Positions 1 through 64,000 of a DNA stretch of 64,000 nucleotides are shown here, piece after piece. The position numbers and the translations under genes are program-made. Numbering within the stretch: position 1 is the first letter of the stretch; the number at the start of each line of letters is the position of its first letter. The notes below the pieces were generated by a model. It made no database searches and was not told the origin of the DNA. It worked only from the letters and a program-made list of their open reading frames with translations. The stretch comes from Terriglobia bacterium (GTDB lineage Bacteria; Acidobacteriota; Terriglobia; Acidiferrales; UBA7541): positions 186,001 to 250,000 of the forward strand of contig JAIQGG010000004.1 of NCBI GenBank assembly GCA_020072785.1. Reading direction: 5' to 3'.

Positions 1-2118
1 GAGATTCCGGCTCGCACCCTCGCGCAACACTATCCCCGGATGGCCCCGGATATCGTCTCCAAAGATCACATTGAAGATGGCAAGCCGGTAGTCCGTGTCT
101 ACGTTCCCAGCGCAGAATCGATGTACAAGTTCCCTCCTCAAAACTGGGCTCTCATCCAGCTCTTTGATGGAAAGCGGTCTTACGAGGAGATCGCTGCAAT
201 TTATTCCCAACAGACGGGAATTTGGTATACCGCCGAAGCAGTCCGGGAATTCTCCGATGAACTTGAGGCCGCAGATTTCTGGTACAAGACGCCGCAGGAA
301 AAAAACATCCTGCTGATGCAGAAGAGCACAGAGGAACGCCGAGAACTTTTGAAATCGAAAAGCAAGTACGGCGATCTGTCGCTTTTCCTCTTTCCGGGAG
401 TCAATCCCGACAAGTTCCTCGACTGGTTGTATAAGTACACCAGTTTCTTCTATACCCCATGGTTCACGCTGGTTACCCTGGCGGCATTTGTCTTCACGGC
501 CGGTATCACCATCACGCACTGGCCGGAGATAGGCCGCGACACTCTGGAGTTCTACAACTTCTCGCATAAGTCGTTGTTGGATGTCGTCCAGTTCTACCTG
601 CTGGCGGTGGTGGTCCTCGGAATACACGAACTCGGGCACGGGCATGCCTGCAAACATTATGGCGGGCGTGTGCCCGCGATGGGATTCGCGCTCATCTATC
701 TGGCGCCTGCATTCTACACGGACACAACCGAGGGTGATGTCAAAGGAAATCGACAACAGCGTTTGGTCATCTCTCTGGCTGGAGTTTGGGCCGAATTGAT
801 GGTCTGCGCCATTGTCACGCCCATCTGGTGGGGCACACCCCCCGATACTCCTGTCCATAACGCCGCGTACATTCTCATGCTGATTACCGGGATTTCCGCT
901 GCTCTGGTGAATTGGAATCCGCTGATCAAGCTCGATGGCTACCACATGCTTTGTGAGACCCTCGGCATCGTGGACTTGAAAGAGGCCTCGACTGCCTATG
1001 TTTCGGGCTGGGTGAAAAATCATATCTGGGGCTTGCCGGTGGAAGTCCCTTACGTTCCCAAGCGGCGGCGGTTCGGATACGCCGTATATGCGCTTCTCTC
1101 TGGCCTCTACAGCTACTTAGTGTTGTACGTGCTTGCACACTTCGTGGGTAACGTCTTTCGCAATTTCAATCCCGAATGGTCCTTTATCCCTGAGTTGGCA
1201 ACAGCGGGCCTGATCTTTCAATCACGGATCCGCCTCTTGGTGAACTTTATGAAATTCGTTTACTTGGACAAGAAAGACAGGGTACTTGGATGGTTCACAC
1301 CCCGGCGCTCCATGGCAATGGCTGCGGGCATTGGAGCGTTGTTGTTGACCCCCTTGCGGCACGATGCCGTCATGGGGCGCTTCATTCTGGAACCATACAA
1401 ACGGGTTACGGTGCGTGCCGAGGTGCCCGGCATTGTAACGGACATTTATGCGGACGAAGGAAAGCCGGTGGAATCAGGGGCGTCTTTGGTGCGCTTGCGT
1501 AATTTGCCTTTGCAATCGAGGCTGGCGCGCAGCGAGTCTGAATACATCGTTACTTCCGGGCGAGCCGTGTCCGCGACTCTGCGCTATGACAACTTCGGGC
1601 CTGTGGTAAAGGAACGAGAAAGGCTGGCCCGACAGACCAGCATGCTTTTCTCCGAGGCCGCCAACCTGGAGCTCAAGAGCCCGATTTCCGGAGTGGTTCT
1701 GACGCCACACGCGACCGATCGCGTAGGAGCCTATGTCACGGAGGGAACGGAGCTTCTCGAGATCGCCGATTTGAACCAACTGCGTGCTCGCATTTATGTT
1801 TCGGAACACGATATGTATAAGCTGCGGGTGGGCTCCCACGCCAGCTTGCAAGTAGAGGGCATTCTCAAGAAATGGGACGCCCACGCGCTGGCTATTTCTG
1901 CCCTGTCTACTGAAATTGACCCAGGACTTGGGGATCAGACCCAGTACAAAGGGCTTCTGTCACCAAACTTCTACCTGGTCGATCTGCTGGTTGCGAACCC
2001 CGAAGGAATCCTCAAACCTGGAATGACCGGAACAGCCCGCGTTTACGCACAACGGCACAGCGTTGCTGGGTTCGCCTGGCAGGAGGTCAGGAATTTCTTT
2101 GGCCGAAAGGTGTGGTGA
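1..2118 (+). CDS. PqqD-M50 peptidase-HlyD fusion protein (5'-partial)
   Basis: A membrane fusion protein that probably binds, cleaves and/or exports a ribosomal peptide. Counting from the ATG at base 40, residues 1-85 look like a PqqD-type peptide-recognition domain. A membrane M50 metallopeptidase follows, with HELGH at 196-200 and a second metal ligand in the NPLIKLDGY segment (D299). After a last TM near 425-440, residues 450-690 form an HlyD-like barrel-sandwich adaptor (VRAEVPGIV, then LKSPISGVVL). The frame is open to base 1, and the residues before M1 (EIPARTLAQHYPRM) fit the start of this family, so the true start probably lies outside the window. It is convergent with the 81-residue peptide gene and ends in a shared terminator. 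An efflux adaptor role unrelated to the peptide is possible. Base composition is less GC-rich than in the genes further right. Confidence 0.85.
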   Translation, partial: EIPARTLAQHYPRMAPDIVSKDHIEDGKPVVRVYVPSAESMYKFPPQNWALIQLFDGKRSYEEIAAIYSQQTGIWYTAEAVREFSDELEAADFWYKTPQEKNILLMQKSTEERRELLKSKSKYGDLSLFLFPGVNPDKFLDWLYKYTSFFYTPWFTLVTLAAFVFTAGITITHWPEIGRDTLEFYNFSHKSLLDVVQFYLLAVVVLGIHELGHGHACKHYGGRVPAMGFALIYLAPAFYTDTTEGDVKGNRQQRLVISLAGVWAELMVCAIVTPIWWGTPPDTPVHNAAYILMLITGISAALVNWNPLIKLDGYHMLCETLGIVDLKEASTAYVSGWVKNHIWGLPVEVPYVPKRRRFGYAVYALLSGLYSYLVLYVLAHFVGNVFRNFNPEWSFIPELATAGLIFQSRIRLLVNFMKFVYLDKKDRVLGWFTPRRSMAMAAGIGALLLTPLRHDAVMGRFILEPYKRVTVRAEVPGIVTDIYADEGKPVESGASLVRLRNLPLQSRLARSESEYIVTSGRAVSATLRYDNFGPVVKERERLARQTSMLFSEAANLELKSPISGVVLTPHATDRVGAYVTEGTELLEIADLNQLRARIYVSEHDMYKLRVGSHASLQVEGILKKWDAHALAISALSTEIDPGLGDQTQYKGLLSPNFYLVDLLVANPEGILKPGMTGTARVYAQRHSVAGFAWQEVRNFFGRKVW

Positions 2119-2120
2119 TC

Positions 2121-2164
2121 AAAAAAAAAGGAAGGCTGCCCGTAGGCAGCCTTCCGTGTTTTTG
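2121..2164. terminator. bidirectional intrinsic terminator
   Basis: A perfect 11-bp stem (2130-2140 with 2145-2155) has a 4-nt loop. On the minus strand the loop reads C-UACG-G, a UNCG-type tetraloop, and is followed by nine T. On the plus strand it is followed by GTGTTTTT. It serves both the fusion gene (+) and the peptide gene (-), and looks stronger for the peptide gene. Confidence 0.9.
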
Positions 2165-2182
2165 AGAGTTCTCGATAATTAA

Positions 2183-2428
2183 TTAGATCTTGCCGAGCTT
2201 GCCCAACTTGCCGAGCTTGCCCAGTTTGCCCAACTTCCCCAACTTGCCGAGCTTACCCAGTTTGCCGAGCTTGCCCATGTTCGCGGCCCTGCCCAGGTTC
2301 GCGAACTTGCCCAGCTTCACGCCCTGCTCGGATTTTACGTCCGAGGCAGTGACCAGTGGCGCGCTGGCTACGTTGGCCTTCTTGGTCGTCTTCAGAGCGC
2401 TGATCAATGATTTCTTTTGGATTGCCAT
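2183..2428 (-). CDS. 81-aa repeat peptide, candidate RiPP precursor
   Basis: A small basic peptide of 81 residues. Residues 1-38 look like a leader (MAIQKKSLISALKTTKKANV, then SAPLVTASDV). Residues 39-80 are seven hexads of the form (L/M)-G-(K/R)-x-(A/G)-(N/K), and the last five are pure Leu-Gly-Lys/Leu-Gly-Lys, ending in I81. I chose the ATG at 2428 because a GGGAGGA ribosome-binding site lies just upstream; the frame stays open to 2545, but that part overlaps the promoter. No Cys, no double-glycine cleavage site and no signal peptide are seen. Synonymous codons vary across the repeats. It lies between a sigma-54 activator and a PqqD-M50-HlyD fusion, which suggests a substrate of that protein. 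A structural or DNA-binding peptide cannot be excluded. Confidence 0.8.
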   Translation of the reverse strand: MAIQKKSLISALKTTKKANVASAPLVTASDVKSEQGVKLGKFANLGRAANMGKLGKLGKLGKLGKLGKLGKLGKLGKLGKI

Positions 2429-2485
2429 TTTCCTGTCCTCCCTTAATTCCAATCTTGAGTGTGCCCCCGGAACACAGAGAATATA

Positions 2486-2501
2486 AGCAAGAGTAGTACC
2501 A
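2486..2501 (-). promoter_or_regulatory. sigma-54 (-24/-12) promoter of the peptide gene
   Basis: The minus strand reads TGGTACTACTCTTGCT. This matches the TGGCAC-N5-TTGCW consensus with the required 10 nt between GG and GC; the fourth base is T instead of C. The predicted transcription start is near 2475, giving a leader of about 47 nt with a good ribosome-binding site. A sigma-54 activator gene lies directly upstream. Confidence 0.75.
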
Positions 2502-2585
2502 AAGTTCTGCAGGTTTGTCAGAGAAACAACTACTTGCAGAATCAATCAGATGTGTTTCTTCTAATGTCATCGGAAAAGCAATAAA

Positions 2586-2641
2586 TAGTAAAAATTAAAC
2601 TTTTGGTTAAAATTTAACCATTATTGGGTTAAAAATTAATC
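2586..2641. promoter_or_regulatory. palindromic array, candidate activator-binding sites
   Basis: In an AT-rich stretch, GGTTAAAATTTAACC (2605-2619) is a perfect palindrome around one central base. A second copy with 13/15 matches starts 22 bp away at 2627 and overlaps the activator stop codon. A weaker copy (10/15) lies at 2586-2600. The main site is centred about 137 bp upstream of the predicted sigma-54 start, a usual enhancer distance. Binding by the adjacent activator is inferred. Confidence 0.55.
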
Positions 2642-4042
2642 TTTTTCAAGGCATAGCTTGCGACACAAATACTTCATACGCTGCGGATCGAGCCGGAGGA
2701 GCAGAGCGGCGGCTGATTTCTTGCCCCCGGTACGGCGCAGGGCGGCGGTGAGGTAGGCGATCTGGATGCGTTCCATCTCGGAATCGAAATCCACGCCTTT
2801 TTCGGGGATGAGAATGGCCTCCTGGCCGGCAGTGCTGGAAGAGAGCAAGTGCTGGGGCAGGTGCTCGGCGGAAATGACCGCGCCCTGGTTCATCACTACC
2901 AGCCGCTGCACGATGTTTTCAAGCTCGCGCACGTTGCCCGGCCAGGCGTAGTCCTCCAGGATCTCGACGACTTCGGGCTGCAATTGTTTGAGGGGCTTCT
3001 TGTTGGCCGCGCAGTAGACGCGCAGGAAGTGGTCCACGAGGAGGGGTATGTCCCCCGCGCGCTCGCGCAGGGGCGGAATGAAGATGGGCACCACATTGAT
3101 GCGGAAATAGAGGTCTTCGCGGAAGCGGCCCTTGCGCACGCAGTCTTCCAGGTCCTCGTTGGTTGCAGTGATAAGCCGGAAATCGATCTTGCGCGCCGAG
3201 CGTCCGCCGAGGCGCTGCACGGTGTGCTCCTGGAGCACGCGGAGCAGCTTGCTTTGCAGGCTCTGGTTCAGGGTGGTGATCTCGTCCAGGAAAAGCGTCC
3301 CGGTATCGGCCATTTCGATAAGCCCGGGTTTGGCGGCATCGGCTCCGGTGAAGGCGCCCTTCTCATAGCCGAAGAGCTCGGACTCGATGAGGCTCTCGGG
3401 AAGGGCCGAACAGTTCAGGCAGACGTAGGGTTTATTCTGGCGGTTGCCGAACTGCACGATGGCCTGGGCGATGAGCTCCTTGCCGGTTCCGCTTTCTCCG
3501 CGCAGAACGATGCTGGTATTGCTGTCGGCGACGGCCTGAATGGACTGATAGACTTTCTGCATGGCATCGCTGCCGCCGATCATGCCGCAGAATGCGGATT
3601 TGCTCTCCACCTGCTCGAGCATGCGCCGCCCTTCGAGCTCCAGGGCGCGTTTCTCGATAGCACGCACGAGGACAATCTGCAGCTCCTGGAAATTGACCGG
3701 GGAGAGGAAGAACTCGTCGGCGCCGGCCTGGCTGGCTTTTAGCGGTATCGCACGGCTCGTGGAGTGCGTCATGGCCACCAGGACGACATCCTCGCGGATT
3801 TGACGGATCTCTTTGAGAACCTCGATTCCGTCTTCGGCGCTGTTCTCGATGCTGTCCAGGTCCAAAAGGATGGCATGCAGGGGTTCGGTATCCATCAGGG
3901 CCCGGATCTGTTTTTCCGTGCTGGCCAGGACCGTCTGAAAGGCGGGAGCCAGGACGCGGCGCATCTCGAGGAAAGTCGACTCTTCCTCGGTGACAATCGC
4001 GATGGAGTACAGCACCCCGTGGGGATCGTTTTCGGAAAGCAT
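2636..4042 (-). CDS. orphan NtrC-family sigma-54 activator
   Basis: A 468-residue enhancer-binding protein, probably controlling the adjacent peptide gene. Residues 1-130 are a receiver-like domain: D61 could accept phosphate, and the usual acidic pair is E19/E20. The conserved Lys before Pro is replaced by Ser (S114-P115), so phosphorylation control may differ. The AAA+ domain (about 150-390) has GESGTGKE (Walker A), GAFTGA for sigma-54 contact, GTLFLDEI (Walker B) and R-finger motifs (FREDLYFRINV). A Fis-type helix-turn-helix ends the protein. No kinase gene is adjacent, unlike the other three NtrC-type genes in the window. The stop codon lies inside the palindromic array that precedes the peptide gene. 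Confidence 0.93.
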   Translation of the reverse strand: MLSENDPHGVLYSIAIVTEEESTFLEMRRVLAPAFQTVLASTEKQIRALMDTEPLHAILLDLDSIENSAEDGIEVLKEIRQIREDVVLVAMTHSTSRAIPLKASQAGADEFFLSPVNFQELQIVLVRAIEKRALELEGRRMLEQVESKSAFCGMIGGSDAMQKVYQSIQAVADSNTSIVLRGESGTGKELIAQAIVQFGNRQNKPYVCLNCSALPESLIESELFGYEKGAFTGADAAKPGLIEMADTGTLFLDEITTLNQSLQSKLLRVLQEHTVQRLGGRSARKIDFRLITATNEDLEDCVRKGRFREDLYFRINVVPIFIPPLRERAGDIPLLVDHFLRVYCAANKKPLKQLQPEVVEILEDYAWPGNVRELENIVQRLVVMNQGAVISAEHLPQHLLSSSTAGQEAILIPEKGVDFDSEMERIQIAYLTAALRRTGGKKSAAALLLRLDPQRMKYLCRKLCLEKD

Positions 4043-4268
4043 GGGATATGACCGAGCCGATGGGATTATAGGGGAAGGTCCGCGTGGAAGAAAAGAACTG
4101 CTTCAGGCTATTCTCGGCGCGGCCCGGGAAGGTGTTATTCCAAATAAAACGCCACAGATTCTACTCTGTGCGAGGGTACTTTTGCTTGCCGGATGGCGGA
4201 GTCTCCCGGCGGGCACAGGCGGCTGCCACGGAGGCAAGCGCCGTGATAATCTTTTATTTGCCAGGGCT

Positions 4269-4356
4269 GCCCGGGTGGCGGAATGGCAGACGCTGAGGAC
4301 TTAAAATCCTCCGGGGATTTTTCCTCATGTGGGTTCGACTCCCACCCCGGGCACCA
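4269..4356 (+). tRNA. tRNA-Leu(UAA)
   Basis: An 88-nt class II tRNA. The acceptor stem is GCCCGGG (4269-4275) with CCCGGGC (4346-4352), and CCA is encoded at 4354-4356. The anticodon stem GAGGA/TCCTC encloses CTTAAAA, giving anticodon TAA. A long variable arm and the T-loop GGGTTCGACTCCC are present. Confidence 0.97.
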
Positions 4357-4706
4357 GTGTTTCCAGGGAATTCCGATCTATTCGTTTGACCGCTAGGTTG
4401 CAGCAAAATTTTTGATTTGCCGGTAGCCAGTGCCGGTGATAGAAACAAGCCTCGTTCATGACTCAGCACTTCCACTTCGCTGCGGTTTCTCTTCAACGAA
4501 TGCTTTCCTGTTGTCGCTGCCTCTAGTTTTTTCTGCGTGGTCTGGCCGCAAGAATCACTCATCTGTTTATTGATTTTTGGCATCTCCTGGCCGCGCTGAA
4601 TCTCCCCACACACATCCGTCAATCCGTACATTTTTGAAGTTCAACCGGAAGCCGTAAAGATTTTTTGACATCCGAAGAAATAATTCCGACAAGGAGCGTT
4701 ACGCAA
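4357..4706. other. intergenic region, no gene seen
   Basis: About 350 nt between the tRNA and the FadL-like gene. I see no supported gene, no integrase and no duplicated tRNA end. The AAGGAG at 4691-4696 is the ribosome-binding site of the next gene. Confidence 0.6.
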
Positions 4707-5972
4707 ATGAGGTTTACTTTCAGAAGTTATTCAGCGGCATTACTCTTCACCGTGGTTCTGGCCGTCCCGGCGCTGGCGACGGATGGCTATCTTGCCAGCG
4801 GGTATGGCGTGAAGCAGCAGGGGCAGGGGGGCGCCGGGGTGGCCCTGCCGGAAGACAGCCTGGCGGCCGCCACGAATCCGGCCGGCATGGTGTTTGTCGG
4901 GAACCGCTTCGACTTCGGCGTGAGTTTTTTCCGCCCCATTCGCAGCGGCGCGATTTCCGGCAACCAACTGCCGCCCGGCTACCCGAACGTGAATGGCAGC
5001 TACGACGCCAACGGCCGCAAGAACTTCTTCATCCCCGAGCTGGGCTACAACCGCTTGATTCGGCCCCGTATTTCTCTGGGCGTAGCGGTATATGGCAATG
5101 GCGGGATGAATACCGTTTTTCTTGCGCCGATCCCGCTGTTCGGCACCGGCCGAGCCGGCGTGAACCTGGTGCAACTGTTTGTGGCGCCAACCATGGCGGT
5201 CAAAGTGAACAAGCGCAACGCCTTCGGCATTTCCGTGAACCTGGCCTATCAGCGGTTTCAAGCCGAGGGCTTGCAGAACTTCGCTTCTGCGGCCTATTCG
5301 AGCGATCCCGCGAACGTTACCAATCGCGGCTACGATTCTTCGGTGGGCGCGGGAGTGCGCGTGGGCTGGCTGGGCGAGGTCTTTCGGAACGTCACGCTGG
5401 GGGCAACGTTCCAGAGCAAGACGTACATGGGAAAGTTCAACCGCTACCGGGGGCTGTTCGCGGAGCAAGGGGGTTTCGACATTCCCGCGAACTTCGCTGG
5501 CGGCATAGCCGTGAAGGTTCATCCCAGAGTGACCGCGGCTTTCGATGTGGAACGCATTCTGTATGGACAGGTAAAGTCCATCGCCAATTCCGGTGCGAAT
5601 CAGGCGCTGCTGGGTTCGGCGAACGGCCCGGGGTTCGGATGGCATGACATCACGGCGTACAAGGCCGGAGTCAACTACAAGGCCAGCTCCGCTTTGACGT
5701 TGCGCGCAGGCTATAACCACTCCGGTCTCCCGTTCGCCAATACGCAGACATTCTTCAACCTCGTGGCTCCGGGCATCGTGCAGCATCACGCGAGCTTCGG
5801 AGCGACCTGGAAGCTTAGCGGGGGCAAGGAGATCAATTTCGCCTATTTCCATGCCTTCGAAAGAACCCTGAATGGAGTGTCCTCGATTCCGCCCAGCGCG
5901 GGCGGCGGGAATGCCAACCTGCGCATGCATCAAAATTCGGCGGGAATCAGCTTTGGCTGGAGGCGGGAGTAG
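4707..5972 (+). CDS. FadL/OmpP1-family outer-membrane transporter
   Basis: A 421-residue outer-membrane beta-barrel of the long-chain fatty acid/hydrocarbon transporter family. The signal peptide ends near ALA-TDGY, and the mature N terminus has the family's NPAGM motif within an N-terminal hatch (GQGGAGVALPEDSLAAATNPAGM). The barrel ends in an aromatic-rich strand (SFGWRRE). I chose the ATG at 4707 because AAGGAG lies 10 nt upstream and a signal peptide follows directly; a TTG at 4665 opens the frame further. The substrate is not determined. Confidence 0.88.
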   Translation: MRFTFRSYSAALLFTVVLAVPALATDGYLASGYGVKQQGQGGAGVALPEDSLAAATNPAGMVFVGNRFDFGVSFFRPIRSGAISGNQLPPGYPNVNGSYDANGRKNFFIPELGYNRLIRPRISLGVAVYGNGGMNTVFLAPIPLFGTGRAGVNLVQLFVAPTMAVKVNKRNAFGISVNLAYQRFQAEGLQNFASAAYSSDPANVTNRGYDSSVGAGVRVGWLGEVFRNVTLGATFQSKTYMGKFNRYRGLFAEQGGFDIPANFAGGIAVKVHPRVTAAFDVERILYGQVKSIANSGANQALLGSANGPGFGWHDITAYKAGVNYKASSALTLRAGYNHSGLPFANTQTFFNLVAPGIVQHHASFGATWKLSGGKEINFAYFHAFERTLNGVSSIPPSAGGGNANLRMHQNSAGISFGWRRE

Positions 5973-6000
5973 CGCGAAAGGCCCGGGTACCGGTGTTTTT

Positions 6001-6040
6001 CTGGGTTCGGTGTTGCATCGCCGGGCCCAGTTTTCTTTTT
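6001..6040 (+). terminator. probable intrinsic terminator
   Basis: CTGGG (6001-6005) pairs with CCCAG (6026-6030), with an inner imperfect stem CGGTG/CATCG, followed by TTTTCTTTTT. It fits termination of the FadL-like gene. Confidence 0.55.
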
Positions 6041-6119
6041 GCCGGGGAATGCGGGAACTTCGTCGGTCATCTTGGGGCCTGTGGTGTACGCTACGGTTTC
6101 GAGAAAAGGTGACTCCCGC

Positions 6120-7508
6120 ATGTCCAAGCACCGTTCGTTCTGGCTCCAGGAAATAGCCGGCGATGCACCGGAAGCGCCGCCCCTGCGCGGCGCTGCGAAA
6201 GCGGATGTGGCTATCATCGGCGGCGGCTACGTCGGGCTGTGGACCGCCATCCGCATCAAGGAACAGGCGCCGGGCTGCGATGTCACGGTTCTCGAGCAGG
6301 ACATCTGCGGCGGTGGCGCATCGGGGCGCAATGGCGGCTTCGTGCTCTCCTGGATGTCCAAGCTCTCTTCGCTGGCCCGGCTCTTCGGCATTGCCGAGGC
6401 GCTGCGCATCGCGCAACGTTCCGAGACGGCCATCGGGGAGATCGCGGAGTTCTGCCGGCTCCATCAGATTGACGCGGACTTCCGCAAGGGCGGCTGGCTG
6501 TGGACGGCGACAAGCAATGCGCAGCTCGATGCCTGGGAGAGCGTAGTGCGGCACTGCGAAGAGAACGGCGTGGCGAGCTTCCAACGGCTGGCGCCAGAGG
6601 AAGTTGCCCGGCGGGCGGGTTCGCGCGCGCATCGTGCCGGGGTCTATATCGAAGACGCCGCAGTGGTGCAGCCGGCCGCGCTGGCCCGTGGGCTTCGCCG
6701 CGTGGCCCTGGCGCTGGGTGTGCGCATCTTCGAGCACACGACGGTGCGGAATTTTACCCGCAGCTGCCCGGTGACATTGCAGACCGCCGAGGGAACGCTG
6801 GTGACGGAAAAACTGGTGATCGCTGCGAATGCCTGGTCGGCCAGCATCCGGGAGTTATCGCGGGCTATCGCCGTCATTTCCAGCGATATCATCGCCACCG
6901 CGCCGGCGCCCGCGCAACTCGCGCAGATCGGCTGGCACAAGGACCTCTCCATCACCGATTCCCAGACCATGGTGGACTACTACCGGGTCACGCGCGACTC
7001 CCGCGTGGTCTTCGGCAAGGGCGGTTGGACGATCGCCTATGGCGGCAAGATCGGCGCGAAATTCGATCGTCACGCGCAGCGCGCCGCGGAAGTGACCGCC
7101 GATTTTCGCCGCTACTACCCGCAACTAGCCGGCGTGCCCATCACCCACAATTGGTCCGGCCCGATCGACCGCACTCCGGAAAGCCTGCCGGTGCTCGGCT
7201 ATCTGGGCGGGCGGAAGAACATCTGCTACGGCATCGGCTGGAGCGGAAATGGCGTGGGCCCCAGTGTAATCGGCGGGAGGATTCTGGCGAGCCTGGTGTT
7301 GGAGCAAAGCGACGAGTGGAGCCGGCACCCGCTCGTTGGCCGTTCTGCCGCGGGATTTCCGCCGGAACCGCTGCGCTTCCTCGGTGCGCATCTGGTGCGC
7401 GCGGCCGTGGCCCGCAAGGAACGCGCCGAGATCGAAGGGAAGAAGCCCTCGGTACTGGCCGTACAGCTGGCGAAGCTGGCTCCCGCCGGCCTCGAAGACA
7501 AGAAGTGA
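6120..7508 (+). CDS. FAD-dependent amine/amino-acid oxidoreductase (DAO family)
   Basis: A 462-residue flavoenzyme of the D-amino-acid oxidase-like family, probably oxidising an amine or amino acid. The FAD-binding Rossmann motif VAIIGGGYVG is near residue 30, and GASGRNGGFVLSW fits the conserved flavin-contact segment. The C-terminal THNWSGPIDRTPESLPVLG and GIGWSGNGVGPS blocks resemble gamma-glutamylputrescine oxidase and related enzymes. I chose the ATG at 6120, preceded by AAAAGGTG; an upstream frame to 6039 has no good start. It stands alone, followed by a repeat-bearing spacer. The substrate is not resolvable from sequence. Confidence 0.85.
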   Translation: MSKHRSFWLQEIAGDAPEAPPLRGAAKADVAIIGGGYVGLWTAIRIKEQAPGCDVTVLEQDICGGGASGRNGGFVLSWMSKLSSLARLFGIAEALRIAQRSETAIGEIAEFCRLHQIDADFRKGGWLWTATSNAQLDAWESVVRHCEENGVASFQRLAPEEVARRAGSRAHRAGVYIEDAAVVQPAALARGLRRVALALGVRIFEHTTVRNFTRSCPVTLQTAEGTLVTEKLVIAANAWSASIRELSRAIAVISSDIIATAPAPAQLAQIGWHKDLSITDSQTMVDYYRVTRDSRVVFGKGGWTIAYGGKIGAKFDRHAQRAAEVTADFRRYYPQLAGVPITHNWSGPIDRTPESLPVLGYLGGRKNICYGIGWSGNGVGPSVIGGRILASLVLEQSDEWSRHPLVGRSAAGFPPEPLRFLGAHLVRAAVARKERAEIEGKKPSVLAVQLAKLAPAGLEDKK

Positions 7509-7554
7509 AGCGCAACATGCCCTTGCACTGTTGGTGGATTGCGCGGGAATAAGC

Positions 7555-7574
7555 GTTGACCGCTTCGCGGTCAC
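7555..7574 (+). repeat. REP-like palindromic repeat, copy 1
   Basis: GTTGACCGCTTCGCGGTCAC; the arms TGACCGC and GCGGTCA flank TTC. It is identical to copy 2 and nearly identical to the copy at 56877-56896, with which it also shares a downstream AGAAGAAG. Confidence 0.8.
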
Positions 7575-7614
7575 CTGGATAGAAGAAGCGTTTTGGTGTG
7601 TGTGCAGAGAGATT

Positions 7615-7634
7615 GTTGACCGCTTCGCGGTCAC
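7615..7634 (+). repeat. REP-like palindromic repeat, copy 2
   Basis: An exact copy of the 20-mer at 7555-7574, starting 60 bp later. The flanking sequences after the core differ. Confidence 0.8.
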
Positions 7635-7820
7635 AAATATTGATGACCAATACGCACAGACCTGGCCTTTTGGACCATAGTGCCCGTTCTGCGGATGTGA
7701 TATAGACGGAGCATCAAGAAAGAGAAGTGCGGGGGCGCGAGGCTAAAGCGTGCTGCTGTTCCCGGTGGTGGAATTTCCGTCTGAGCTAGAAATGGGCCTG
7801 CGGGCCGGCGGATAAGGCGC

Positions 7821-10800
7821 GTGACGCGACTAAACGCAAAACTCTTGCTATGTCTGATGGCCTTGCTGCCGCCGATGCGACTCTGCGCGCAGAAGCCCGG
7901 GGGCGCCGCGCAAGGACAGCAGCCCGTGGGGATCGCCGGCGCAGCCGCTGGGACTACCGCGCCGGCGGCAAAGCCCGTGATCCGGCAATTCACGCCGGCG
8001 CAGGGCGCCCAAGGGACAAGCCTCACGCTGACCATCAGCGGGGCCAACTTCACGCCGGGCCTGCAGGTGGCCTTCAACCCCGCGAGCGGAATCACCGTCC
8101 AGGGCACCAGCTTCGTCTCCAGCAACCAGCTTCAGGCACAAATCAGCATCGATCGTTCCGCGCCGCTGGGGCCGCGGCAGTTAAGCATCACAACGATGGC
8201 GACTTTAGCGGCTGCGCTGAGCGTGCCCGCGAGGCAGTCGTTCACGGTCGTGCCAGGTGCAGCACCTGCGCCGAATCAGGACCCCGCGAATGCGCCCCCA
8301 CCGCAGCAGCCCGCGACCGGCGCGCCTCCGGCCACCGATGCGGCCTTGGCGGGAAAGCCTGCGGTCCAGATCCGCGAATTCACGCCGCCGCAGGGCGCCC
8401 AGGGGACAACCTTGACCGTGCAAATCGCCGGGGCCAACTTTGCCAAGGGCATGCAGGTGGCCTTCAATCCCCCGGCTGGAATCAAGGTTCTGAGCACCAA
8501 CGTCGTTTCGAGTTTCCAGCTTCAGGCGCAGATCAGCATTGATCCCGCGGCGCCGCTGGGGCCGCGGAAGCTGGGCATTTCTCTGGCCACGGCGCTGGCG
8601 GGAGGTGTGGGTGTGACGGCGCGGCAACCCTTCACGGTCGTGCCGGGCGCGGGCACGCCACAGGCTGGGGGGCCTCCGGCCGGGCGGGACAAGGGACCGG
8701 GACCGCTTGTCGTGCGGCTGATACCGAACCAGTTGCCCGTGGGGGCCCGCAATGTCACGCTGGTCATCCGCGGCGAGAATTTCGCACCCAACGCCACGGT
8801 GAGCTTCAGTCCGGCGGACGTGCGGGTCACGCCGCCCGTGCTGTTCATCAACAGCTCGGAGCTGCACGTGACCGTCGACGTGTTCTCAACGATCACCGGG
8901 CCTCGCGACGTCATCGTCACCAACGCCAGGGGCGGCAGCGGCACGGGCAGGGACCTGCTCCTGGTCCAGGGACTCGAAGCCGGGCCGGGGCGCGGGTACT
9001 CGGGGGCCAAGATCATCTCCCTGCCGGTTGCCGCGATCTCCTTGAAGCCCCAAGCGAGCATCAAGCTGGCCGGGCCGGTGGATAAGCAGGAGCTGTGGAA
9101 CTTTTACGGGACCCATGCGCGTTACGCGTTCAAATGGAGCGACAGCGCGTCCACGAAGCCGCAGATCTACACCGTATCCATCGGCAAAGATGGCGAAGCC
9201 CCGGTACTGAAGATCCAGGTGGGGGCGCGCGACTTCCTAAGCGATCCCCTGCTGCTCACCCCGGCCCAGGTCTTCAAGCTCAAGCACGGCGAAAGTTATA
9301 CCTGGCAGGTGGACGGATACGACGGCAAGGGCAAATGGATTTCGCGCACCATTCAGCCCTGGCACTTCAAGGCGGATGTCTATTTCACCGACAACCTGAA
9401 CTGCGAGCCCTCCAGCTGCGACGAAGCCACGATCGTGCCGGAGCCGGATTACACGGGCACGGACAAGAACACCGCAACGCTGCTGGCCAACCGGGCGATC
9501 AAGTTCACCGTGACCTACGGGCAGAAGCTGAAAGATGCGATGAAATCCGCGCAGGGCGATGCGCTGCCCGGCGAGGAACAGCGCGGCGGCGGGATGAGCC
9601 CGGGGAGCGTCACGCAAGCGACATCCATCCAGGCGCCGGTGGCCGACAGTCTGGTCCAGCATTCGGTGAATTACCTCGGACAAAGCGTGATTGCGCTGGG
9701 CGTGCAGATTCGCGATCCCTTCGGGCAGCGGCAAGAAAACGAATTCTGCATGCATTGGACGTCGGTGGACTGGGGCGACGGCACTCCTCCGGAGATGATG
9801 GACATGTGCCATGGCTGGGCTTGGCCGAGCGATCAGGTCCTGTACAAGGACCACCAGTTTCCGAGCGTGGGCACCTTCACGGTGAAGGTCTATACGGAAG
9901 GCGGCGGCTTTTACCACCTGATGGCCTGCATCAAGGTGGATATCCAGCCGCCGCCGTGTCATGTGACCGACCCCATTACCCTGGCGAAGAAGGATCCCTT
10001 CAAGCTGACCGGCTATCAGGGCACTGCGGACGCGCAGCCCACCGTGAGCACCTATTGGAAGACGACGCCGCGGCCGGTCGCGCAGATCGGCTACACCGGC
10101 GGAAAGGGCTCGGTGGGGATCGAGTGGTCTGTGGACGGCAGCCTGATCGAAACGCAAACCGTGGACCTGGCGGGCTGCGAAGGGATGAAGGCCATCACGC
10201 TGGACCGCGACCTGCCGCACAAGAGCACCGACCTGCCGCCGGCGGGCAAGGGCCTGCACACGGTCAGCGCGCGCGTTGTGAGCGTCGCGGGCAGCGCCGC
10301 GCCGAAAGAGGACGTAGCCCAGAGCATCAACGCCATCTCCAAGATGCAGTTGCTGGGCGGGCTCGGCGGAGGAAATCCCCCGCCGGCGCAGCAGCCGCTC
10401 TCCAAGTTCCTGGTGGCCACCAGCTTCCTGCAGTTGATGGCCCCGGCGGAGATCAGCCCGGTGGACAGCCCGGTCAATCTGAAATACAACGTGGACGATG
10501 CGCCCCCGCCGCCGGATATGCCCGTGGAGATCGACATCGCCACGGCCAAATCCGGCAAGTTCGTGATCGTGGATCTCTCCAAGAGCACCAAGATCACCGC
10601 CGGGAAGGTGAGCGGCGGCGGGGTCATCCAGTTGCCGGTGACCGACGCGATCGTCAACGTGGCCACCACCTTCAGCGATCTCACCGTCAGCTACGACCCC
10701 TCCACGCACATCGCCACGGTGACCGGCGGAGCGATCGACACGCCCCTGTCCAACACCTTTTTCAACGTCGGCAACTTCCAGGGCGAACTGGACAAACTGA

Positions 10801-13145
10801 AAATCGACATGACCGCGGCCACGGTCAGCGGCAAGGTGACCCTGCCCGCGGCGACCGGGCTGACCGTAGGGGGAAGCACGACCTCCATCCCCTTCAGCGA
10901 TGCGGAATTTTTCCTGGAGTGGACGGGCGACAGTCCTACGTTCGGCCACTTCTACAAAGAGGGGATCACGCTGCCCGATTCCAATATCTTCAGCACCGGC
11001 TTCCGGCTGCTCAGTCCGGCTGTGACCGTGGATTTTTCGAAGCTGAAGGGCAGCGGCGTGGGCACGGAATGCGGCGGCAGCGTGGCCAGCGCCAGCTCGT
11101 TCCTGGGCGTGGTGCTGGGCAAGGGCACAAAGATCGCGCCTCCCTCGTCGATCTTCGGCGACGCCCTGGCCAACAGCTATTCGATCCCGCTGGACGACAC
11201 GGCGGTCATCTCCTCCGGCTTCTCCCGGCAGTTGAAGAATATCCCGATCAATCAGAGCGCCTCGCTGTTCAGCTTCACGGCTTCGCTCGATACCGGCGAG
11301 CTAGACTGGTGCGGCAGTTCCTTCGCCTTCACCGTGAACAGCACGCTGAAGAACCTGCCGCTGTTCTCGAACAACCTGTCCGTGAAGGCCACCATCACCC
11401 AGGATGGAGGGTTGACGGCATCCAGCAGCGGCGGCACGGTGGGACCGGTCAGCATCGGGCCGCTGACGCTCACCGGGAAAAATTTTGGCTTCGAATTTAC
11501 CGGCGGGCAGGGCGTACGCGTGAAGCTGGACCTGGACGCCAAGGTGGATCTGCCGTCCACCAATCTCGGCAACCTGCCCTTTCAGGACGTGCGCATCGGG
11601 CCCCACGGAGAGTTCTCCATTGGTTCCGGAAGCGTCGAGGGATGGAAGTCGCTGGGTTCCTCGGCCAGCGCCGAGTTTTACGGCTTCGGCTTGTCCCTGA
11701 GCGAACTGGGCGCGGGCGTGGAAGCCAAGGGCGGATCAAAATTCCGGGCCTTCCTGGGAGTGAGCGGAGCGCTGACCCTGACCGACATCATCCCCATTCA
11801 TGGCAAAGCCTCCGCGGACCGTATCCGCTTCTACATGGCGGAAAACAACGGCGTGTTCTCCTTCGATGGCGTGCAGGTGGACAAGATCGCCGTCGATTTC
11901 ACCTACGCCGACCTCGGCTTCAAGGGCAGCATCGGATGGAAAGGGAATCCGCTCTCCGCGGAGCTGATGCCCGGGCCGTTGGATGGACCAGGAAGCGGGC
12001 CGGTCCTGGCGGGGTGGAGAAGCGCCGGGGGTTTCGAGGATCCGGACAGTGGCGATCCACTGTGGGCCAGCCTGAATCCCGCGCCGGGCGCGCTGCCGTC
12101 ACCCATGGTTCCGCCCATGGACGACAAGTCGAGCCGCTTCTTCGGGGAGCTCGGTGTCAGCCTGATGGATCTCGGCGATTTGAACGCCGGCTTCCTGGTG
12201 GGCAACTCTTCCGGGAGCACTTTCTTCCTGGCGCGGCTGACCGCGGATCTTCCTTCGCCCGGAATCATGCTGGGCTCGACACCGCTCTCTCTGCAGTCCA
12301 TCGCCGGCGGCATCGGGTATCACGTGGCCTGGGGCAAGCTGGGTTCGACCGTCAGCTTTTCGAATCCCTGCGACGCCACGAACGTCAACGACTTCGACGC
12401 TCCGCTGGAAAGCGTGGCCTACGACAGCGGGCGCTCCTTTACCTTGAAAGCCGGCGTGGGCATCGGCACGGCGACGGATGACGGCGATCTGCTCTATATG
12501 CGCGGCGTGTTCTCGCTGGACCTGCCCGGCCCCAACGTGGGCGTGGACATCGGCGCCTGGTTGCTGGGTGCGGACCGCGGCGGCAATCCGGAGGCCTGCG
12601 GGCACGTAGGCTATTACAACGAGACGTTCACCGCGTCGGTGGGCGTGGACCTCAAATTCAAGGACCTGGTCGAGGTCAGCGGCGCCGCCGAGCTGCAGTT
12701 CGGCAAGCTGGGCTACCACATCTATGTCGGGACGCAGCAGAACCCGGTGCAGGCGAAGTTCGTGGGTGTGGGCGGCGCGTCCGGTTTCCTGGATGTAGAC
12801 AGCAGCGGGATCAAGGCCGGCGGCGGCGTCCATGTAATGGTCGGCAAGCAGAAGAGCGGCGGCTGCTGGGACGTTTACGGCTACGCCGGGTCCACTGTCA
12901 CCTGCGGCATGGGAATCTATCTGAACCCGCCGAGCATTGACGCCTCTTATTCCTTCTCCGTGAGCGGAGGCATGGGGATCACCATTTTCTGTGTGGACAT
13001 CGGCGTAGATGCCACGGGAACGCTGACGATTTCCGGAAAGCTGCCGCCGCCGCAGATCTGCGGCAACCTGAGCCTGAGCGGCGAAGTCTGCTTCGTCTTT
13101 TGCAAGAGTGCCAGCGTGGATTTGAGCGTGTGCTTCCCGCCATGA
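7821..13145 (+). CDS. giant secreted IPT/TIG-domain protein
   Basis: A 1774-residue secreted or surface protein of unknown function. A GTG start is followed by a signal peptide (about 1-23). Three IPT/TIG immunoglobulin-like modules lie at about 52-143, 182-275 and 296-380, each with GANF or GENF and VTLxI patterns. A PKD-like segment (WGDGTPP, then VGTFTVKVY) is near 645-700. The rest is long, Gly/Ser/Asp-rich beta-repeat sequence with no enzyme motif. The C-terminal 100 residues are rich in Cys, which suggests disulfides. The FN3 gene begins 17 nt after the stop, so the two are probably co-transcribed and may form one surface structure. Adhesion or substrate binding is a guess from the architecture. 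Confidence 0.85.
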   Translation: MTRLNAKLLLCLMALLPPMRLCAQKPGGAAQGQQPVGIAGAAAGTTAPAAKPVIRQFTPAQGAQGTSLTLTISGANFTPGLQVAFNPASGITVQGTSFVSSNQLQAQISIDRSAPLGPRQLSITTMATLAAALSVPARQSFTVVPGAAPAPNQDPANAPPPQQPATGAPPATDAALAGKPAVQIREFTPPQGAQGTTLTVQIAGANFAKGMQVAFNPPAGIKVLSTNVVSSFQLQAQISIDPAAPLGPRKLGISLATALAGGVGVTARQPFTVVPGAGTPQAGGPPAGRDKGPGPLVVRLIPNQLPVGARNVTLVIRGENFAPNATVSFSPADVRVTPPVLFINSSELHVTVDVFSTITGPRDVIVTNARGGSGTGRDLLLVQGLEAGPGRGYSGAKIISLPVAAISLKPQASIKLAGPVDKQELWNFYGTHARYAFKWSDSASTKPQIYTVSIGKDGEAPVLKIQVGARDFLSDPLLLTPAQVFKLKHGESYTWQVDGYDGKGKWISRTIQPWHFKADVYFTDNLNCEPSSCDEATIVPEPDYTGTDKNTATLLANRAIKFTVTYGQKLKDAMKSAQGDALPGEEQRGGGMSPGSVTQATSIQAPVADSLVQHSVNYLGQSVIALGVQIRDPFGQRQENEFCMHWTSVDWGDGTPPEMMDMCHGWAWPSDQVLYKDHQFPSVGTFTVKVYTEGGGFYHLMACIKVDIQPPPCHVTDPITLAKKDPFKLTGYQGTADAQPTVSTYWKTTPRPVAQIGYTGGKGSVGIEWSVDGSLIETQTVDLAGCEGMKAITLDRDLPHKSTDLPPAGKGLHTVSARVVSVAGSAAPKEDVAQSINAISKMQLLGGLGGGNPPPAQQPLSKFLVATSFLQLMAPAEISPVDSPVNLKYNVDDAPPPPDMPVEIDIATAKSGKFVIVDLSKSTKITAGKVSGGGVIQLPVTDAIVNVATTFSDLTVSYDPSTHIATVTGGAIDTPLSNTFFNVGNFQGELDKLKIDMTAATVSGKVTLPAATGLTVGGSTTSIPFSDAEFFLEWTGDSPTFGHFYKEGITLPDSNIFSTGFRLLSPAVTVDFSKLKGSGVGTECGGSVASASSFLGVVLGKGTKIAPPSSIFGDALANSYSIPLDDTAVISSGFSRQLKNIPINQSASLFSFTASLDTGELDWCGSSFAFTVNSTLKNLPLFSNNLSVKATITQDGGLTASSSGGTVGPVSIGPLTLTGKNFGFEFTGGQGVRVKLDLDAKVDLPSTNLGNLPFQDVRIGPHGEFSIGSGSVEGWKSLGSSASAEFYGFGLSLSELGAGVEAKGGSKFRAFLGVSGALTLTDIIPIHGKASADRIRFYMAENNGVFSFDGVQVDKIAVDFTYADLGFKGSIGWKGNPLSAELMPGPLDGPGSGPVLAGWRSAGGFEDPDSGDPLWASLNPAPGALPSPMVPPMDDKSSRFFGELGVSLMDLGDLNAGFLVGNSSGSTFFLARLTADLPSPGIMLGSTPLSLQSIAGGIGYHVAWGKLGSTVSFSNPCDATNVNDFDAPLESVAYDSGRSFTLKAGVGIGTATDDGDLLYMRGVFSLDLPGPNVGVDIGAWLLGADRGGNPEACGHVGYYNETFTASVGVDLKFKDLVEVSGAAELQFGKLGYHIYVGTQQNPVQAKFVGVGGASGFLDVDSSGIKAGGGVHVMVGKQKSGGCWDVYGYAGSTVTCGMGIYLNPPSIDASYSFSVSGGMGITIFCVDIGVDATGTLTISGKLPPPQICGNLSLSGEVCFVFCKSASVDLSVCFPP

Positions 13146-13161
13146 GGATAAAGGGGACGGC

Positions 13162-15240
13162 GTGAGCTTTGTGAACAGGCAAACGGCATGGAAACGGCTG
13201 GCGGGCGCGGCGGCTTGCGGGCTGGTGTGCGCCGCCGGGTGGGTGCCGCTGGCCGCGCAGCAGCCGGCGATGCCGCCCGCGACGCCGGTGGCCGTGGCCG
13301 TCTTTCCCGACCGCGTGCGCCTGCGCTGGGAGCCTCCGGACGTCTATCCAGCCGGCGGGTATGTGATTTACCGCGATGCGGAGCGCCTGACGCCCGAGCC
13401 CCTCAAGCCCGTGGCCATGGGCGAGCCGCCGAAAACGCGCAGCGACCGCCCGGAAGATATCGATAATGCCTATCTGTTCCTGATCAACTCTCCGAAGGTG
13501 ACCAAAGAGCAGCGCTCCCGCCTGGAAAATGTGAAGATTTTCGTGCTCCTGCGCTCCATCGATACCCCGAAGATCGCCACGGACCTGGCCCTGCTGTACG
13601 ACGATACGACGGCGAAGAAGGGCGCGCTGTACCAATACCGCCTGGTGGCCCTCGATGCCGCGGGCCAGGAAACGACGCTGAACGCCACGCCCGTTCTCGT
13701 GGAAGTCACGCCGCCTCCGCCTCCGCCCTCGAACCTGGTGGCCACCAGCAGCGGCGAAAACGGCATTGGCCTGAAGTGGCAGACGGTGCCGCCGCGCGGC
13801 GCGACCGATCCCGCCGGCTACTATGTCTACCGCAGCCTGATGGCGGGGGGAGCCTACCAGCGCATCACGCAGAAGGTGGTGCTGGTGATGCGCGCGCGGG
13901 ACGCCCAGGGCCACGTCACCGAGCCCACGTTTTACGCCACCGATGGCAACGTGGAAGACGGAGTCATCTACAAATACCGGGTCACCGGCGTGGACTTTTT
14001 CGGGCGCGAAAGCGCGCCGATCGAATCTCCGCCGATCGAGTACGTGGACCCGCGGCCGCCGCTCTCCGTCGCCGGATTCGCCGCGCAGGCCAGCGCGAAA
14101 GAGGTCACGCTCACCTGGACGGTGCCGGAGAAGAGCCGCATCGCGGTCACCATCATCAAGCGCTCGGAGAGCATCGAAGGACCGTTCCTCGACGTGAGCC
14201 CGGAACTGCCCGCGGCCACCCCCACTTTTGCCGACAGCACGGTGGTGACCGGCCGCAAATACTTTTACCGCGCGGAAACCCGTTCGCGCCGCGGCCTCTA
14301 CAATCCAGAACCTCCCACGGTGCTGGCCACGGTGGTAAACCCCGTGCCGCCGGCCTCCGTGCGCCATCTTCAAGCCTCGGCCAAGCTCGGCCAGGTGGCG
14401 CTCTCCTGGGACAAGAATGCGGAATCCGATCTGCTCGGCTATCGCGTCTATCGCAGCCTGGAGGAAAAAGGGCCCTGGGCGCTGGTGGGCGACGAGTTGA
14501 TCGGCGGCGTGCAATACGCCGATGAGGTTTCCGCGCTGCGCCACGACCGTCTGTGGTACCGCGTGGTGGCCGTGAATACCTCGCGCGTGGAAAGCCAGCC
14601 CTCGCCCGCGTTCCTCGTGGAGACCCGTTCGGTGGCGGCTCCGCGCACGCCTTCGCTCTCCACCGGGCCGATGACCGAAGGGAAGATCCTCCTGCAGTGG
14701 ACGGGCGGAGACGCCGGCACAACGGGCTTCAACCTCTACCGGGCCATCCTGGAGGGCTATCCGATGGTGCGGCTGAATGAGAAGCCGCTGCCCGCTGCGC
14801 AGTTGCAGTACACGGACACCGACGTCGAGCCCGACCATCCTTACTATTATGTGGTGGAGGCGGTGGGCGCGAATGGCGCGCTCTCCCCGCGCTCGCAGAT
14901 CGCCAGCGCTTCGACGTTCAGCCGCGCGCCCGCGCCGATGCCCGCCGACCTGCACGCGGAATTCTACGTGCCCAGGGAGCCGCTGGGCGTCACGCTCACC
15001 TGGAAGATGCCGGAGAAGGCGCGGCTGCGCTGCGAGGTGCTGCGCTCGGAACTCCCGGACGAGGGCTTCGTGCGCGTAGGTTCGCTGCTTTTCGAAGGGC
15101 AGATGAAGTACACGGACTCCTCGGTGAGCGTGGGGAGCACCTATTACTACGTAGTGCGGGCAACGAGCCCCTCGGGCATGGTGAGCGCCAACTCCGCGGC
15201 CGTGAAGGTTACGGTTCCCCCGCCGCCACCGCAACGCTAG
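13162..15240 (+). CDS. secreted multi-FN3-domain protein
   Basis: A 692-residue secreted protein made largely of fibronectin type III-like modules. A signal peptide (about 1-33, ending PLAAQ) is followed by about six modules beginning near residues 40, 190, 300, 395, 494 and 593. They carry repeated signatures such as GYYVYRS, GYRVYRS, FNLYRA, and YYYVV near module ends. No catalytic motif is seen. The GTG start has AAAGGGGA upstream and lies 16 nt after the IPT/TIG gene, indicating one operon. It is probably a cell-surface binding or scaffold partner of the preceding giant protein. Confidence 0.85.
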   Translation: MSFVNRQTAWKRLAGAAACGLVCAAGWVPLAAQQPAMPPATPVAVAVFPDRVRLRWEPPDVYPAGGYVIYRDAERLTPEPLKPVAMGEPPKTRSDRPEDIDNAYLFLINSPKVTKEQRSRLENVKIFVLLRSIDTPKIATDLALLYDDTTAKKGALYQYRLVALDAAGQETTLNATPVLVEVTPPPPPPSNLVATSSGENGIGLKWQTVPPRGATDPAGYYVYRSLMAGGAYQRITQKVVLVMRARDAQGHVTEPTFYATDGNVEDGVIYKYRVTGVDFFGRESAPIESPPIEYVDPRPPLSVAGFAAQASAKEVTLTWTVPEKSRIAVTIIKRSESIEGPFLDVSPELPAATPTFADSTVVTGRKYFYRAETRSRRGLYNPEPPTVLATVVNPVPPASVRHLQASAKLGQVALSWDKNAESDLLGYRVYRSLEEKGPWALVGDELIGGVQYADEVSALRHDRLWYRVVAVNTSRVESQPSPAFLVETRSVAAPRTPSLSTGPMTEGKILLQWTGGDAGTTGFNLYRAILEGYPMVRLNEKPLPAAQLQYTDTDVEPDHPYYYVVEAVGANGALSPRSQIASASTFSRAPAPMPADLHAEFYVPREPLGVTLTWKMPEKARLRCEVLRSELPDEGFVRVGSLLFEGQMKYTDSSVSVGSTYYYVVRATSPSGMVSANSAAVKVTVPPPPPQR

Positions 15241-15316
15241 CCTGCCGCTGCCGCGACCGGCCATTGCGGACCTCTCACGATGGCGACTTCACAACGAGTC
15301 ACCAACGGCGCTGCGC

Positions 15317-15712
15317 TTACTCGGCGCTCTCCGGGCCGCCCTCCCGGGTCCAGCAGGCCGCCAGAATGCGCGGGATCCCCTCCAGCCGGTGCTTTTCCAC
15401 GAAGGCGGAGACTCCCAAGCTCTCGTAGCGCCGCAAATTCCCCGGCTTGGGCGTAATGCGCATGACGATGACCCGCGGGCGCGTCGCCAGTTGCAACACC
15501 CGCCGCAGGAAGTCGCCCGTGTGCAGGTCGGCGACGTAATCCTCCAGGAGCAGGGCATCGAACGGCCCGGCTTCCAGATGGCGGAGCGCTTCCAGGCCAC
15601 TCCAGGTGGAGACGGTTTCGTAGCCGGCGCCGGCGAGGAGTGTTTCCAAACGGGTCAGGACCTCTTCGCTGTTGTCCAGAACCAGAATGCGCTTGCTCTT
15701 GCTGCTCGGCAT
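15317..15712 (-). CDS. stand-alone receiver-domain protein, atypical
   Basis: A single CheY-like receiver of about 131 residues with no output domain (KRILVLDNSEEVLTRL, then FDALLLEDYV, and FVEK near the C-terminal end). The phospho-acceptor strand reads LLLED rather than the usual LLD, and only one Asp is left in the N-terminal acidic pocket (LDNSE), so phosphorylation may be altered. I chose the ATG at 15712; the longer frame begins with TTG. It is divergent from the Crp/Fnr gene, and both share an upstream palindrome that could regulate both. Confidence 0.75.
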   Translation of the reverse strand: MPSSKSKRILVLDNSEEVLTRLETLLAGAGYETVSTWSGLEALRHLEAGPFDALLLEDYVADLHTGDFLRRVLQLATRPRVIVMRITPKPGNLRRYESLGVSAFVEKHRLEGIPRILAACWTREGGPESAE

Positions 15713-15771
15713 CGCACACTCACGGGGAAGGGGAATATTGGGCAAAAGAGTGCGCTGCCGGGCTGTTTGCG

Positions 15772-15791
15772 GCAGTGACGTACGTCACTGC
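15772..15791. promoter_or_regulatory. 20-bp palindrome, candidate Crp/Fnr operator
   Basis: GCAGTGACGTACGTCACTGC is a perfect palindrome containing GTGA-N6-TCAC, the Crp-family half-site pattern. It lies 72 nt before the Crp/Fnr start codon and 59 nt before the divergent receiver gene, so autoregulation or joint control is likely. Confidence 0.65.
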
Positions 15792-15863
15792 GCGGGGTGA
15801 TGCCTCGCACAGAAAATGCTAGGTGCCGGGCTGTCCCCCGATGGGCCGCACAGGAGGATCCCC

Positions 15864-16580
15864 ATGCACGTGCCGTATGGACTCCACCCCATTGAAGATT
15901 GCGAAACCTGTGTCCGCCACGCCGAAAACTGCTTCTGCGAGCTTCCCGCTCCCGCCCGCAAAGTCCTGCAAGAAATCAAGTACACCAGTTACTACCCGGC
16001 GGGATCCCTGCTCTTCGTGGAAGGGCAGGAGCCGCGCGGTGTCTACCTGCTCTGCGAGGGCCGCGTGAAACTCCAGATGGCCTCCCCGGAAGGGAAAATG
16101 CTTATTCTGCGCATCGCGGGCCCCGGGGAAGTGCTGGGAATGCATGCGGCGATCCCCGGCAAGCCCTTCGAACACACCGCGGAAACTCTGCAGCCGAGCC
16201 AGGTGAGTTTCCTCAAGACCGAAGATTTCGTGCGCCTTTTGCACCAGTTTCCGCAGGCCTCCGCGAAGGTGCTGGGACTGCTCAGCGACCATTACCGCGC
16301 CGCCTGCTACCAGGTGCGCTGCCTGGGGCTTTCGCGCAGCGCCGGCGAAAAAATCGCCCGCTTTCTCCTGGCCTCCTCCGAGCAGGGCCAGGAGACACGC
16401 AAGGGAACCCGCTTTCATCTCTTGCTGACCCACGAAGAGATCGCCCAGCTCCTCGGCGTCTCCCGCGAAACCGTCACGCGCACCCTGACGGAATTCCGGA
16501 AGGGACTGTTGATTTCCATTCGCGGCTCCGCCGTGACCATCCGCAACAAAACCGGACTGAGAGGACTGCTGGCTGCCTGA
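15864..16580 (+). CDS. Crp/Fnr-family transcriptional regulator
   Basis: A 238-residue regulator. An N-terminal Cys cluster (C13, C16, C23, C25; spacing 2, 6, 1) resembles the FNR iron-sulfur ligand region. A cyclic-nucleotide-type beta-barrel follows (about 35-150, YPAGSLLFVEGQEPRGVYLL), then a dimer helix and a winged HTH (LTHEEIAQLLGVSRETVTRTL). I chose the ATG at 15864 because AGGAGG sits 6 nt upstream; the longer frame has no site. Oxygen, NO or redox sensing is inferred from the cysteines. It probably binds the 20-bp palindrome upstream. Two nearby genes, a receiver and a universal stress protein, fit a stress regulon. Confidence 0.9.
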   Translation: MHVPYGLHPIEDCETCVRHAENCFCELPAPARKVLQEIKYTSYYPAGSLLFVEGQEPRGVYLLCEGRVKLQMASPEGKMLILRIAGPGEVLGMHAAIPGKPFEHTAETLQPSQVSFLKTEDFVRLLHQFPQASAKVLGLLSDHYRAACYQVRCLGLSRSAGEKIARFLLASSEQGQETRKGTRFHLLLTHEEIAQLLGVSRETVTRTLTEFRKGLLISIRGSAVTIRNKTGLRGLLAA

Positions 16581-16676
16581 GCGTTCGACCGGTCATCCTT
16601 TCTTCTTCTGTATCTAAAGCATTGCAGGGAACGTGCGGGGAGCTGTTTCTCTGCGGGGTGCGGGGAGAAAAGAACA

Positions 16677-16718
16677 GGGCGGCACACGCCCTTCTAGCTA
16701 ATGTGCCGCCCCATTTTT
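16677..16718. terminator. intrinsic terminator between convergent genes
   Basis: A 10-bp stem GGGCGGCACA/TGTGCCGCCC (16677-16686 with 16702-16711) is followed by CATTTTT on the plus strand; the minus strand continues into a T-rich stretch. It separates the crp-like gene (+) from the universal stress gene (-). Confidence 0.75.
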
Positions 16719-16857
16719 CCACCCGAGGTGGAAACTCGTTGAATTGAATCTCGCCGTGTTCCGGTTAGGCCTCCGGCTCCTGAAGCGCCATCCGTACTTT
16801 GGCACTCACGGGCTGTATCTCCTTTGCGCGCATTCCACGGCACGCCTGCGGCCGGCT

Positions 16858-17775
16858 TCAATTCTTGACGGTCAGCACCGGGCACGAGGCTTCGCAAACC
16901 ACCCGGTAAGTTGTGGCGAAGGGATTGTGCGTCCCCAAGCCTCCACCGCCGGCCCGGGCGCCCATCACGATCAAATCCACATTCCGGGCCCGTGCCATGT
17001 TCATGATCTCTTCCGGGGCCGAGCCGAAGCTCACAGCCATCTCCGGGTCGCACCACAGCGCCGATCCAGGAGGCACAAGTCCCTGCAATTGCTGCAGGAC
17101 TGCTTCGCGCTTGGCCGCCAGTTCACCGTCCGACGCCGTGCCGTGGCGGGTTGCGACATGCAGCAGGGTCAGGCGCGCCTGATACTCCTGCGCCAGAGAG
17201 AACGCGTAGGCGACGGCGCGCTCCGGAGTCTTTTCCAGATCCGTGGCAAACAGAATATTCTTCCATTCCGCGGTGCGCCCAGGTTCTCCCGCAAAGCGCG
17301 GCCCCACGGTCATCACCGGGCACGCTGCCCGGCGAAAAATCTCCTCCGCGCCGGAGCCCAGGAGCAACTTCTCGATTTTCTTGGCTCCGTGCGTACCGAC
17401 CACGATCAGGTCGATTTCGTGTTTCTGGATCAGCTTCTCAATGGTGGGCCACAGAAAGCCTTCCTCCAGCACAACCTCGTGCGGCGCCTGGCGCAGCCGC
17501 CCCGAAATGAGGATGTCGGCGAGCTTCTGCTCGGCGGCCTGGCGCAGCGCTCCGTGCGTTACCGTGGCCGCTTCCGGAGGCACAAAGGCGTAGGCGTCTG
17601 GGGTGAGGACATGAGCCAGATAAATGCGCGAGTCAAAGCGGCGGGCAATAATAAGGGCATAATCCAACGCGTTCTCCGCGCAGGGAGAAAAATCGGTGGC
17701 GACGAGAATGTTCGCCAGCGAGACCCGGGTGACCGGCGTCTCTGTGCGTTGCGGGTGTTCCTTGATCTCTTTCAT
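16858..17775 (-). CDS. tandem-domain universal stress protein
   Basis: A 305-residue cytoplasmic protein with two UspA domains in tandem. Domain 1 (about 18-165) begins ANILVATDFSPCAENAL and ends with the ATP-binding type motif VGTHGAKKIEKLLLGSGAEE. Domain 2 (about 172-305) begins KNILFATDLEKTPERAV and has MGARAGGGGLGTHNPFATTYRVV, a looser version of the motif. I chose the ATG at 17775 because GGGAGGGAG lies directly upstream. It is monocistronic and convergent with the Crp/Fnr gene. The nucleotide-binding ability of domain 2 is uncertain. Confidence 0.9.
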   Translation of the reverse strand: MKEIKEHPQRTETPVTRVSLANILVATDFSPCAENALDYALIIARRFDSRIYLAHVLTPDAYAFVPPEAATVTHGALRQAAEQKLADILISGRLRQAPHEVVLEEGFLWPTIEKLIQKHEIDLIVVGTHGAKKIEKLLLGSGAEEIFRRAACPVMTVGPRFAGEPGRTAEWKNILFATDLEKTPERAVAYAFSLAQEYQARLTLLHVATRHGTASDGELAAKREAVLQQLQGLVPPGSALWCDPEMAVSFGSAPEEIMNMARARNVDLIVMGARAGGGGLGTHNPFATTYRVVCEASCPVLTVKN

Positions 17776-18430
17776 AACTCCCTCCCGGACTGCACATTGG
17801 GGAGTGCAAGCGAACTGGGCAATGCCCCTAACAAAGCACATGGCTTGCCATGATCTTCCTTCATTGCTCATTGAAAATAAAGCACTTAAAGCCAATCCTC
17901 GGCGGCCACTGGGACTCTTGTGTGTGTTTACGCAGGGCCTTGCGTCAAGTTCCTCACTCGGGATTCTTATCGGACAGGGAGAGCGAAAGTGCTGGGGTCA
18001 GAAAAGGAAGGAGGTAGCGGCCGGCGTCGGTTTTGCCCTGTTTTGGGCCGGAACGTCGCGATTGCGGCGCTCCTGCTTTCTACCGTGCGCGGCCGCTACC
18101 TAACTTGCGAGACATCGACCCATTTGAGCAGCTTTCCTGCAGCGAATGCTTGCGCTTCCTGGTGCAGCCTCTGCGTCCGAAGCTGCGGCCGGGGCATCCG
18201 CTTGGGTCCGATCCATATTTTCTCTCCACTTGCGCCAGTAGTATAGGAGCAACGAAAGTGCCATTCCGGTATCCCGTGCGCGGTTCCCTTAACCCCATTT
18301 TCCTCTTTCGCTTATGTGTTTTATCGGTGGCTGTTCCCGGGGTATTGTGCGAACTTGTGTGGCATTTCGCGCTGGCCCGGGCGATCTGACGCAGTGAATG
18401 CCCCGCGCTGTGGCAGGCGGGAAGAGTCGT
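17776..18430. other. 655-nt intergenic region, possible structured RNA
   Basis: No reading frame here looks like a gene. It holds the 5' flank of the universal stress gene and a complex inverted-repeat structure at 18012-18101, listed separately. Confidence 0.55.
18012..18101 (+). ncRNA. candidate structured RNA (unproven)
   Basis: AGGTAGCGGCCG (18012-18023) pairs exactly with CGGCCGCTACCT (18090-18101). Inside are a hairpin GCCC/GGGC (18035-18048) and a hairpin CGTCGC/GCGGCG (18054-18069, one G-U), so the 90 nt could fold as a branched structure. Chance pairing in GC-rich DNA is a real alternative. Confidence 0.25.
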
Positions 18431-19894
<1,464 letters not shown>

Positions 19895-19899
19895 CGTCT

Positions 19900-21009
19900 T
19901 TACTGTACCACTCCGGCCTTCGCCGCGACACCTTCACCCGCCCGGCGTTCCAGCGGAATCCAGATTTCGATTTGCGTGCCCCGCCCGGGCTCGCTGCGCA
20001 CTTCAATGCGCCCCTCGTGCGATTCCACGATGCCCCTGGCCAGCGGCAGGCCCAGCCCCGTGCCTTCTTTGCGCGTAGTGAAGAAGGGCCGGAAAATTTT
20101 GGACAGCACGTCGCGGGAAATCCCGCGGCCGGTATCACTGACGCGGATCAGGGCCCGCCCGCTCCTCTTTTCCAGGATCACCTCGACGCGCCCTTCTTCG
20201 CGGATGGCCTGGATGCCGTTGAGGAGAAGATTGAGCACTACCTGCTGCATCTGCACGGGATCGTGGACTACGGCGGTGAGGTCCGGCGATGGCACAAAGA
20301 GCACCTCGATGGGCCGCGTGCGCACCTGTTGGCGCGCCAGCAGGACGGCCTGCTCGACCGTGGCGTTGAGGTCCGCGGAGTGAAATTGCGGAGGCCGCGG
20401 CCGAGCGTAAATCAGCAGGTCGTTGAGGATGCCCTGGATCTGGCGGATTTCCGCGTGGACGTCGGCCAGGACCTCGCGGCTGGGGCTGTTGGGAGGGAGG
20501 TCTTTGCCGATCACTTCGATGACCCCGGCAATGCCCGCGAGGGGATTGCGGATTTCATGGGCCAGGCCGGCGGCCAGCTCGCCGATGGTGGCCAGGTGCT
20601 CGGCGCGGGACATCTCCTGCCGGTGCAGGCGCTCGATCTCCGCCTTGCTTTCGCGCAGTTGCCGCACCATTTCGTTGAAGTGCTGCCCCAGTTCCCCCAC
20701 GTCGTCGTTGCGCTCCGCGAATTTGACTTCGGCTTGCAGATCGCCGGTGCGCACCAGGGTGATGGTCTTCTTCAGCTCGCGCAATGGCCGCTCCACCAGG
20801 ATGGCCAGCACCGCCAGCAGCACCCCGCAGATCACCACCGCGCCCGAGGCAGCCACGGTCAGAATCCAGCGCCCGTTGGGGATTTCCTGTACCAGCAGGA
20901 CGATTTGAAAAGCAAAGAGACCGAGCAGGAGGACGCCGACGACGGGCAGGATGGCCTTCAGCCGCCAGTGCAGGCGCGGTGCGGACCGGAAGAGGCTACC
21001 GAGGTCCAT
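19900..21009 (-). CDS. HAMP-containing sensor histidine kinase
   Basis: A 369-residue NtrB-like membrane kinase. Two TM segments (about 17-41 and 51-73) enclose almost no periplasmic loop, so it probably senses a membrane or cytoplasmic signal. A HAMP domain follows, then the phospho-acceptor box (AAGLAHEIRNPLAGIAG) and an HATPase domain (NLLLNGIQAI, DTGRGI, GTGLGLPLA). I chose the ATG at 21009; a frame extension to 21039 adds ten residues. It is co-transcribed with the downstream NtrC-type regulator. Two inverted repeats in the upstream spacer may be its operator. Confidence 0.9.
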   Translation of the reverse strand: MDLGSLFRSAPRLHWRLKAILPVVGVLLLGLFAFQIVLLVQEIPNGRWILTVAASGAVVICGVLLAVLAILVERPLRELKKTITLVRTGDLQAEVKFAERNDDVGELGQHFNEMVRQLRESKAEIERLHRQEMSRAEHLATIGELAAGLAHEIRNPLAGIAGVIEVIGKDLPPNSPSREVLADVHAEIRQIQGILNDLLIYARPRPPQFHSADLNATVEQAVLLARQQVRTRPIEVLFVPSPDLTAVVHDPVQMQQVVLNLLLNGIQAIREEGRVEVILEKRSGRALIRVSDTGRGISRDVLSKIFRPFFTTRKEGTGLGLPLARGIVESHEGRIEVRSEPGRGTQIEIWIPLERRAGEGVAAKAGVVQ

Positions 21010-21170
21010 ACTTACATCTGACCAGAGAGAGCCGCACAAGGCAAGTGCCCCCTGTTCCGGATCGCTTCGCAGCCTGTCTTGCCGGGAAGTCCAGAGGGTG
21101 CCGTGCCGCGCGCATCACCTTCGCTTCTAAGTGTTTACCTCATCTCTTTGCATCCCATGAAAAGGTTACC

Positions 21171-21222
21171 TTGCGTTTACGCAATTGCGCATGGCAATCA
21201 TCAAAATAATGCGTGAACGCAT
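21171..21222. promoter_or_regulatory. paired inverted repeats TGCGT-N2-ACGCA
   Basis: TTGCGTTTACGCAA (21171-21184) and ATGCGTGAACGCAT (21209-21222) share the 12-bp palindrome TGCGT-N2-ACGCA, with centres 38 bp apart. They lie between the divergent kinase gene and the HAD phosphatase gene, so a dimeric regulator probably binds here. The factor is unknown. Confidence 0.5.
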
Positions 21223-21302
21223 CTCCGCTTCCGCGGATATGGTGTATTGCATGGCGATCACCGGTTGCCCAATGGAGGTGCCGGTTGCCAGGGAGTTCTT
21301 CG

Positions 21303-22133
21303 ATGGTGAGGCAGTACCTGTTGGCGAGCGATTTTGACCAGACGCTGAGCTTCAACGATTCGGGAGTCGTTCTCAGCGAACTCATCGGTTTCCACGGCTT
21401 CCGCGAAAAAGTCGCCGGACTGTCGCGCGCTCATCTGGTGCAGCAGGGCGCCGAGCTCGCCTATCTGATCCTGCACGACCCGGATTTCCGCCGCGTGCGC
21501 CGCGAACACCTGGTGGAGACCGGGAAGCGCATGCGCCTGAAGCACGACGTCGCACTTTTCGCGCGCGCCCTGGATACCCTGGCCGAGGGCTACAAGTTTT
21601 CCTTTTACGTGATTTCCGCCGCGCCGCAGGAGATCATCCAATCGGCGCTGGAGGGTGTTGTGCCGCCGGAGCATATTTTCGGCACACGCTTCCGCTATGT
21701 TGACCCCTTAGCGGTCACCGCTACCGGCGGCGCGACCGGGGAAGTGCAGTCCATCGAGCGGGCCTCGGCCGGCTGGGGCAAAGTTACTGCGCTCGAGGAG
21801 ATTCGCGCGGCGCTGGGCATCAGCCATGACCACATCATCTACCTGGGCGACGGCAGCTCCGACCTGCCGGTGATGATGCACGTCAACCAGCACGACGGGC
21901 TGACCATCGCCGTCTCCGAGGCCCAATACATCACGCGCATCGCGCGCCGCACCGTGCTCAGCGACAACGCGATGAGCGTCCTCGTCCCCGTGCTCGAGGA
22001 CGTGCTGCGCTGGGATTCCGCGCAGATCCGCCGGGTCTTCGCCGGCTTTGGCTTCACTCTCCGCGAATGGGACAAGACCCGCACGGACATGCTCACCATC
22101 GAGGACGCCACCCCGCCTGCCGCTTCACCCTGA
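21303..22133 (+). CDS. HAD-family phosphatase (phosphoserine phosphatase-like)
   Basis: A 276-residue cytoplasmic hydrolase. The nucleophile motif DFDQTLS is near residue 10, the second motif is near VISAAP, and the metal-binding motif is [10 protein letters not shown]. This is the HAD subfamily I pattern of phosphoserine phosphatase-like enzymes, so it dephosphorylates a small metabolite that sequence alone does not define. I chose the ATG at 21303, preceded by AGGGAG; the open frame reaches back to 21213 without a signal. Bases 21699-21718 (encoding VDPLAVT) match the window's REP-like 20-mer at 18 of 20 positions. Confidence 0.82.
21699..21718 (+). repeat. divergent REP-like 20-mer inside the HAD gene
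   Basis: GTTGACCCCTTAGCGGTCAC matches the 7555 repeat at 18 of 20 positions and keeps the TGACC/GGTCA arms. It is in frame in a coding sequence; chance similarity is possible. Confidence 0.35.
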
Positions 22134-22256
22134 GCGTATTCGCAGGCTGCACCTTGCGCGCAGCGCGGGCTCTCGCTTCTTGTTGCGTCCGCTGGAACGC
22201 GGCCGCGAAGCAAGCATCGGAATTCTTTGCTATGCTTCTTCTCCCCGGAGGTTTTC

Positions 22257-22838
22257 ATGGCCAAGAAATCCATTCTGATGCTGGTCGGCGACTACGTCGA
22301 AGACTACGAGGTGATGGTGCCGTTTCAGGCGCTGCTTATGGTGGGCCACAGCGTTCACGCCGTTTGTCCCGGCAAAAAGGCCGGCGAGAGCGTGCGCACG
22401 GCCATCCACGATTTCGAAGGTGATCAGACCTACAGCGAAAAGCGCGGCCACAACTTCACGCTCAACGCCGCCTTCGATCAGGTCAAACCCGAAGAATACG
22501 GCGCGCTGGTGATCCCTGGCGGCCGCGCCCCGGAATATATCCGCCTCAACCCGCGCGTCCTGGAAATCGTCCGTCATTTTGCCGCCGCGAAGAAGCCCAT
22601 CGCCGCCATCTGCCATGCCGCGCAGGTGCTGGCCGCGGCGGGCGTCCTGGAAGGGAAGAGCTGCAGCTGCTATCCCGCGCTTGCGCCGGATGTCACCCGG
22701 GCGGGCGGGAAGTTCGTGGACATCCCGATAGATGCGGCGTACGTGGACGGCACGCTGGTCACCGCGCCGGCGTGGCCCGCGCATCCGGCCTGGCTGGCGA
22801 AATTCCTCGCTGTCCTGGGCACCAAGATCGAAGCGTAA
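22257..22838 (+). CDS. DJ-1/PfpI-family protein
   Basis: A 193-residue cytoplasmic protein of the class I glutamine-amidotransferase-like fold. The nucleophile Cys sits in [20 protein letters not shown], and the upstream block [14 protein letters not shown] supplies the oxyanion and acidic residues typical of PfpI-type proteins. Such proteins act as glyoxalases, deglycases or peptidases against stress damage. I chose the ATG at 22257 because CGGAGG lies upstream. The next gene, an aldo/keto reductase, starts 65 nt later, so the two may be a detoxification pair for reactive aldehydes (inferred). Confidence 0.88.
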
Positions 22839-22903
22839 TCATTGCCCTGCGGCGCACCCTGTTCGCAGGCTGGAATTCCAATCCCGGGATGAAGGAGAAG
22901 CGC

Positions 22904-23890
22904 ATGTTGCAACGCCGCCTCGGCAAGAACGGCCCGCTGGTTTCCGCGCTGGGTCTCGGCTGTATGGGCATGTCCGAATTTTACAGCGGGCGCGATGACG
23001 CCGAATCCATCGCCACCATCCACCGCGCGCTGGACCTGGGCATCACCTTTGTGGACACCGCGGACATGTACGGCATGGGCGCCAACGAGGAGCTGGTGGG
23101 GCGGGCCATCCGCGGACGCCGCGACCGGGTCTTCCTGGCGACGAAGTTCGGCGTGGTGCGCAGCAATGATCCGGGAATTCGCGGCGTCTGCGGCCGCCCG
23201 GAATACGTGCGCGCGTGCTGCGACGCCAGCCTGAAGCGCCTGGGCGTGAATCATATCGACCTCTACTACCAGCACCGCGTGGATCCCGAGGTGCCCATTG
23301 AGGAGACGGTCGGAGCCATGGCGGAACTGGTGCGCGCGGGCAAGGTGCGCCACCTCGGCCTGTCCGAGGCCGCGCCGGCCACGATCCGCCGCGCCTATGC
23401 CGTGCATCCCCTTGCGGCGCTGCAGTCGGAATACTCGCTGTGGACCCGTGATCCCGAGGACGGCGTGCTGGCCGCGACGCGCGAGCTGGGCGTCGCCTTC
23501 GTGGCCTACAGCCCGCTCGGCCGCGGCTTTCTCACCGGGCAGTTCCGGCGCTTCGAGGACCTTGCGCCGGACGACTACCGGCGCAGCTCTCCGCGCTTTC
23601 AGGGCGAGAATTTCGCGCGCAATCTGCGGCTGGTGGAGCGCGTGGAAGCGATCGCCAAAGAGAAGGGCATGACCCCGGGGCAGCTGGCCCTGGCCTGGCT
23701 GCTGGCCAAGGGCGAAGACATCGTGCCCATTCCCGGCACGAAGAAGCGCACGCGGCTGGAAGAGAACGCGGCGGCCGTCCTGATCCGCCTGAGCGCGGAC
23801 GAGTTGCGGCGGATTGACGAAGCCGCGCCGCCGGGCGCCGCGAGCGGCGAGCGCTATCACGAGAGCGCCATGCGCTTCGTGCAGCGTTGA
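22904..23890 (+). CDS. aldo/keto reductase
   Basis: A 328-residue NADPH-dependent oxidoreductase with a TIM barrel. Typical AKR features are [12 protein letters not shown], the catalytic D-x3-Y in [10 protein letters not shown] in ATKFG, and H in YYQHRVDP. The C-terminal cofactor site is [15 protein letters not shown]-like. It reduces aldehydes or ketones; the substrate is not defined. I chose the ATG at 22904 because GGAG lies 6 nt upstream. The methyltransferase gene starts 6 nt after its stop, suggesting a short operon with the DJ-1/PfpI gene. Confidence 0.9.
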
Positions 23891-23896
23891 GAGCGC

Positions 23897-24502
23897 ATGA
23901 ACCGCCTGGAAAACTGGTTCTGCGCTTCGTCGTTGTGGCGGAGCTTTACGCGGCGGCATCTGCTGCCGTGGGTTCTCGAAGACGCCGGCCTGGGCGAGCA
24001 CGTTCTGGAGGTGGGTGCGGGCTTTGGCGCCGCCACCGAGGAATTGCAGCGGCGCACGCCGCGCCTCACCTCGCTGGAATACGCCGCTGATTCCGTAACG
24101 CGGATCGCCGCGCGCCGCCGGGGCGCAGTCTCCGGCGTGGTGCGCGGCGATGCCGCCGCGTTGCCCTTTCCGGACGCAACGTTTTCCGCGGTCGTCGCCA
24201 TCCTCGTCCTGCACCATATGCGCTCCCTCGCGGCGCAGGACCGCGCCTTCGCCGAGATCCACCGCGTGCTGCGCCCCGGCGGCATATTCCTCGCCTTCGA
24301 AATTTCCGATAGCTGGATCGGCCGCGTGGCCCACATCCGCAGCACCTTTGTGCCGGTGGCTCCAGCGGGAGTCCGTGCGCGGCTGGCGGCGGCCGGCTTC
24401 TCCCGCATTACCGTGGACTTCCGGCGCTCGGCTTTCCGCCTCCGCGCCGTGCGCGCCGCGGAGGCAGCGTTTCACATGGAACACGCCGCCGCGACGAGCT
24501 GA
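23897..24502 (+). CDS. class I SAM-dependent methyltransferase
   Basis: A 201-residue methyltransferase. The SAM-binding motif I is VLEVGAGFGAATEEL near residue 36. The acidic loop (LEYAADS), motif post-I (GDAAALPFPDATFSAVVAILVLHH) and RVLRPGGIFLAFE follow the UbiE/Methyltransf_11 pattern. The acceptor substrate cannot be told. It directly follows the aldo/keto reductase gene by 6 nt and so is probably co-transcribed. Confidence 0.87.
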   Translation: MNRLENWFCASSLWRSFTRRHLLPWVLEDAGLGEHVLEVGAGFGAATEELQRRTPRLTSLEYAADSVTRIAARRRGAVSGVVRGDAAALPFPDATFSAVVAILVLHHMRSLAAQDRAFAEIHRVLRPGGIFLAFEISDSWIGRVAHIRSTFVPVAPAGVRARLAAAGFSRITVDFRRSAFRLRAVRAAEAAFHMEHAAATS

Positions 24503-24607
24503 CACCGCAACTCTTCTTTCGCCGGGAAAGTACACTCAACAGGTGGGGAATTCCTGTGCCGCGGCAGTTTTCTGCCGTAAGCGTGTTGCGCGAGGAGCAC
24601 GTCTCTT

Positions 24608-25753
24608 TCAGCTTGCGGCCGAGTGGGCTACCTCGGAACGGGTTTGGATCACGCGCAGGATGGAATCGCGGGAAATCATGCCGATGACGTGCGTGCCGCC
24701 GTCGCCCGCACCGGCCACCACCGGCATCTGGTTGATGTCGGCCGCCAGCAGCCGCTCCAGCAGGCCGAGCAGCGGCTCGTTCGGCGTGGCCCACAGGACT
24801 TGTTCGCGGGGGATCATCGCCGCCTGCACGGAGGTGGTGGCCCACTCCTCGCGCGGCACGCCATTCAGCTTGTGCACGTTCATCATCCCCACCATGCGGT
24901 CGTCGGTAAGCACCAGGTGGCAGCGCCGGCCGGTGCGCAGCACCTCCGCGCCATAGTCTTCGAGTGTGAGGCTGCCGCCGATGGTGGGCACCTCGTGGGT
25001 CATGACGTCTCCCGCGCTGAGCCCGGTGAGTGCTTCGCGGATGGCGACTTGCGCCACGCTCTCCTGCGCCGCAGTCAGCAGAAACCAGCCGATGAACGCC
25101 AGCCACAGCCCGGTCGGCCACTGCCCCAGCATGGCATACCACGCCCCGAAGAGGATCATGCCGTAGGCGATCAGCTTACCGCTGGTGCCGGCGATCTTCG
25201 TGGCCCGTACATAGCTTTTCGTTACGCCCCAGACGATAGCCCGGAAGATGCGCCCGCCGTCCATCGGGAAGCCTGGGAGAAGATTGAAGGTCGCGAGTGC
25301 GGCGTTGGTCCAGGCCAGCCAGATGGCCAGCGCTCCTACCATTTCGCTGAACGGAAACATTCTGGCCACGCCGAAAAAAACGATGGCGAGGAAGTAGCTG
25401 GACAGCGGGCCGGCCACGGCGATGTTGAACTCCTGCTTGGCGCTGCCGGGCTCCTTGCCGATGCGCGCTATGCCGCCGAAGACAAACAGGGTGATGGAGA
25501 GCACCGGGATCTTGTAGTGCAGCGCCACCTTGCTGTGCGACAGCTCATGAAAGAGCACGGAACTGAAGAACAGCACGCTGGTGAGAATGCCCGCGGTCCA
25601 GTGTTGCGTGGGGCTCCAATGCGGGTGCTGCTGCGTGTACTGCATGCGCAGCGACAGCGTGATCAGGGCGAAGATGATGATCCAGCTGGGATGCAGGTAG
25701 ATGGGGATACCGAGGATTCGTCCGATTTGCAGGCCGGGTTTCGGAGCCATCAC
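24608..25753 (-). CDS. site-2 protease-type M50 metallopeptidase with CBS domains
   Basis: A 381-residue intramembrane metalloprotease. HELSH is at residues 69-73 in a membrane segment, and NLLPGFPMDGG (about 158-168) supplies the third zinc ligand. A final TM precedes two CBS-like modules (about 250-370; AGDVMTHEVPTI, then VIGMISRDSILRVI) that may bind nucleotides and control activity. This is the SpoIVFB-like, CBS-containing S2P group, which cleaves membrane-bound regulators. The substrate is unknown. It is monocistronic. Confidence 0.9.
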   Translation of the reverse strand: MMAPKPGLQIGRILGIPIYLHPSWIIIFALITLSLRMQYTQQHPHWSPTQHWTAGILTSVLFFSSVLFHELSHSKVALHYKIPVLSITLFVFGGIARIGKEPGSAKQEFNIAVAGPLSSYFLAIVFFGVARMFPFSEMVGALAIWLAWTNAALATFNLLPGFPMDGGRIFRAIVWGVTKSYVRATKIAGTSGKLIAYGMILFGAWYAMLGQWPTGLWLAFIGWFLLTAAQESVAQVAIREALTGLSAGDVMTHEVPTIGGSLTLEDYGAEVLRTGRRCHLVLTDDRMVGMMNVHKLNGVPREEWATTSVQAAMIPREQVLWATPNEPLLGLLERLLAADINQMPVVAGAGDGGTHVIGMISRDSILRVIQTRSEVAHSAAS

Positions 25754-25979
25754 ATTACCATCCTACTCTTTCCTACCACATCTCGGCCTCGGGAGCGAGG
25801 GGCGGACGCACAAAGCGTCCGTGCGGCGGGACCCGCTCTGATGCCAGTACACCACGCTGTGTGTAACCGGCCACGACGAAGGCGCTTCCGGCCTTAGCTA
25901 ACCCCTGTCTTGTCAGGCGCTTGTAAATGGACCTGGGCGTGCCCTCCTGGGAAGGCGAAAGCACTTCTTGGAGGTCACC

Positions 25980-26627
25980 ATGCGGCGGCAGACAGACACG
26001 CAACAGTTTTCGAGGCGCAGCACCAGATTTCTCTTCGTCGTGGCGGCCGTCTTGATGGCCGCTTCGCGTACCCGTGCGCAGGCCGCGGGGCCTGCTGCGG
26101 CGGCTCCTGGTTCGGCCGAGTCCGCCGCGTCTCCGGTACGGCGCATCGTTGTCAGCATTCCGGACCGCAAACTGGTCCTGTTCGAAGACGGGCGCGTGGT
26201 CAAGATCTATCGCGTGGCCATTGGGGCGTCCGCAAGCCCAACGCCGTCCGGCCAATTCAAGATCGTGCACCGCATTCCGAATCCAACTTATTACGCGCCC
26301 GGAGTGGTCTTGCCGCCGGGGCCGGAGAATCCGCTGGGAACTCACTGGATCGGTCTGGACATCAAGCACTTTGGCATTCATGGCACGAACCAGCCGCGCT
26401 CGATCGGCCGCAAGGCCTCCCACGGCTGCATCCGCATGCGCAATGAGGATGTGGCAAAGCTGTTCGCGCGCGTGCGCGCGGGCGACACCGTGGAATTGCT
26501 CGCCGCGCGCACGGAAGAGACGCTGCGGCTCTTCGGTGGAGACCGCCCGGCCGTATTGTCCGCGCAGGCGGCACCTGCCGGGGAGACGGTCCAGGCTGCC
26601 CCGGCCGCTTCCGCCGGTCAGCAGTAG
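25980..26627 (+). CDS. L,D-transpeptidase (YkuD family)
   Basis: A 215-residue exported enzyme that probably crosslinks peptidoglycan or attaches lipoprotein to it. A signal peptide or anchor is at about 10-35. The YkuD domain (about 55-175) contains HFGIHGTNQPRSIG and the catalytic SHGCIRM block. The C-terminal 40 residues are Ala/Pro-rich. I chose the ATG at 25980 because GGAGGT is 4 nt upstream; the frame also opens from a TTG at 25968. It is followed by a one-TM small protein and an SPFH protein on the same strand. Confidence 0.9.
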   Translation: MRRQTDTQQFSRRSTRFLFVVAAVLMAASRTRAQAAGPAAAAPGSAESAASPVRRIVVSIPDRKLVLFEDGRVVKIYRVAIGASASPTPSGQFKIVHRIPNPTYYAPGVVLPPGPENPLGTHWIGLDIKHFGIHGTNQPRSIGRKASHGCIRMRNEDVAKLFARVRAGDTVELLAARTEETLRLFGGDRPAVLSAQAAPAGETVQAAPAASAGQQ

Positions 26628-26669
26628 CGCCGCCCGGGAAGGGAATCACTTCGTCCGAGGAGACACACG

Positions 26670-26849
26670 ATGAATACCATGCTGGATTTCGCCACACTCC
26701 TGCTCTTCACGGCTGTTGCCGGTGCGCTGGCGCTGGCACTCCACTGGATGCTGCTGCGCGCCGCGTTCCGGCTGATGCGCCCGGCGGGAGCCGCGCGGAG
26801 TGCAGCGGCCAATGTGCCGGCCGGACAGCGGTTCGCCGCCGGGCGCTGA
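26670..26849 (+). CDS. 59-aa single-TM protein
   Basis: A short membrane protein (MNTMLDFATLLLFTAVAGAL to AAGR) with one hydrophobic segment at about 5-25, then a basic, Ala-rich tail. GAGGAG lies upstream of the ATG. It sits between the L,D-transpeptidase and SPFH genes on the same strand. I do not recognise the family; a partner of the SPFH protein is possible. Confidence 0.6.
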   Translation: MNTMLDFATLLLFTAVAGALALALHWMLLRAAFRLMRPAGAARSAAANVPAGQRFAAGR

Positions 26850-26897
26850 GCAGGCGCGGATTTTTTCCCTGCAGAGCGGGGAGAAGGGAGAAACACA

Positions 26898-28289
26898 ATG
26901 CTGCTTTTGAAATATCTGCTGATGATCGCCGGGGTGGGGCTGTTTGGCAGTGCCGCGGCGCTCGTCGCCTACGACGTCTATATCGCCGCACAACTTCGCC
27001 GCCTCCTGGCCCGCGGAGAACAGGAGGGGGGCCGCGCGCCGTTGGAAGCAGAAGGGCCTGCGCTGCTGCGCCGCCCTTTTCCGCCGGTCCGCTGGTCGCT
27101 GGCCCAGCGGCTGGCCCTGGCCGCGCTGCTGTCGCTGTGCGTTGCGCTGAGCATCGCCGTGATCCCCGACGGCATGGCGGGGATCCGCGTCAGCCAGATC
27201 TCCGGCGTGCGCCTGGGGACGCTCTATCCCGGCGTGCATCTGCTCGTGCCGTTCGTGGACCGCGTGGCGCTGTATGACACGCGCGAGCAGGTGTATACGA
27301 CGCTGGCCGCGGAAGATCCAAGGAAAAAGGGCGACGTGCTGAAGGTACAGGCGCGCGAGGGGCTGGAGGTCGGTCTTGCGGTGGCGGTGCGCTACCGGCT
27401 GGATCCCCGGCGGCTCGGCGCGATTCACGCGGACCTGCCGCAACCGGTGCGGGAAGAAGTGGTGGCTCCGGTCGTCGCGACGGTCTACCGTCAGCTCGCA
27501 CCCAACTACATCATCCGGGAACTCTTCGCGACCCGGCGCGAGGAACTCCGCCAGAAAGCCGCCGAAGCCATTGCCGCGCGGCTCGGCGCCGACGGAATCG
27601 TCGTGCGGGAGGTCCTGCTGCGCGAGATCCAGCTTCCTGCCGAATACGCGCGGGGCCTGGAGGGGCTGCTTCTGAAGGAACAGGAGAATGAGCGCCTGGG
27701 CACGGAGCAGGAGATCAAGCAGAAACAGGTACGCATCGCCGAGCTGGAGGCCGAGGCGCAGAAAACCCGCGACGTCAAGCAAGCGGAAGCGAATGCCCAG
27801 GTACGCGTGCTCCAGGCCAAGGCGGAATCCGATGCCATGCAGTACACCCTGCCGCTGAAGCAGAAGCAGATCGAACAGACCAAGCTGGAAGCCGTGGCAC
27901 GCAAGGAAGCCACGCTCCAGAACGCCGACGCCGCGGCACAGGCCAAGATCATCGACAGCAGGGCCGAAGTCGAGCGCCAGAAGAACCTGGCCGAAGCCGA
28001 GGCCAACCGGATTCGCGTCACCGCCGCGGCCGACGCGGAGCGCATGCGGCTGGAAGCGGTTGTGCTAAAGCAGAACCCCATGTTGATTCAGAAGATTATT
28101 GCAGAGCGCCTCTCCGACAAGTTGCAGATCATGATGGTGCCGATCGACGGAAAAAATTTCTTCGCGAACGATGTGCTGCGTTCCGCCTTCAGCGGCGCCG
28201 CGGCCAACAGCAGCGAAGCGGCGCCCAATGATCCCGAAGATCCCCCGGCGAATGTTTCGGCGCAGAAGCGGCCGAGCCGCCGGCCGTAG
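26898..28289 (+). CDS. SPFH/Band 7 membrane protein
   Basis: A 463-residue prohibitin/HflK-like scaffold protein. TM segments are near 5-25 and 70-92. The SPFH domain follows (about 93-265; GVRLGTLYPGVHLLVPFVDRV), then a long coiled coil (about 255-400) rich in Glu, Lys and Ala with AEAEANRIRV-like repeats. A short variable tail ends it. Such proteins form membrane microdomains and often control proteases. An RBS (GAAGGGAGAAA) precedes the ATG. It follows the L,D-transpeptidase and small TM gene, suggesting an envelope function. Confidence 0.9.
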   Translation: MLLLKYLLMIAGVGLFGSAAALVAYDVYIAAQLRRLLARGEQEGGRAPLEAEGPALLRRPFPPVRWSLAQRLALAALLSLCVALSIAVIPDGMAGIRVSQISGVRLGTLYPGVHLLVPFVDRVALYDTREQVYTTLAAEDPRKKGDVLKVQAREGLEVGLAVAVRYRLDPRRLGAIHADLPQPVREEVVAPVVATVYRQLAPNYIIRELFATRREELRQKAAEAIAARLGADGIVVREVLLREIQLPAEYARGLEGLLLKEQENERLGTEQEIKQKQVRIAELEAEAQKTRDVKQAEANAQVRVLQAKAESDAMQYTLPLKQKQIEQTKLEAVARKEATLQNADAAAQAKIIDSRAEVERQKNLAEAEANRIRVTAAADAERMRLEAVVLKQNPMLIQKIIAERLSDKLQIMMVPIDGKNFFANDVLRSAFSGAAANSSEAAPNDPEDPPANVSAQKRPSRRP

Positions 28290-28447
28290 GCGCACAGGCT
28301 GAAACTGTCCGGAGCGAAGTCGAGGAAGCCCGTGCCACAGAACTGCGGAAACGAGCTCCGCCGGCCAAAAACCCTGCGGGTGGCTGGTGAGCGCGACGCA
28401 CAGTGGAAAAACGGAGGCCGCCGCCTTCGCAAGCCGCCAGCGCCGCG

Positions 28448-28472
28448 CCGCCAGCCATCCGGCTGGCGGTTT
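28448..28472. terminator. stem-loop between convergent genes
   Basis: CCGCCAGCC and GGCTGGCGG form a perfect 9-bp stem with a 4-nt loop, followed by TTT only. It lies between the SPFH gene (+) and the monooxygenase gene (-). The short T-run makes it a weak terminator candidate. Confidence 0.45.
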
Positions 28473-28490
28473 CCTGCCGGCAAAGATCTC

Positions 28491-29603
28491 CTAGGAGCGC
28501 TTCACCGGCTCGCGCAGGCCCATTCGTTCCAGGCGCGGCAGAACCTCGTCGCGGAAGTACGGGAATTCCTTGAGGTAGTTGACGAAGGTGATGGTGCTGC
28601 CGATGAACCCGGCCTGGCTGATCTTCGCCAGCTCGCCCGCCACATCGTCGGGCGCGCCGATCAGCGGATAAACACCGTGCCCGCCGACGAAGCGCTCGCG
28701 GAAGAGCTGGAACGCTTCCGGCGGAAAAGACTGCGCATGCAGGCCCTGCAGCGTCATCAGGTGCTCCGCCGCGGGAAGATCGCCCATCTTTTTGGTGTAG
28801 TAATCGTGGTACTCGACGGCTTCCTTCTTCGTGGGACGCACCACGACGTAGGACGTGGTGAAAACATCGATCGCGCGGTTCATTCCGGCGGCGATGCCCT
28901 TGATGCTTTCCACGTCTTTCCTGCCCTTTTCCAGGTCGACCAGCACGGTAAAAAGAAAATCGCAGTTGCGCGCGCCGAACGTGCGGCCCGCGCCGGAGGA
29001 GCCCGCGTTCATCACCACCGGACGTCCCCCGTAAGGCTTGGGCTCCCCGACCACCCCGCGCACCTTGAAAAAGCGCCCGCTGTAGTCGAAGGGCGCCTTC
29101 TCCGTCCAGATCTTCTGGACGATGTCCCACCACTCCTGGCCGTAGTCGTAGCGTGTGTCGTGCTCGCGCTGCGCGATCCCGAACATCTCGAACTCGTCCT
29201 GGTTCCACCCGCAGACGATGTTCAGCCCGAAGCGGCCTTCGCTGATATGCGAGATGGTGACCATCTGCTTGGCCGCGAAGATAGGATGCACCAGGGGAGC
29301 GTGCACCGTGCCGAATACGGTGATCTTTTTCGTTTTGGCCAGCAGTCCGCAGGCCCAGGTGAGCGTCTCCAGCGTGCTCCCCTGGAAATTCGATTCGCCG
29401 CCGTAGCCTTTCCAGCGCGCGATGGGCAACAGGAATTCAATCCCTGCCTCATCGGCCATCTGCGCCAGCTGGAGGTTGTTCTCCCAGGAGGCGTCCCAGC
29501 GCTCAGGCACCTTGGTGACGGCCATGCCGCTCGAGCAGTTGGGCGAAAAGATGCCCAGCTTGAGCTTGTTGCGGTTGAACATCGATGTGGGGGGCCGTGT
29601 CAT
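28491..29603 (-). CDS. luciferase-like FMN-dependent monooxygenase
   Basis: A 370-residue LLM-class flavin oxidoreductase with a TIM barrel. The N terminus KLGIFSPNCSSGMAVTKVPE, the segment EGRFGLNIVCGWN, and PVVMNAGSSGAGRTFGARNCD resemble the RutA/SfnG/SsuD group. These use FMNH2 and oxygen to cleave pyrimidines, sulfones or sulfonates. The substrate is not fixed by sequence. No flavin reductase gene is adjacent. The start at 29603 has AAAGGAAA upstream. Confidence 0.88.
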   Translation of the reverse strand: MTRPPTSMFNRNKLKLGIFSPNCSSGMAVTKVPERWDASWENNLQLAQMADEAGIEFLLPIARWKGYGGESNFQGSTLETLTWACGLLAKTKKITVFGTVHAPLVHPIFAAKQMVTISHISEGRFGLNIVCGWNQDEFEMFGIAQREHDTRYDYGQEWWDIVQKIWTEKAPFDYSGRFFKVRGVVGEPKPYGGRPVVMNAGSSGAGRTFGARNCDFLFTVLVDLEKGRKDVESIKGIAAGMNRAIDVFTTSYVVVRPTKKEAVEYHDYYTKKMGDLPAAEHLMTLQGLHAQSFPPEAFQLFRERFVGGHGVYPLIGAPDDVAGELAKISQAGFIGSTITFVNYLKEFPYFRDEVLPRLERMGLREPVKRS

Positions 29604-29791
29604 GGAGCCGGTTTCCTTTCCAAAGTAGGAGTGCTATCGAATGCCGGATTATACGGATAAAAAAGCTTTCCGCGCACAGGACTTTTTCGAAAGGGGTTCT
29701 CGCAGGATGAGCTTCCCGATTCTCTTCCGCGCGGGTCGCCGATCCCGCGTCACGGCGCTCCGCAGCCGTGCTATCATCGCCGCGCGTCCCC

Positions 29792-30817
29792 GTGAATGCC
29801 ACGCGACATCTTCCTGCGCCCCGCCCGCTAAGCCGTCTCTTCCTGTGCGCCCTGTGCTGTTTCGCCGTACTGGGCTTTGCGTCCGCGTCCCGCGCCGGCT
29901 CCCTCGAAGAGGCCGCGCGGGGCCTGGCCCGGCAGACGGCGTCCCTCGCGGCGGCGCACGCTCCGTTGCGCCTGGTGTGGGGCAATGCCTCTTCGCTTTC
30001 CGAAGCGGAAAGCGAAGCCCTGCGGCGGGCCTTCGTCGCGGAGCTATCCGGCCGCCGCGCCACGCTCACCGAGGAGGCCGCCGCGCCCGAGCTGCGCGTT
30101 TCCTTGCGCGAGACCCCGGCGCATCTGCTCTTTGTCGCCGTTTTTCCCGGCGCGGAAGACTCCTCCGAGGTGCGCATGGTGGAGGTGCCGCGCGCCGGAA
30201 TCTCCGTGGACGAACACGCGCCTTCCGTCCTGCGCCTGCAGAGGGAACTGCTCTGGGGGCAGCGCGAGCCGCTTCTGGACGCCGCGGAATTCCCCGGCGA
30301 TGCGGCGCGGCCGGGTCTTCTTCTGCTTCTCGGCCGGGAATCGCTTGCTCTGCTTCATGCGGAGAAGGACAGCTGGACGCTGCAGGATTCCGCGCCGCTG
30401 CTCCCGGCTGCCGCGCCGGCCCGGGATTTGCGCGGAGAGATTCGCCTCAACGGGCCGCGCGCCCAGGTTATTCTTCCCGGCCGAATCTGCGCCGCGAGTT
30501 TCGAAACGAAAATTTCGCTGGACTGCCGCGCCGCCAGCGAGCCCTGGCGCGCAAGAGTGCCGCTGCGCTCGGCCTGCGACTCCGCGCTCTGGCAACTCGC
30601 CACCGGCTCCGGCGATTGGTCGGTGGCCGACCAGATCCGCCTGGAGAGCGAGCCCGGACAGAGTTCGGGCGCTTCCACGGCCAGGCCGCTGGATCTGCCT
30701 GGGCCGGTATTGTCGCTTTCTCCCGCGCCGGAGAACCGTTCGGCTTGGGCCGTGGTCTGGAATCTCGCTTCGGGGAACTATGAGGTCTATCGCATCACAT
30801 TGGCGTGCGGGAATTAG
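29792..30817 (+). CDS. secreted hypothetical protein
   Basis: I do not recognise this family. From the GTG at 29792 the protein has 341 residues, with a signal peptide to about residue 35 (LFLCALCCFAVLGFASASRAG) and an Ala/Leu/Arg-rich mature part without known motifs. A GTG at 29768 is an alternative start; neither has a clear RBS. The gene overlaps the following substrate-binding protein gene by 38 nt, so they are translationally coupled and probably act in the same envelope process. Confidence 0.6.
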   Translation: MNATRHLPAPRPLSRLFLCALCCFAVLGFASASRAGSLEEAARGLARQTASLAAAHAPLRLVWGNASSLSEAESEALRRAFVAELSGRRATLTEEAAAPELRVSLRETPAHLLFVAVFPGAEDSSEVRMVEVPRAGISVDEHAPSVLRLQRELLWGQREPLLDAAEFPGDAARPGLLLLLGRESLALLHAEKDSWTLQDSAPLLPAAAPARDLRGEIRLNGPRAQVILPGRICAASFETKISLDCRAASEPWRARVPLRSACDSALWQLATGSGDWSVADQIRLESEPGQSSGASTARPLDLPGPVLSLSPAPENRSAWAVVWNLASGNYEVYRITLACGN

Positions 30818-32336
30818 CCTGCTGGCGGCGTTCGCGGCCCTGAGCGCGCCGTTGCGCGCCGCGGAGCGCCCGCGCTACGGCGGAACGCTGCGCGTGGAGA
30901 TGCGCGCCGCCGCGGTCTCCCTCGATCCGCGCGACTGGCGCGCGGGCTCGGAAGAGGCGGCCAGCGGCGCAAAACTTGCGGCGCTGCTTTTTGACCGCCT
31001 CGTGGCGCTGGACAACTACGGCCGCTTTCTGCCGCAGCTCGCCGCGGAGTGGTCGCATGACCCTTCCTTCCATCGCTGGCAGTTCACGCTGCGACCGGAG
31101 GTGAAGTTTTCCGATGGCACGCCGCTCACCGCCGCCGGCGTGGCCGCCGCGCTCGCGCCGCTCCTGCCCGCTACCCGGCAGGTGAGCGCTTCCGGCAGCG
31201 CCGTCGTGTTCCAGTCCGCCGCGCCGATGCCCGATCTTCTCGAGGAGCTCGCCTCCGGCCGCTATTTCATCTATCGCGCGCCCTCCGCGGGCGTTCTCCT
31301 GGGCACCGGCCCGTTCGTTCTCGCTGCTGCGCCCCCGGCTAGTGCCGCGGGGGCCGCATCCCCGCCGCCAGGCGCGGCACTCGCGCGCAACGAGGCGCAT
31401 CTCACGTTTCGCGCCAACGCGGAAGCCTGGTCCGGCCGCCCGTTCGTGGACGCCGTCGAGGTGACGCTGGGTGTGCCGCCGCTGCGCCAGCTCTACGATC
31501 TGCAGCTGGGCCGTGCCGACCTGATCGAGCTCTCCCCGGATCTGGTGCGCCGCGCGGTGCAGGCCGGCCTGCACACCTGGGCTTCCGCGCCCGTGACGCT
31601 CTACGCGCTGCGCTTCGACGACACCCTGCCCGCCGTGCAGGACGCCCATCTCCGCGAAGCCCTGGCCCTCTCCCTCGATCGCGCTACGATGGCCGGCGTG
31701 TTGCTCCAGAAGCAAGCCGAACCCGCCGCCGCTCTTTTGCCGCCGTGGCTCTCCGGGTATGCTTTCCTCTTCACCGTGGAAACGAACGTGGAGCGCGCGA
31801 AGGAGATGCGCGCGGCCTTGCCGGCCACCCTGGCGACCGTGGCGGAGCCGCTGCGCCTGCGCGTGGATGCGCCGGGCGACCTGGCCAGGCTGCTCGGGGA
31901 CCGCATCGCGGTGAACGCCCGGCAGGCTTCGCTGGTCGTCCAGGTGGTGAACCGCATGGGTGCGCGCGCCGCCGCCGGTGTGCCGGCCTCGCGCGAGCCC
32001 GCGCCGGGCATGCGCCTGGTCGCCTGGCGGTTTCGCTCGCTCTCCGCACGTGCCGAGCTGGACGCCTTCGCCGCCGCCCTGGGCCTGGCGGAATCGGCGG
32101 AGAGCGCCGGGTCAGCCGCTTCGAGCGCCGATCCCGCGCAGCTTCACGCGCGTGAGCTGCGCCTTCTCGCCGAGCGCCGCGTCCTGCCGCTCGTGTTCCT
32201 CCCGGAGTTCGCCGGTGTGGGCTCGCACGTGCGCGACTGGATGCCCGCGTCCTGGGGTGACTGGCATCTCGCCGAGGTCTGGCTGGATAGTTCGGAATCG
32301 TCCGCGCCCGCGAAATCCTCCGGAGAAACGCCATGA
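30780..32336 (+). CDS. family 5 extracellular solute-binding protein
   Basis: A 518-residue periplasmic binding protein of the DppA/OppA type. A signal peptide (about 1-27, ending APLRAAE) precedes RPRYGGTLRVEMRAAAVSLDP. The signature LAAEWSHDPSFHRWQFTLRPEVKFSDGTPLTA is the SBP_bac_5 hallmark. No permease or ATPase gene is in the window, so it may not serve an ABC importer. It overlaps the preceding secreted protein gene by 38 nt and the following kinase gene by 4 nt (ATGA). This coupling suggests it hands a ligand signal to the kinase. Confidence 0.82.
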   Translation: MRSIASHWRAGISLLAAFAALSAPLRAAERPRYGGTLRVEMRAAAVSLDPRDWRAGSEEAASGAKLAALLFDRLVALDNYGRFLPQLAAEWSHDPSFHRWQFTLRPEVKFSDGTPLTAAGVAAALAPLLPATRQVSASGSAVVFQSAAPMPDLLEELASGRYFIYRAPSAGVLLGTGPFVLAAAPPASAAGAASPPPGAALARNEAHLTFRANAEAWSGRPFVDAVEVTLGVPPLRQLYDLQLGRADLIELSPDLVRRAVQAGLHTWASAPVTLYALRFDDTLPAVQDAHLREALALSLDRATMAGVLLQKQAEPAAALLPPWLSGYAFLFTVETNVERAKEMRAALPATLATVAEPLRLRVDAPGDLARLLGDRIAVNARQASLVVQVVNRMGARAAAGVPASREPAPGMRLVAWRFRSLSARAELDAFAAALGLAESAESAGSAASSADPAQLHARELRLLAERRVLPLVFLPEFAGVGSHVRDWMPASWGDWHLAEVWLDSSESSAPAKSSGETP

Positions 32337-34174
32337 GCTTTCGCACCAAACTCTTTCTGCTATTTCTCCTCACCGTGCTGGCCTCGGTGACGCTGGTGGC
32401 CTGGGGCGTGACGCGCTACACGCGCAATGCCTTCGAGGAACTGGATACACAGCGCACCGAAGCGCTGGTGGCCCAGTTCCACAAGGAGTTCGCGCAGCGC
32501 GCCGACGAAGTGGCGCATCGCGTCGAGAACATCACCAACGCCGAAGTGACCATAAAGACCGCTCTGGAACTGGCCCAGCCCAATGCCGATCCTTCCGCTT
32601 ATGTGCACGACGCCAACGGCGCGGCCCAGGAGCAGAATCTCGATTACGTGGAGTTCGTCAATTCCGACGGAACGCTGATCTCCTCGGCGCAGTATCCCGC
32701 GCGCGTGGGCTACAAGAACGACTGGGTCACGGTGACGAAGGACTGGCGTTCTTCGCCCGCCTTCCTGAAGCGGGAAGAGTCGCCCGACGGCGTCGCCCTC
32801 TCCCTGACCGCCGTGCGCACCCTGCCCGTCGGGGAAAAGATTTTCTACGTGATCGGCGGCCGCCGCCTGGACCAGAACTTTCTGGCTTCGCTGGTGCTCC
32901 CTTCCGGGATGCGCGCGCTGCTCTACCGCAATCTGGAGCAGGGCTTCGTGCCCTCGGCGCTGACCGATGCATCGGGGGAAGTGGCGCAGAGCGAGCAGCT
33001 CGCCCCGCTCATCCAGCAGATGCAGAAGCAGCCGCGCCCGCTGGTGGAAACGGTGAACTGGTCCGCGGATGCGGCCTCGGCGGAAACGTTTCATGCCATG
33101 CCGCTCCTCGGGCGCAACCACGAGTTGCTGGGCGTCCTGCTTGTCGGCAGCCCGCGCCGGGAGCTGGTGCTGCTGCTGCGGCGCATCCAGTCCATCGCTG
33201 CGGGTGTCGGCGCGGGCGCCCTGCTGATCGGGCTGCTGCTCACGTGGTGGGTCTCCGCGCGCATCACCCGCCCGGTCGTGGAGCTTGCGGAAGGCGCCCG
33301 GGCCGTGGCCGCGGGCAATTGGCACACGCGCATGAAGACCGGCGCGGGCGGCGAAATCGGCCAGCTGGCCGCGGCGTTCAATGATATGACCGGCACGCTC
33401 GCGGCGCAGCGCGAGCGCCTGGTGCAGGCCGAGCGCGTGGCCGCCTGGCGCGAGCTGGCCCGGCGCCTGGCCCACGAGCTGCGCAACCCGCTCTTCCCCC
33501 TGCAGATCACCCTCGAGAATCTGCAGCGCGCGCGGACCCTGCCGCCCGAACAGTTCCACGAGATCTTCCAGGAGTCCACCGCGACGCTCAAAGCCGAGCT
33601 CGCCAACCTGAACATCATCGTCGGCCGCTTCAGCGATTTTTCGAAGATGCCCACGCCGCAGCTTCGCCGCGTCAATGTGAACGATGCCGTGCGCAATGCG
33701 GTGCGCCTCTTTGAAGCCCAGTTCAACGCCGTGGGCAAGCCGGCCATCACCCCGGATCTCCGTCTGGACGAGGCCCTGCCGGAGATCGAGGCCGATCCCG
33801 ACTTGCTGCATCGCGCCCTGCAAAATCTGGTGCTCAACGCCCTGGACGCCATGCCCGCCGGCGGAACGCTCACGCTGCGTACCAGCGCCCGCGACGGCGG
33901 GGTGCGTCTGGAAGTCAGCGATTCCGGACAGGGGCTTACGCCCGAGGAATGTTCGCGGCTGTTCACTCCCTACTACACCAGCAAGCAGCACGGCACGGGT
34001 CTTGGCCTGGCCATCGTGCAATCTGTGGTCAGCGATCATGGCGGCACGATCAGCGTCGCGAGCGACCCCGGCAGTGGCACGACCTTCCGCATCGAGCTGC
34101 CCCCGCGGCCCCCCAAAATTCCGGCCGCGGCGCAAACCGGCGGCTCCGCGCCGCCGTCCGGCCGTCCGGCCTGA
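32333..34174 (+). CDS. NtrY-like sensor histidine kinase
   Basis: A 613-residue membrane kinase. One TM at about 7-26, a periplasmic sensor region (about 30-275), and a second TM (about 285-305) are followed by HAMP. The phospho-acceptor helix reads AHELRNPLFPLQITLENLQR, an NtrY-type H-box with FP after NPL. The HATPase has NLVLNALDAMP, DSGQGL and GTGLGLAIVQ. Its start overlaps the substrate-binding gene stop (ATGA), and the NtrC-type gene follows at once, so all are one operon. Ligand input from the binding protein is inferred. Confidence 0.93.
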   Translation: MSFRTKLFLLFLLTVLASVTLVAWGVTRYTRNAFEELDTQRTEALVAQFHKEFAQRADEVAHRVENITNAEVTIKTALELAQPNADPSAYVHDANGAAQEQNLDYVEFVNSDGTLISSAQYPARVGYKNDWVTVTKDWRSSPAFLKREESPDGVALSLTAVRTLPVGEKIFYVIGGRRLDQNFLASLVLPSGMRALLYRNLEQGFVPSALTDASGEVAQSEQLAPLIQQMQKQPRPLVETVNWSADAASAETFHAMPLLGRNHELLGVLLVGSPRRELVLLLRRIQSIAAGVGAGALLIGLLLTWWVSARITRPVVELAEGARAVAAGNWHTRMKTGAGGEIGQLAAAFNDMTGTLAAQRERLVQAERVAAWRELARRLAHELRNPLFPLQITLENLQRARTLPPEQFHEIFQESTATLKAELANLNIIVGRFSDFSKMPTPQLRRVNVNDAVRNAVRLFEAQFNAVGKPAITPDLRLDEALPEIEADPDLLHRALQNLVLNALDAMPAGGTLTLRTSARDGGVRLEVSDSGQGLTPEECSRLFTPYYTSKQHGTGLGLAIVQSVVSDHGGTISVASDPGSGTTFRIELPPRPPKIPAAAQTGGSAPPSGRPA

Positions 34175-34195
34175 GTGCGGCGAAAGGAAGGCGAC

Positions 34196-35602
<1,407 letters not shown>

Positions 35603-35607
35603 ACAAT

Positions 35608-37059
35608 TCAGCGGTTGCGCACGGGGGCCCGCCGCAGGCCGGTACATTTGCGCGCAGCCGCGGGCTCCAGCCCCTGCCGCTGCAGCGATTTCCAGCTCAT
35701 GTCTCCGCGCAGGTATTGCCAGATGCCCTGCAACCGCCAGAACATGTTCAGTTGCCGGTAGGGAAAATGCTCAAAGAAGCAGTAGCTCACCAGCCGCGCC
35801 ACGTCTTTCCAGTCGCTGTACCGTTTGTACGTCAGCTCTTCCTGCAGCACCGCGCCGATGGAAATCACGGTCGCGAAGGCGTAGCCGAAGAGCAGAAACT
35901 GCACGAAGAACTCCCGGCTCAGCACCCCGGCCCAGGCCGCCAGCGCGATGGTCACGAGGCCGCCCAGTTCGATCACCGGAGCCAGGAGTTCGAAGATCCA
36001 CAGATAAGGCAGCGCAAAGCATCCGATCCGCCCGTAGCGCGGCCGGAAGAGCATGTTGCAGTTCGTCCACAGCACGTCCAGCAGGCCCTTCTGCCAGCGG
36101 CTGCGCTGCCGTCCCAGCGAGCGCAGGTCCGCGGGCACCTCGGTCCAGCACACCGGGTCCGGCACGAATTTAATTTCGTAGTCGGCATTCTTCTCCAGCA
36201 GGCGCCGGTGCATGCGCGTCACCACGTCGAAGTCCTCCCCGATCGAGCTTGCCCGGTAGCCGCCCAGCTCGCGCACCAGGTCCGTTCGGAACACGCCGAA
36301 CGCTCCGGAGATGATCATCAGCATGTTGCCTTGCGCCCAGGCTTCGCGGCCGATCAGAAACGCGCGCAGGTATTCCACCACTTGAATCACTTCGATGCTT
36401 TTGCGCGGCAGGCGGATCCGCCGCAGCCGCCCTCCTTCCAGTTCGCAGCCGTTCACCACCCGCACGATACCCCCCGCCCCGACGATGCGCTTGGGGTCGT
36501 TCAGCACCGGAAGCATGATGCGCAGAAGCGCATCGCGTTCCAGCACGGAATCGGCATCCACGATGCACACGTACGGCGAGGTCGCGGCGTTCAGCCCGGC
36601 ATTCACCGCATCCGCCTTGCTCCCTCCGGGCTTCTTATCCAGCACCAGCAGCCGCCGGTCCGCATCGCTGCGGTACAGGCCGCGCACTTCCGCGCTCTGC
36701 ACATGCGGCACGTACACCACGCGCACCGGCCGCAACTGGAACTCTTCCTGCAGTTCCTGGAGCGTCTGGTCCGTCGAACCGTCGTTGATGACGATCAACT
36801 CGATCTCCGGATAATCCAGCTGCAGCAGGTTGCGCACCGATCCGCGCACCGATTTTTCCTCGTTGTGCGCGGGCACGAGCAGGGTGATGGGCGGCGCGAG
36901 CCGTGAGTCCTTGATCCACTCCAGGCGGTGGCTTTCCAGCTTATGGTGGTGCGCCGCACTGGTCTTCAGCGCGATGATCAGCATCGCCAGGTACGCCAGA
37001 TTGCCGATCAGGTAGTAGTAAAACAGGGCGTGGTTCGCGAGACTCAGAAAGGAAATCAT
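35608..37059 (-). CDS. family 2 glycosyltransferase, membrane-bound
   Basis: A 483-residue processive-type GT2 enzyme. An N-terminal TM (about 10-32), catalytic motifs VPAHNEE, DGSTD, DADS, GEDFD and QRSRWQKG (the QxxRW acceptor motif), and a C-terminal group of TMs fit the cellulose/chitin/hyaluronan synthase superfamily, which makes beta-linked polysaccharide at the inner membrane. No BcsB or PilZ partner is beside it. A polysaccharide deacetylase gene lies divergently about 600 nt away, which may link the two to one polymer. Confidence 0.9.
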   Translation of the reverse strand: MISFLSLANHALFYYYLIGNLAYLAMLIIALKTSAAHHHKLESHRLEWIKDSRLAPPITLLVPAHNEEKSVRGSVRNLLQLDYPEIELIVINDGSTDQTLQELQEEFQLRPVRVVYVPHVQSAEVRGLYRSDADRRLLVLDKKPGGSKADAVNAGLNAATSPYVCIVDADSVLERDALLRIMLPVLNDPKRIVGAGGIVRVVNGCELEGGRLRRIRLPRKSIEVIQVVEYLRAFLIGREAWAQGNMLMIISGAFGVFRTDLVRELGGYRASSIGEDFDVVTRMHRRLLEKNADYEIKFVPDPVCWTEVPADLRSLGRQRSRWQKGLLDVLWTNCNMLFRPRYGRIGCFALPYLWIFELLAPVIELGGLVTIALAAWAGVLSREFFVQFLLFGYAFATVISIGAVLQEELTYKRYSDWKDVARLVSYCFFEHFPYRQLNMFWRLQGIWQYLRGDMSWKSLQRQGLEPAAARKCTGLRRAPVRNR

Positions 37060-37669
37060 AGCGGCGCCGCGGTCCTGGCGGCAGCCAGCTCTTTTGGAGC
37101 GCTTCCCTGCGGAGCTGGAGCTCCGGACTGGAGAACGGCCCGCAGGGCCTTTCGCCGATTCCGGCTGACCAATGTGTGCAAAGCGCTGTCCATGCCTGCT
37201 TCCAGGATTCAGCTGCGCGCGGGTTTGCAGTTGACGGGGCTTGCGTGCCTGCTACAGACAGTTCTGGGGCGCAGTCTAGGGGAAGGGGGGAACCGCCGCC
37301 GTGCGCTGCTCCGGAAAATCTGCCGAGCAAGCCCGCCCGCGGAGGATTGCCTGCCGGTGGACGAGAGAACTGCACTCTCGCACGCTGGCCAGGAACCAGA
37401 TGCGCACGGCGCTCCCAAGTACGACAAGCCCGTGGGCGCTCTGGCTCTTCTCCCCTTGCGGGTCGATCCGTAGCGCACTGCTATAGCTACTCTAGCAACA
37501 AGAAATCTCCCCTTGTTGGAGGATCATGTACTGGCGTGCATTCTAGTAAATAGCCGGGAATGCAAGCCGGGTGGCACAGGCCTACTCTTCGTGCCTGGGA
37601 CGCGCCCGGCAGTTGCGCTATGCTGAGTCCGTCGCCATTCCGGCCGTTTCCGGGTAAAGTTTCCGAGTG
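37060..37669. other. 610-nt intergenic region, nothing recognised
   Basis: This lies between the divergent glycosyltransferase and deacetylase genes. I see short inverted repeats (CAACAAG/CTTGTTG near 37497-37518 and TGCATTC/GAATGCA just downstream) but no convincing gene, promoter or RNA. The frames here lack codon or motif support. Confidence 0.6.
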
Positions 37670-38428
37670 ATGAATCCCCTGATCGTCGTGCTTCCCATCG
37701 CGCTCTCCGGTGCCGCGGGCCTCGTGGCCTATGGCGCGGCCTATCCGCGCGCCCAGCTCTTCGGGCCCACCCTGTGCCGCACGGCGTCGCCCCGGCAGTT
37801 GGCCCTCACCTTCGACGACGGTCCCAACCCTGCCATCACTCCGCAGCTTCTCGACCTGCTGGCCCGCTATGACGCCCGCGCCACCTTCTTCCTGATCGGG
37901 CGCTACGTCCGGCAGTCGCCGGAACTGGTGCGCGAGATCGCCGCGCGCGGCCACGCCATCGGCAATCACACGGAAACCCATGCGAATCTCTTCTGGTGCG
38001 GCCCGGCGCGGCTGCGCGCGGAGCTTGGCCGCTGCCAGGAGGCCATCGCCTCGGTGCTCGGCGCGCCCCCGCTGCTGTTGCGCCCTCCCTACGGCTTCCG
38101 CAGCCCCTTCCTCGACGCCGCCGCGCGCGCGGCCGGGATTCGCCGCGTGGTGATGTGGACGCTCCTCCCGCACGACTGGTATCCGCAACCCGCCGAGCCC
38201 CTGATCTGGCGGATGCAGCCGGTGGCGCGCCGCGCGCAAGGGGCACGGCAGGGCGCGCCGCCGCGCTCCGGCGGCGACATCGTGTGCCTGCATGACGGGG
38301 ATCACCGGCGCCCGGGCGGCGACCGCCGCCACACCCTTGCTGCGCTCGAATACTGGCTGCCACGCTGGCGCGACCTGGGCCTCGAATTTGTTACAATCCC
38401 TGCTATAGCGGGAGAAGGCCCGCGCTAA
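37670..38428 (+). CDS. polysaccharide deacetylase (NodB family)
   Basis: A 252-residue, probably membrane-anchored CE4 enzyme that removes N-acetyl groups from a polysaccharide or peptidoglycan. An N-terminal hydrophobic anchor (about 4-22) precedes the NodB domain: TFDDGPN (catalytic base and metal Asp), GNHTETHAN (metal His pair), RPPYGFRS (motif 3), and LHDGD near the C terminus. I chose the ATG at 37670; a GTG just before it is an alternative. The next small gene starts 2 nt after its stop. Confidence 0.9.
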   Translation: MNPLIVVLPIALSGAAGLVAYGAAYPRAQLFGPTLCRTASPRQLALTFDDGPNPAITPQLLDLLARYDARATFFLIGRYVRQSPELVREIAARGHAIGNHTETHANLFWCGPARLRAELGRCQEAIASVLGAPPLLLRPPYGFRSPFLDAAARAAGIRRVVMWTLLPHDWYPQPAEPLIWRMQPVARRAQGARQGAPPRSGGDIVCLHDGDHRRPGGDRRHTLAALEYWLPRWRDLGLEFVTIPAIAGEGPR

Positions 38429-38430
38429 CC

Positions 38431-38745
38431 ATGGACGAACGCGCCTTTTATACCGAACGCGAAGAGACGAAGAAGCAGACCCTGCGCTGCCCGCACTGCA
38501 AAAAAGAGTTTGAGTTTCCCGTGCGTTGGAAGGTCTGCACCAAGAAGAAAGAGCTGCCGCGCGGCGCTGGCGAAGAAGACCGCAGGCACTTTGCGAACGC
38601 CACTTCCTACATGGTCCGCCTGGACGATCTGGCCGCGTGCTATAAGTGCCGCAAGCGCTTCGAACTCACCGGCCAGTCCACGGTGCTCATCTCCGACGCC
38701 GTGGGCGACCCTAACGCGGACCCCGAAAACTTCGGCAACCGCTAA
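38431..38745 (+). CDS. 104-aa zinc-ribbon-like protein
   Basis: I do not recognise a named family. The protein has CPHC near residue 20 and CYKC near residue 70, a pair of CxxC knuckles suited to one zinc ion, with conserved-looking charged flanks. It starts 2 nt after the deacetylase stop, so translation is probably coupled. A DNA-, RNA- or protein-binding adaptor is possible. Confidence 0.75.
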   Translation: MDERAFYTEREETKKQTLRCPHCKKEFEFPVRWKVCTKKKELPRGAGEEDRRHFANATSYMVRLDDLAACYKCRKRFELTGQSTVLISDAVGDPNADPENFGNR

Positions 38746-38821
38746 GGAAAAACGCAGACAATGCAGAAGCCGCCGAGAGGGATTTCTGTTTTCGCGCCGG
38801 CCTTCGTGAGCGGCCGCTGGG

Positions 38822-39022
38822 CTAGATTTCCGGGTACATGTCGAAGAAGGCTTCGGCGGATTGCTGGAAGGCCGCTTCGATCTCTTCTTTGCTGCCTTCG
38901 ATGAGGTGCATGGCCACCCGCACCGTCTTCCCGTTTTTCAATACCACCGTGGCTTCCTTCACCTCGCCCAATTCCTCCGAGGGAAACAGCCGCATCCCAT
39001 AGATCAGCGCCAGCTTGGCCAT
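38822..39022 (-). CDS. 66-aa hypothetical protein
   Basis: A small acidic protein (MAKLALIYGMRLFP, VVLKNGKTVRVAMHLIEGSKEEIEAAF) with a predicted beta-strand start and a helical end. AAGGAG lies upstream of the ATG. It looks like a genuine conserved small protein but has no function I can name. Its 5' end overlaps the upstream region of the divergent VirB10-like gene. Confidence 0.65.
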   Translation of the reverse strand: MAKLALIYGMRLFPSEELGEVKEATVVLKNGKTVRVAMHLIEGSKEEIEAAFQQSAEAFFDMYPEI

Positions 39023-39149
39023 GGCTCCGCTCCTTCTTTCCGTCCGCCATCCAGCCTACGTGTTCCCGCTTCCCATCGTCAAATCCGCTGTGCGAAACTC
39101 AGGCATCCGGTTTTCGGGGACGTGCATCGCACGGTGCAGAGCGGAGGCC

Positions 39150-39956
39150 ATGGCTATGTTTTCGACGGTTCTGACTCCCCGTAAGATCTTTGCTTGGACG
39201 GCGGGCTTTCTCTTGCTGGTGCTGCCCGCCGCGGCCCAGGAGCCTCCCGGACCGCAGACCATGCCGCCGCCTGCCGTCGCTCCCGCCCCGCGCCCCGCGC
39301 CAGCTACGCCCAGGGCCACCGGCGAAACGCTGACCGTCCCGGCCGGGACCCGCCTGCCTGTCGTTCTCCAGAACGGTATTTCCACGCAAAGCGCCAAACC
39401 CGGCGACTCCGTCTATTTCCAGACCGCCTTTCCCGTCACCCAGGACAACCGCATCCTCATTCCCGTCGGCTCCTACGTGCGCGGCGAAGTCACCGAGGCC
39501 AAACGCCCCGGCCGCGTGAAGGGACGCGGCGAAATCCGCTTGCGCCTGGACACCCTCATCTTGCCCAACGGCTACACCATCAATCTCAACGCGGCTCCCA
39601 CGGGCGCGGACACCGGCGGCAAGGAAAAAGTGGATTCCGAAGGAAAGATCGAGGGTGGCAGCAACAAGGGCGGTGACGCCGCGACGGTTGCGCGCACGAC
39701 GGCGGCCGGTGCGACGATCGGCGCGATTGCCGACCGCAGCGCGAAAGGCGCCGGTCTTGGCGCCGGCGTGGGCGGCCTCGCGGGACTCGCCGCCGTGCTC
39801 CTGACGCGCGGCCCGGATGTCCATCTGCCGCGCGGCGCCACGCTGGATATCGTTCTCGAGCGCAGCCTCACCCTGGATGCGGATAAGCTGCCCTTCGACA
39901 CTCTCGGGCGGATGTCGCCCATGCCCGCCCCCCTGCGTCGTCCGCCGCAGCAGTAG
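39150..39956 (+). CDS. exported TrbI/VirB10-like domain protein
   Basis: A 268-residue exported protein. A signal sequence (about 8-28) and a Pro/Ala-rich linker lead to a beta-rich domain (LPVVLQNGISTQSAKPGDSVYF, RILIPVGSYVRGEVTEAKRPG) that resembles the C-terminal beta-barrel of TrbI/VirB10. A Gly-rich hydrophobic stretch (ATIGAIADRSAKGAGLGAGVG) follows. No other type IV secretion gene is present, so a general envelope role is more likely. I chose the ATG at 39150, preceded by GGAGG. Confidence 0.6.
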   Translation: MAMFSTVLTPRKIFAWTAGFLLLVLPAAAQEPPGPQTMPPPAVAPAPRPAPATPRATGETLTVPAGTRLPVVLQNGISTQSAKPGDSVYFQTAFPVTQDNRILIPVGSYVRGEVTEAKRPGRVKGRGEIRLRLDTLILPNGYTINLNAAPTGADTGGKEKVDSEGKIEGGSNKGGDAATVARTTAAGATIGAIADRSAKGAGLGAGVGGLAGLAAVLLTRGPDVHLPRGATLDIVLERSLTLDADKLPFDTLGRMSPMPAPLRRPPQQ

Positions 39957-39985
39957 TCGGCAGGCTGGCTGTTCGATGGGGCGCT

Positions 39986-41116
39986 TCAGCTCGCCGGATT
40001 TGGCGCGCCGTGGAAACGCAGCGGGCTCAGCCGCTCCACGTCCAGCGAGACGCGCTGGTCCACGATCCACTCGCGCACCAGTTGCGCGGTGACGGGCGCG
40101 AGCAGAATCCCGCTGCGGAAGTGCCCCGTGGCCAGCAGCAATCCCTTTACGTCGGTGGGGCCCAGGATGGGCAGATGATCCGGGGAATCCGGCCGCAGCC
40201 CGCACCACGTCTCCACGATCTCCGCATCGCGCGCCGCCGGCGCGAGCTCCAGGGCCGCTTCCAGCAGGGACAGGATTCCGGCGGGCGTGAGCTTCTTCTC
40301 GAAGCCGGCGTACTCCACGGTCGCGCCGGCGACCACCCGCCCGTCGTCGCGCGGCACGAAATAGATGCGCTCGGACCACAGCACGCGCTCGATGTGCAGC
40401 GCCGGGGAGCGCAGCGCCAGCATCTGCCCGCGCGCCGGCCGCACCGGCGCGTAGCTACCGGCGCCGCCGATCCCCGCGGAATAGCAGCCCGCGGCGATGA
40501 CCGTGTTTCCCGCCGCGGTCTTTCCGGCGGAGGTGATCACCCCGGTGCAGCGGCCGTTTTCCGCCCACACCGCTTCGACGCCCGTTCCCGGAAAAATCTC
40601 GACGCCGCTGCGCCGCGCCGCTTCCAGCACCGCGCGCGTCAGCAGCCGGTTGTCCACGCAGGCTTCGTCCGGGCGCAGCGCGGCGGCCTGCACCTCTTCG
40701 CTCAGCGCCGGCTCCATTTCCCGCGCCTCTTCCGCATGCAGCGGCTCGCAAGCCAGGCCCAGCCCGCGGTGCAGCGCCACCAGCGTGCTTAACTCCTCCC
40801 GCGCCTCGTGGGCAAACAGCGCCTGCAGCGTGCCCTTCGCGCGGTACCCGGTGCGCTGCCCGCTGCGCTCTTCGATCTGCGCGATGAAGCCCGGATACAG
40901 CGCGGCGCTGGCCTTGCCCAGCGGCACCAGCGGAATCATTCCCGGATGCTCGGGAGCCGGGGAAATAATTCCGGCGCTGGCCCACGACGCCTCCTGCCCC
41001 GGCTCCTGACGGTCGAAAATAGCCACCCGCAAGCCGGCGCGCGCCAGTTCCCAGGCGATGGCTCCGCCGATCAGACCGCCGCCGGCAATCACTGCGTCGT
41101 ACGTTTTCACGCCCAC
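39986..41116 (-). CDS. thiO: glycine oxidase ThiO
   Basis: A 376-residue FAD enzyme that oxidises glycine to iminoglycine for thiazole (thiamine) synthesis. The Rossmann motif is DAVIAGGGLIGGAIAWEL, followed by QEASWASAGIISP. The C-terminal block CGLRPDSPDHLPILG and LLATGHFRSGILLAP is typical of ThiO. No other thiamine gene or TPP riboswitch is seen nearby, so another amine-oxidising flavoenzyme remains possible. It is the last gene of a minus-strand run. Confidence 0.87.
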   Translation of the reverse strand: MGVKTYDAVIAGGGLIGGAIAWELARAGLRVAIFDRQEPGQEASWASAGIISPAPEHPGMIPLVPLGKASAALYPGFIAQIEERSGQRTGYRAKGTLQALFAHEAREELSTLVALHRGLGLACEPLHAEEAREMEPALSEEVQAAALRPDEACVDNRLLTRAVLEAARRSGVEIFPGTGVEAVWAENGRCTGVITSAGKTAAGNTVIAAGCYSAGIGGAGSYAPVRPARGQMLALRSPALHIERVLWSERIYFVPRDDGRVVAGATVEYAGFEKKLTPAGILSLLEAALELAPAARDAEIVETWCGLRPDSPDHLPILGPTDVKGLLLATGHFRSGILLAPVTAQLVREWIVDQRVSLDVERLSPLRFHGAPNPAS

Positions 41117-41184
41117 ATCTTAGCGCATTCTTTGCAGGCAGGGACTGGCGGCGCGGCCTCGCGGCCGGCCTTCGCGGAGGGTGC

Positions 41185-41787
41185 TTACAAGGAGCGGATG
41201 AGCTCTTCGGAAAGGAGCTGCGCCTTTATGGCCAGATTGCGCGCGCGCACCCAGTCCGCTTCGTGTCCGGCTTCACGGGCCTGGTCGATGAACCCGCGCA
41301 CTTTTTCCGCCAGGTCCGCCTGCATGCTGGTGAAAGCACGCCCGCGCGCGCGGGCCAGGTTGTGCTCGGCGATGCTCAGGCTCTTGCGAGTCTGCGCCTG
41401 CGCGGCGGACGCCTCCGCCACGCTGAGTTGCGGCGCGATCACCGGCGCTTCCACCGGCCCCGCGGAATCCGTCTCCGCGGCAGGCGCCGCGGGCATCCGC
41501 GGGCGCGGCGGGGCGTCGTGCAGCGTGCTGAACAGCGCGGCTGGCGGCGGAATCAACGGCTGCAGATCCGGCACGCTCTCCGCGCCCGCGGCGGTGGAGG
41601 TCTTCTCCGGCAGGCGCGGGCGGACCCGCACGGCGGCTTCCCAGGGAATCGCCGGCGTGCGGCGGTGCGAATGGATGCCCATGCAGCCGCTGGGCAACAG
41701 GAGAATCACGCCCGCCGCGCCCAACAGCGCGCGGCGGCGAAGCTGCTCTTTGCGGCCGGCCTTCGCCGGTGGGAAAGTGCGCATCAT
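41185..41787 (-). CDS. putative lipoprotein, unknown function
   Basis: A 200-residue protein with a lipobox at LLLPSGC after a basic, hydrophobic N terminus, then a Pro/Ala-rich linker and a helical C-terminal domain (LSVAEASAAQAQTRKSLSIAEHNLARARG, split here by position about 125-155). I do not recognise the domain. The start lies at the stop codon of the upstream kinase gene, so it is coupled to that two-component operon and may be an accessory sensor. Starts at 41793 (TTG) and 41784 are alternatives. Confidence 0.7.
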   Translation of the reverse strand: MMRTFPPAKAGRKEQLRRRALLGAAGVILLLPSGCMGIHSHRRTPAIPWEAAVRVRPRLPEKTSTAAGAESVPDLQPLIPPPAALFSTLHDAPPRPRMPAAPAAETDSAGPVEAPVIAPQLSVAEASAAQAQTRKSLSIAEHNLARARGRAFTSMQADLAEKVRGFIDQAREAGHEADWVRARNLAIKAQLLSEELIRSL

Positions 41788-41789
41788 GT

Positions 41790-43646
41790 TCAAGAGGCCA
41801 GCGGCAGATCGATGTGGAACGTCGTGCCCCGGCCGACCTCGGAAGTAAAGTCTATCGAACCGTTGAGAAGCTGCACAATGCGGAAGGTGCTCGCCAGTCC
41901 GATTCCGCTGCCTCCCGGCCGCGTCGTGAAGAACAGCTGAAAGATCTTCTGCCGGTCCTCCGGCCGGATGCCTCCGCCGGTATCGCTCACGGAGATCTCG
42001 GCCATGTCGCCGCGGCGGCTCAGCACCAGCCGCAGTTGCCCGCCTGCCGGCATTGCCTCCACACCGTTCAGCACCAGGTTCAGCACCGCCTGTTTCAGCA
42101 GCGCGCGGTCCACATATACTTCCGGCACGTCAATGGGCAGTAGCTGCGCCAGCCCCACATTGGCCTTCTGCAGCTGCGGCTTGGCCACCTCGAGTACTTC
42201 CTGCAGCAGTTTGGCGAGCTGCGTCAGCTCCAGGTGCACTTCGGTGGGCCGCGTGAAATCGAGAAAGCGCTTCACCACCGTGTCCAGGCGGTCGATCTCC
42301 TTGTCCAGGACCTGCACCGCCTGCTGCGCGGCCTCCGGCTCGTGGGGCAGCGCTTCCTTCAGGTTTTCCAGCCACAGGCGCATGGAATTCAGCGGGTTCT
42401 TTACCTCGTGGGCCACGCCCGCGGTGATGCGCCCGAGCGCGGCCAGGCGCTCGCTCACCTGCAACTGCGTATTGATGTTTTCCAGCGAATCGAGGTCCCG
42501 CAGCGTCACCAGCGCGCCCATGCGCTCGCCATTCTCCTCGATCGCCTGCACGCTCACTCCCACCCGCTTCGGCCCCTCGCGCGTCTCCAGTTGCGTTTCC
42601 GCGGTCACCGCGCTCAGTTCATCGCCCTCCAGGCGCAGCGCTTTGCGCAGCGGGTGTTCCGGCGGAAAAATCTCCTCGGCGCGGCGCCCCAGCAGATCGC
42701 TGGCCGGTGCCGCCAGGAATTTCTCCGCGGCCGGGCTGATCATTACGGCGCGCGCGTCGCGCGTGAACAGCAGCAGCCCGTCCTCCAGGCCGGCCATCAC
42801 TTGGTTGAGGTTTTCCCGCAGGGTGCTGAAAATTTCGTGCACCCCGCGCAGTTGCTGGCCTACCTGCGTGATCTTCCGGCTGACCTGCCCCAGTTCGTCG
42901 CTGCCTCCCGGCAGCCCCCGCGGATTCGCGCCCGGCGCATCGAACTGCCCCGCCGAGATGCGGTCCAGTTGCGCGGAGATCTGCGCCAGCGGCCGCAGCG
43001 ACGCGCCGCTGACCAGCGCCGCCAGCATCGTCGAAAGCAGCAGCGCCGCCAGCACGATCCCCGCGGCCGGCCGCAGATCCTTGGTCATCTCGTTGTGCAG
43101 CAAGGCCGTGGTGATGCGCACCCGCACATCGCCGAACGGCTGGCCGCCCTTGGTAAACGCGTAATCCACTTCATATTGCCGTTGCGGGCCGTAGATGGCG
43201 CGCAGTTTCGAGAAAAAATTCTGGTTCAGGAGTTGCGTGAAGGGAGCCCGGCGCGCAACCATTATGCCCGGCAGGTTGGCGTCGCTGGAGACAAAGACCA
43301 CGCCGCGGGTGTCGGCAATAGTGACTTCGTCCACGTCCGAGGAAGAGGCCAGCGCCGCCCCGATCTGCGTGCGCAGCCCCGAGTGCGCTTCGAAAGCGTG
43401 GCGCACGTAGTCGTGGATATCCTCCGCGCTCCCGGTGGCCGGCCGCAGCCCTTGCGCGGCGGCGTCCGCAAGTGCATGTTGCGCCTGCAGAAAAGTCTGC
43501 AGGGCCACCGCCCGCGCCCGTTCGTTCGCCTGGCGCAGCACCTGCTCCGTGAGCAGCGCGATGAACAGCGTGCACAGCACCGCTACCACGAGCAGCACCA
43601 TGCTCGTCATCATCAGCGTCAGTTTGGTTCGCAGCCGTAGCTGCAT
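41790..43646 (-). CDS. sensor histidine kinase with HAMP and PAS domains
   Basis: A 618-residue membrane kinase. TM1 is at about 10-33, a periplasmic sensor domain at about 34-185, TM2 at about 190-212, then HAMP, a PAS domain (about 275-385; ENLNQVMAGLEDGLLLFTRDARAVM), the H-box VAHEVKNPLNSMRLWLENL and an HATPase (NLVLNGVEAMP, DTGGGI, GGSGIGLAS). The gene follows its NtrC-type partner by 25 nt in the same operon. The signal is unknown; the downstream lipoprotein may contribute. Confidence 0.93.
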   Translation of the reverse strand: MQLRLRTKLTLMMTSMVLLVVAVLCTLFIALLTEQVLRQANERARAVALQTFLQAQHALADAAAQGLRPATGSAEDIHDYVRHAFEAHSGLRTQIGAALASSSDVDEVTIADTRGVVFVSSDANLPGIMVARRAPFTQLLNQNFFSKLRAIYGPQRQYEVDYAFTKGGQPFGDVRVRITTALLHNEMTKDLRPAAGIVLAALLLSTMLAALVSGASLRPLAQISAQLDRISAGQFDAPGANPRGLPGGSDELGQVSRKITQVGQQLRGVHEIFSTLRENLNQVMAGLEDGLLLFTRDARAVMISPAAEKFLAAPASDLLGRRAEEIFPPEHPLRKALRLEGDELSAVTAETQLETREGPKRVGVSVQAIEENGERMGALVTLRDLDSLENINTQLQVSERLAALGRITAGVAHEVKNPLNSMRLWLENLKEALPHEPEAAQQAVQVLDKEIDRLDTVVKRFLDFTRPTEVHLELTQLAKLLQEVLEVAKPQLQKANVGLAQLLPIDVPEVYVDRALLKQAVLNLVLNGVEAMPAGGQLRLVLSRRGDMAEISVSDTGGGIRPEDRQKIFQLFFTTRPGGSGIGLASTFRIVQLLNGSIDFTSEVGRGTTFHIDLPLAS

Positions 43647-43671
43647 GCCTTTCGCCCGCCCCCGCTACCGC

Positions 43672-45102
43672 TTATTCCGTTTCCCCGCGCTCGCTCCCGT
43701 ATTCCTTGAGCTTATTGTGCAGCGTCTTCAGGCTGATGCCCAGCAACTCCGCGGCGCGCGTCTTGTTGTTCCCCGTGGCCTGCAGCGTCTGCAGGATCAG
43801 TTCGCGCTCCACCGCGTCCACCGTCGTGCCCACCGGGAAGCGCATGCTGGCAAGATCCCCCGAACTTTTCACCGCCGCCTTGCCGAATTCCCCGGGAAGA
43901 TGCGCGCGCCCGATCAGCTCGCGGTCGCACATGATCGCCGCGCGCTCCAGCACGTTGCGCAGCTCGCGGACGTTTCCCGGCCAGGTGTGGCTCAGAAAAA
44001 TATCCAGCACCTCGGCCCCGATTCCCCGCACGTGCTTGCCGTGCTTGGCGTTGATGTCCCGCAGCATATGTTCCGCGAGCAGCGCGATGTCTTCCTTGTG
44101 CTCACGCAGCGGAGGAAGGTGAATGTGAAAAACGTTCAGCCGGAAATAGAGGTCCTGGCGCAGGCTGCCGCTGGCCACGGCCTGTTCCGGATCCTTGTTG
44201 GTGGCCGCCAGCACCCGCACGTCCACCGGCGTCTCCGTCTTGCTCCCCAGCCGCCGCACCTTGCGCTCCTCCAGCACCCGCAGCAGCTTGGCCTGCGTCG
44301 GCGCGGGCATCTCCCCGATTTCGTCGAGCAGCAGCGTCCCGCCGTCGGCCAGCTCGAAGCAGCCGATGCGCCGCTCGGCCGCTCCGGTGAAGGCGCCGCG
44401 CTCGTGCCCGAAGATTTCGCTTTCCATCAGCGATTCCGGGATCGCCGAACAGTTGATGGCCACAAACGGCCGCTCCATGCGCGGCGACAGCTTGTGGATC
44501 GTGCGCGCCACGATCTCTTTCCCCGTGCCCGTTTCGCCCGTGATCAGCACCGAGGCCGAACTCGGCGCGGCCATTTCCACGATGCGCATGACCTCCTGCA
44601 TCGCCTTCGACGCGCCCACCAGCTCGCCCAGCCGCCCGGCCTCGCGCAGCTGCCGCTGCAGGGAGACCAGCTGCCGCGCGTCCCGCGCCTTGCCCAGCGC
44701 GCGGTCCAGCAGCGCCCGCAGCACCGGGCCTTTCAGCGGCTTTTCGATGTACCAGAAGGCCCCGGCCTCGATGGCCGCCACGGCCCGCTCTTCGCTGCCT
44801 TTGCCGGTGATGATGATGGCGGGAACGTCGCGCAGCTCCGGAGCGAGCTGCCGCAGCAGGTCCAGGCCGTTCATGCCCGGCAGCTCCACGTCGGCGATCA
44901 GCGCGTCCGGCTGAAACGCCGAAAACTTTGCCAGCGCGTCTTCCGCGTTGCTCACTCCCAGCACGTCGCAGCCCCAGCGTTGCAGCAGGGCCTCGTAGCC
45001 CTTGCGCGCGTTCTCCTCGTCCTCGACGATCAACACGCGCTCCCGGTGCTCCGGGCCCTCGACGGCGCGTGCCGCGCTCTTGTTCTCTTCACCCATGCGC
45101 AT
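43672..45102 (-). CDS. NtrC-family sigma-54 response regulator
   Basis: A 476-residue activator with receiver (VEDEENARK; phospho-acceptor in IADVELPG; K in IEKP), AAA+ domain (GETGTGKE, GAFTGA, GTLLLDEIGEM) and C-terminal Fis HTH (AAELLGISLKTLHNKLKEYG). It is encoded directly upstream of the PAS-containing kinase, 25 nt apart, and is its likely partner. The start at 45102 or the ATG two codons later (45096) are both possible. Targets are unknown. Confidence 0.93.
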   Translation of the reverse strand: MRMGEENKSAARAVEGPEHRERVLIVEDEENARKGYEALLQRWGCDVLGVSNAEDALAKFSAFQPDALIADVELPGMNGLDLLRQLAPELRDVPAIIITGKGSEERAVAAIEAGAFWYIEKPLKGPVLRALLDRALGKARDARQLVSLQRQLREAGRLGELVGASKAMQEVMRIVEMAAPSSASVLITGETGTGKEIVARTIHKLSPRMERPFVAINCSAIPESLMESEIFGHERGAFTGAAERRIGCFELADGGTLLLDEIGEMPAPTQAKLLRVLEERKVRRLGSKTETPVDVRVLAATNKDPEQAVASGSLRQDLYFRLNVFHIHLPPLREHKEDIALLAEHMLRDINAKHGKHVRGIGAEVLDIFLSHTWPGNVRELRNVLERAAIMCDRELIGRAHLPGEFGKAAVKSSGDLASMRFPVGTTVDAVERELILQTLQATGNNKTRAAELLGISLKTLHNKLKEYGSERGETE

Positions 45103-45229
45103 TCCTCACCGCTTTCGCCTCTTGTCTGTGACTCTAGCAAGCGCGCCAGGGAAAGCCAAGCCGCGGCGCCTGCGGCAGAAGTATGGGGATTGGATGCAGC
45201 TCCGTGTCGGTGGGGTTTTGTAGCGGCAG

Positions 45230-45261
45230 CCGGAATTTGTCCGGCGGGTCGGGAACCCGCC
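45230..45261. repeat. tandem hairpins after the UDG gene
   Basis: CCGGA/TCCGG (45230-45244) and GGCGGGT/ACCCGCC (45243-45261) form two adjacent stem-loops directly after the stop codon of the uracil-DNA glycosylase gene. They have no T-run, so they look more like a REP-type element than a terminator. Confidence 0.4.
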
Positions 45262-45262
45262 A

Positions 45263-45952
45263 TTACCGCAGATAGTGCCGGATCCTCCGCAGCACCTGCC
45301 CATACATCGCAGGCGTCAGTCGCCCGGTCTGCGTGTTCTGCTGGCTGGGATGATACGCCCCGAAAAGCCGCGGCAAATCGCCGGGCAATTCCGCTTCCGC
45401 GCCGTGGGAAAAGGGAAATGCGGCCCGCGAAGTGATTTTTCCGAGCTGCTTGAGGATGTCGAGATAGTTGTTCCACGCAATTCCGCCCAGAGCCAGGACC
45501 GCGCGCGGGCGCAGCAGTTCCAGTTCGCGCTCCAGATAGCCGCGGCACTGCGCGATCTCCTCCGGCAGCGGCTTGTTCCCCGGCGGCGCGCAGCGGATCG
45601 TTGCTGTGATGTAGGCATTCTCCAGCCGCAGCCCGTCGTCGCGGTGCAGGGAAGTGGGCTGGTTCGCGAACCCCGCCTTGTGCAGCGCCTGGTAGAGAAA
45701 ATCCCCCGAGCGGTCTCCGGTAAACATCCGGCCCGTGCGGTTCGCCCCGTGCGCTCCCGGAGCCAGCCCCAGAATCAGCAACTCCGCCTTGGCATCCCCG
45801 AACCCCGGCACGGGCTTGCCCCAATACTCCCACTCGCGGTACGCCCGCCGCTTCTCCCGCGCCACCTTCTCCCGGTACCCTACCAGCCGGGCGCACTTCC
45901 GGCACGCCACGATCTCTTCCGCCAGCACGCGCAGTGTTTCTGTTTTTGTCAC
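45263..45952 (-). CDS. family 5 (UDGb-type) uracil-DNA glycosylase
   Basis: A 229-residue base-excision repair enzyme that removes uracil from DNA. A Cys motif (CRKCARLVGY, with a later Cys) fits the iron-sulfur cluster of families 4 and 5. The motif A segment ILGLAPGAHGANRTGRMFTGD has Ala where family 4 has Glu, which marks family 5. Motif B is HPSQQNTQTGRLT. Length is normal. It stands alone, in the same direction as the two-component genes downstream. Confidence 0.9.
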   Translation of the reverse strand: MTKTETLRVLAEEIVACRKCARLVGYREKVAREKRRAYREWEYWGKPVPGFGDAKAELLILGLAPGAHGANRTGRMFTGDRSGDFLYQALHKAGFANQPTSLHRDDGLRLENAYITATIRCAPPGNKPLPEEIAQCRGYLERELELLRPRAVLALGGIAWNNYLDILKQLGKITSRAAFPFSHGAEAELPGDLPRLFGAYHPSQQNTQTGRLTPAMYGQVLRRIRHYLR

Positions 45953-46094
45953 GCCAAGCTCGCCTTAGCTAACTCTGTCATCCTGCGGCCCCGATCTCTT
46001 TCATCGAGGCCGCAGAATCTCCGCCGATCCGAACTCGCCTCGAATTGAGCGGCCATGGCCTCTCCCCATTGCCAGCGCTTTCTTGCCTGTGGCG

Positions 46095-46874
46095 CTACCG
46101 GAAATACTCCAGGATCTCTTCGTGCACCAGCCCGTTCGAGCTGAAGAACGTCCCCTGATAAATCGTGCGCTCCCCCAGCAGGTTCGTCGACCGTCCGCCG
46201 GCCTCTTCCACGATCAAAATCGACGGCGCCAGGTCCCACGGTCTGGACTTCAGATCCATGGCCGCTTCCACCGCGCCTTCCGCCACCAGCATATGCTGCC
46301 AGAATCCGCCCACGCTCCGGCTGCGCCGCGCCGCGTCCTGCACCCGCCGCATATTGCCCCGCCGCCCGAAATCGTTCCCGGGCCCGGTCCCCGCGGTGAA
46401 GACCATGGCCTCGCTGAGTTTCTCCACCTTCGAAACGCGTAGCGGCCGCCCGTCCCGCCACGCTCCCTGCCCGCGATACGCGCACCAGCGCACTCCCAGC
46501 GCCGGCGCGCACACCATGCTCGCCACAATCTCGCCGTCCTGCTCGATCGCCAGCAGCGTCCCGAACGTCGGTATGCCGCGGGAGAATTCCTCGGTGCCGT
46601 CGATCGGATCGATGATCAGCCGCGGCCGCCCGGTCTCCCCCAGCGCTTTGGCCTCCCCGCCCAGCTCTTCTCCCAGTACGTCCAGCGCGGCCCCGCTCGT
46701 CGCCACTTCCGCCCGGGCCATCTCCTCGATGGCGCGGTCCGCCTGCGTCACTGCCGACCCGTCCCCTTTGCGCTCGATGCGCATGGCATCGCTGCGGAAG
46801 TACAGCATGGCGATGCGCTCGGCGTCTCCGGCAATCCTCTCCAGCAGCGCGCCGTACTCTTCCCGGTAGCCCAT
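46095..46874 (-). CDS. inositol monophosphatase-family phosphatase
   Basis: A 259-residue Mg-dependent, Li-sensitive-type phosphatase. Metal-binding motifs are LGEELGGE, IDPIDGTEEFSRGIPTFG and WDLAPSILIVEEAGG. The DGT-x-F-x-RG form and size fit the histidinol-phosphatase (HisN-type) branch as well as inositol and fructose bisphosphatases. It is divergent from the trp operon, so a role in amino acid synthesis is plausible but not shown. Confidence 0.87.
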   Translation of the reverse strand: MGYREEYGALLERIAGDAERIAMLYFRSDAMRIERKGDGSAVTQADRAIEEMARAEVATSGAALDVLGEELGGEAKALGETGRPRLIIDPIDGTEEFSRGIPTFGTLLAIEQDGEIVASMVCAPALGVRWCAYRGQGAWRDGRPLRVSKVEKLSEAMVFTAGTGPGNDFGRRGNMRRVQDAARRSRSVGGFWQHMLVAEGAVEAAMDLKSRPWDLAPSILIVEEAGGRSTNLLGERTIYQGTFFSSNGLVHEEILEYFR

Positions 46875-46926
46875 CGCCTCTCCTTTGCGGGGACCTCGCG
46901 CCGGCCACCCTCCCTGCGTTCTCTAT

Positions 46927-46955
46927 TTGACAGGTTCCTGCGCGCCTCCTAGCAT
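46927..46955 (+). promoter_or_regulatory. sigma-70 promoter of the aromatic operon
   Basis: A perfect TTGACA (46927-46932) is followed after 17 nt by TAGCAT (46950-46955). The predicted start is about 10 nt before the trpC ATG, so the leader is very short and has no room for a trp attenuator. Confidence 0.7.
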
Positions 46956-46972
46956 AACTGTTCACGCTCCCA

Positions 46973-47779
46973 ATGACTCCTGCGAACACAGGCACGGTGC
47001 TGGACCGCATCCTCGACGCACGGCGCGCAGCCGTCGCGCACCGCAAGAAGGTGCTGCCCGAGACCGCGCTGAAGTACGGCGTCAAGCACGGCCTCGCCGT
47101 CCGCGACTTCCCGGCGGCGCTCGCCCGCCCCGGCCTGAACGTCATCGCCGAGCTCAAGCCCGCCTCGCCCTCGCGCGGTGTGATCCGTGAAAATTTCGAC
47201 GCCGTGGCCCTCGCCCGCGTCCTGGAAGCCGCCGGCGCCGCCGCCCTCTCCGTCCTCACCGAAGAAGAGTTCTTTCACGGCTCGCTCCAGAATCTCCGCG
47301 AGGCCCGCAAGAACACCGCGCTCCCCGTGCTGCGCAAGGACTTCATCTTCGACCCCTGGCAGGTGTGGGAGAGCCGCGCCAACGATGCCGACAGCTTCCT
47401 GCTGATCGTAGCCGCGCTCGGCGACGCCCAACTGCGCGAATTGCTGGCCCTCGGCCGCGAGTTGGCCATGGAGCCGCTCGTCGAGGTGCACACCTTTGAA
47501 GAATTGCAGCGCGCCCTCGCTGCCGGCGCGCGCATCCTCGGCGTGAACAACCGCAACCTTAAAACCCTGCAAGTGCGCCCGGAAACCTCGTTCGAGCTGG
47601 TCGCGCAGATTCCCGACGAGTGCATCGCCGTCAGCGAATCCGGTCTGCGCTCCCACGGCGACCTCTGCCGCCTCCGCGCCGCCGGCTTTGACGCCTTTCT
47701 TATCGGCGAATCCCTCATGCAGGCCGCCGATCCCGGCGCCGCTCTGGCCGCCTTACTCGGCCCGGCAGGCGCTCCGTGA
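46973..47779 (+). CDS. trpC: indole-3-glycerol phosphate synthase
   Basis: A 268-residue TIM-barrel enzyme that closes the indole ring in tryptophan synthesis. Typical motifs are VIAELKPASPSRGVI (catalytic Lys), ALSVLTEEEFFHGSL, PVLRKDFIFDPWQV, GVNNRNLKTL and SESGL. It is the first gene of the run trpC-F-B-A-chorismate mutase-DAHP synthase-tyrA. trpE, trpG and trpD are not in the window, so they are elsewhere. Confidence 0.96.
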   Translation: MTPANTGTVLDRILDARRAAVAHRKKVLPETALKYGVKHGLAVRDFPAALARPGLNVIAELKPASPSRGVIRENFDAVALARVLEAAGAAALSVLTEEEFFHGSLQNLREARKNTALPVLRKDFIFDPWQVWESRANDADSFLLIVAALGDAQLRELLALGRELAMEPLVEVHTFEELQRALAAGARILGVNNRNLKTLQVRPETSFELVAQIPDECIAVSESGLRSHGDLCRLRAAGFDAFLIGESLMQAADPGAALAALLGPAGAP

Positions 47780-48441
47780 GCTTCGCCATGGTACGCGTCA
47801 AAATCTGCGGCATCACTAACTGGCCCGACGCCCGCGCCGCTTGCGACGCCGGCGCCGCCGCCCTGGGCTTCAATTTTTACGAGCCCAGCCCGCGCGCCGT
47901 CTCTCCCGCCGCAGCCTGGAAAATCCTGCGCCGCCTGCCGCCCTTCGTCGAGCCGGTCGGCGTCTTCGTCAACTGGACACCCGGCGCCGTGCTCTCGCTC
48001 GCCGACGCCCTGCAACTCACCTCCGTACAGTTGCACGGCGACGAAACGCCGCGCGACGTGGCCGCCTGCGCGCGCCGCCGCCGCGTCATCAAGGCCTTCC
48101 GCGTGGGTCCCGGCTTCTCCCTGGCCGCCCTGCGCCGCTACTCCGCCGCCGCGGCCTTTCTCTTCGACGCCGCCCGGGCAGGCCAATATGGCGGTACGGG
48201 ACAGACCACCGACTGGGCCCTGGCTGGCCAGGCAGCGCGCTCACGCCGTATCATTTTGGCAGGTGGCTTGACGCCGGAAAACGTCGCCGAGGCCATTCGC
48301 CGCGTCCGCCCCTATGCCGTGGACGTCGCGAGCGGCGTCGAATCGCGGCCCGGCAGGAAAGACCCCGGCAAGTTGCGCGCCTTCTTCGCGGAAGTGCAGC
48401 GCGCCAGCCGCGAACTCGCCGCAAAAACGGAGAAGCGCTAA
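47776..48441 (+). CDS. trpF: phosphoribosylanthranilate isomerase
   Basis: A 221-residue enzyme that isomerises N-(5'-phosphoribosyl)anthranilate in tryptophan synthesis. The N-terminal VKICGIT motif contains the catalytic Cys; QLHGDE and [10 protein letters not shown] are family signatures, with the catalytic Asp in LFDAA. A GTG start overlaps the trpC stop (GTGA); the ATG at 47788 is an alternative that gives the shorter [10 protein letters not shown] start. Confidence 0.95.
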
Positions 48442-48446
48442 ACCCG

Positions 48447-49658
48447 ATGAGCTCTTTGACCCAGCCCGCTGCCGCTGTCCCCGGACGCTTCGGTCCCTAC
48501 GGAGGGCGCTACGTCCCGGAAACGCTGATGGCCCCGCTCGAAGAGCTGGAGCGCGCCTATGAAGCCGCGAAAGCCGATCCGGCCTTCCGCGCCGAATTCG
48601 CATCCCTGCTGAAGAATTTTGCCGGGCGGCCCACTCCGCTGCAGCATGCCGGGCGCCTCTCTGCGCACCTCGGTGGTCCCAAGATCTATCTCAAGCGCGA
48701 AGACCTGCTGCACACCGGCGCGCACAAGATCAACAACGCCATCGGCCAGGGCCTGCTCGCCGTGCGCATGGGCAAGCCGCGCATCGTCGCGGAGACCGGG
48801 GCGGGCCAGCACGGCGTCGCTTCCGCCACCGTCGCCGCGAAGTTGGGACTGCAGTGCACCGTCTACATGGGCACGGAGGACATGGCCCGCCAGGCGCTCA
48901 ACGTCGCCCGCATGCGCATGCTCGGCGCGGAAGTCATCGGCGTGGAATCCGGCAGCCGCACGCTGAAAGACGCCATCAACGAAGCCATGCGCGACTGGGT
49001 CACCAACGTTCGCACCACCCACTATCTCCTCGGCTCGGTCCTCGGCGCGCATCCCTATCCCACCATGGTGCGCGATTTCCACGCGGTCATCGGGCGCGAG
49101 GCCAAACAGCAGATCCTGGACGCGGAAAAGCGCCTGCCCACGCATCTCTACGCCTGCGTTGGCGGCGGCTCCAACGCCATCGGCCTCTTCCACGAATTTC
49201 TTGCTGACCGCGCCATCAAGCTGGTCGGCGTCGAAGCCGGCGGCCGCGGCAGCCAGCTCGGCGAGCATGCCGCGCGGCTGGCCGCCGCGCAGGGCTACTC
49301 CGGCGCGCGCCCCGGCGTGCTCCAGGGCACCTACACCTACGTCCTGCAGACCGCCGACGGCCAGATCGCCGCGACCCATTCCGTTTCCGCAGGCCTCGAC
49401 TACCCGGCCATCGGCCCCGAGCACGCCTGGCTCGCCGACCAGAAGCGCGCCGAATACTTTGCCGTCAGCGACACCCAGGCCCTCGCCGCCGCCAAGCTCC
49501 TCGCGCGCCTCGAAGGCATCATCCCCGCGCTCGAAAGCGCCCACGCCCTCGCCGGCCTGATCGAGCGCCTACCGAACTTTTCCAAGGACGATCTGGTCAT
49601 CGTGAATATCTCCGGCCGCGGTGACAAGGACATGGACACCTACGCCCGGCTGCTCTAG
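48447..49658 (+). CDS. trpB: tryptophan synthase beta subunit
   Basis: A 403-residue PLP enzyme that joins indole and serine. [13 protein letters not shown] starts the protein, the PLP Lys is in [10 protein letters not shown], and the phosphate-binding block is [20 protein letters not shown] and ISGRGDKD are also present. The ATG at 48447 lies 5 nt after trpF; the frame is open further upstream but only as a shadow of trpF. Length is normal for TrpB1. Confidence 0.97.
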
Positions 49659-49674
49659 CCGGCGGCGCATCCCG

Positions 49675-50520
49675 ATGACCACTGCCAACTCCAAAACGAC
49701 GCGCATTGCAAAACGCTTCGCCGAACTCCGCGCCCGCGGCGAAATGGGCCTCGTCGCCTACATCACCGCCGGCGATCCTTCGCTCGACGCCACGCTCCGC
49801 TACGTCCTGGCCCTGGCCGAGGCCGGCGCCGACGTCATCGAACTGGGCGTGCCCTTCAGCGATCCCGTCGCCGACGGCCCGACCATCCAGCGCGCCAGCG
49901 ACCGCGCCCTCAAGGGTGGCGCGACCCTCGCCGGTGTCCTCGAACTCGTCCGCCGCATCCGCCAAACCTGCGAAGTTCCTCTGGTGCTCTTCAGCTACTA
50001 CAATCCCATCCTGCAGATGGGCCTCGAAAAATTTGCGGCAGCGGCCGCCAGCGCCGGCGCCGACGGCGTCCTCGTCACCGACCTCACCCCGGAAGAGTCC
50101 GCCGACTACCGCCGCATCCTCGCCGCGCGCGGCCTGGACACCATCTTCCTCGCCGCGCCCACCTCCACCGACGAACGTCTGGCCAAGATCGCCGCGTGCA
50201 CCTCCGGCTTCCTCTACCTGATTTCGCGCACCGGCGTCACCGGAGCGCAGGAGGCCCTCCTGGAAGATTTGCCGGCGCTGGTGCGCCGCCTGCGCGCGGT
50301 TTCGCCGCTGCCCATCGCCATCGGCTTCGGGGTCTCGCTGCCCGGCCACGTTTCGGTTCTGGGCGGCCTCGCGGATGCCGCCGTCGTCGGTTCGGCGCTG
50401 GTCGCGGAGATCGAGAAGGCCGCCACGCCGGAAGCCGCGGCCGCGGCGCTCGCCGGGCGCCTGCGCGCGTTGAAAGACGCCGCGCGCCGCGGACTCAGCC
50501 GCAGGGAAAACGCATCATGA
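49675..50520 (+). CDS. trpA: tryptophan synthase alpha subunit
   Basis: A 281-residue TIM barrel that splits indole-glycerol phosphate. Catalytic Glu is in ELGVPFSDPVADGPTIQRA (with Asp in the loop), and YYNPILQMG, GVLVTDLTPEE and YLISRTGVTG are typical. The chosen ATG is 16 nt after the trpB stop. Its stop overlaps the next start (ATGA). Confidence 0.96.
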   Translation: MTTANSKTTRIAKRFAELRARGEMGLVAYITAGDPSLDATLRYVLALAEAGADVIELGVPFSDPVADGPTIQRASDRALKGGATLAGVLELVRRIRQTCEVPLVLFSYYNPILQMGLEKFAAAAASAGADGVLVTDLTPEESADYRRILAARGLDTIFLAAPTSTDERLAKIAACTSGFLYLISRTGVTGAQEALLEDLPALVRRLRAVSPLPIAIGFGVSLPGHVSVLGGLADAAVVGSALVAEIEKAATPEAAAAALAGRLRALKDAARRGLSRRENAS

Positions 50521-50834
50521 GCATCGAGGATTGGCGCCGCAGAATCGATGAGATCGACCGGCAGCTCGTCGCTCTGCTGAACGAGCGCTCGCGCTGCGCC
50601 ATCGAGATCGGCCGCCAGAAGCAGCGGGAAAACCTCCCGCTCTACCAGCCGGACCGCGAAAGGGAAGTGCTGGCCGCGGCGGAACATGCCAATTCCGGCC
50701 CGCTCTCGAACCAGGCCATCCGCCGCCTCTTCGAGCGCATCATCGACGAGGCCCGCTCCGCCGAGCGCGCCGCGATGCATCCGGAAGGCGCTCCGGAAAA
50801 AGATTCCGACCCCACCCGGCCTACCGGGCACTGA
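50517..50834 (+). CDS. AroQ-type chorismate mutase
   Basis: A 105-residue all-helical monofunctional chorismate mutase converting chorismate to prephenate. The pattern [27 protein letters not shown] and DREREVL carries the conserved Arg, Lys and Glu. The ATG overlaps the trpA stop (ATGA), so it is translationally coupled. It supplies prephenate for the tyrA product encoded two genes downstream. Confidence 0.93.
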
Positions 50835-50856
50835 GGCCGGAGAACAGGGAAGGTTC

Positions 50857-51876
50857 ATGGTCATCGTCATGCAAGAGGGGGCGACCGACGCCCAGATTCA
50901 GAACGTAATCGACCGGCTCGTCGCCGCCGGCTTCAACGTCCATCGCTCCACCGGGGAATCCCACACGGTTCTCGGCGCGGTCGGCGTGCACCGCGACTTC
51001 GATCACCGCGACTTCGAGCTGCTCGAAGGCGTGCGCGAAGTCATGCGCATCACCCAGCCCTTCAAGCTGGCCAGCCGCCAGTTCCGCCCCGAAGGCACCA
51101 TCGTGGATCTCGGCCGCGGTGTGCGCATCGGCGGCAACGATGTCGTCGTGGCCGCCGGGCCCTGCTCGGTCGAATCCCGCGAGCAGATTCACGCCGTCGC
51201 CGAAAGCGTCGCCAAAGCTGGCGCCAAAATTCTCCGCGCCGGCGCCTTCAAGCCGCGCACCTCGCCCTACGCCTTCCAGGGCCTCGGCGAAAAGGGCTTG
51301 CAGCTGATGCGCGAAGCCGCCGACAAGTTCGGTCTCTGCACCGTCAGCGAGGTGATGGACCCGTCGCAGATTCAGATGATGCTCGGCTACGTGGACATGT
51401 TCCAGGTCGGCGCGCGCAACATGCAGAACTACCATCTCCTCCGCGCCCTCGGCGAACTCAAAAAGCCCGTGCTCCTCAAGCGCGGCATGTCCGCCACCAT
51501 GGAAGAACTGCTGCTCAGCGCCGAGTACATTCTCTCCGGCGGTAATTTCAATGTCGTCCTCTGCGAGCGCGGCATCCGCACCTTCGAAACCTACACCCGC
51601 AACACCTTCGACATCGCCGCCATTCCCGTCATCAAGAAGCTCTCGCACCTCCCCATGATGGCCGATCCCTCCCACGGCACCGGCCGCCGCGACAAGGTCG
51701 CCCCCATGGCTCGTGCCGCTGTGGCCGCCGGTGCCGATGGCCTGCTCATCGAAGTCCACAACGATCCCGACCACGCCCTCTCCGACGGCGCGCAGTCCCT
51801 CTTTCCCGAGCAGTTCGCACAGCTCATGGGCGAACTGCGCATCATCGCCCCGGCCATCGGCCGCCGGATGGCCTGA
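50857..51876 (+). CDS. aroF: 3-deoxy-7-phosphoheptulonate synthase
   Basis: A 339-residue DAHP synthase, first enzyme of the shikimate pathway. Residues 1-70 are a ferredoxin-like regulatory domain ([20 protein letters not shown]), and the barrel follows with [48 protein letters not shown] and IEVHNDP. This is the type I-beta form, whose N-terminal domain mediates Tyr or Phe feedback. AGGGAAGG lies 5 nt before the ATG. A chorismate mutase gene precedes it, and in relatives the two enzymes can be linked for feedback. Confidence 0.96.
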
Positions 51877-51879
51877 CCC

Positions 51880-52764
51880 ATGCCTCCTACCGCCACTTTC
51901 CGAAACGCCGTCATCCTCGGCACCGGTCTGATCGGCGGCTCCTTCGGCCTGGCCCTGCGCAAGTATGCCCCGGAAATCCGCGTGGCCGGCTGGGACCGCG
52001 AAGCAGCCGTGCGCGCAGCGCTGGCGCGCGGCGCGGTTCAGGAAGCCTACTCCGGCGAGCTGGCTCCCGCTCTGGCCGGCTCCGATCTCATCTACATCGC
52101 CCTGCCCATCGGCGTCACCATTGATCTCCTCCCGGAGATCGTGCGCCACGCCCCGCCGGGCGCTTTGCTCACCGACGCCTGCAGCACCAAGATGCGCATC
52201 TGCCAGCGCGCCACCGAAGTCTTCGCCGCCAACCCCGGCGACGGCCTCCTGCTGCTGCCCGGCCATCCCATGGCCGGCAAGGAGCTCTCCGGCGTGGCCC
52301 ATGCGGATGCGGAACTCTTTCGCGACGCCACCTACGCGTTGATTGGCGAAGGAGAATTGCGCGACGCGCCCCGCGCGCGGGCGTTCGCCGCTCTGCTGGA
52401 GCGTCTCGGCGCGCGCCCCCTGTGGATCGGCGCGCAGAAGCACGATTGGGCGGTGGGCATGGTCTCGCACCTGCCGCAACTCGCCGCCGTGGCCCTGGGA
52501 TCGTTTCTTCACGGGCAGATCGATGAAACCGGCCTGCCCATCACCCTCGCGGGCTCCGGCCTGCGCGACTCCCTCCGCCTGGCCGGCAGTCCTTACTCCA
52601 CCTGGCGCGACATTCTCCTCACCAACCGCGATTTTCTCTCCGCCGCCCTGGCCGTCTATGCCCGCCACATCGAGGACCTGCGCGAAAAACTTTCCTCCCG
52701 GGAACTCGAAGCCGATTTCGACGCCGCCAACGAACTCTACAAACTCCTCCGCGATTTGAAGTAA
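51880..52764 (+). CDS. tyrA: prephenate dehydrogenase
   Basis: A 294-residue NAD(P)-dependent enzyme of tyrosine synthesis. The Rossmann motif is [27 protein letters not shown] carries the catalytic His region, and [13 protein letters not shown] matches the helical dimer domain. There is no ACT domain, so feedback control probably lies at DAHP synthase. It starts 3 nt after the DAHP synthase stop and ends the operon. Confidence 0.93.
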
Positions 52765-52799
52765 ACTGCACCGTACACGTTCCTGGTGCGGGAGATTCC

Positions 52800-53495
52800 A
52801 TGGACAAACGCGTAGCCTCCGCCGACGCCGCCATCGCCAAGCTCACGGACGGCGCCACCATCCTCATGGGCGGCTTCGGCCTCTGCGGCATCCCCGAAAA
52901 TCTCATCGCCGCCGTGCGCCGCAAGGGCGCCAAGGACCTCACCATCGTCTCCAACAACGCCGGCGTGGACGATTTCGGCATCGGCCTGCTTCTGCAGACC
53001 CGTCAGGTCAAGAAGATGATCTCCACGTACGTCGGCGAGAACAAACTTTTCGAGCAACTGGTCCTCAGCGGCGAGCTGCAGGTGGAGCTGAACCCCCAGG
53101 GAACCCTGGCCGAGCGCCTGCGCGCCGGCGGCGCGGGCATCCCCGGCTTCTACACGCCCACTGGCTACGGCACCATGGTCGCCGAAGGCAAGGAAGTGCG
53201 CGAATTCGACGGCCGCAAATACATCCTCGAGCGCGCCCTGCGCGGCAACTTTGCCTTCGTCAAGGCCTGGAAGGGCGATCGCTGGGGCAACCTCGTCTAC
53301 CGCAAGACCGCGCGCAACTTCAATCCCATGATGGCCACCGCCGCGGACTACGTCATCGCCGAAGTCGAGCAGCTCGTGGACAACGGCGAGCTCGACCCCG
53401 ACCAGGTGCACACACCCGGCATTTTCGTGGACGCCATTTTTCAGGGCCCGCGCTACGAAAAGCGCATCGAGCGCCGCACCACGCGCAAGGCCTGA
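52800..53495 (+). CDS. scoA: 3-oxoacid CoA-transferase subunit A
   Basis: A 231-residue alpha subunit of succinyl-CoA:acetoacetate-type CoA transferase. The Gly-rich motif is [19 protein letters not shown], and the signature [12 protein letters not shown] is typical. The gene is followed, after a 165-nt spacer of hairpin repeats, by the beta subunit. Acetoacetate or another 3-oxoacid is the likely substrate. Confidence 0.94.
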
Positions 53496-53500
53496 TTCTG

Positions 53501-53648
53501 TAGGGGCGGGGCTTGCCCCGTCCGCTGGTTCTAGCGGTGGCCAGCAGGAGCACAGGCTTCCATCTGTGCCAGCGTCAGCGCCGCATGGACGTTTCATTCG
53601 CAGCTGTTTTTCTCTTACTGTGAACTGTAAACTGACAACTGAAAACTC
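53501..53648. repeat. composite hairpin and heptamer repeat between scoA and scoB
   Basis: Three hairpins lie in a row: CGGGG/CCCCG (53507-53520), CCGCT/AGCGG (53522-53537) and GCACAG/CTGTGC (53550-53569). They are followed by four degenerate 7-bp tandem units ending in AACTG (53621-53648: TGAACTG, TAAACTG, ACAACTG, AAAACTC). The scoB ribosome-binding site CGGAG begins at the end of this block. Confidence 0.65.
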
Positions 53649-53660
53649 GGAGTAATCCCC

Positions 53661-54332
53661 ATGCCGCTCACTGAGGATCAAAAACGCGAACGCATCGCCC
53701 GCCGCATCGCTCGCGAGCTGCGCGACGGCTACTACGTCAATCTCGGCATCGGCATGCCCACCCTCGTTGCCAACTACATCCCCGCGGGCATGGACGTCGT
53801 CCTGCAATCGGAAAACGGCATGCTCGGCGTAGGCCCCTATCCGCTCGACGCCGAAGTGGATCCCGATCTCATCAACGCGGGCAAAGAAACCGTCTCGGAG
53901 ATTTCCGGCTCCTGCTATTTCTCCAGCGCCGACTCCTTCGCCATGATTCGCGGCGGCCACGTGGACCTCACCGTCCTCGGCGCCCTGCAGGTGGACGAAA
54001 AGGGCACCCTCGCCAACTGGGCCATCCCCGGCAAAATGCTCAAGGGCATGGGCGGGGCCATGGATCTCGTCGCCGGCGCCAAGCGCGTCTTCATCGCCAT
54101 GGAGCACGCCACGCGCGACAACAAGCCCAAAATCCTCAAGCACTGCACCCTCCCGCTCACCGGCGTGGAGGTCGTCGACCACATCGTCACCGAGCTGGCC
54201 CTGATCGACGTCACCCCGGAGGGCCTGCTCCTCCGCGAACTGGCCCCCGACGCCACCCTCGCCCAGGTCCAGTCGCTCACCGAACCGCAGCTCCTGCTGC
54301 CCCCCGGCGGCCCCCAGCCCATGCCCGTCTGA
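53661..54332 (+). CDS. scoB: 3-oxoacid CoA-transferase subunit B
   Basis: A 223-residue beta subunit carrying the catalytic Glu in SENGMLG (E51). [17 protein letters not shown] and [18 protein letters not shown] are family motifs. CGGAG is 8 nt before the ATG. It works with the alpha subunit encoded 165 nt upstream; the repeat-filled gap could affect the ratio of the two subunits. Confidence 0.95.
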
Positions 54333-54450
54333 CGCGACGCGGTGCCTCTCGCTTTCCGCCACGGCCCGCTATTCACTCTTTCTTCACCCGCAAGCCGCAA
54401 AATGACGAAACTGCGCTAGTCTCGGAACGAGGAGCACACCCAGGCCGCCC

Positions 54451-54759
54451 ATGGACATCCCTTCCATCGTTGTCGTCAGTCTCCACAACCCCAAGGAGAA
54501 GATCTGGGGCGAGTTGCTCTCCATTCAGCCTTCCGGCATCACCATCCGCGGCATCGACCTGAACTCCTTCGACCATTTCGTCCGCCAGACCAGCGACCCC
54601 GACGGCGAGCGCACCGGCCTGCCCACTCTCTTTTTCCCCATGAACCGCATCGAGCGCATCGCCCTCGACGAGCCCTCCGGCGCTATCCCTTCCATGGCCG
54701 AGCTCTTTGCGCGCAAGGCCGGCCGCACCCTGGCCGATTATCTGGCCCAGTTCGCCTGA
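54451..54759 (+). CDS. 102-aa hypothetical protein
   Basis: I do not recognise this family. The protein is short, mixed alpha/beta, and starts MDIPSIVVVSLHNPKEKIWGE, followed by GITIRGIDLNSFD and RIERIALDEPSG, which looks like a small Sm-like or barrel domain. GAGGAG lies about 18 nt upstream of the ATG. It is followed after 21 nt by the phosphatidyltransferase gene. Confidence 0.7.
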   Translation: MDIPSIVVVSLHNPKEKIWGELLSIQPSGITIRGIDLNSFDHFVRQTSDPDGERTGLPTLFFPMNRIERIALDEPSGAIPSMAELFARKAGRTLADYLAQFA

Positions 54760-54780
54760 ACTGCGTTACAATTTCTGCAA

Positions 54781-55332
54781 ATGTCTGGCCGGATCTGGAC
54801 GGTCCCCAATCAGATTACGCTGTTGCGCCTCGGCTTCCTGCCGGGCTTCCTCATTCTGATTTTCTATGAGCGCTACGGCTGGGCTCTGGGCGTGCTGGTT
54901 CTGGCGGGTCTCTCGGACGGCGTTGACGGTCTGCTGGCGCGGCGCCTCAATCAGAAGTCGGAGCTCGGCGCCTATCTCGATCCCATTGCCGACAAGCTGA
55001 TGCTCTCCTCTTCCTTCGTCATCCTGGCCTTCAAACACAAGATTGCCTGGTGGCTGACCATTCTCATCCTCAGCCGGGACGTCCTTATGCTCATGGTCGC
55101 CGCGGTCATTCTGCTTATCTCCGGCTACCGCCCGTTTCCGCCCAGCATTTACGGCAAGCTCACCACCACGGTTCAGATCCTGCTGGTCTTCACCGTGATT
55201 GCCGCCGCGGCCTTCCACGCCGCCTGGCTGGAGACTATTCAGCACCCGCTCATCTACGTCGTCGCTGGCTTCACCGTGCTCTCCGGCTTTCACTACAGCT
55301 TTGTGATCGCCCGCCGCCTGCACGTCGCCTGA
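54781..55332 (+). CDS. CDP-alcohol phosphatidyltransferase
   Basis: A 183-residue inner-membrane enzyme of phospholipid synthesis, probably phosphatidylglycerophosphate or related synthase. The full CDP-OH-P motif reads SDGVDGLLARRLNQKSELG with AYLDPIADK (D-x2-DG-x2-AR-x8-G-x3-D-x3-D). About five TM segments follow. TACAAT lies 8 nt before the ATG (54767-54772), so the transcript could have almost no leader. The alcohol substrate is not determined. Confidence 0.9.
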   Translation: MSGRIWTVPNQITLLRLGFLPGFLILIFYERYGWALGVLVLAGLSDGVDGLLARRLNQKSELGAYLDPIADKLMLSSSFVILAFKHKIAWWLTILILSRDVLMLMVAAVILLISGYRPFPPSIYGKLTTTVQILLVFTVIAAAAFHAAWLETIQHPLIYVVAGFTVLSGFHYSFVIARRLHVA

Positions 55333-55401
55333 GCACCCGGGCCGCCCCCTTCGCTTTGCCGCGCTCCGGAGCACAGCCGGCAGGACTTTTTCCGCACGCT
55401 G

Positions 55402-56298
55402 TTAAATCTTCACAAACTGCTTCAGCATCATCGCGAAGCTGCCCACCACGATCAGTCCTGCGAGCCACCCCAGCGCCTGCGCCCTCTGCCACTCGGCTCC
55501 GGCCAGCGGCTCGCGGTCCGCGAACAGTTTCCCCAGTACGAAGCCCGCGGCCAGCCCTCCGAAGTGCGCCGCGTTGTCCACCCCCGGCAGCGAGAATCCG
55601 ATCAGGAAGATGATGACCACCCAGGTCAGCAGCCGCGAGCGCATCACCTTCATATGCACTCCCCCGCGTTTCGTGGTGATCGCCAGCATCAGCCCGATCA
55701 GCCCCATCAGCGCTCCGCTGGCTCCCACCGCCAGATGCCCGAACAGCGCGCTCACCATGAAACTGAATATTCCCGTGAACACGTAGAGAAACAGGTAGCG
55801 CGGTGAACCGTAGAGCTCCTCCAGCGTCGGCCCGATGTCCAGCAGCACCATCATGTTGGACCCGATGTGGATCAGGCTCCCGTGCAGAAACATCGCCGTC
55901 ACCAGCCGGAACCACTGCCCCTGCAGGATCAGGTCGATCCGGCTGGCCCCCAGCGTATTCAGCGCCTGCCCGCTGATCCCCCCGAACAGGCTGAAGCCCC
56001 CGCCCGCCTGCGCCGTCATCGCCAGGCTGATCCCATAGAGCAGGATATTTACGATCAGCAGCACGGAGGTGACCGGCGCGCGCCCCCCGAAGAAGCCGGC
56101 AAGCTTGCGGCTTGCCGCGGCCATCGAAAAATTGATCCCGCTGCCGCATTCGTGGCAGCGCGTCGCCGTGATGCCCACCAGCGCTCCGCAGGCCGGGCAC
56201 ACTTTCGGCCGCGGCTGCTGTTCGCCGCCGCCGAAAAATCCGCGCAACGCGCTCTTCCATCGTTCGATTCGCCATTGCCAGCGATAGGGAAGTGCCAA
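55402..56298 (-). CDS. rhomboid-family intramembrane serine protease
   Basis: A 298-residue membrane protease from the TTG start. A zinc ribbon (CPACG, then CHECG) precedes six or more TM segments. The catalytic Ser is in VGASGALMGL, the partner His in NAAHFGGLAAG, and HGSLIHIGSNMMVL has the conserved His and Asn. I prefer the TTG at 56298, preceded by GGAGGAC. An ATG at 56376 would overlap the divergent gene's start codon and place that gene's TATAAT promoter inside coding sequence. Confidence 0.85.
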   Translation of the reverse strand: MALPYRWQWRIERWKSALRGFFGGGEQQPRPKVCPACGALVGITATRCHECGSGINFSMAAASRKLAGFFGGRAPVTSVLLIVNILLYGISLAMTAQAGGGFSLFGGISGQALNTLGASRIDLILQGQWFRLVTAMFLHGSLIHIGSNMMVLLDIGPTLEELYGSPRYLFLYVFTGIFSFMVSALFGHLAVGASGALMGLIGLMLAITTKRGGVHMKVMRSRLLTWVVIIFLIGFSLPGVDNAAHFGGLAAGFVLGKLFADREPLAGAEWQRAQALGWLAGLIVVGSFAMMLKQFVKI

Positions 56299-56307
56299 TC
56301 GTCCTCC

Positions 56308-56336
56308 TTGCGGCCCGTCCTGCGCATTCCTATAAT
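56308..56336 (+). promoter_or_regulatory. sigma-70 promoter of the 63-aa gene
   Basis: TTGCGG (56308-56313), a 17-nt spacer and a perfect TATAAT (56331-56336) lie 38 nt upstream of the 63-residue gene and between it and the preferred start of the divergent rhomboid gene. Confidence 0.65.
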
Positions 56337-56374
56337 ACCGGAATCGCCCCGGGCGTCTGCGGTGCGTCTCACTC

Positions 56375-56566
56375 ATGGACAAATTTACTCAGATCGGCCA
56401 GCGCCTCGACGATGAGTTGAACCGTCTGCGCCATTTCCTCGAAGACCAACTCGCCCCCGAAGCCGAACGCCGCACCGCGGAATTTTTCCGCGAACTTTCG
56501 CAAACGCTCAATGCCGCCGCGAGCAAACTGGAGTCCCATGTGGCCTCGCGCCGCCCGCGCTCATGA
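56375..56566 (+). CDS. 63-aa helical protein
   Basis: A small, charged, predicted coiled-coil protein (MDKFTQIGQRLDDELNRL, AERRTAEFFRELSQTL). I do not recognise a function. A good sigma-70 promoter lies upstream. The RlpA-like gene starts 13 nt after its stop, so the two are probably co-transcribed. Confidence 0.7.
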   Translation: MDKFTQIGQRLDDELNRLRHFLEDQLAPEAERRTAEFFRELSQTLNAAASKLESHVASRRPRS

Positions 56567-56579
56567 ACCAGGACTCCCA

Positions 56580-57464
56580 GTGACCGCCCGGCCGTTCCGG
56601 CGGTCTTACCAGCCCCCACAGCCCGGGTCCTTCCGCGCGGCGCAGCTTCTCCGCCCGGGAGGCTCTCTCTCCGCTCTTTCTTTTCTCTGTGTCCTATGTG
56701 CGCTCTGTGTTTCTCTTTTCTCCGGCTGCGGCTCGCGCCGCCCCGTCGTTGATCGCCGGCAGCCTCCTCCTCTCGCTCCGGCGCCCGCGCCGCCGGAAAA
56801 CAGCGCGCCCGCCGCCGCGCCCTCGGCCAAGCGGCCCGCGCGGACGCCCGCCGCCCCGGCCCCCGCCGGCCATGTCGTTGACCGCCTCGCGGTCACGCAT
56901 ACAGAAGAAGGCAACGCCTCCTGGTACGGCGTGCCCTTCGACGGCCGCCGTGCCTCCAACGGCGAAATCTACGACATGAACCGCATGACCGCCGCGCACC
57001 GCACCCTGCCTTTCGATACCATGCTGCGCGTCACCAATCTCAGCAACGGCCGCAGCGCCACCGTGCGCGTCACCGACCGCGGTCCCTTCGTCGAGAACCG
57101 CATCATCGATCTCTCCCTCGCCGCCGCCCGCGAGCTGGACATGGTCGGCGCCGGCGTCGTCCCCGTGCGCCTCGAAGTCCTTTCCGGCCCCGATCCTTCC
57201 CTCGGCTTCTTCACCGTGCAGGTCGGCGCCTTCCGCGACCGCAGCAACGCCGAGCGCCTCCGTGATCGCCTGAGCGCTGCCTATTCGCCCATCTTCATCC
57301 AGTCCTATGATTCACCCGATGGTCTCTTCTACCGCGTGCGCGTCGGCCGCAGCAAGGACGAAGAGGCCGCGCGCCAGCTCGGCGAATCGCTGCGCGCCAG
57401 GGAAGGTTTCACGCCGTTCGTCATTCGCCTGGATGAAACCGCTGCCCCAGGAGGAACCCCGTGA
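56580..57464 (+). CDS. rlpA: RlpA-like lipoprotein with SPOR domain
   Basis: A 294-residue outer-membrane lipoprotein, probably a septal lytic transglycosylase acting on denuded peptidoglycan. The lipobox is SLFSGC. A Pro/Ala-rich linker leads to the double-psi beta-barrel (GNASWYGVPFDGRRASNGE, catalytic Asp in TDRGPF), then a C-terminal SPOR domain (FFTVQVGAFRDRSNAERL). I chose the GTG at 56580 (AGGA upstream). Two repeat-like DNA stretches fall in the coding sequence: a CTCTGTG-type run in the signal region (about 56688-56725) and a REP-like 20-mer in the linker (56877-56896). Its stop overlaps the next gene's start. Confidence 0.88.
   Translation: MTARPFRRSYQPPQPGSFRAAQLLRPGGSLSALSFLCVLCALCVSLFSGCGSRRPVVDRRQPPPLAPAPAPPENSAPAAAPSAKRPARTPAAPAPAGHVVDRLAVTHTEEGNASWYGVPFDGRRASNGEIYDMNRMTAAHRTLPFDTMLRVTNLSNGRSATVRVTDRGPFVENRIIDLSLAAARELDMVGAGVVPVRLEVLSGPDPSLGFFTVQVGAFRDRSNAERLRDRLSAAYSPIFIQSYDSPDGLFYRVRVGRSKDEEAARQLGESLRAREGFTPFVIRLDETAAPGGTP
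56877..56896 (+). repeat. REP-like palindromic repeat inside the RlpA-like gene
   Basis: GTTGACCGCCTCGCGGTCAC differs from the 7555 copy at one base and is also followed by an AGAAGAAGGC-like tail. It is translated in frame as VDRLAVT within the Pro/Ala-rich linker. Confidence 0.75.
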
Positions 57465-57805
57465 GCGAGAATTGCCTGTTCTGCAAGATCGCGGCGAAGC
57501 AGATCCCCGCCAAGCTCGTCTTTGAGGACGCCGATCTCTTCGCCTTCGAGGACATCAACCCCCAGGCTCCCACCCACATTCTCGTCTGCCCGCGCAAGCA
57601 TTTCGCCTCGCTCGACGCGGCCCAGCCCGCCGATCAGGCCGTGATCGGCAAGCTTCTCCTCGTCGCCGCGCAGCTCGCCCGCGCCCGCAATCTGCAGCCC
57701 GGCTACCGCACCGTGTTCAACACCGGCGCCCTCGCCGGCCAGTCCGTCTTTCATCTGCACCTGCACCTGCTCGGCGGCCGTCCCTTCCGCTGGCCCCCGG
57801 GATAG
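57461..57805 (+). CDS. HIT-family nucleotide-binding protein
   Basis: A 114-residue HINT/Hit-like hydrolase of nucleoside phosphoramidates or similar. CLFCKIAAKQIPAKLVFED opens the protein, PTHILVCPRKH lies in the centre, and the His triad is SVFHLHLHLLGG. A GTG start overlaps the RlpA-like stop (GTGA), so the two genes are coupled. The physiological substrate is unknown. Confidence 0.93.
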   Translation: MSENCLFCKIAAKQIPAKLVFEDADLFAFEDINPQAPTHILVCPRKHFASLDAAQPADQAVIGKLLLVAAQLARARNLQPGYRTVFNTGALAGQSVFHLHLHLLGGRPFRWPPG

Positions 57806-57918
57806 ACGCTGTTTCGTCAACCGTGTGACAACTAATCTGGAACCGTCATCTCTCAAAGCGCGTTCTGTGCGTTCCGGATGGTTTTGCGGAACGAGGAATC
57901 TCTCTTTGCTTGCCGCGC

Positions 57919-60375
57919 TCATTCCGCCACGCACAGCAGCGTCATCTGCGGATCGATCAAAATCTTCCGCGGCGCGCTGGGCGTCGTGAACCGGAAGCTG
58001 GTCTCCTCGCCTGACGCCACCACCGTCCCCAGCGCCACGCTGCGTCCCCCGCCCGTGCTGGCATAGAGCGGCACCGGTGTCACAAATCCTCGCGGCACGC
58101 CCGTCTGCTGCAGCTTCCCGCGCACCACGTACCCGCCGTCTTCTCCGCTCTTCACGCTATACTTCACCCGGTAGTGCGGAATCCCCACCCCGCGCACCCA
58201 CTCCTCGAAGAACCAGTCCATGGACCGCCCGCCCTCCACGGCCATTGCCGGTGTCATCACCGCCTCCACTTCGCGCTGCAGATCGCCCGTGGACAGCGCC
58301 CGGTTGGCGTACTTCGTCGCCAGCGTGCGCAGCAGCGCCTCGAACCGCGCGTCCGGATTCCGGCTCCCCGGCTGGCGCAGCTGCATGCGCAGCATGTGCA
58401 TCACCCACGTGCCTTTGCCGTACACCACCTGGTCGAATCCCGCGGGCGATTTCGACGAGTTCAGCCGGCTGCCCAGCGTCAGCGGGCCGATCTCCGCCGG
58501 CGGCGCCTCCGCGCCCTCGCTTTTCGTGAGCAGCTGCTTGCGGTAGCGCTCCAGCCAGTCGCGCAGCGTGCGCTCCGGCTTCTTCTGGCTGTCGGCGAAG
58601 AGCAGCGCCAGATAGTTGGCAATGGCCTCGGTCACCCACTGGTCCCGGTAGCTCTGCCAGCCCACCACGTTGCCCCACCACTGGTGCGCCACTTCATGAA
58701 ACGGCACCAGCTCCGTGAAATGCTCCTGCGCGGCCGTGCTCAGCCCCGCGCGCTGCTGCGCTTCCGCGGGCAAAAAAGAAAACGTCGAAATGTACAGCAG
58801 CCCCGGCCAGCCCTGCCCGAACGTTCCGGGAATCTGCGAAACCTGCAGTTGCCGGTAGGGAAACGGCCCGCTGTAGCTCTCATAGAAATGTATGGACGAG
58901 CTGATCTCCCGGGCCAGTTGGCGCAGCATGTCCGCGGGGTTCGGAGCGGCTGCTGGAAGTTCCATCCGCGCGCTGGGCGGGACGCCGAAGGGCCGCGCAC
59001 CCCGCACCGTCGCGCCCGGCGCGTTGTCCGGCGCGCTGTCCGGCGCCGCCAGCCGTTTGCGCAGCGCCTCTTCGAGTTGCCGGTTTGCGTATACCTCTAC
59101 GGCATACGCGCCGCTGTCCAGCGACGTCGAGGCGTACTCCCCCAGATTGAAGCCCGCCACGGAAACTGGCTTTTCCGTGCGCCAGCGGCCCACCCGGAAT
59201 TCACCCTCCTCGTGTTCTTCGAGCTTTGTCCCCGTGGCCACCAGGCGCAGCCGCCGCGGCCAGCGCAGCGTCAATTCGTAGTCCGCGAAGCTGTCCGCCC
59301 CGCCCAGGTGCGGATACCAGCTTCCGCGCTCCCCCACATACAGCACGCCGTTGCCCGCGTCGCTGATGACCCGGCCGCGGTACCGCACCCGCAGCGCAAA
59401 TTCTTCCCCGCGCCGCGCCGCCCGCGGCAGCGCCACGTACAGCGCGTCGTTGCCCCGCTGGCTGCGCTCCTGCTTGTTCAGCCCCTCGTTCTGGAAAAAG
59501 TCCAGCTCCTCGCCGCCGGCTCCGCTCACCGATTCCGCCGCCAGATTCCGGGAAAGTTCGAAGGCCAGCAGGCGTTCCCCGCCGCGCTCCGCGCGCACCG
59601 CAATCGTCGCCGTTCCCTCCAGCGAGTGATCCGGCAGGACCGCGGTCTCGATGGCATAGCGCAGCGCGCGAAAGGCCGGAGCGGGTGGCGCGTTGCCGCC
59701 CGGCCGGTACGCCGCCCAGACGTCATACAGGTTCGCGCCGTCCGCCGCATGCATCTGCCCCATGGTCAGCGTTTCCTCGCGGCGCGCATCCAGCACGACC
59801 TCGAAAGCGCCCGTGCGCAGCCCTTCCAGCGCCGCGTAGAAGTACGGCCGCGGCTCCTCCGCGATCCAGTCCGCCAGGATGCGCAGTGCGTGCGGCGGGT
59901 TCATCGGGCCGGCGATAGTGTTCCACTGCGCCGCGTACTCGCGGTTTTCCGCCGCCGCTGCCCGGGTTTCGCGCAGTTGTTTCTGCAGCTCTTCCGCCGT
60001 TTCATCGGTGAAGCGCAGGTAGGCCGTGCGGAACTCCTCGTCCAGCACCGGCCTTCCCAGAAACCGCGCCAGCTGCTGCTTTTCCACCGGGTCCCGCGGC
60101 GCGGCCAGCGCGTGGCCGCGCCCGGAGAAGACCGCGCCGGTGATGTGTCCGTTGCAGGGGGTCAGGAAGGCCAGCGTGCCTTCGTCGAAGGCCAGGCGCA
60201 CGTCGCCGCGGCGCAGCTCCAGGTGCTGCACTGGATAGACCGCTTGCTCATCCACCCGCACGCGGTTCAGCGCCTCGTAGATCTCCCGCGGAGAACCCGG
60301 AGAAGTTTGCGCCCCGGCGGGCCCACCAAGAAAGAAAAGGGCGGCAAAGCCCACGCCCAGCGCTCGGGCCTTCAT
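57919..60375 (-). CDS. secreted M1-family metallopeptidase
   Basis: An 818-residue exported gluzincin of the aminopeptidase N family. A signal peptide ends near GGPAGAQ. The zinc site HEVAHQWWGN is followed 18 residues later by the third ligand in VTEAIANYL. The usual GAMEN exopeptidase motif before the zinc site is not seen; the position reads near FGQGWPGLLY. It may therefore be an endopeptidase or an unusual aminopeptidase. I chose the ATG at 60375; an ATG at 60402 adds nine residues, and neither has a clear RBS. The frame continues upstream only as an antisense shadow. Confidence 0.88.
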   Translation of the reverse strand: MKARALGVGFAALFFLGGPAGAQTSPGSPREIYEALNRVRVDEQAVYPVQHLELRRGDVRLAFDEGTLAFLTPCNGHITGAVFSGRGHALAAPRDPVEKQQLARFLGRPVLDEEFRTAYLRFTDETAEELQKQLRETRAAAAENREYAAQWNTIAGPMNPPHALRILADWIAEEPRPYFYAALEGLRTGAFEVVLDARREETLTMGQMHAADGANLYDVWAAYRPGGNAPPAPAFRALRYAIETAVLPDHSLEGTATIAVRAERGGERLLAFELSRNLAAESVSGAGGEELDFFQNEGLNKQERSQRGNDALYVALPRAARRGEEFALRVRYRGRVISDAGNGVLYVGERGSWYPHLGGADSFADYELTLRWPRRLRLVATGTKLEEHEEGEFRVGRWRTEKPVSVAGFNLGEYASTSLDSGAYAVEVYANRQLEEALRKRLAAPDSAPDNAPGATVRGARPFGVPPSARMELPAAAPNPADMLRQLAREISSSIHFYESYSGPFPYRQLQVSQIPGTFGQGWPGLLYISTFSFLPAEAQQRAGLSTAAQEHFTELVPFHEVAHQWWGNVVGWQSYRDQWVTEAIANYLALLFADSQKKPERTLRDWLERYRKQLLTKSEGAEAPPAEIGPLTLGSRLNSSKSPAGFDQVVYGKGTWVMHMLRMQLRQPGSRNPDARFEALLRTLATKYANRALSTGDLQREVEAVMTPAMAVEGGRSMDWFFEEWVRGVGIPHYRVKYSVKSGEDGGYVVRGKLQQTGVPRGFVTPVPLYASTGGGRSVALGTVVASGEETSFRFTTPSAPRKILIDPQMTLLCVAE

Positions 60376-60441
60376 AGCCGCGACTGTAGCAACTTTCGTC
60401 ATTGTCCGGCAAGCACGGTGCCCCGCGGCATCGCCCGGCGG

Positions 60442-60447
60442 TATAAT
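60442..60447 (+). promoter_or_regulatory. -10 box giving a leaderless transcript
   Basis: TATAAT ends 6 nt before the ATG at 60454. The expected start would be at or near the A of the ATG, so the mRNA may have no leader. No clear -35 box is seen. Confidence 0.5.
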
Positions 60448-60453
60448 TAAAAA

Positions 60454-61893
60454 ATGGGCCGCGCCGCACATCGCCTCGGGCTTTCCCTCCTCGCCGCGGC
60501 GCTGCTTGCCTCCGCGCCCCTCCGCGCGGACACCATTGTCCTGAAAAACGGCCGCCGCATCGTAGCCAGCGTCGTCGTTGAAGAAAAGGACAAGGTCAGC
60601 TACGAAACCTCCGCCGGCCTCCTGACTCTCCCGCTCTCTATCGTGGACCACGTCGAGCGCGGCGCATCCGGGCCGCCGGCGCCCTCGCTGCCGTTGGGCA
60701 TTGCCCCGCCGCCCGTCATTCTCGGCGACCCCGATCTCGCCGGGGACATCACCCGCTCCGCCGTGCATGACGGTTCGGTGGACCGCGAATTCATTGCCAA
60801 ACTCGAGGCCGAGGCCCGCCGCGGCCGCCCCGAAGCCGCCGAGCACGCGGCCATGGCCCATCACGTGGCCGCGCAGTTCGAACTCGGTCGCGGCGATCTC
60901 GAGCACGCCCTCGACGATGAGCGTACCGCGCTTTCCTTCGCCCCCGAACAGCCCGGCTTGTTGCTTAACGTCGCCAATCTTCACCTCCGCCGCAGCGAGT
61001 ACCGCCAGTCTCTCGAATACCTGCGGCGCGCCAGTCGCGTGGCTCCCGATTCTCCCGAAGTCCCCAAGCTTGCCGGTTGGGCCTGGTATGGCTTGAACAA
61101 GCTGGACGAGGCCATCGCCGAGTGGAAGCGCTCTCTCGCGCTTCGCCGCGATCCCGATGTGCAGGCCGCGCTCGACAAGGCTCTGCGCGACAAGGAAGAG
61201 GAAGCGACCTACAAGGAAAACGAGAGCGCTCACTTCACACTGCGTTACAGCGGTAGCGCCGAGCCCGCCCTCGCCCGCGAGGTCCTGCACACTCTCGAAG
61301 CCCATTTTTCCGCCATCTCCTCCGAACTCGATTTCACCCCTCCCGAGCCCATCGGCGTCGTCCTCTACACCCAGGAGGCCTTTGCCGATATCACCCGCGC
61401 TCCCGGCTGGGTCGGCGCCCTCAACGACGGCCGCATCCGCGTCCCCGTGCAGGGCCTTACCACCGTCTCTCCGGAGCTCTCCCGTGTGCTCAAGCACGAG
61501 CTGACCCACAGCTTCCTGAATCAGAAAACGGACCGGCGCTGCCCCACCTGGCTGAATGAAGGGTTGGCCCAGTGGATGGAGGGATTGCGCAGCGGAGAAA
61601 ATGCCCCGGAACTCGTGCGCATCTATGACGCCCAGCAGTTTGCCCAGCTCAGTTCGCTTGAAGGTCCCTGGATGCGCCTGAATGGCGATGCCGCGCAGTA
61701 TGCTTACGCCTGGTCGCTCGCCAACGTCGAATACATCGTGCAGACGGGCGGCATGGGCGATGTCACCCGCATCCTCGATCGCCTCGCCGCCGGCAGCCCT
61801 GCCGCGCCCGCCCTGCGGGAAGTTATCCGCGGCGATTACGGCGACCTCATGGAATCCACCGTCGCCTATCTCCGCAAGACCTACATCCCCTGA
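60454..61893 (+). CDS. secreted TPR and MA-type metallopeptidase
   Basis: A 479-residue exported protein. A signal peptide (about 1-25) leads to a short beta domain (DTIVLKNGRRIVASVVVEEKDKV), then TPR-type helices (about 125-245), and a C-terminal gluzincin domain with HELTHSFLNQ and WLNEGLAQWM as zinc ligands. It is divergent from the M1 peptidase gene, 78 nt apart. TATAAT lies just before the ATG. It probably acts on proteins in the periplasm; the substrate is unknown. Confidence 0.82.
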   Translation: MGRAAHRLGLSLLAAALLASAPLRADTIVLKNGRRIVASVVVEEKDKVSYETSAGLLTLPLSIVDHVERGASGPPAPSLPLGIAPPPVILGDPDLAGDITRSAVHDGSVDREFIAKLEAEARRGRPEAAEHAAMAHHVAAQFELGRGDLEHALDDERTALSFAPEQPGLLLNVANLHLRRSEYRQSLEYLRRASRVAPDSPEVPKLAGWAWYGLNKLDEAIAEWKRSLALRRDPDVQAALDKALRDKEEEATYKENESAHFTLRYSGSAEPALAREVLHTLEAHFSAISSELDFTPPEPIGVVLYTQEAFADITRAPGWVGALNDGRIRVPVQGLTTVSPELSRVLKHELTHSFLNQKTDRRCPTWLNEGLAQWMEGLRSGENAPELVRIYDAQQFAQLSSLEGPWMRLNGDAAQYAYAWSLANVEYIVQTGGMGDVTRILDRLAAGSPAAPALREVIRGDYGDLMESTVAYLRKTYIP

Positions 61894-61990
61894 TTTTTCC
61901 TGAGTTTGTCGCGGCGCGCGGAATTTATCCCGGCCTGGCCGGGAGCCGGCTATCTTTGTTTCTAGGGAATTCTGCGCACGAACTGTGCTT

Positions 61991-63151
61991 CTACGCCGTC
62001 GCCAGCAGCGCCGCCAGCAGCGCCGCGCGCTCCGGCATCCGCCGCAGCACTACGTGCTCGTTCCCGCTGTGCGCCCCGTCGCCCACCGCTCCCAGCCCGT
62101 CCAGCGTGGGCACGCCCAGCGCCCCGGTGAGGTTCCCGTCCGAGCCGCCTCCCGCTGTGCATTCTCCCAGCGCCAGGCCCATCTCTCGCGCCAGCTTCCG
62201 CGCTTGCGCGTACAGCCCCGCGCTCACCGTGCGCTCCAGCGGCGCGCGTTGGAATCCCCCGCGCACCTCGATCCGCGCGCCCGGCAGTTCCGGCCGCAGC
62301 GCGTGCAGCCGCTGCTCCACCTTGCGCATGTCGGCGATCGTCAGCGCGCGCAGGTCCAGCGCCGCGCGCGCTCTTTCGGCGATCACGTTCACGCGCGTCC
62401 CGCCCTCCACGATATCCGCGTTTACCGTGATCCCGCGCCGCAGATCGTTCCACTGCTCCAGCCGCGCGATCTGCCGCGCCAGCTCGTGCACCGCGTTCAC
62501 GCCCTCCTGCGGTGCCAGCCCCGCATGCGACGCCCGCCCATGCACGATCAGTTCCGCCTCGCCCACTCCCTTGCGCGCCGTCTTCAGCAGGCCCTGCGGC
62601 CCGAACGACGGCTCCAGCACCAGCACCGCGTCGCTCCTCCGCGCCTCCTGCTCGATCGTCTTCCGCGACGTTTCGCTGCCGATCTCCTCGTCGGACGTCC
62701 ACAGGAACACGATGCGCTTGCGCAGCTCCGCCGGCGCCTTCTGCAGCGCCTCCAGCGCATACAGCGCCTGCACGATTCCGCCCTTCATGTCGAACGTCCC
62801 CGGCCCGTACGCCTTGCCTCCGCGCACCCGGAAGGGCATCGTCCGCAGCGTTCCCGAGGCATACACCGTGTCGTAATGCCCCAGCACCAGGAGCTGTCCG
62901 CGGGGTTTGCCGCCCCTCGCGGGCTGCCAGGTGACGCGCAGATGATCCCCGCGCTGCTTCTCCCGCAGGATCTCCACGCGGGCCCCGCGCCGCCGCCATT
63001 CTCCGGCCAGCAGCCGGCAGCAGCGGTCCGCGGGACTCTTTTCCAGGCTGGGCGATTCGGCCAGCACCAGCCGCCGCAGCGTCTCGGTCATCGCCGGCAG
63101 GCTCGCCCGCAGCCCCTGCAACAGTCCTTTCGCCAGAGTCGTTTCGCTCAT
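61991..63151 (-). CDS. M20-family metallopeptidase
   Basis: A 386-residue zinc carboxypeptidase of the glutamate carboxypeptidase/ArgE-DapE family. Metal and catalytic residues are in LGHYDTVYASG (His and Asp), GPGTFDMKGG (Asp), TSDEEIGS (Glu-Glu) and the final GAHSGNEH (His). A lid/dimer domain lies near residues 185-300. It is probably cytoplasmic, having no signal peptide. The substrate, an N-acyl amino acid or dipeptide, is not resolved. Confidence 0.88.
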   Translation of the reverse strand: MSETTLAKGLLQGLRASLPAMTETLRRLVLAESPSLEKSPADRCCRLLAGEWRRRGARVEILREKQRGDHLRVTWQPARGGKPRGQLLVLGHYDTVYASGTLRTMPFRVRGGKAYGPGTFDMKGGIVQALYALEALQKAPAELRKRIVFLWTSDEEIGSETSRKTIEQEARRSDAVLVLEPSFGPQGLLKTARKGVGEAELIVHGRASHAGLAPQEGVNAVHELARQIARLEQWNDLRRGITVNADIVEGGTRVNVIAERARAALDLRALTIADMRKVEQRLHALRPELPGARIEVRGGFQRAPLERTVSAGLYAQARKLAREMGLALGECTAGGGSDGNLTGALGVPTLDGLGAVGDGAHSGNEHVVLRRMPERAALLAALLATA

Positions 63152-63246
63152 TGTCCGCGTATGCTAGCAATCCACCGCCCGCCTGGCAAACCCCGCAAAC
63201 CCCTTCCCGGCCGCGATCCTCGTTTCCCGCCGGGGCAGGCGTCGCA

Positions 63247-63252
63247 TATAAT
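63247..63252 (+). promoter_or_regulatory. possible -10 box of the fabZ-lpxA operon
   Basis: A perfect TATAAT lies 78 nt before fabZ; 17 nt upstream of it is TTCCCG, a weak -35 match. Confidence 0.35.
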
Positions 63253-63330
63253 AAACGTTTTGCGCCGGGGGTACGGCGGCGCACCGCGGGAAGCCGCCGG
63301 GCGGCCGCCGGAGAGCGCCAGGGAGCCGGA

Positions 63331-63798
63331 ATGATTTTCGACATCAACGAAATCCAGAAGATACTGCCGCACCGCTATCCGTTCTTGTTGGTGGACGGCA
63401 TCCTCGAGATGGAGCGCCTCAAGCGCATCGTCGGCATCAAAAACGTCACCTTCAACGAGCCCCACTTCACCGGCCATTTTCCCGGCAAGCCCATCATGCC
63501 CGGCGTGCTCATCATCGAGGCCATGGCCCAGACCGGCGGCTTCCTCCTCCTCCAGGAGGTCCCCGACCGCGAGAAGAAGTTGATCTACTTCGTCGCCGTG
63601 GATGGCGCGCGCTTCCGCCGCCCCGTGGTCCCCGGCGACCAGTTGCGCATGGAAGTGAAGGTGCTCTCCTGGCGCGGCAATTTCTGCAAGCTCGAGGCCA
63701 CGGCCATGGTCGGCGGCGAACTGGCCGCCGAAGCCATCCTCATGTGCAAGACCGTGGACCGCGATCCGCCTCCCGCGGCAGAAGCCCCCTCCAAATGA
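63331..63798 (+). CDS. fabZ: 3-hydroxyacyl-ACP dehydratase FabZ
   Basis: A 155-residue hotdog-fold dehydratase of fatty acid synthesis. The N-terminal [15 protein letters not shown] and the active-site block [26 protein letters not shown] (His and Glu) are definitive. AGGGAG lies upstream of the ATG at 63331; the longer open frame is not needed. Its stop overlaps the lpxA start (ATGA), the usual lipid A gene order. Confidence 0.97.
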
Positions 63799-64000
63799 GC
63801 AGCACCGGCATCCATCCGCATGCCGTCATCGCCGCCAGCGCCCGCCTCGCTCCGGGCGTGCGCGTCGCCGCCTTCGCCGTCGTCGGCGAGCACGTCGAGC
63901 TCGGCCCCGGCTGCGTCCTGCACTCGCACGCCGTCGTGCAGGGCCCCGCGCGCATCGGCAAGGACAACGTTTTTCATCCCTTCTGCTCGGTCGGCGGCGA
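63795..64000 (+). CDS. lpxA: UDP-N-acetylglucosamine acyltransferase LpxA (3'-partial)
   Basis: The first 68 codons of the first enzyme of lipid A synthesis. The N terminus [21 protein letters not shown] and the hexapeptide repeats typical of the left-handed beta-helix are visible. The ATG overlaps the fabZ stop by 4 nt. The gene runs off the window; it indicates an LPS-bearing outer membrane. Confidence 0.9.
   Translation, partial: MSSTGIHPHAVIAASARLAPGVRVAAFAVVGEHVELGPGCVLHSHAVVQGPARIGKDNVFHPFCSVGG

Follow-up and report, generated by a model that had tools for sequence, protein, structure and literature searches.

A locus at the left end of the window (the 64,000-nt stretch of Terriglobia bacterium DNA analysed here) was found to be the 3' part of a conserved, as yet unnamed gene set of soil Acidobacteriota, which on sequence grounds is best read as a system that probably, once induced through sigma-54, cleaves and exports multi-copy repeat peptides under RRE guidance. 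The cassette comprises a single forward-strand operon, encoding a triple-GAF-HlyD protein, an HlyD protein and a 717-aa RRE(PqqD-like)-M50-HlyD fusion, and, convergent to this operon, the genes for a precursor peptide and a sigma-54 activator. The fusion gene covers positions 1-2118 (+ strand), its first 12 codons lying left of the window, with the true start at C4:185965, 36 nt outside it. Behind this gene, an 11-bp perfect hairpin (GGAAGGCTGCC-CGTA-GGCAGCCTTCC; 2130-2155), read directly from the sequence and bordered by an A-run on one side and a T-run on the other, likely acts as a shared terminator of the convergent fusion and precursor genes. The precursor gene (2183-2428, - strand) encodes 81 aa, consisting of a leader (residues 1-24; 2357-2428), a spacer and a tandem repeat core of ten three-residue units (nine GKL and one GKI; 2186-2275, - strand). 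On the same strand, it is preceded by a ribosome-binding site (AAGGGAGG; 2437-2444) and by a -24/-12 (sigma-54) promoter (TGGTACTACTCTTGCT; 2486-2501), located 73 nt before the ATG. A candidate activator-site palindrome (GGTTAAAATTTAACC, exact; 2605-2619) is situated 118 nt upstream of the -24/-12 site, and a second palindrome (GGTTAAAAATTAATC, one mismatch; 2627-2641) lies 22 bp, or two helical turns, from the first. The activator gene (2636-4042, - strand) encodes a 468-aa protein with a receiver-like domain, an AAA+ domain with the GAFTGA motif and a C-terminal Fis-type HTH.

Gene order, leader, promoter and spacing were shown to be repeated across dozens of genomes, and the repeats display pN values well below pS, indicating that the locus pattern did not arise by chance. 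Across 79 loci, the only conserved neighbours were the GAF-HlyD, HlyD, fusion and activator genes, with a divergent STAS protein being encoded at 24 of them. A slot of at least 500 nt with a precursor was present at 59 of the 79 named-genome loci, and the precursor occupied the same slot in all 52 relatives in which the activator gene was in view; at the eight loci without a precursor, the activator was absent from view in every case. Furthermore, the window-type leader profile matched 12 of 250 class genomes, always within ~0.5 kb of the fusion gene (12/12), and in 81 close relatives it matched only genomes with the corresponding fusion type. These findings bear out the original prediction that peptide, fusion and sigma-54 activator constitute one system. 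That prediction had named homologues of the peptide far from any fusion gene as evidence against itself; no genome without the fusion yielded the peptide, although one genome, G040, has additional precursors on separate contigs. Its second such test, a fusion paired with a different substrate, applies solely insofar as the substrate varies by lineage: three leader types occur with the fusion, and these follow the fusion types. Beyond Terriglobia and its near kin, relatives of the fusion (L132, L134-L137) had no such peptide, nor were precursors seen beside the M50-HlyD genes that other classes carry and that are more distant in sequence.

The components expected of a sigma-54 regulon, i.e. a GAFTGA-containing AAA+ activator (its receiver domain having diverged), a -24/-12 promoter and a genomic rpoN gene, are all present in this organism. 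The promoter proposed for the peptide gene proved to be conserved, as a -24/-12 site precedes 69 of 78 precursors compared with 1.5% expected from shuffles, a count that is slightly flattered because some precursors (e.g. L118, L121, L124, L128 and L133) were chosen with the promoter already in view. A corresponding site ahead of the GAF-HlyD operon was rejected as a shared feature, being present in only two of 55 operons. Tandem palindromes (GGTTAAnnnTTAACC) were located upstream of most window-type precursors, with at most one mismatch in 34 of 45 cases versus 0.09% in shuffles. In the 3.7-Mb genome from which the window derives, only two sites were detected at this stringency, both at the precursor gene, with no further activator targets. 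The tandem palindromes (2605-2641), the two upstream adaptor genes and the species-specific repeats of relatives had not been noticed in the original prediction.

The fusion protein was modelled as an RRE (residues ~21-108), an M50 domain (~146-340), additional TM helices up to ~460 and an adaptor (461-717). In a PDB profile search, the top four matches of the N-terminal domain were PqqD (3g2b, E=0.003; 5sxy, E=0.004), PqqC/D and the lasso RRE TbiB1. The AF2 model (pLDDT ~90 over residues 31-100) exhibited a bbb-aaa topology, and its best structural matches were lasso B1 proteins, TigE and PqqD (Z 8.2-9.3). By family profile and predicted fold, this domain is an RRE, in line with the PqqD-like domain originally proposed, whereas the Pfam PqqD model itself did not match the fusion, its sole match in this genome lying elsewhere. 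Both protease motifs, HExxH (H221/E222/H225) and NPLxKLDG (D324), are intact in the fusion and show no variation among 65 homologues. Adaptor domains PF16576/PF13437 scored above cut-off in the GAF-HlyD, HlyD and fusion proteins, in agreement with the adaptor fold. No domain of the fusion stood out as a hypervariable region able to read the core (mean identities 0.38-0.59).

The 78 compiled precursors (5,138 residues) combine a conserved leader, of one of three types, with a variable core, as is characteristic of RiPPs, their tails varying between lineages. Window-type tails mostly consist of tandem repeats, for example (GKL)n, (RPAVA)n, (LSGGKG)20 and (GHSPKVV)n, usually with one basic residue per unit. 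A search for the GKL repeat in relatives returned no match because the repeat is not conserved, and the peptides were recognised only through slot and leader. Pfam/NCBIfam searches of the other precursors yielded no family; collagen-like (Scl/PF01391) homology of the window's peptide was rejected, as scores were far under the cut-offs and the resemblance reflects composition. In all 27 repeat arrays analysed, pN was lower than pS (means 0.117 and 0.597, respectively; pN/pS ~0.2), and by this measure the repeat units are under purifying selection. Contrary to a general multi-copy design, some type II tails comprise merely ~8-15 residues without repeats.

The composition of the 78 precursors (K+R 21%, D+E 3%, no Cys and few aromatics) would suit a secreted, bacteriocin-like polycation whose amphipathic or cationic repeats harm competitors, their variability reflecting an arms race; the soil habitat and the antimicrobial activity of EpeX, an M50-exported epipeptide (PMC10885120), point the same way. 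We consider this rather unlikely, given that the cassette has no conserved immunity gene, that units such as ANTR and SKGGA are atypical for membrane-active sequences and that the exact unit identity maintained by purifying selection exceeds what charge alone would need. A multi-copy pheromone, in which each type I unit or type II short product represents one signal copy read by the producer's own lineage, is a somewhat better, though still doubtful, proposition. It is consistent with units that are kept within a gene yet differ in nearly every species, with the multiple short precursors of type II genomes, whose ends of 8-10 residues vary (e.g. KPL+TIVGVGRQ), and with a dedicated activator that has a single target; conversely, histidine kinases are absent among the conserved neighbours, and the GAF and receiver-like domains are only candidate receptors.

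Low-complexity polycations could also stay inside the cell, which counts against export. KIAPKVAP and RPAVA repeats are, we presume, akin to known low-complexity DNA-binding tails, and the cassette is devoid of an export ATPase, so that the precursor might be an intracellular, histone H1/AlgP-like nucleoid- or RNA-binding peptide merely adjacent to an envelope operon, with the RRE/M50 fusion degrading it or using it as a regulatory inhibitor. This explanation is improbable, as the leader occurs only together with the fusion gene and its types follow those of the fusion, while a DNA-binding peptide of the cytoplasm would hardly need an RRE joined to a periplasmic adaptor.

With respect to the export route, the original suggestion to look to the left for an ABC or RND exporter yielded no pump gene over 10 kb beyond the window's left edge; two adaptor genes are found upstream instead. 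Neither an ABC, RND or MFS pump nor a TolC gene was a conserved cassette member at the 79 loci, leaving the export step without an obvious driver. TolC-family genes are present elsewhere in the genome. RND genes were observed near L040, at that single locus only. No modification enzyme was identified among the conserved neighbours of the 79 loci either, so that the product is at most a putative RiPP in the strict sense. The RRE and variable core would fit a conventional RiPP pathway in which the fusion serves as leader protease and exporter and the modifying enzyme is supplied by a distant gene or, in certain lineages, by a neighbouring one. SET-domain (lysine methyltransferase) genes indeed adjoin precursors in L074, L116/L119 and L117 and an extra precursor of G040 (L177). 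We nevertheless regard this as unlikely, because the genome under study has no SET-domain gene, no modification enzyme of any kind is conserved across the 79 loci and the lack of Cys excludes thioether and disulfide chemistry.

No family model describing the system was found, and open-access papers on M50, HlyD, RRE, RiPPs and Acidobacteria yielded no description, which constitutes weak evidence. The closest NCBIfam model, the daptide intramembrane metalloprotease NF041824 (fusion residues 12-363, E 2e-40), likewise represents an M50-type protease that acts in peptide maturation; however, the fusion, at 139 bits, stays below the cut-off of 300, the profile has no HlyD part, and the conserved neighbours include no modification enzyme. 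The epipeptide proteases EpeP/YydH/LiaK (NF058609) are also M50 membrane proteases for a small secreted peptide, EpeP being thought to both cleave and export it (PMC10885120), but here the fusion reaches only 38 of the 225 bits required, the model again lacks an HlyD part, and, unlike YydF/EpeX systems, the present loci have repeat cores and no conserved radical-SAM epimerase. RRE-dependent RiPP systems (PqqD, lasso B1, cyanobactin heterocyclases) share the small beta-strand plus wHTH fold, the conserved leader and the variable core, whereas the RRE described here forms one polypeptide with a membrane protease and a periplasmic adaptor and is not accompanied by a tailoring enzyme. Similarly, the adaptor domain and fold resemble those of HlyD/MacA/MexA in tripartite pumps and type I secretion, yet the adaptor is fused to a protease in a cassette without an ABC, RND or MFS pump gene. 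Yeast alpha-factor and fungal kexin-processed peptides derive from single genes in which numerous almost identical short units are bordered by basic residues; the present precursors share the multi-copy arrangement but are bacterial, carry an RRE-type leader, are placed under sigma-54 control and have K/R within rather than between units.

In the preferred reading of induced, RRE-guided proteolysis and export, the operon, which lacks a shared -24/-12 site, would constitutively supply the triple-GAF-HlyD protein, the HlyD adaptor and the fusion. Upon a signal, the activator would bind the tandem palindromes, located at a single place in the genome, and switch on the precursor gene alone through its -24/-12 promoter. 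The RRE, as suggested by its fold and by the co-occurrence of leader and fusion types, would then grip the leader (MxIQKKSLIS..TxKKA) at the membrane, and the M50 domain, whose zinc motifs are intact, would remove it; EpeP, with its presumed cleavage and export of epipeptide (PMC10885120), provides a precedent. With the help of the three adaptor parts, the tail may then cross the periplasm, probably leaving by one of the TolC-family channels encoded in the genome, and, multi-copy in the window's type, would end up as one polycation or as several short unit copies. We infer, as was originally proposed, that one protein may recognise, cleave and pass out the peptide, with two further HlyD-type adaptors belonging to the set. 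The most likely role of the product, put forward tentatively, is that of a lineage-specific extracellular signal or competition peptide. More speculatively, and with lower confidence, an HlyD adaptor assembly may here rest on the M50 protease in place of an ABC/RND pump. The protease would accept leader-tagged substrates via its own RRE and, with no ATPase of its own, release multi-copy peptides specific to each lineage; together with its precursors it would then represent a class of hypervariable, sigma-54-controlled secreted peptides that has so far gone unrecognised.

As the repeat sequence differs in almost every species, we propose that these precursors represent an unexplored family of secreted bacterial peptides. 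If this is true, abundant but poorly studied soil bacteria would possess a private peptide channel, the product of which changes almost per species while the machinery remains constant. The cassette would then offer a concrete set of candidate secreted peptides in Edaphobacter and Granulicella strains that can be grown, cultured carriers being Edaphobacter lichenicola M8US30/M8UP22 and Granulicella aggregans M8UP14, a test case for export by a membrane protease and adaptors without a classical pump, and dozens of natural leader/tail swaps from which to learn what an RRE-guided membrane protease accepts.

In line with the original prediction, which placed a small peptide gene between those for a PqqD-M50-HlyD fusion protein and a sigma-54 activator, the three genes were found at window positions 1-2118 (fusion, plus strand), 2183-2428 (81-residue precursor, minus strand) and 2636-4042 (activator, minus strand), the latter two being convergent to the fusion gene. 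The full fusion gene (C4:185965-188118 on its own contig) starts 36 nt outside the window, and the left flank, read together with the window, places it third in an operon, after genes for a triple-GAF-HlyD protein (C4:182610-185018) and an HlyD/RND-type adaptor (C4:185021-185968). Sequence inspection identified a hairpin with an A-run on one side and a T-run on the other (window 2130-2155) between the converging genes.

A search of 81 related genomes and one named-genome scan yielded 79 named loci, nearly all from Acidobacteriota; cultured carriers among them are Edaphobacter lichenicola, Granulicella aggregans and Granulicella sp. Gene order (GAF-HlyD, HlyD, fusion, slot, activator) was maintained in almost all of these, and the slot is filled by a small gene that runs in the same direction as the activator. 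Among loci with a slot of at least 500 nt, a precursor was present in 59 (two of which, L069 and L108, start with GTG) and absent from eight; all 52 loci showing an activator have a precursor, and an activator was visible in none of the eight precursor-less loci. A STAS-domain (anti-anti-sigma type) gene is usually divergent from the GAF-HlyD operon (24 loci), for example left of the window (L002, about 6084-6430, minus strand) and in the relative L060 (6043-6498, minus strand). The metagenome-assembled genome JAICSO carries two complete cassettes (L088 and L108) with separate repeats, (GHSPKVV)n and (QSRV)n.

Precursors from the relatives' slots fall into three leader types: type I (M-x-I-Q-K-K-S-L-I-S..T-x-K-K-A), to which the window's precursor belongs, type II (M-A-K..L-K-K-G-K-K-L) and type III (..L-T-x-x-Q-x-x-x-I/V-x-x-A-T-G; L121, L123, L126, L129 and L133). 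Beyond the leader, the tail is free, with units including GKL, ANTR, RAGTL, RPAVA, KMH, LSGGKG, ASPARI, NQPLLK, VSKAPL, RVTPHA, GHSPKVV, LAKSTN, LSKGGA and LQRTA. Significant periodicity, with units of 3-13 residues, was detected in 46 of 78 precursors. Most of 27 analysed arrays contain exactly one Lys/Arg per unit, and none of the 27 units contains an acidic residue. Unit-to-unit pN was lower than pS in all 27 arrays (means 0.117 versus 0.597, the small pN of the GKL array being owed largely to two-step Leu codon changes and a final Ile), indicating that the amino-acid sequence is maintained while codons drift. Across the 78 precursors (5,138 residues), cysteine is absent, Tyr/Trp are nearly absent, and K+R make up ~21 % versus 3 % for D+E. 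Three of the five type III loci encode 12-13-residue repeats (KAPLSVDAEASR, RANPLQIGGTETD) whose units include acidic residues, a feature that sets them apart from types I and II.

The leader types pair with different fusion N-termini (MNI.., MRFGPTSL.. or neither), and one genome (G003) encodes both type I and type II fusions together with both matching leaders. Among the 81 genomes, the type I leader profile reached E≤1e-9 in only seven, each with a type I fusion; in the sole other type I fusion genome (G034), which lacks a strong leader match, the contig stops 141 bp past the gene. The type II profile at E≤1e-3 matched only type II-fusion genomes. Of 250 genomes sampled from the class, 12 matched the type I profile, in every case within ~0.5 kb of a fusion gene and on the opposite strand; no match was obtained in three others of this sample, G217, G244 and G184, whose fusion scores lie in the type I range. 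One genome, G040, encodes about ten short type II precursors, many of them on contigs other than that of the cassette (precursor-bearing contigs C76, C147, C268, C300 and C397; L174, L177, L178, L181 and L182). Each bears the leader and most have their own -24/-12 site; these precursors constitute a dispersed peptide regulon.

SET-domain genes (PF00856), which encode lysine-methyltransferase-like proteins and are rare in bacteria, adjoin precursors in four lineages, all on the minus strand: L116 (12128-12580) and L119 (12199-12651), L117 (7539-7991), L074 (4118-4570) and G040 (L177, 813-1229, beside an extra precursor on a contig without the cassette). Because the tails are Lys-rich, lysine methylation by a SET-domain tailoring enzyme is a natural guess for these lineages; the genome bearing the window has no SET-domain gene.

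A TGG-N10-GC site matching 8 or more of the 12 consensus positions lies at -59 to -92 (median -70) before 69 of 78 precursors, a few of which were picked with the promoter already in view, versus 1.5 % of shuffled upstream regions. A comparable site precedes the GAF-HlyD operon in only two of 55 loci. Upstream of the promoter, a GGTTAA-N3-TTAACC palindrome with at most one mismatch, usually in two copies 22 bp apart, was found for 34 of 45 type I entries (a list that includes one type II precursor, L178) versus 0.09 % of shuffles. In the 3.73 Mb genome bearing the window, which has a sigma-54 gene, such palindromes occur at only two places, both preceding this precursor gene. Alignment of 40 activators showed that GAFTGA and the residues at the end of the HTH (YLCRK) are largely or fully kept; the usual receiver-domain Lys is lost in most, making phosphorylation control doubtful.

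The fusion's N-terminal domain profile gave PqqD and a lasso-peptide RRE as its four best PDB matches, at modest E-values (0.003-0.07). Its AF2 model (core pLDDT about 90) has a bbb-aaa topology; the top five Foldseek matches were TbiB1 chains complexed with leader peptide, and a second structural aligner placed lasso B1, TigE and PqqD at Z 8.2-9.3, followed by lower-scoring matches to many more RRE proteins. All 65 sequences compared keep the M50 motifs unchanged, and the C-terminal part of the fusion matches MacA/MexA/AcrA adaptors. The nearest NCBIfam models, daptide and YydH/LiaK proteases, scored far under their cut-offs.

Other acidobacterial families (L055, L057 and L058) carry a related M50-HlyD gene adjoining or near one for a ~1830-aa Ser/Thr kinase-AAA-TPR-GAF-sigma-54 activator instead (in L057, 111-5624 and 6520-8955 for the pair), and no -24/-12 peptide was seen in loci of this type. 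In Bacteriovoracaceae/Oligoflexia (L134-L137), an M50-HlyD fusion gene is followed by an HlyD gene, and three of the four loci also carry a GAF-HlyD-like gene in the opposite orientation; all four lack a sigma-54 activator and no precursor was recognised.

The precursors fall outside all Pfam and NCBIfam families, and no paper combining these elements was found in the open-access literature. The building blocks are individually known; the fusion, hypervariable repeat substrates and sigma-54 wiring are not known together. One review credits the M50 protease EpeP with a presumed dual role, cleaving epipeptide and exporting it (PMC10885120), which provides a precedent for coupled cleavage and export. 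What the data show directly are the gene set and its linkage, the promoter and activator sites, the RRE fold, zinc motifs that are intact, and selection on the repeat units; binding, cleavage, export, the exit route and the biological role are inferred. In the best-supported reading, the dedicated activator would set precursor expression, the fusion's RRE would capture the leader, the M50 domain would cleave the precursor, and the product would be handed to the adaptor parts for export without a cassette-encoded ATPase, presumably leaving through a TolC-family channel, of which family the genome encodes about ten proteins.

Follow-up and report, generated by a model that had tools for sequence, protein, structure and literature searches.

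The locus studied here raises the question of what kind of product is made by a small gene that ends in a tandem repeat, and what its neighbourhood can tell us about the fate of that product. The gene (81 amino acids) occupies positions 2183-2428 on the minus strand of the window, by which we mean the whole stretch of 64,000 nucleotides analysed, from a Terriglobia bacterium; its ATG is at 2428 and its stop codon at 2183-2185, and homologues keep both the start and the leader. The product, MAIQKKSLISALKTTKKANVASAPLVTASDVKSEQGVKLGKFANLGRAANMGKLGK(LGKLGK)4I, can be divided into a leader of residues 1-38 (2315-2428, minus strand), with a block that is conserved in alignments (M.[IV][QE]KKSLIS.LKT.KKA), and a variable repeat core of residues 39-81 (2186-2314, minus strand), where Tandem Repeats Finder reaches a score of 148, more than for any other repeat in the window. 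The original prediction described residues 39-80 as seven consecutive hexads ending in I81, and reading the minus strand from 2314 to 2186, where the stop codon follows, confirmed this series (LGKFAN, LGRAAN, MGKLGK, four times LGKLGK, then I). The hexad pattern itself held only in part: the residues are as listed, but the last 30 form a 3-residue repeat, the 6-residue character is limited to the first two hexads, and the array is mostly (LGK)10. The gene is clearly real: it has a Shine-Dalgarno sequence (GGGAGG, 2437-2442, minus strand), a predicted sigma54 promoter, an enhancer palindrome and a bidirectional intrinsic terminator (2130-2155, an 11-pair stem with a T run on both strands) common to it and the convergent M50-HlyD gene, and its leader is conserved in many species.

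Codons do vary among the repeats, as had been reported (Leu as CTC, CTG or TTG, Gly as GGC, GGT or GGG, Lys as AAG or AAA). M51 is the sole amino-acid change among the ten triplets that make up residues 51-80, and pairwise comparison of the triplets gives 59 synonymous and 9 nonsynonymous codon differences; counted between units, the array has 11 synonymous versus 7 nonsynonymous differences. When synonymous codons were shuffled within the array, the codon identity of neighbouring triplets was 9 observed versus 11.8 expected, and since it does not exceed the shuffle, the array is without sign of recent slippage. The shuffle therefore bears out the claim that the protein pattern has been kept and not freshly copied, and it rules out recent slippage as the sole origin of this array. 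Tandem Repeats Finder reports a somewhat higher identity at 36 nucleotides, and the enrichment at a lag of 36 is not significant (P 0.18).

The arrays of homologues behave in a similar manner. Raw counts of differences between units are about 47 synonymous versus 7 nonsynonymous for the KAPAKLAA array, 18 versus 1 for QSRV and 20.5 versus 4.5 for NSSLKGLK. The pN/pS ratio between units lies between 0.02 and 0.57 in all 14 arrays with a lag identity of at least 0.5, values that are biased low because array positions were picked by amino-acid identity, so that the independent codon shuffle carries more weight. By that shuffle, applied to 17 arrays, between-unit codons differ as much as random synonyms in 11, and a signature of recent duplication is present in five (L047, L079, L116, L118 and L122); in the APNKL array (L123) there is an alternation with a period of two units. 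In most arrays the units are thus alike as protein and unlike as DNA, which argues that selection, and not recent slippage, keeps the likeness. We infer that a unit, once newly arisen, is spread by duplication and then held by selection at the protein level while its DNA drifts. Selection against repeated DNA may also be involved.

A search of 60 relatives showed that homologues from the same genus align mainly over the N-terminus: the leader block is constant and the cores after it are unrelated. Residues K5, K6, S7, L8, K16 and K17 are invariant in 11 sequences, and the leader is Lys-rich, without a Sec-type hydrophobic stretch. Cores within the genus consist of NSSLKGLK (G001), MHK (G019), KMTKRS (G020) or ATLK (G025) repeats, and the closest homologue found (G021) has no repeat at all, next to an M50 neighbour that is 78% identical. 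In one genome (G003) three paralogues with differing cores lie in tandem (L022, 12877-14081), every one served by a sigma54 promoter and a palindrome of its own, and multiple paralogues with different cores are also found within G096 and within G070. A profile of the leader matched 21 of 399 genomes of the class, including another family (f11) in which the genomes carrying a leader-type peptide are near-complete; the genomes compared are draft assemblies, and the named carriers are acidobacterial metagenome assemblies, among them palsa_91 and a Candidatus Acidoferrales bin from the same genus, and a Candidatus Sulfotelmatobacter. These 21 genomes add cores made of LSKQAHLSKQIS, AESKL, NSPLS (about 12 copies), APNKL (about 20), QSRV (seven), GHSPKVV, APKV, KAPAKLAA, GLKGGA, LQGGGG and the acidic MAADAGS, and SRGASRAA is another unit among the homologues. 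The repeat unit differs in nearly every lineage or genus, with periods of 3, 4, 5, 6, 7, 8 and 12 residues. In the 26 peptides Cys and Trp are absent and Tyr almost so. No curated precursor model matching the peptide was found, and weak whole-protein matches in four genomes (G047, G058, G031 and G028) were left out as probably due to low complexity, several of them containing stops.

In relatives farther off within the phylum, the matching position holds peptides with other leaders (of KSVTIKLTExQRxQI or KKLxxxK[PT]L type), often followed by repeats too (LQRAS, LQRTA, RKAPLSVDAEAS or ALASKS). Seven loci from other genera of the same family (L083, L084, L089, L090, L091, L094 and L095) carry there one to four short Lys-rich peptides that share the KKLxxxK[PT]L motif and seem to represent a second leader type; most of them come with sigma54 elements. 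In four loci from distant acidobacterial families (L093, L160, L164 and L165) a third type, xKSVTIKLTExQRxQIKxATG, precedes repeats of 12 (RKAPLSVDAEAS) or 6 (ALASKS) residues.

Beyond the repeat on which the original prediction had concentrated, what is conserved is the leader, the dedicated sigma54 circuit and a neighbouring gene for an RRE-M50-HlyD fusion protein. Concerning the circuit, the predicted -24/-12 promoter TGGTACTACTCTTGCT (2486-2501, minus strand) has a counterpart in all 23 homologues: a sigma54 element lies 59-89 bases upstream of the start in 23 of 23 leader-type genes when a relaxed pattern is used (1.3 in shuffles), and the stricter TGG[CT]AN6NTGCW precedes 18 of the 23 (0.02 in shuffles). 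Lys-rich paralogues of other genera also carry sigma54 elements. Upstream of the sigma54 element, the palindrome GGTTAANNNTTAACC occurs with at most two mismatches in 21 of the 23 (0.17 expected), often doubled at a spacing of 22 bp, with pairs also in L020, L024, L120 and L121. In the window, the enhancer palindrome GGTTAAAATTTAACC (2605-2619), the predicted site of the adjacent activator, is followed 22 bp away by a second copy on the minus strand, GATTAATTTTTAACC (2627-2641), which has one mismatch and overlaps the end of the regulator gene. The latter (2636-4042, minus strand) encodes an NtrC-type sigma54 activator of 468 amino acids, with a response-regulator-like domain, an AAA+ domain with GAFTGA and a Fis-type HTH, and its orthologues adjoin the peptide gene in relatives. 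The features of sigma54-dependent control, that is, a -24/-12 promoter, an upstream enhancer and a GAFTGA activator, are all found by prediction.

We also counted exact occurrences of GGTTAAWWWTTAACC in whole genomes. There is one in this 3.73-Mb genome, located at the peptide gene; G146 and G177 have a single occurrence apiece, and in G003 each of the three peptide paralogues has one. Away from peptide genes, none was found in these four genomes. Because the sequence is confined to peptide genes, the adjacent activator appears to serve the peptide gene alone, and activator, sigma54 promoter and palindromic enhancer appear from their sequences to form a circuit dedicated to it. In PADLOC the regulator matches RtcR-type models, presumably through its AAA+ domain alone; the peptide and HlyD genes had no defence match, and identity as a defence system was rejected.

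The neighbouring gene (1-2118, plus strand) starts 36 bases before the window (G000:C4:185965) and encodes a protein of 717 amino acids that joins an RRE (PqqD)-like domain, an M50 site-2 protease and an HlyD domain. For the N-terminal domain (residues 31-102) the predicted topology is beta-beta-beta-alpha-alpha-alpha; a profile of it searched against the PDB has PqqD 5sxy as its best match (E 0.0046), with two further PqqD chains (5vrd and 3g2b) and, from a lasso system, the RRE TbiB1 (5v1u) also in the top five. Pfam PqqD matches 6 of 16 members of the fusion family; the protein of this genome, taken alone, is not matched. This similarity to leader-recognition domains is weak but consistent across topology, Pfam and the PDB profile. 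In the protease part, all 16 members keep HExxH (H221, E222 and H225) and NPLxKxDG without change, with zinc ligands intact, and Pfam Peptidase_M50 (PF02163) gives 30 bits against a cut-off of 27.2; by these HExxH and NPxxxxDG motifs and the Pfam score the fusion can be classed as an M50 site-2 protease. The C-terminal part of the predicted structure has a MacA/MexA adaptor fold (Z 17.6, rmsd 2.4 over 220 residues); all structure-search matches of the fusion came from the HlyD domain and speak for that part alone.

The operon of the M50-HlyD gene contains two more HlyD-type adaptors, one a lipoprotein and one with three GAF domains. The same architecture recurs in about 37 loci as a conserved acidobacterial locus, in the order STAS, GAF3-HlyD, lipoprotein-HlyD and RRE(PqqD)-M50-HlyD, with one or more peptide genes and the NtrC-type activator convergent to it. 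Within the genus the peptide is present in 7 of the 8 genomes that have an orthologous M50-HlyD gene, the contig of the eighth ending 141 bp past the M50 gene, and in none of the 28 others (hypergeometric, about 1e-6). When 343 ORFs of 27 loci were clustered, wide sharing was limited to the HlyD/M50/GAF-HlyD group, STAS and the regulator; no radical SAM enzyme, YcaO, methyltransferase or ABC transporter is conserved within these loci.

Since what looks like a dedicated genetic switch adjoins a predicted membrane protease-exporter, the gene probably encodes a secreted peptide, of an apparently undescribed kind; no description of the locus was found in the openly accessible literature. From the leader, the variable cores, the locus with its domain content and the predicted regulatory elements, all read from sequence, we infer how the leader may be bound and cleaved, how the core may be exported and what its biological role could be. 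We think it reasonably likely that the repeat forms the C-terminal core in the precursor of a secreted peptide, guided by its leader and released by the RRE-M50-HlyD fusion. The RRE-like domain would bind the leader, the M50 domain would cut it from the core at the membrane, and the core would leave through a conduit of HlyD-type proteins as an unmodified repetitive peptide, kept by purifying selection within a lineage and quickly turned over between lineages. Such a core would most likely have an extracellular role, in antagonism or in kin-type communication, a guess suggested by the rapid turnover of the repeats. Several observations count against this mechanism: no cleavage motif is evident at the border between leader and core, the absence of an ABC or other energised pump conserved in the locus leaves the driving force for export unexplained, the peptide gene is transcribed apart from the M50 operon and convergent with it, and the RRE similarity is weak at the sequence level, as its E value indicates. 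Release of single units from a multicore precursor is not supported, because the units have no common residue or cleavage motif across lineages.

The same neighbourhood can also be read as a module of regulated proteolysis, in which the peptide stays inside the envelope and serves the M50-HlyD protein and the GAF/STAS proteins as substrate or modulator, for instance by gating or gauging an efflux conduit. M50 proteases often act in signalling, the GAF domains and the STAS gene suggest sensing, and an activator with apparently a single target would suit such a role. A substrate, however, should keep its interaction surface, and here the leader alone is conserved while the core is rewritten; moreover, paralogues with differing cores within one genome (G003, G096 and G070) resemble sets of exported peptides, and we consider the signalling role rather unlikely. 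It is still less probable that the product is a cytoplasmic polycation, a small basic protein that binds a polyanion such as DNA or RNA, its M50 neighbour being unrelated. The core studied here is indeed net cationic (+12 over residues 23-81), as are 25 of the 26 cores, and Lys-rich paralogues occur in related genera, so the original reading of a cationic peptide stands for this sequence; yet charge is not a defining constraint: with a net -19 the MAADAGS core is strongly acidic, and neither NSPLS nor LQGGGG units are charged. This reading would also leave unexplained why the peptide gene so strictly accompanies the RRE-M50-HlyD gene, both in occurrence and in gene order.

Two further alternatives concern the tail alone. 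That it is a neutral low-complexity spacer left by replication slippage, behind a leader that is the only functional part, would agree with the free variation of unit sequence and number between lineages and with the recent-duplication signatures of the five arrays named above, but most arrays combine randomised synonymous codons with identical amino acids, which a neutral spacer would not keep, and this explanation seems improbable to us. The hexapeptide solenoid originally suggested did not survive the comparison with homologues, which lack the hexad register (no repeat in G021, unrelated units of 3-12 residues in the others), nor the structure prediction, since a single-sequence AlphaFold2 model of the peptide is helical and shows no solenoid. 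Glycine at every third residue does produce weak matches to collagen models, and some homologues weakly match pentapeptide-repeat models; the collagen match (18.1 bits, cut-off 27.2) is due solely to this spacing, the array contains no Pro, and a collagen-like protein was rejected. With periods from 3 to 12 that cannot share one fold, any structural solenoid or collagen-like domain is very unlikely. Pentapeptide-repeat proteins do find a likeness in the homologous cores AESKL, LQRAS and LQRTA, which match their models weakly, whereas most members, including the peptide studied, have other periods.

The secreted-precursor reading can be compared with known systems. Daptide leaders are taken off by a fusion of an RRE and a site-2 protease (PMC10036551). 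As in daptides (MpaP; NF041824), an N-terminal RRE-like domain is fused here to an intramembrane M50 protease, and the neighbouring short peptides have a conserved leader and a variable C-terminus. The daptide intramembrane metalloprotease is the nearest curated family of the fusion, and NF041824 aligns over residues 12-363 of the window-truncated protein, but with 139 bits the daptide_HExxH cut-off of 300 is not reached. In addition, the fusion has an extra HlyD domain, the peptide core consists of tandem repeats with no C-terminal Thr, and the oxidative decarboxylase, aminotransferase, methyltransferase and ABC transporter of daptides are not conserved in the locus. EpeP, another M50 protease, is thought to cleave and export EpeX (PMC10885120). 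Like the epipeptides (YydF/EpeX, with EpeP/YydH/LiaK), our locus has an M50 protease with a small peptide, but the LiaK/YydH model gives 38.2 bits, far under its cut-off of 225, no radical SAM epimerase is conserved in the locus, and the adaptors are of the Gram-negative HlyD type, with sigma54 control. By analogy, a maturation similar to those of daptides and epipeptides would be the best explanation of the locus.

The conserved leader followed by a hypervariable C-terminal core is also a trait of RiPP precursors, as is a leader-recognition domain in the locus, such as the RRE/PqqD-like one found here. Across the 343 ORFs of the 27 loci, however, no RiPP modification enzyme is conserved, although one may be encoded elsewhere in the genome, and since an ABC pump is not conserved either, the peptide was not filed as a RiPP. 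Secreted repeat peptides whose units differ between species are also known from fungal KEX2-processed repeat proteins and from multicore peptide precursors; the peptides described here differ in being bacterial, and their units are not separated by a shared cleavage motif.

Acidobacteria rank with the most common bacteria in soil; to our knowledge few of their secreted peptides have been described. The locus joins a conserved leader, endlessly varied repeat cores, an unusual protease-adaptor fusion and what appears to be a single-target switch, and it poses an evolutionary puzzle: the repeats are identical at the protein level and scrambled at the DNA level, and they are replaced from one relative to the next. 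If the mechanism proposed is true, peptides would have an export route that lacks an obvious pump, and the locus would supply peptides specific to their species. The mechanism should be testable, since near-complete genomes of related genera carry the locus. A broader and much more tentative extension, which we regard as doubtful, is that this is a phylum-wide acidobacterial secretion system with neither an ATP-powered pump nor modification enzymes, in which the RRE-site-2-protease-HlyD fusion and its two adaptors might release repeats that protein-level selection holds identical within each lineage and that are replaced wholesale from lineage to lineage, under single-target sigma54 control, as a polymorphic peptide identity.

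Two other genes of the window can be mentioned. At 4707-5969 lies a gene for an outer-membrane protein with a weak match to PorV family models; a likely tRNA gene separates it from the locus, and it was not seen conserved alongside in the relatives examined. At 7821-13145 a very large ORF of 1774 amino acids is found, in which similar segments repeat near the start.
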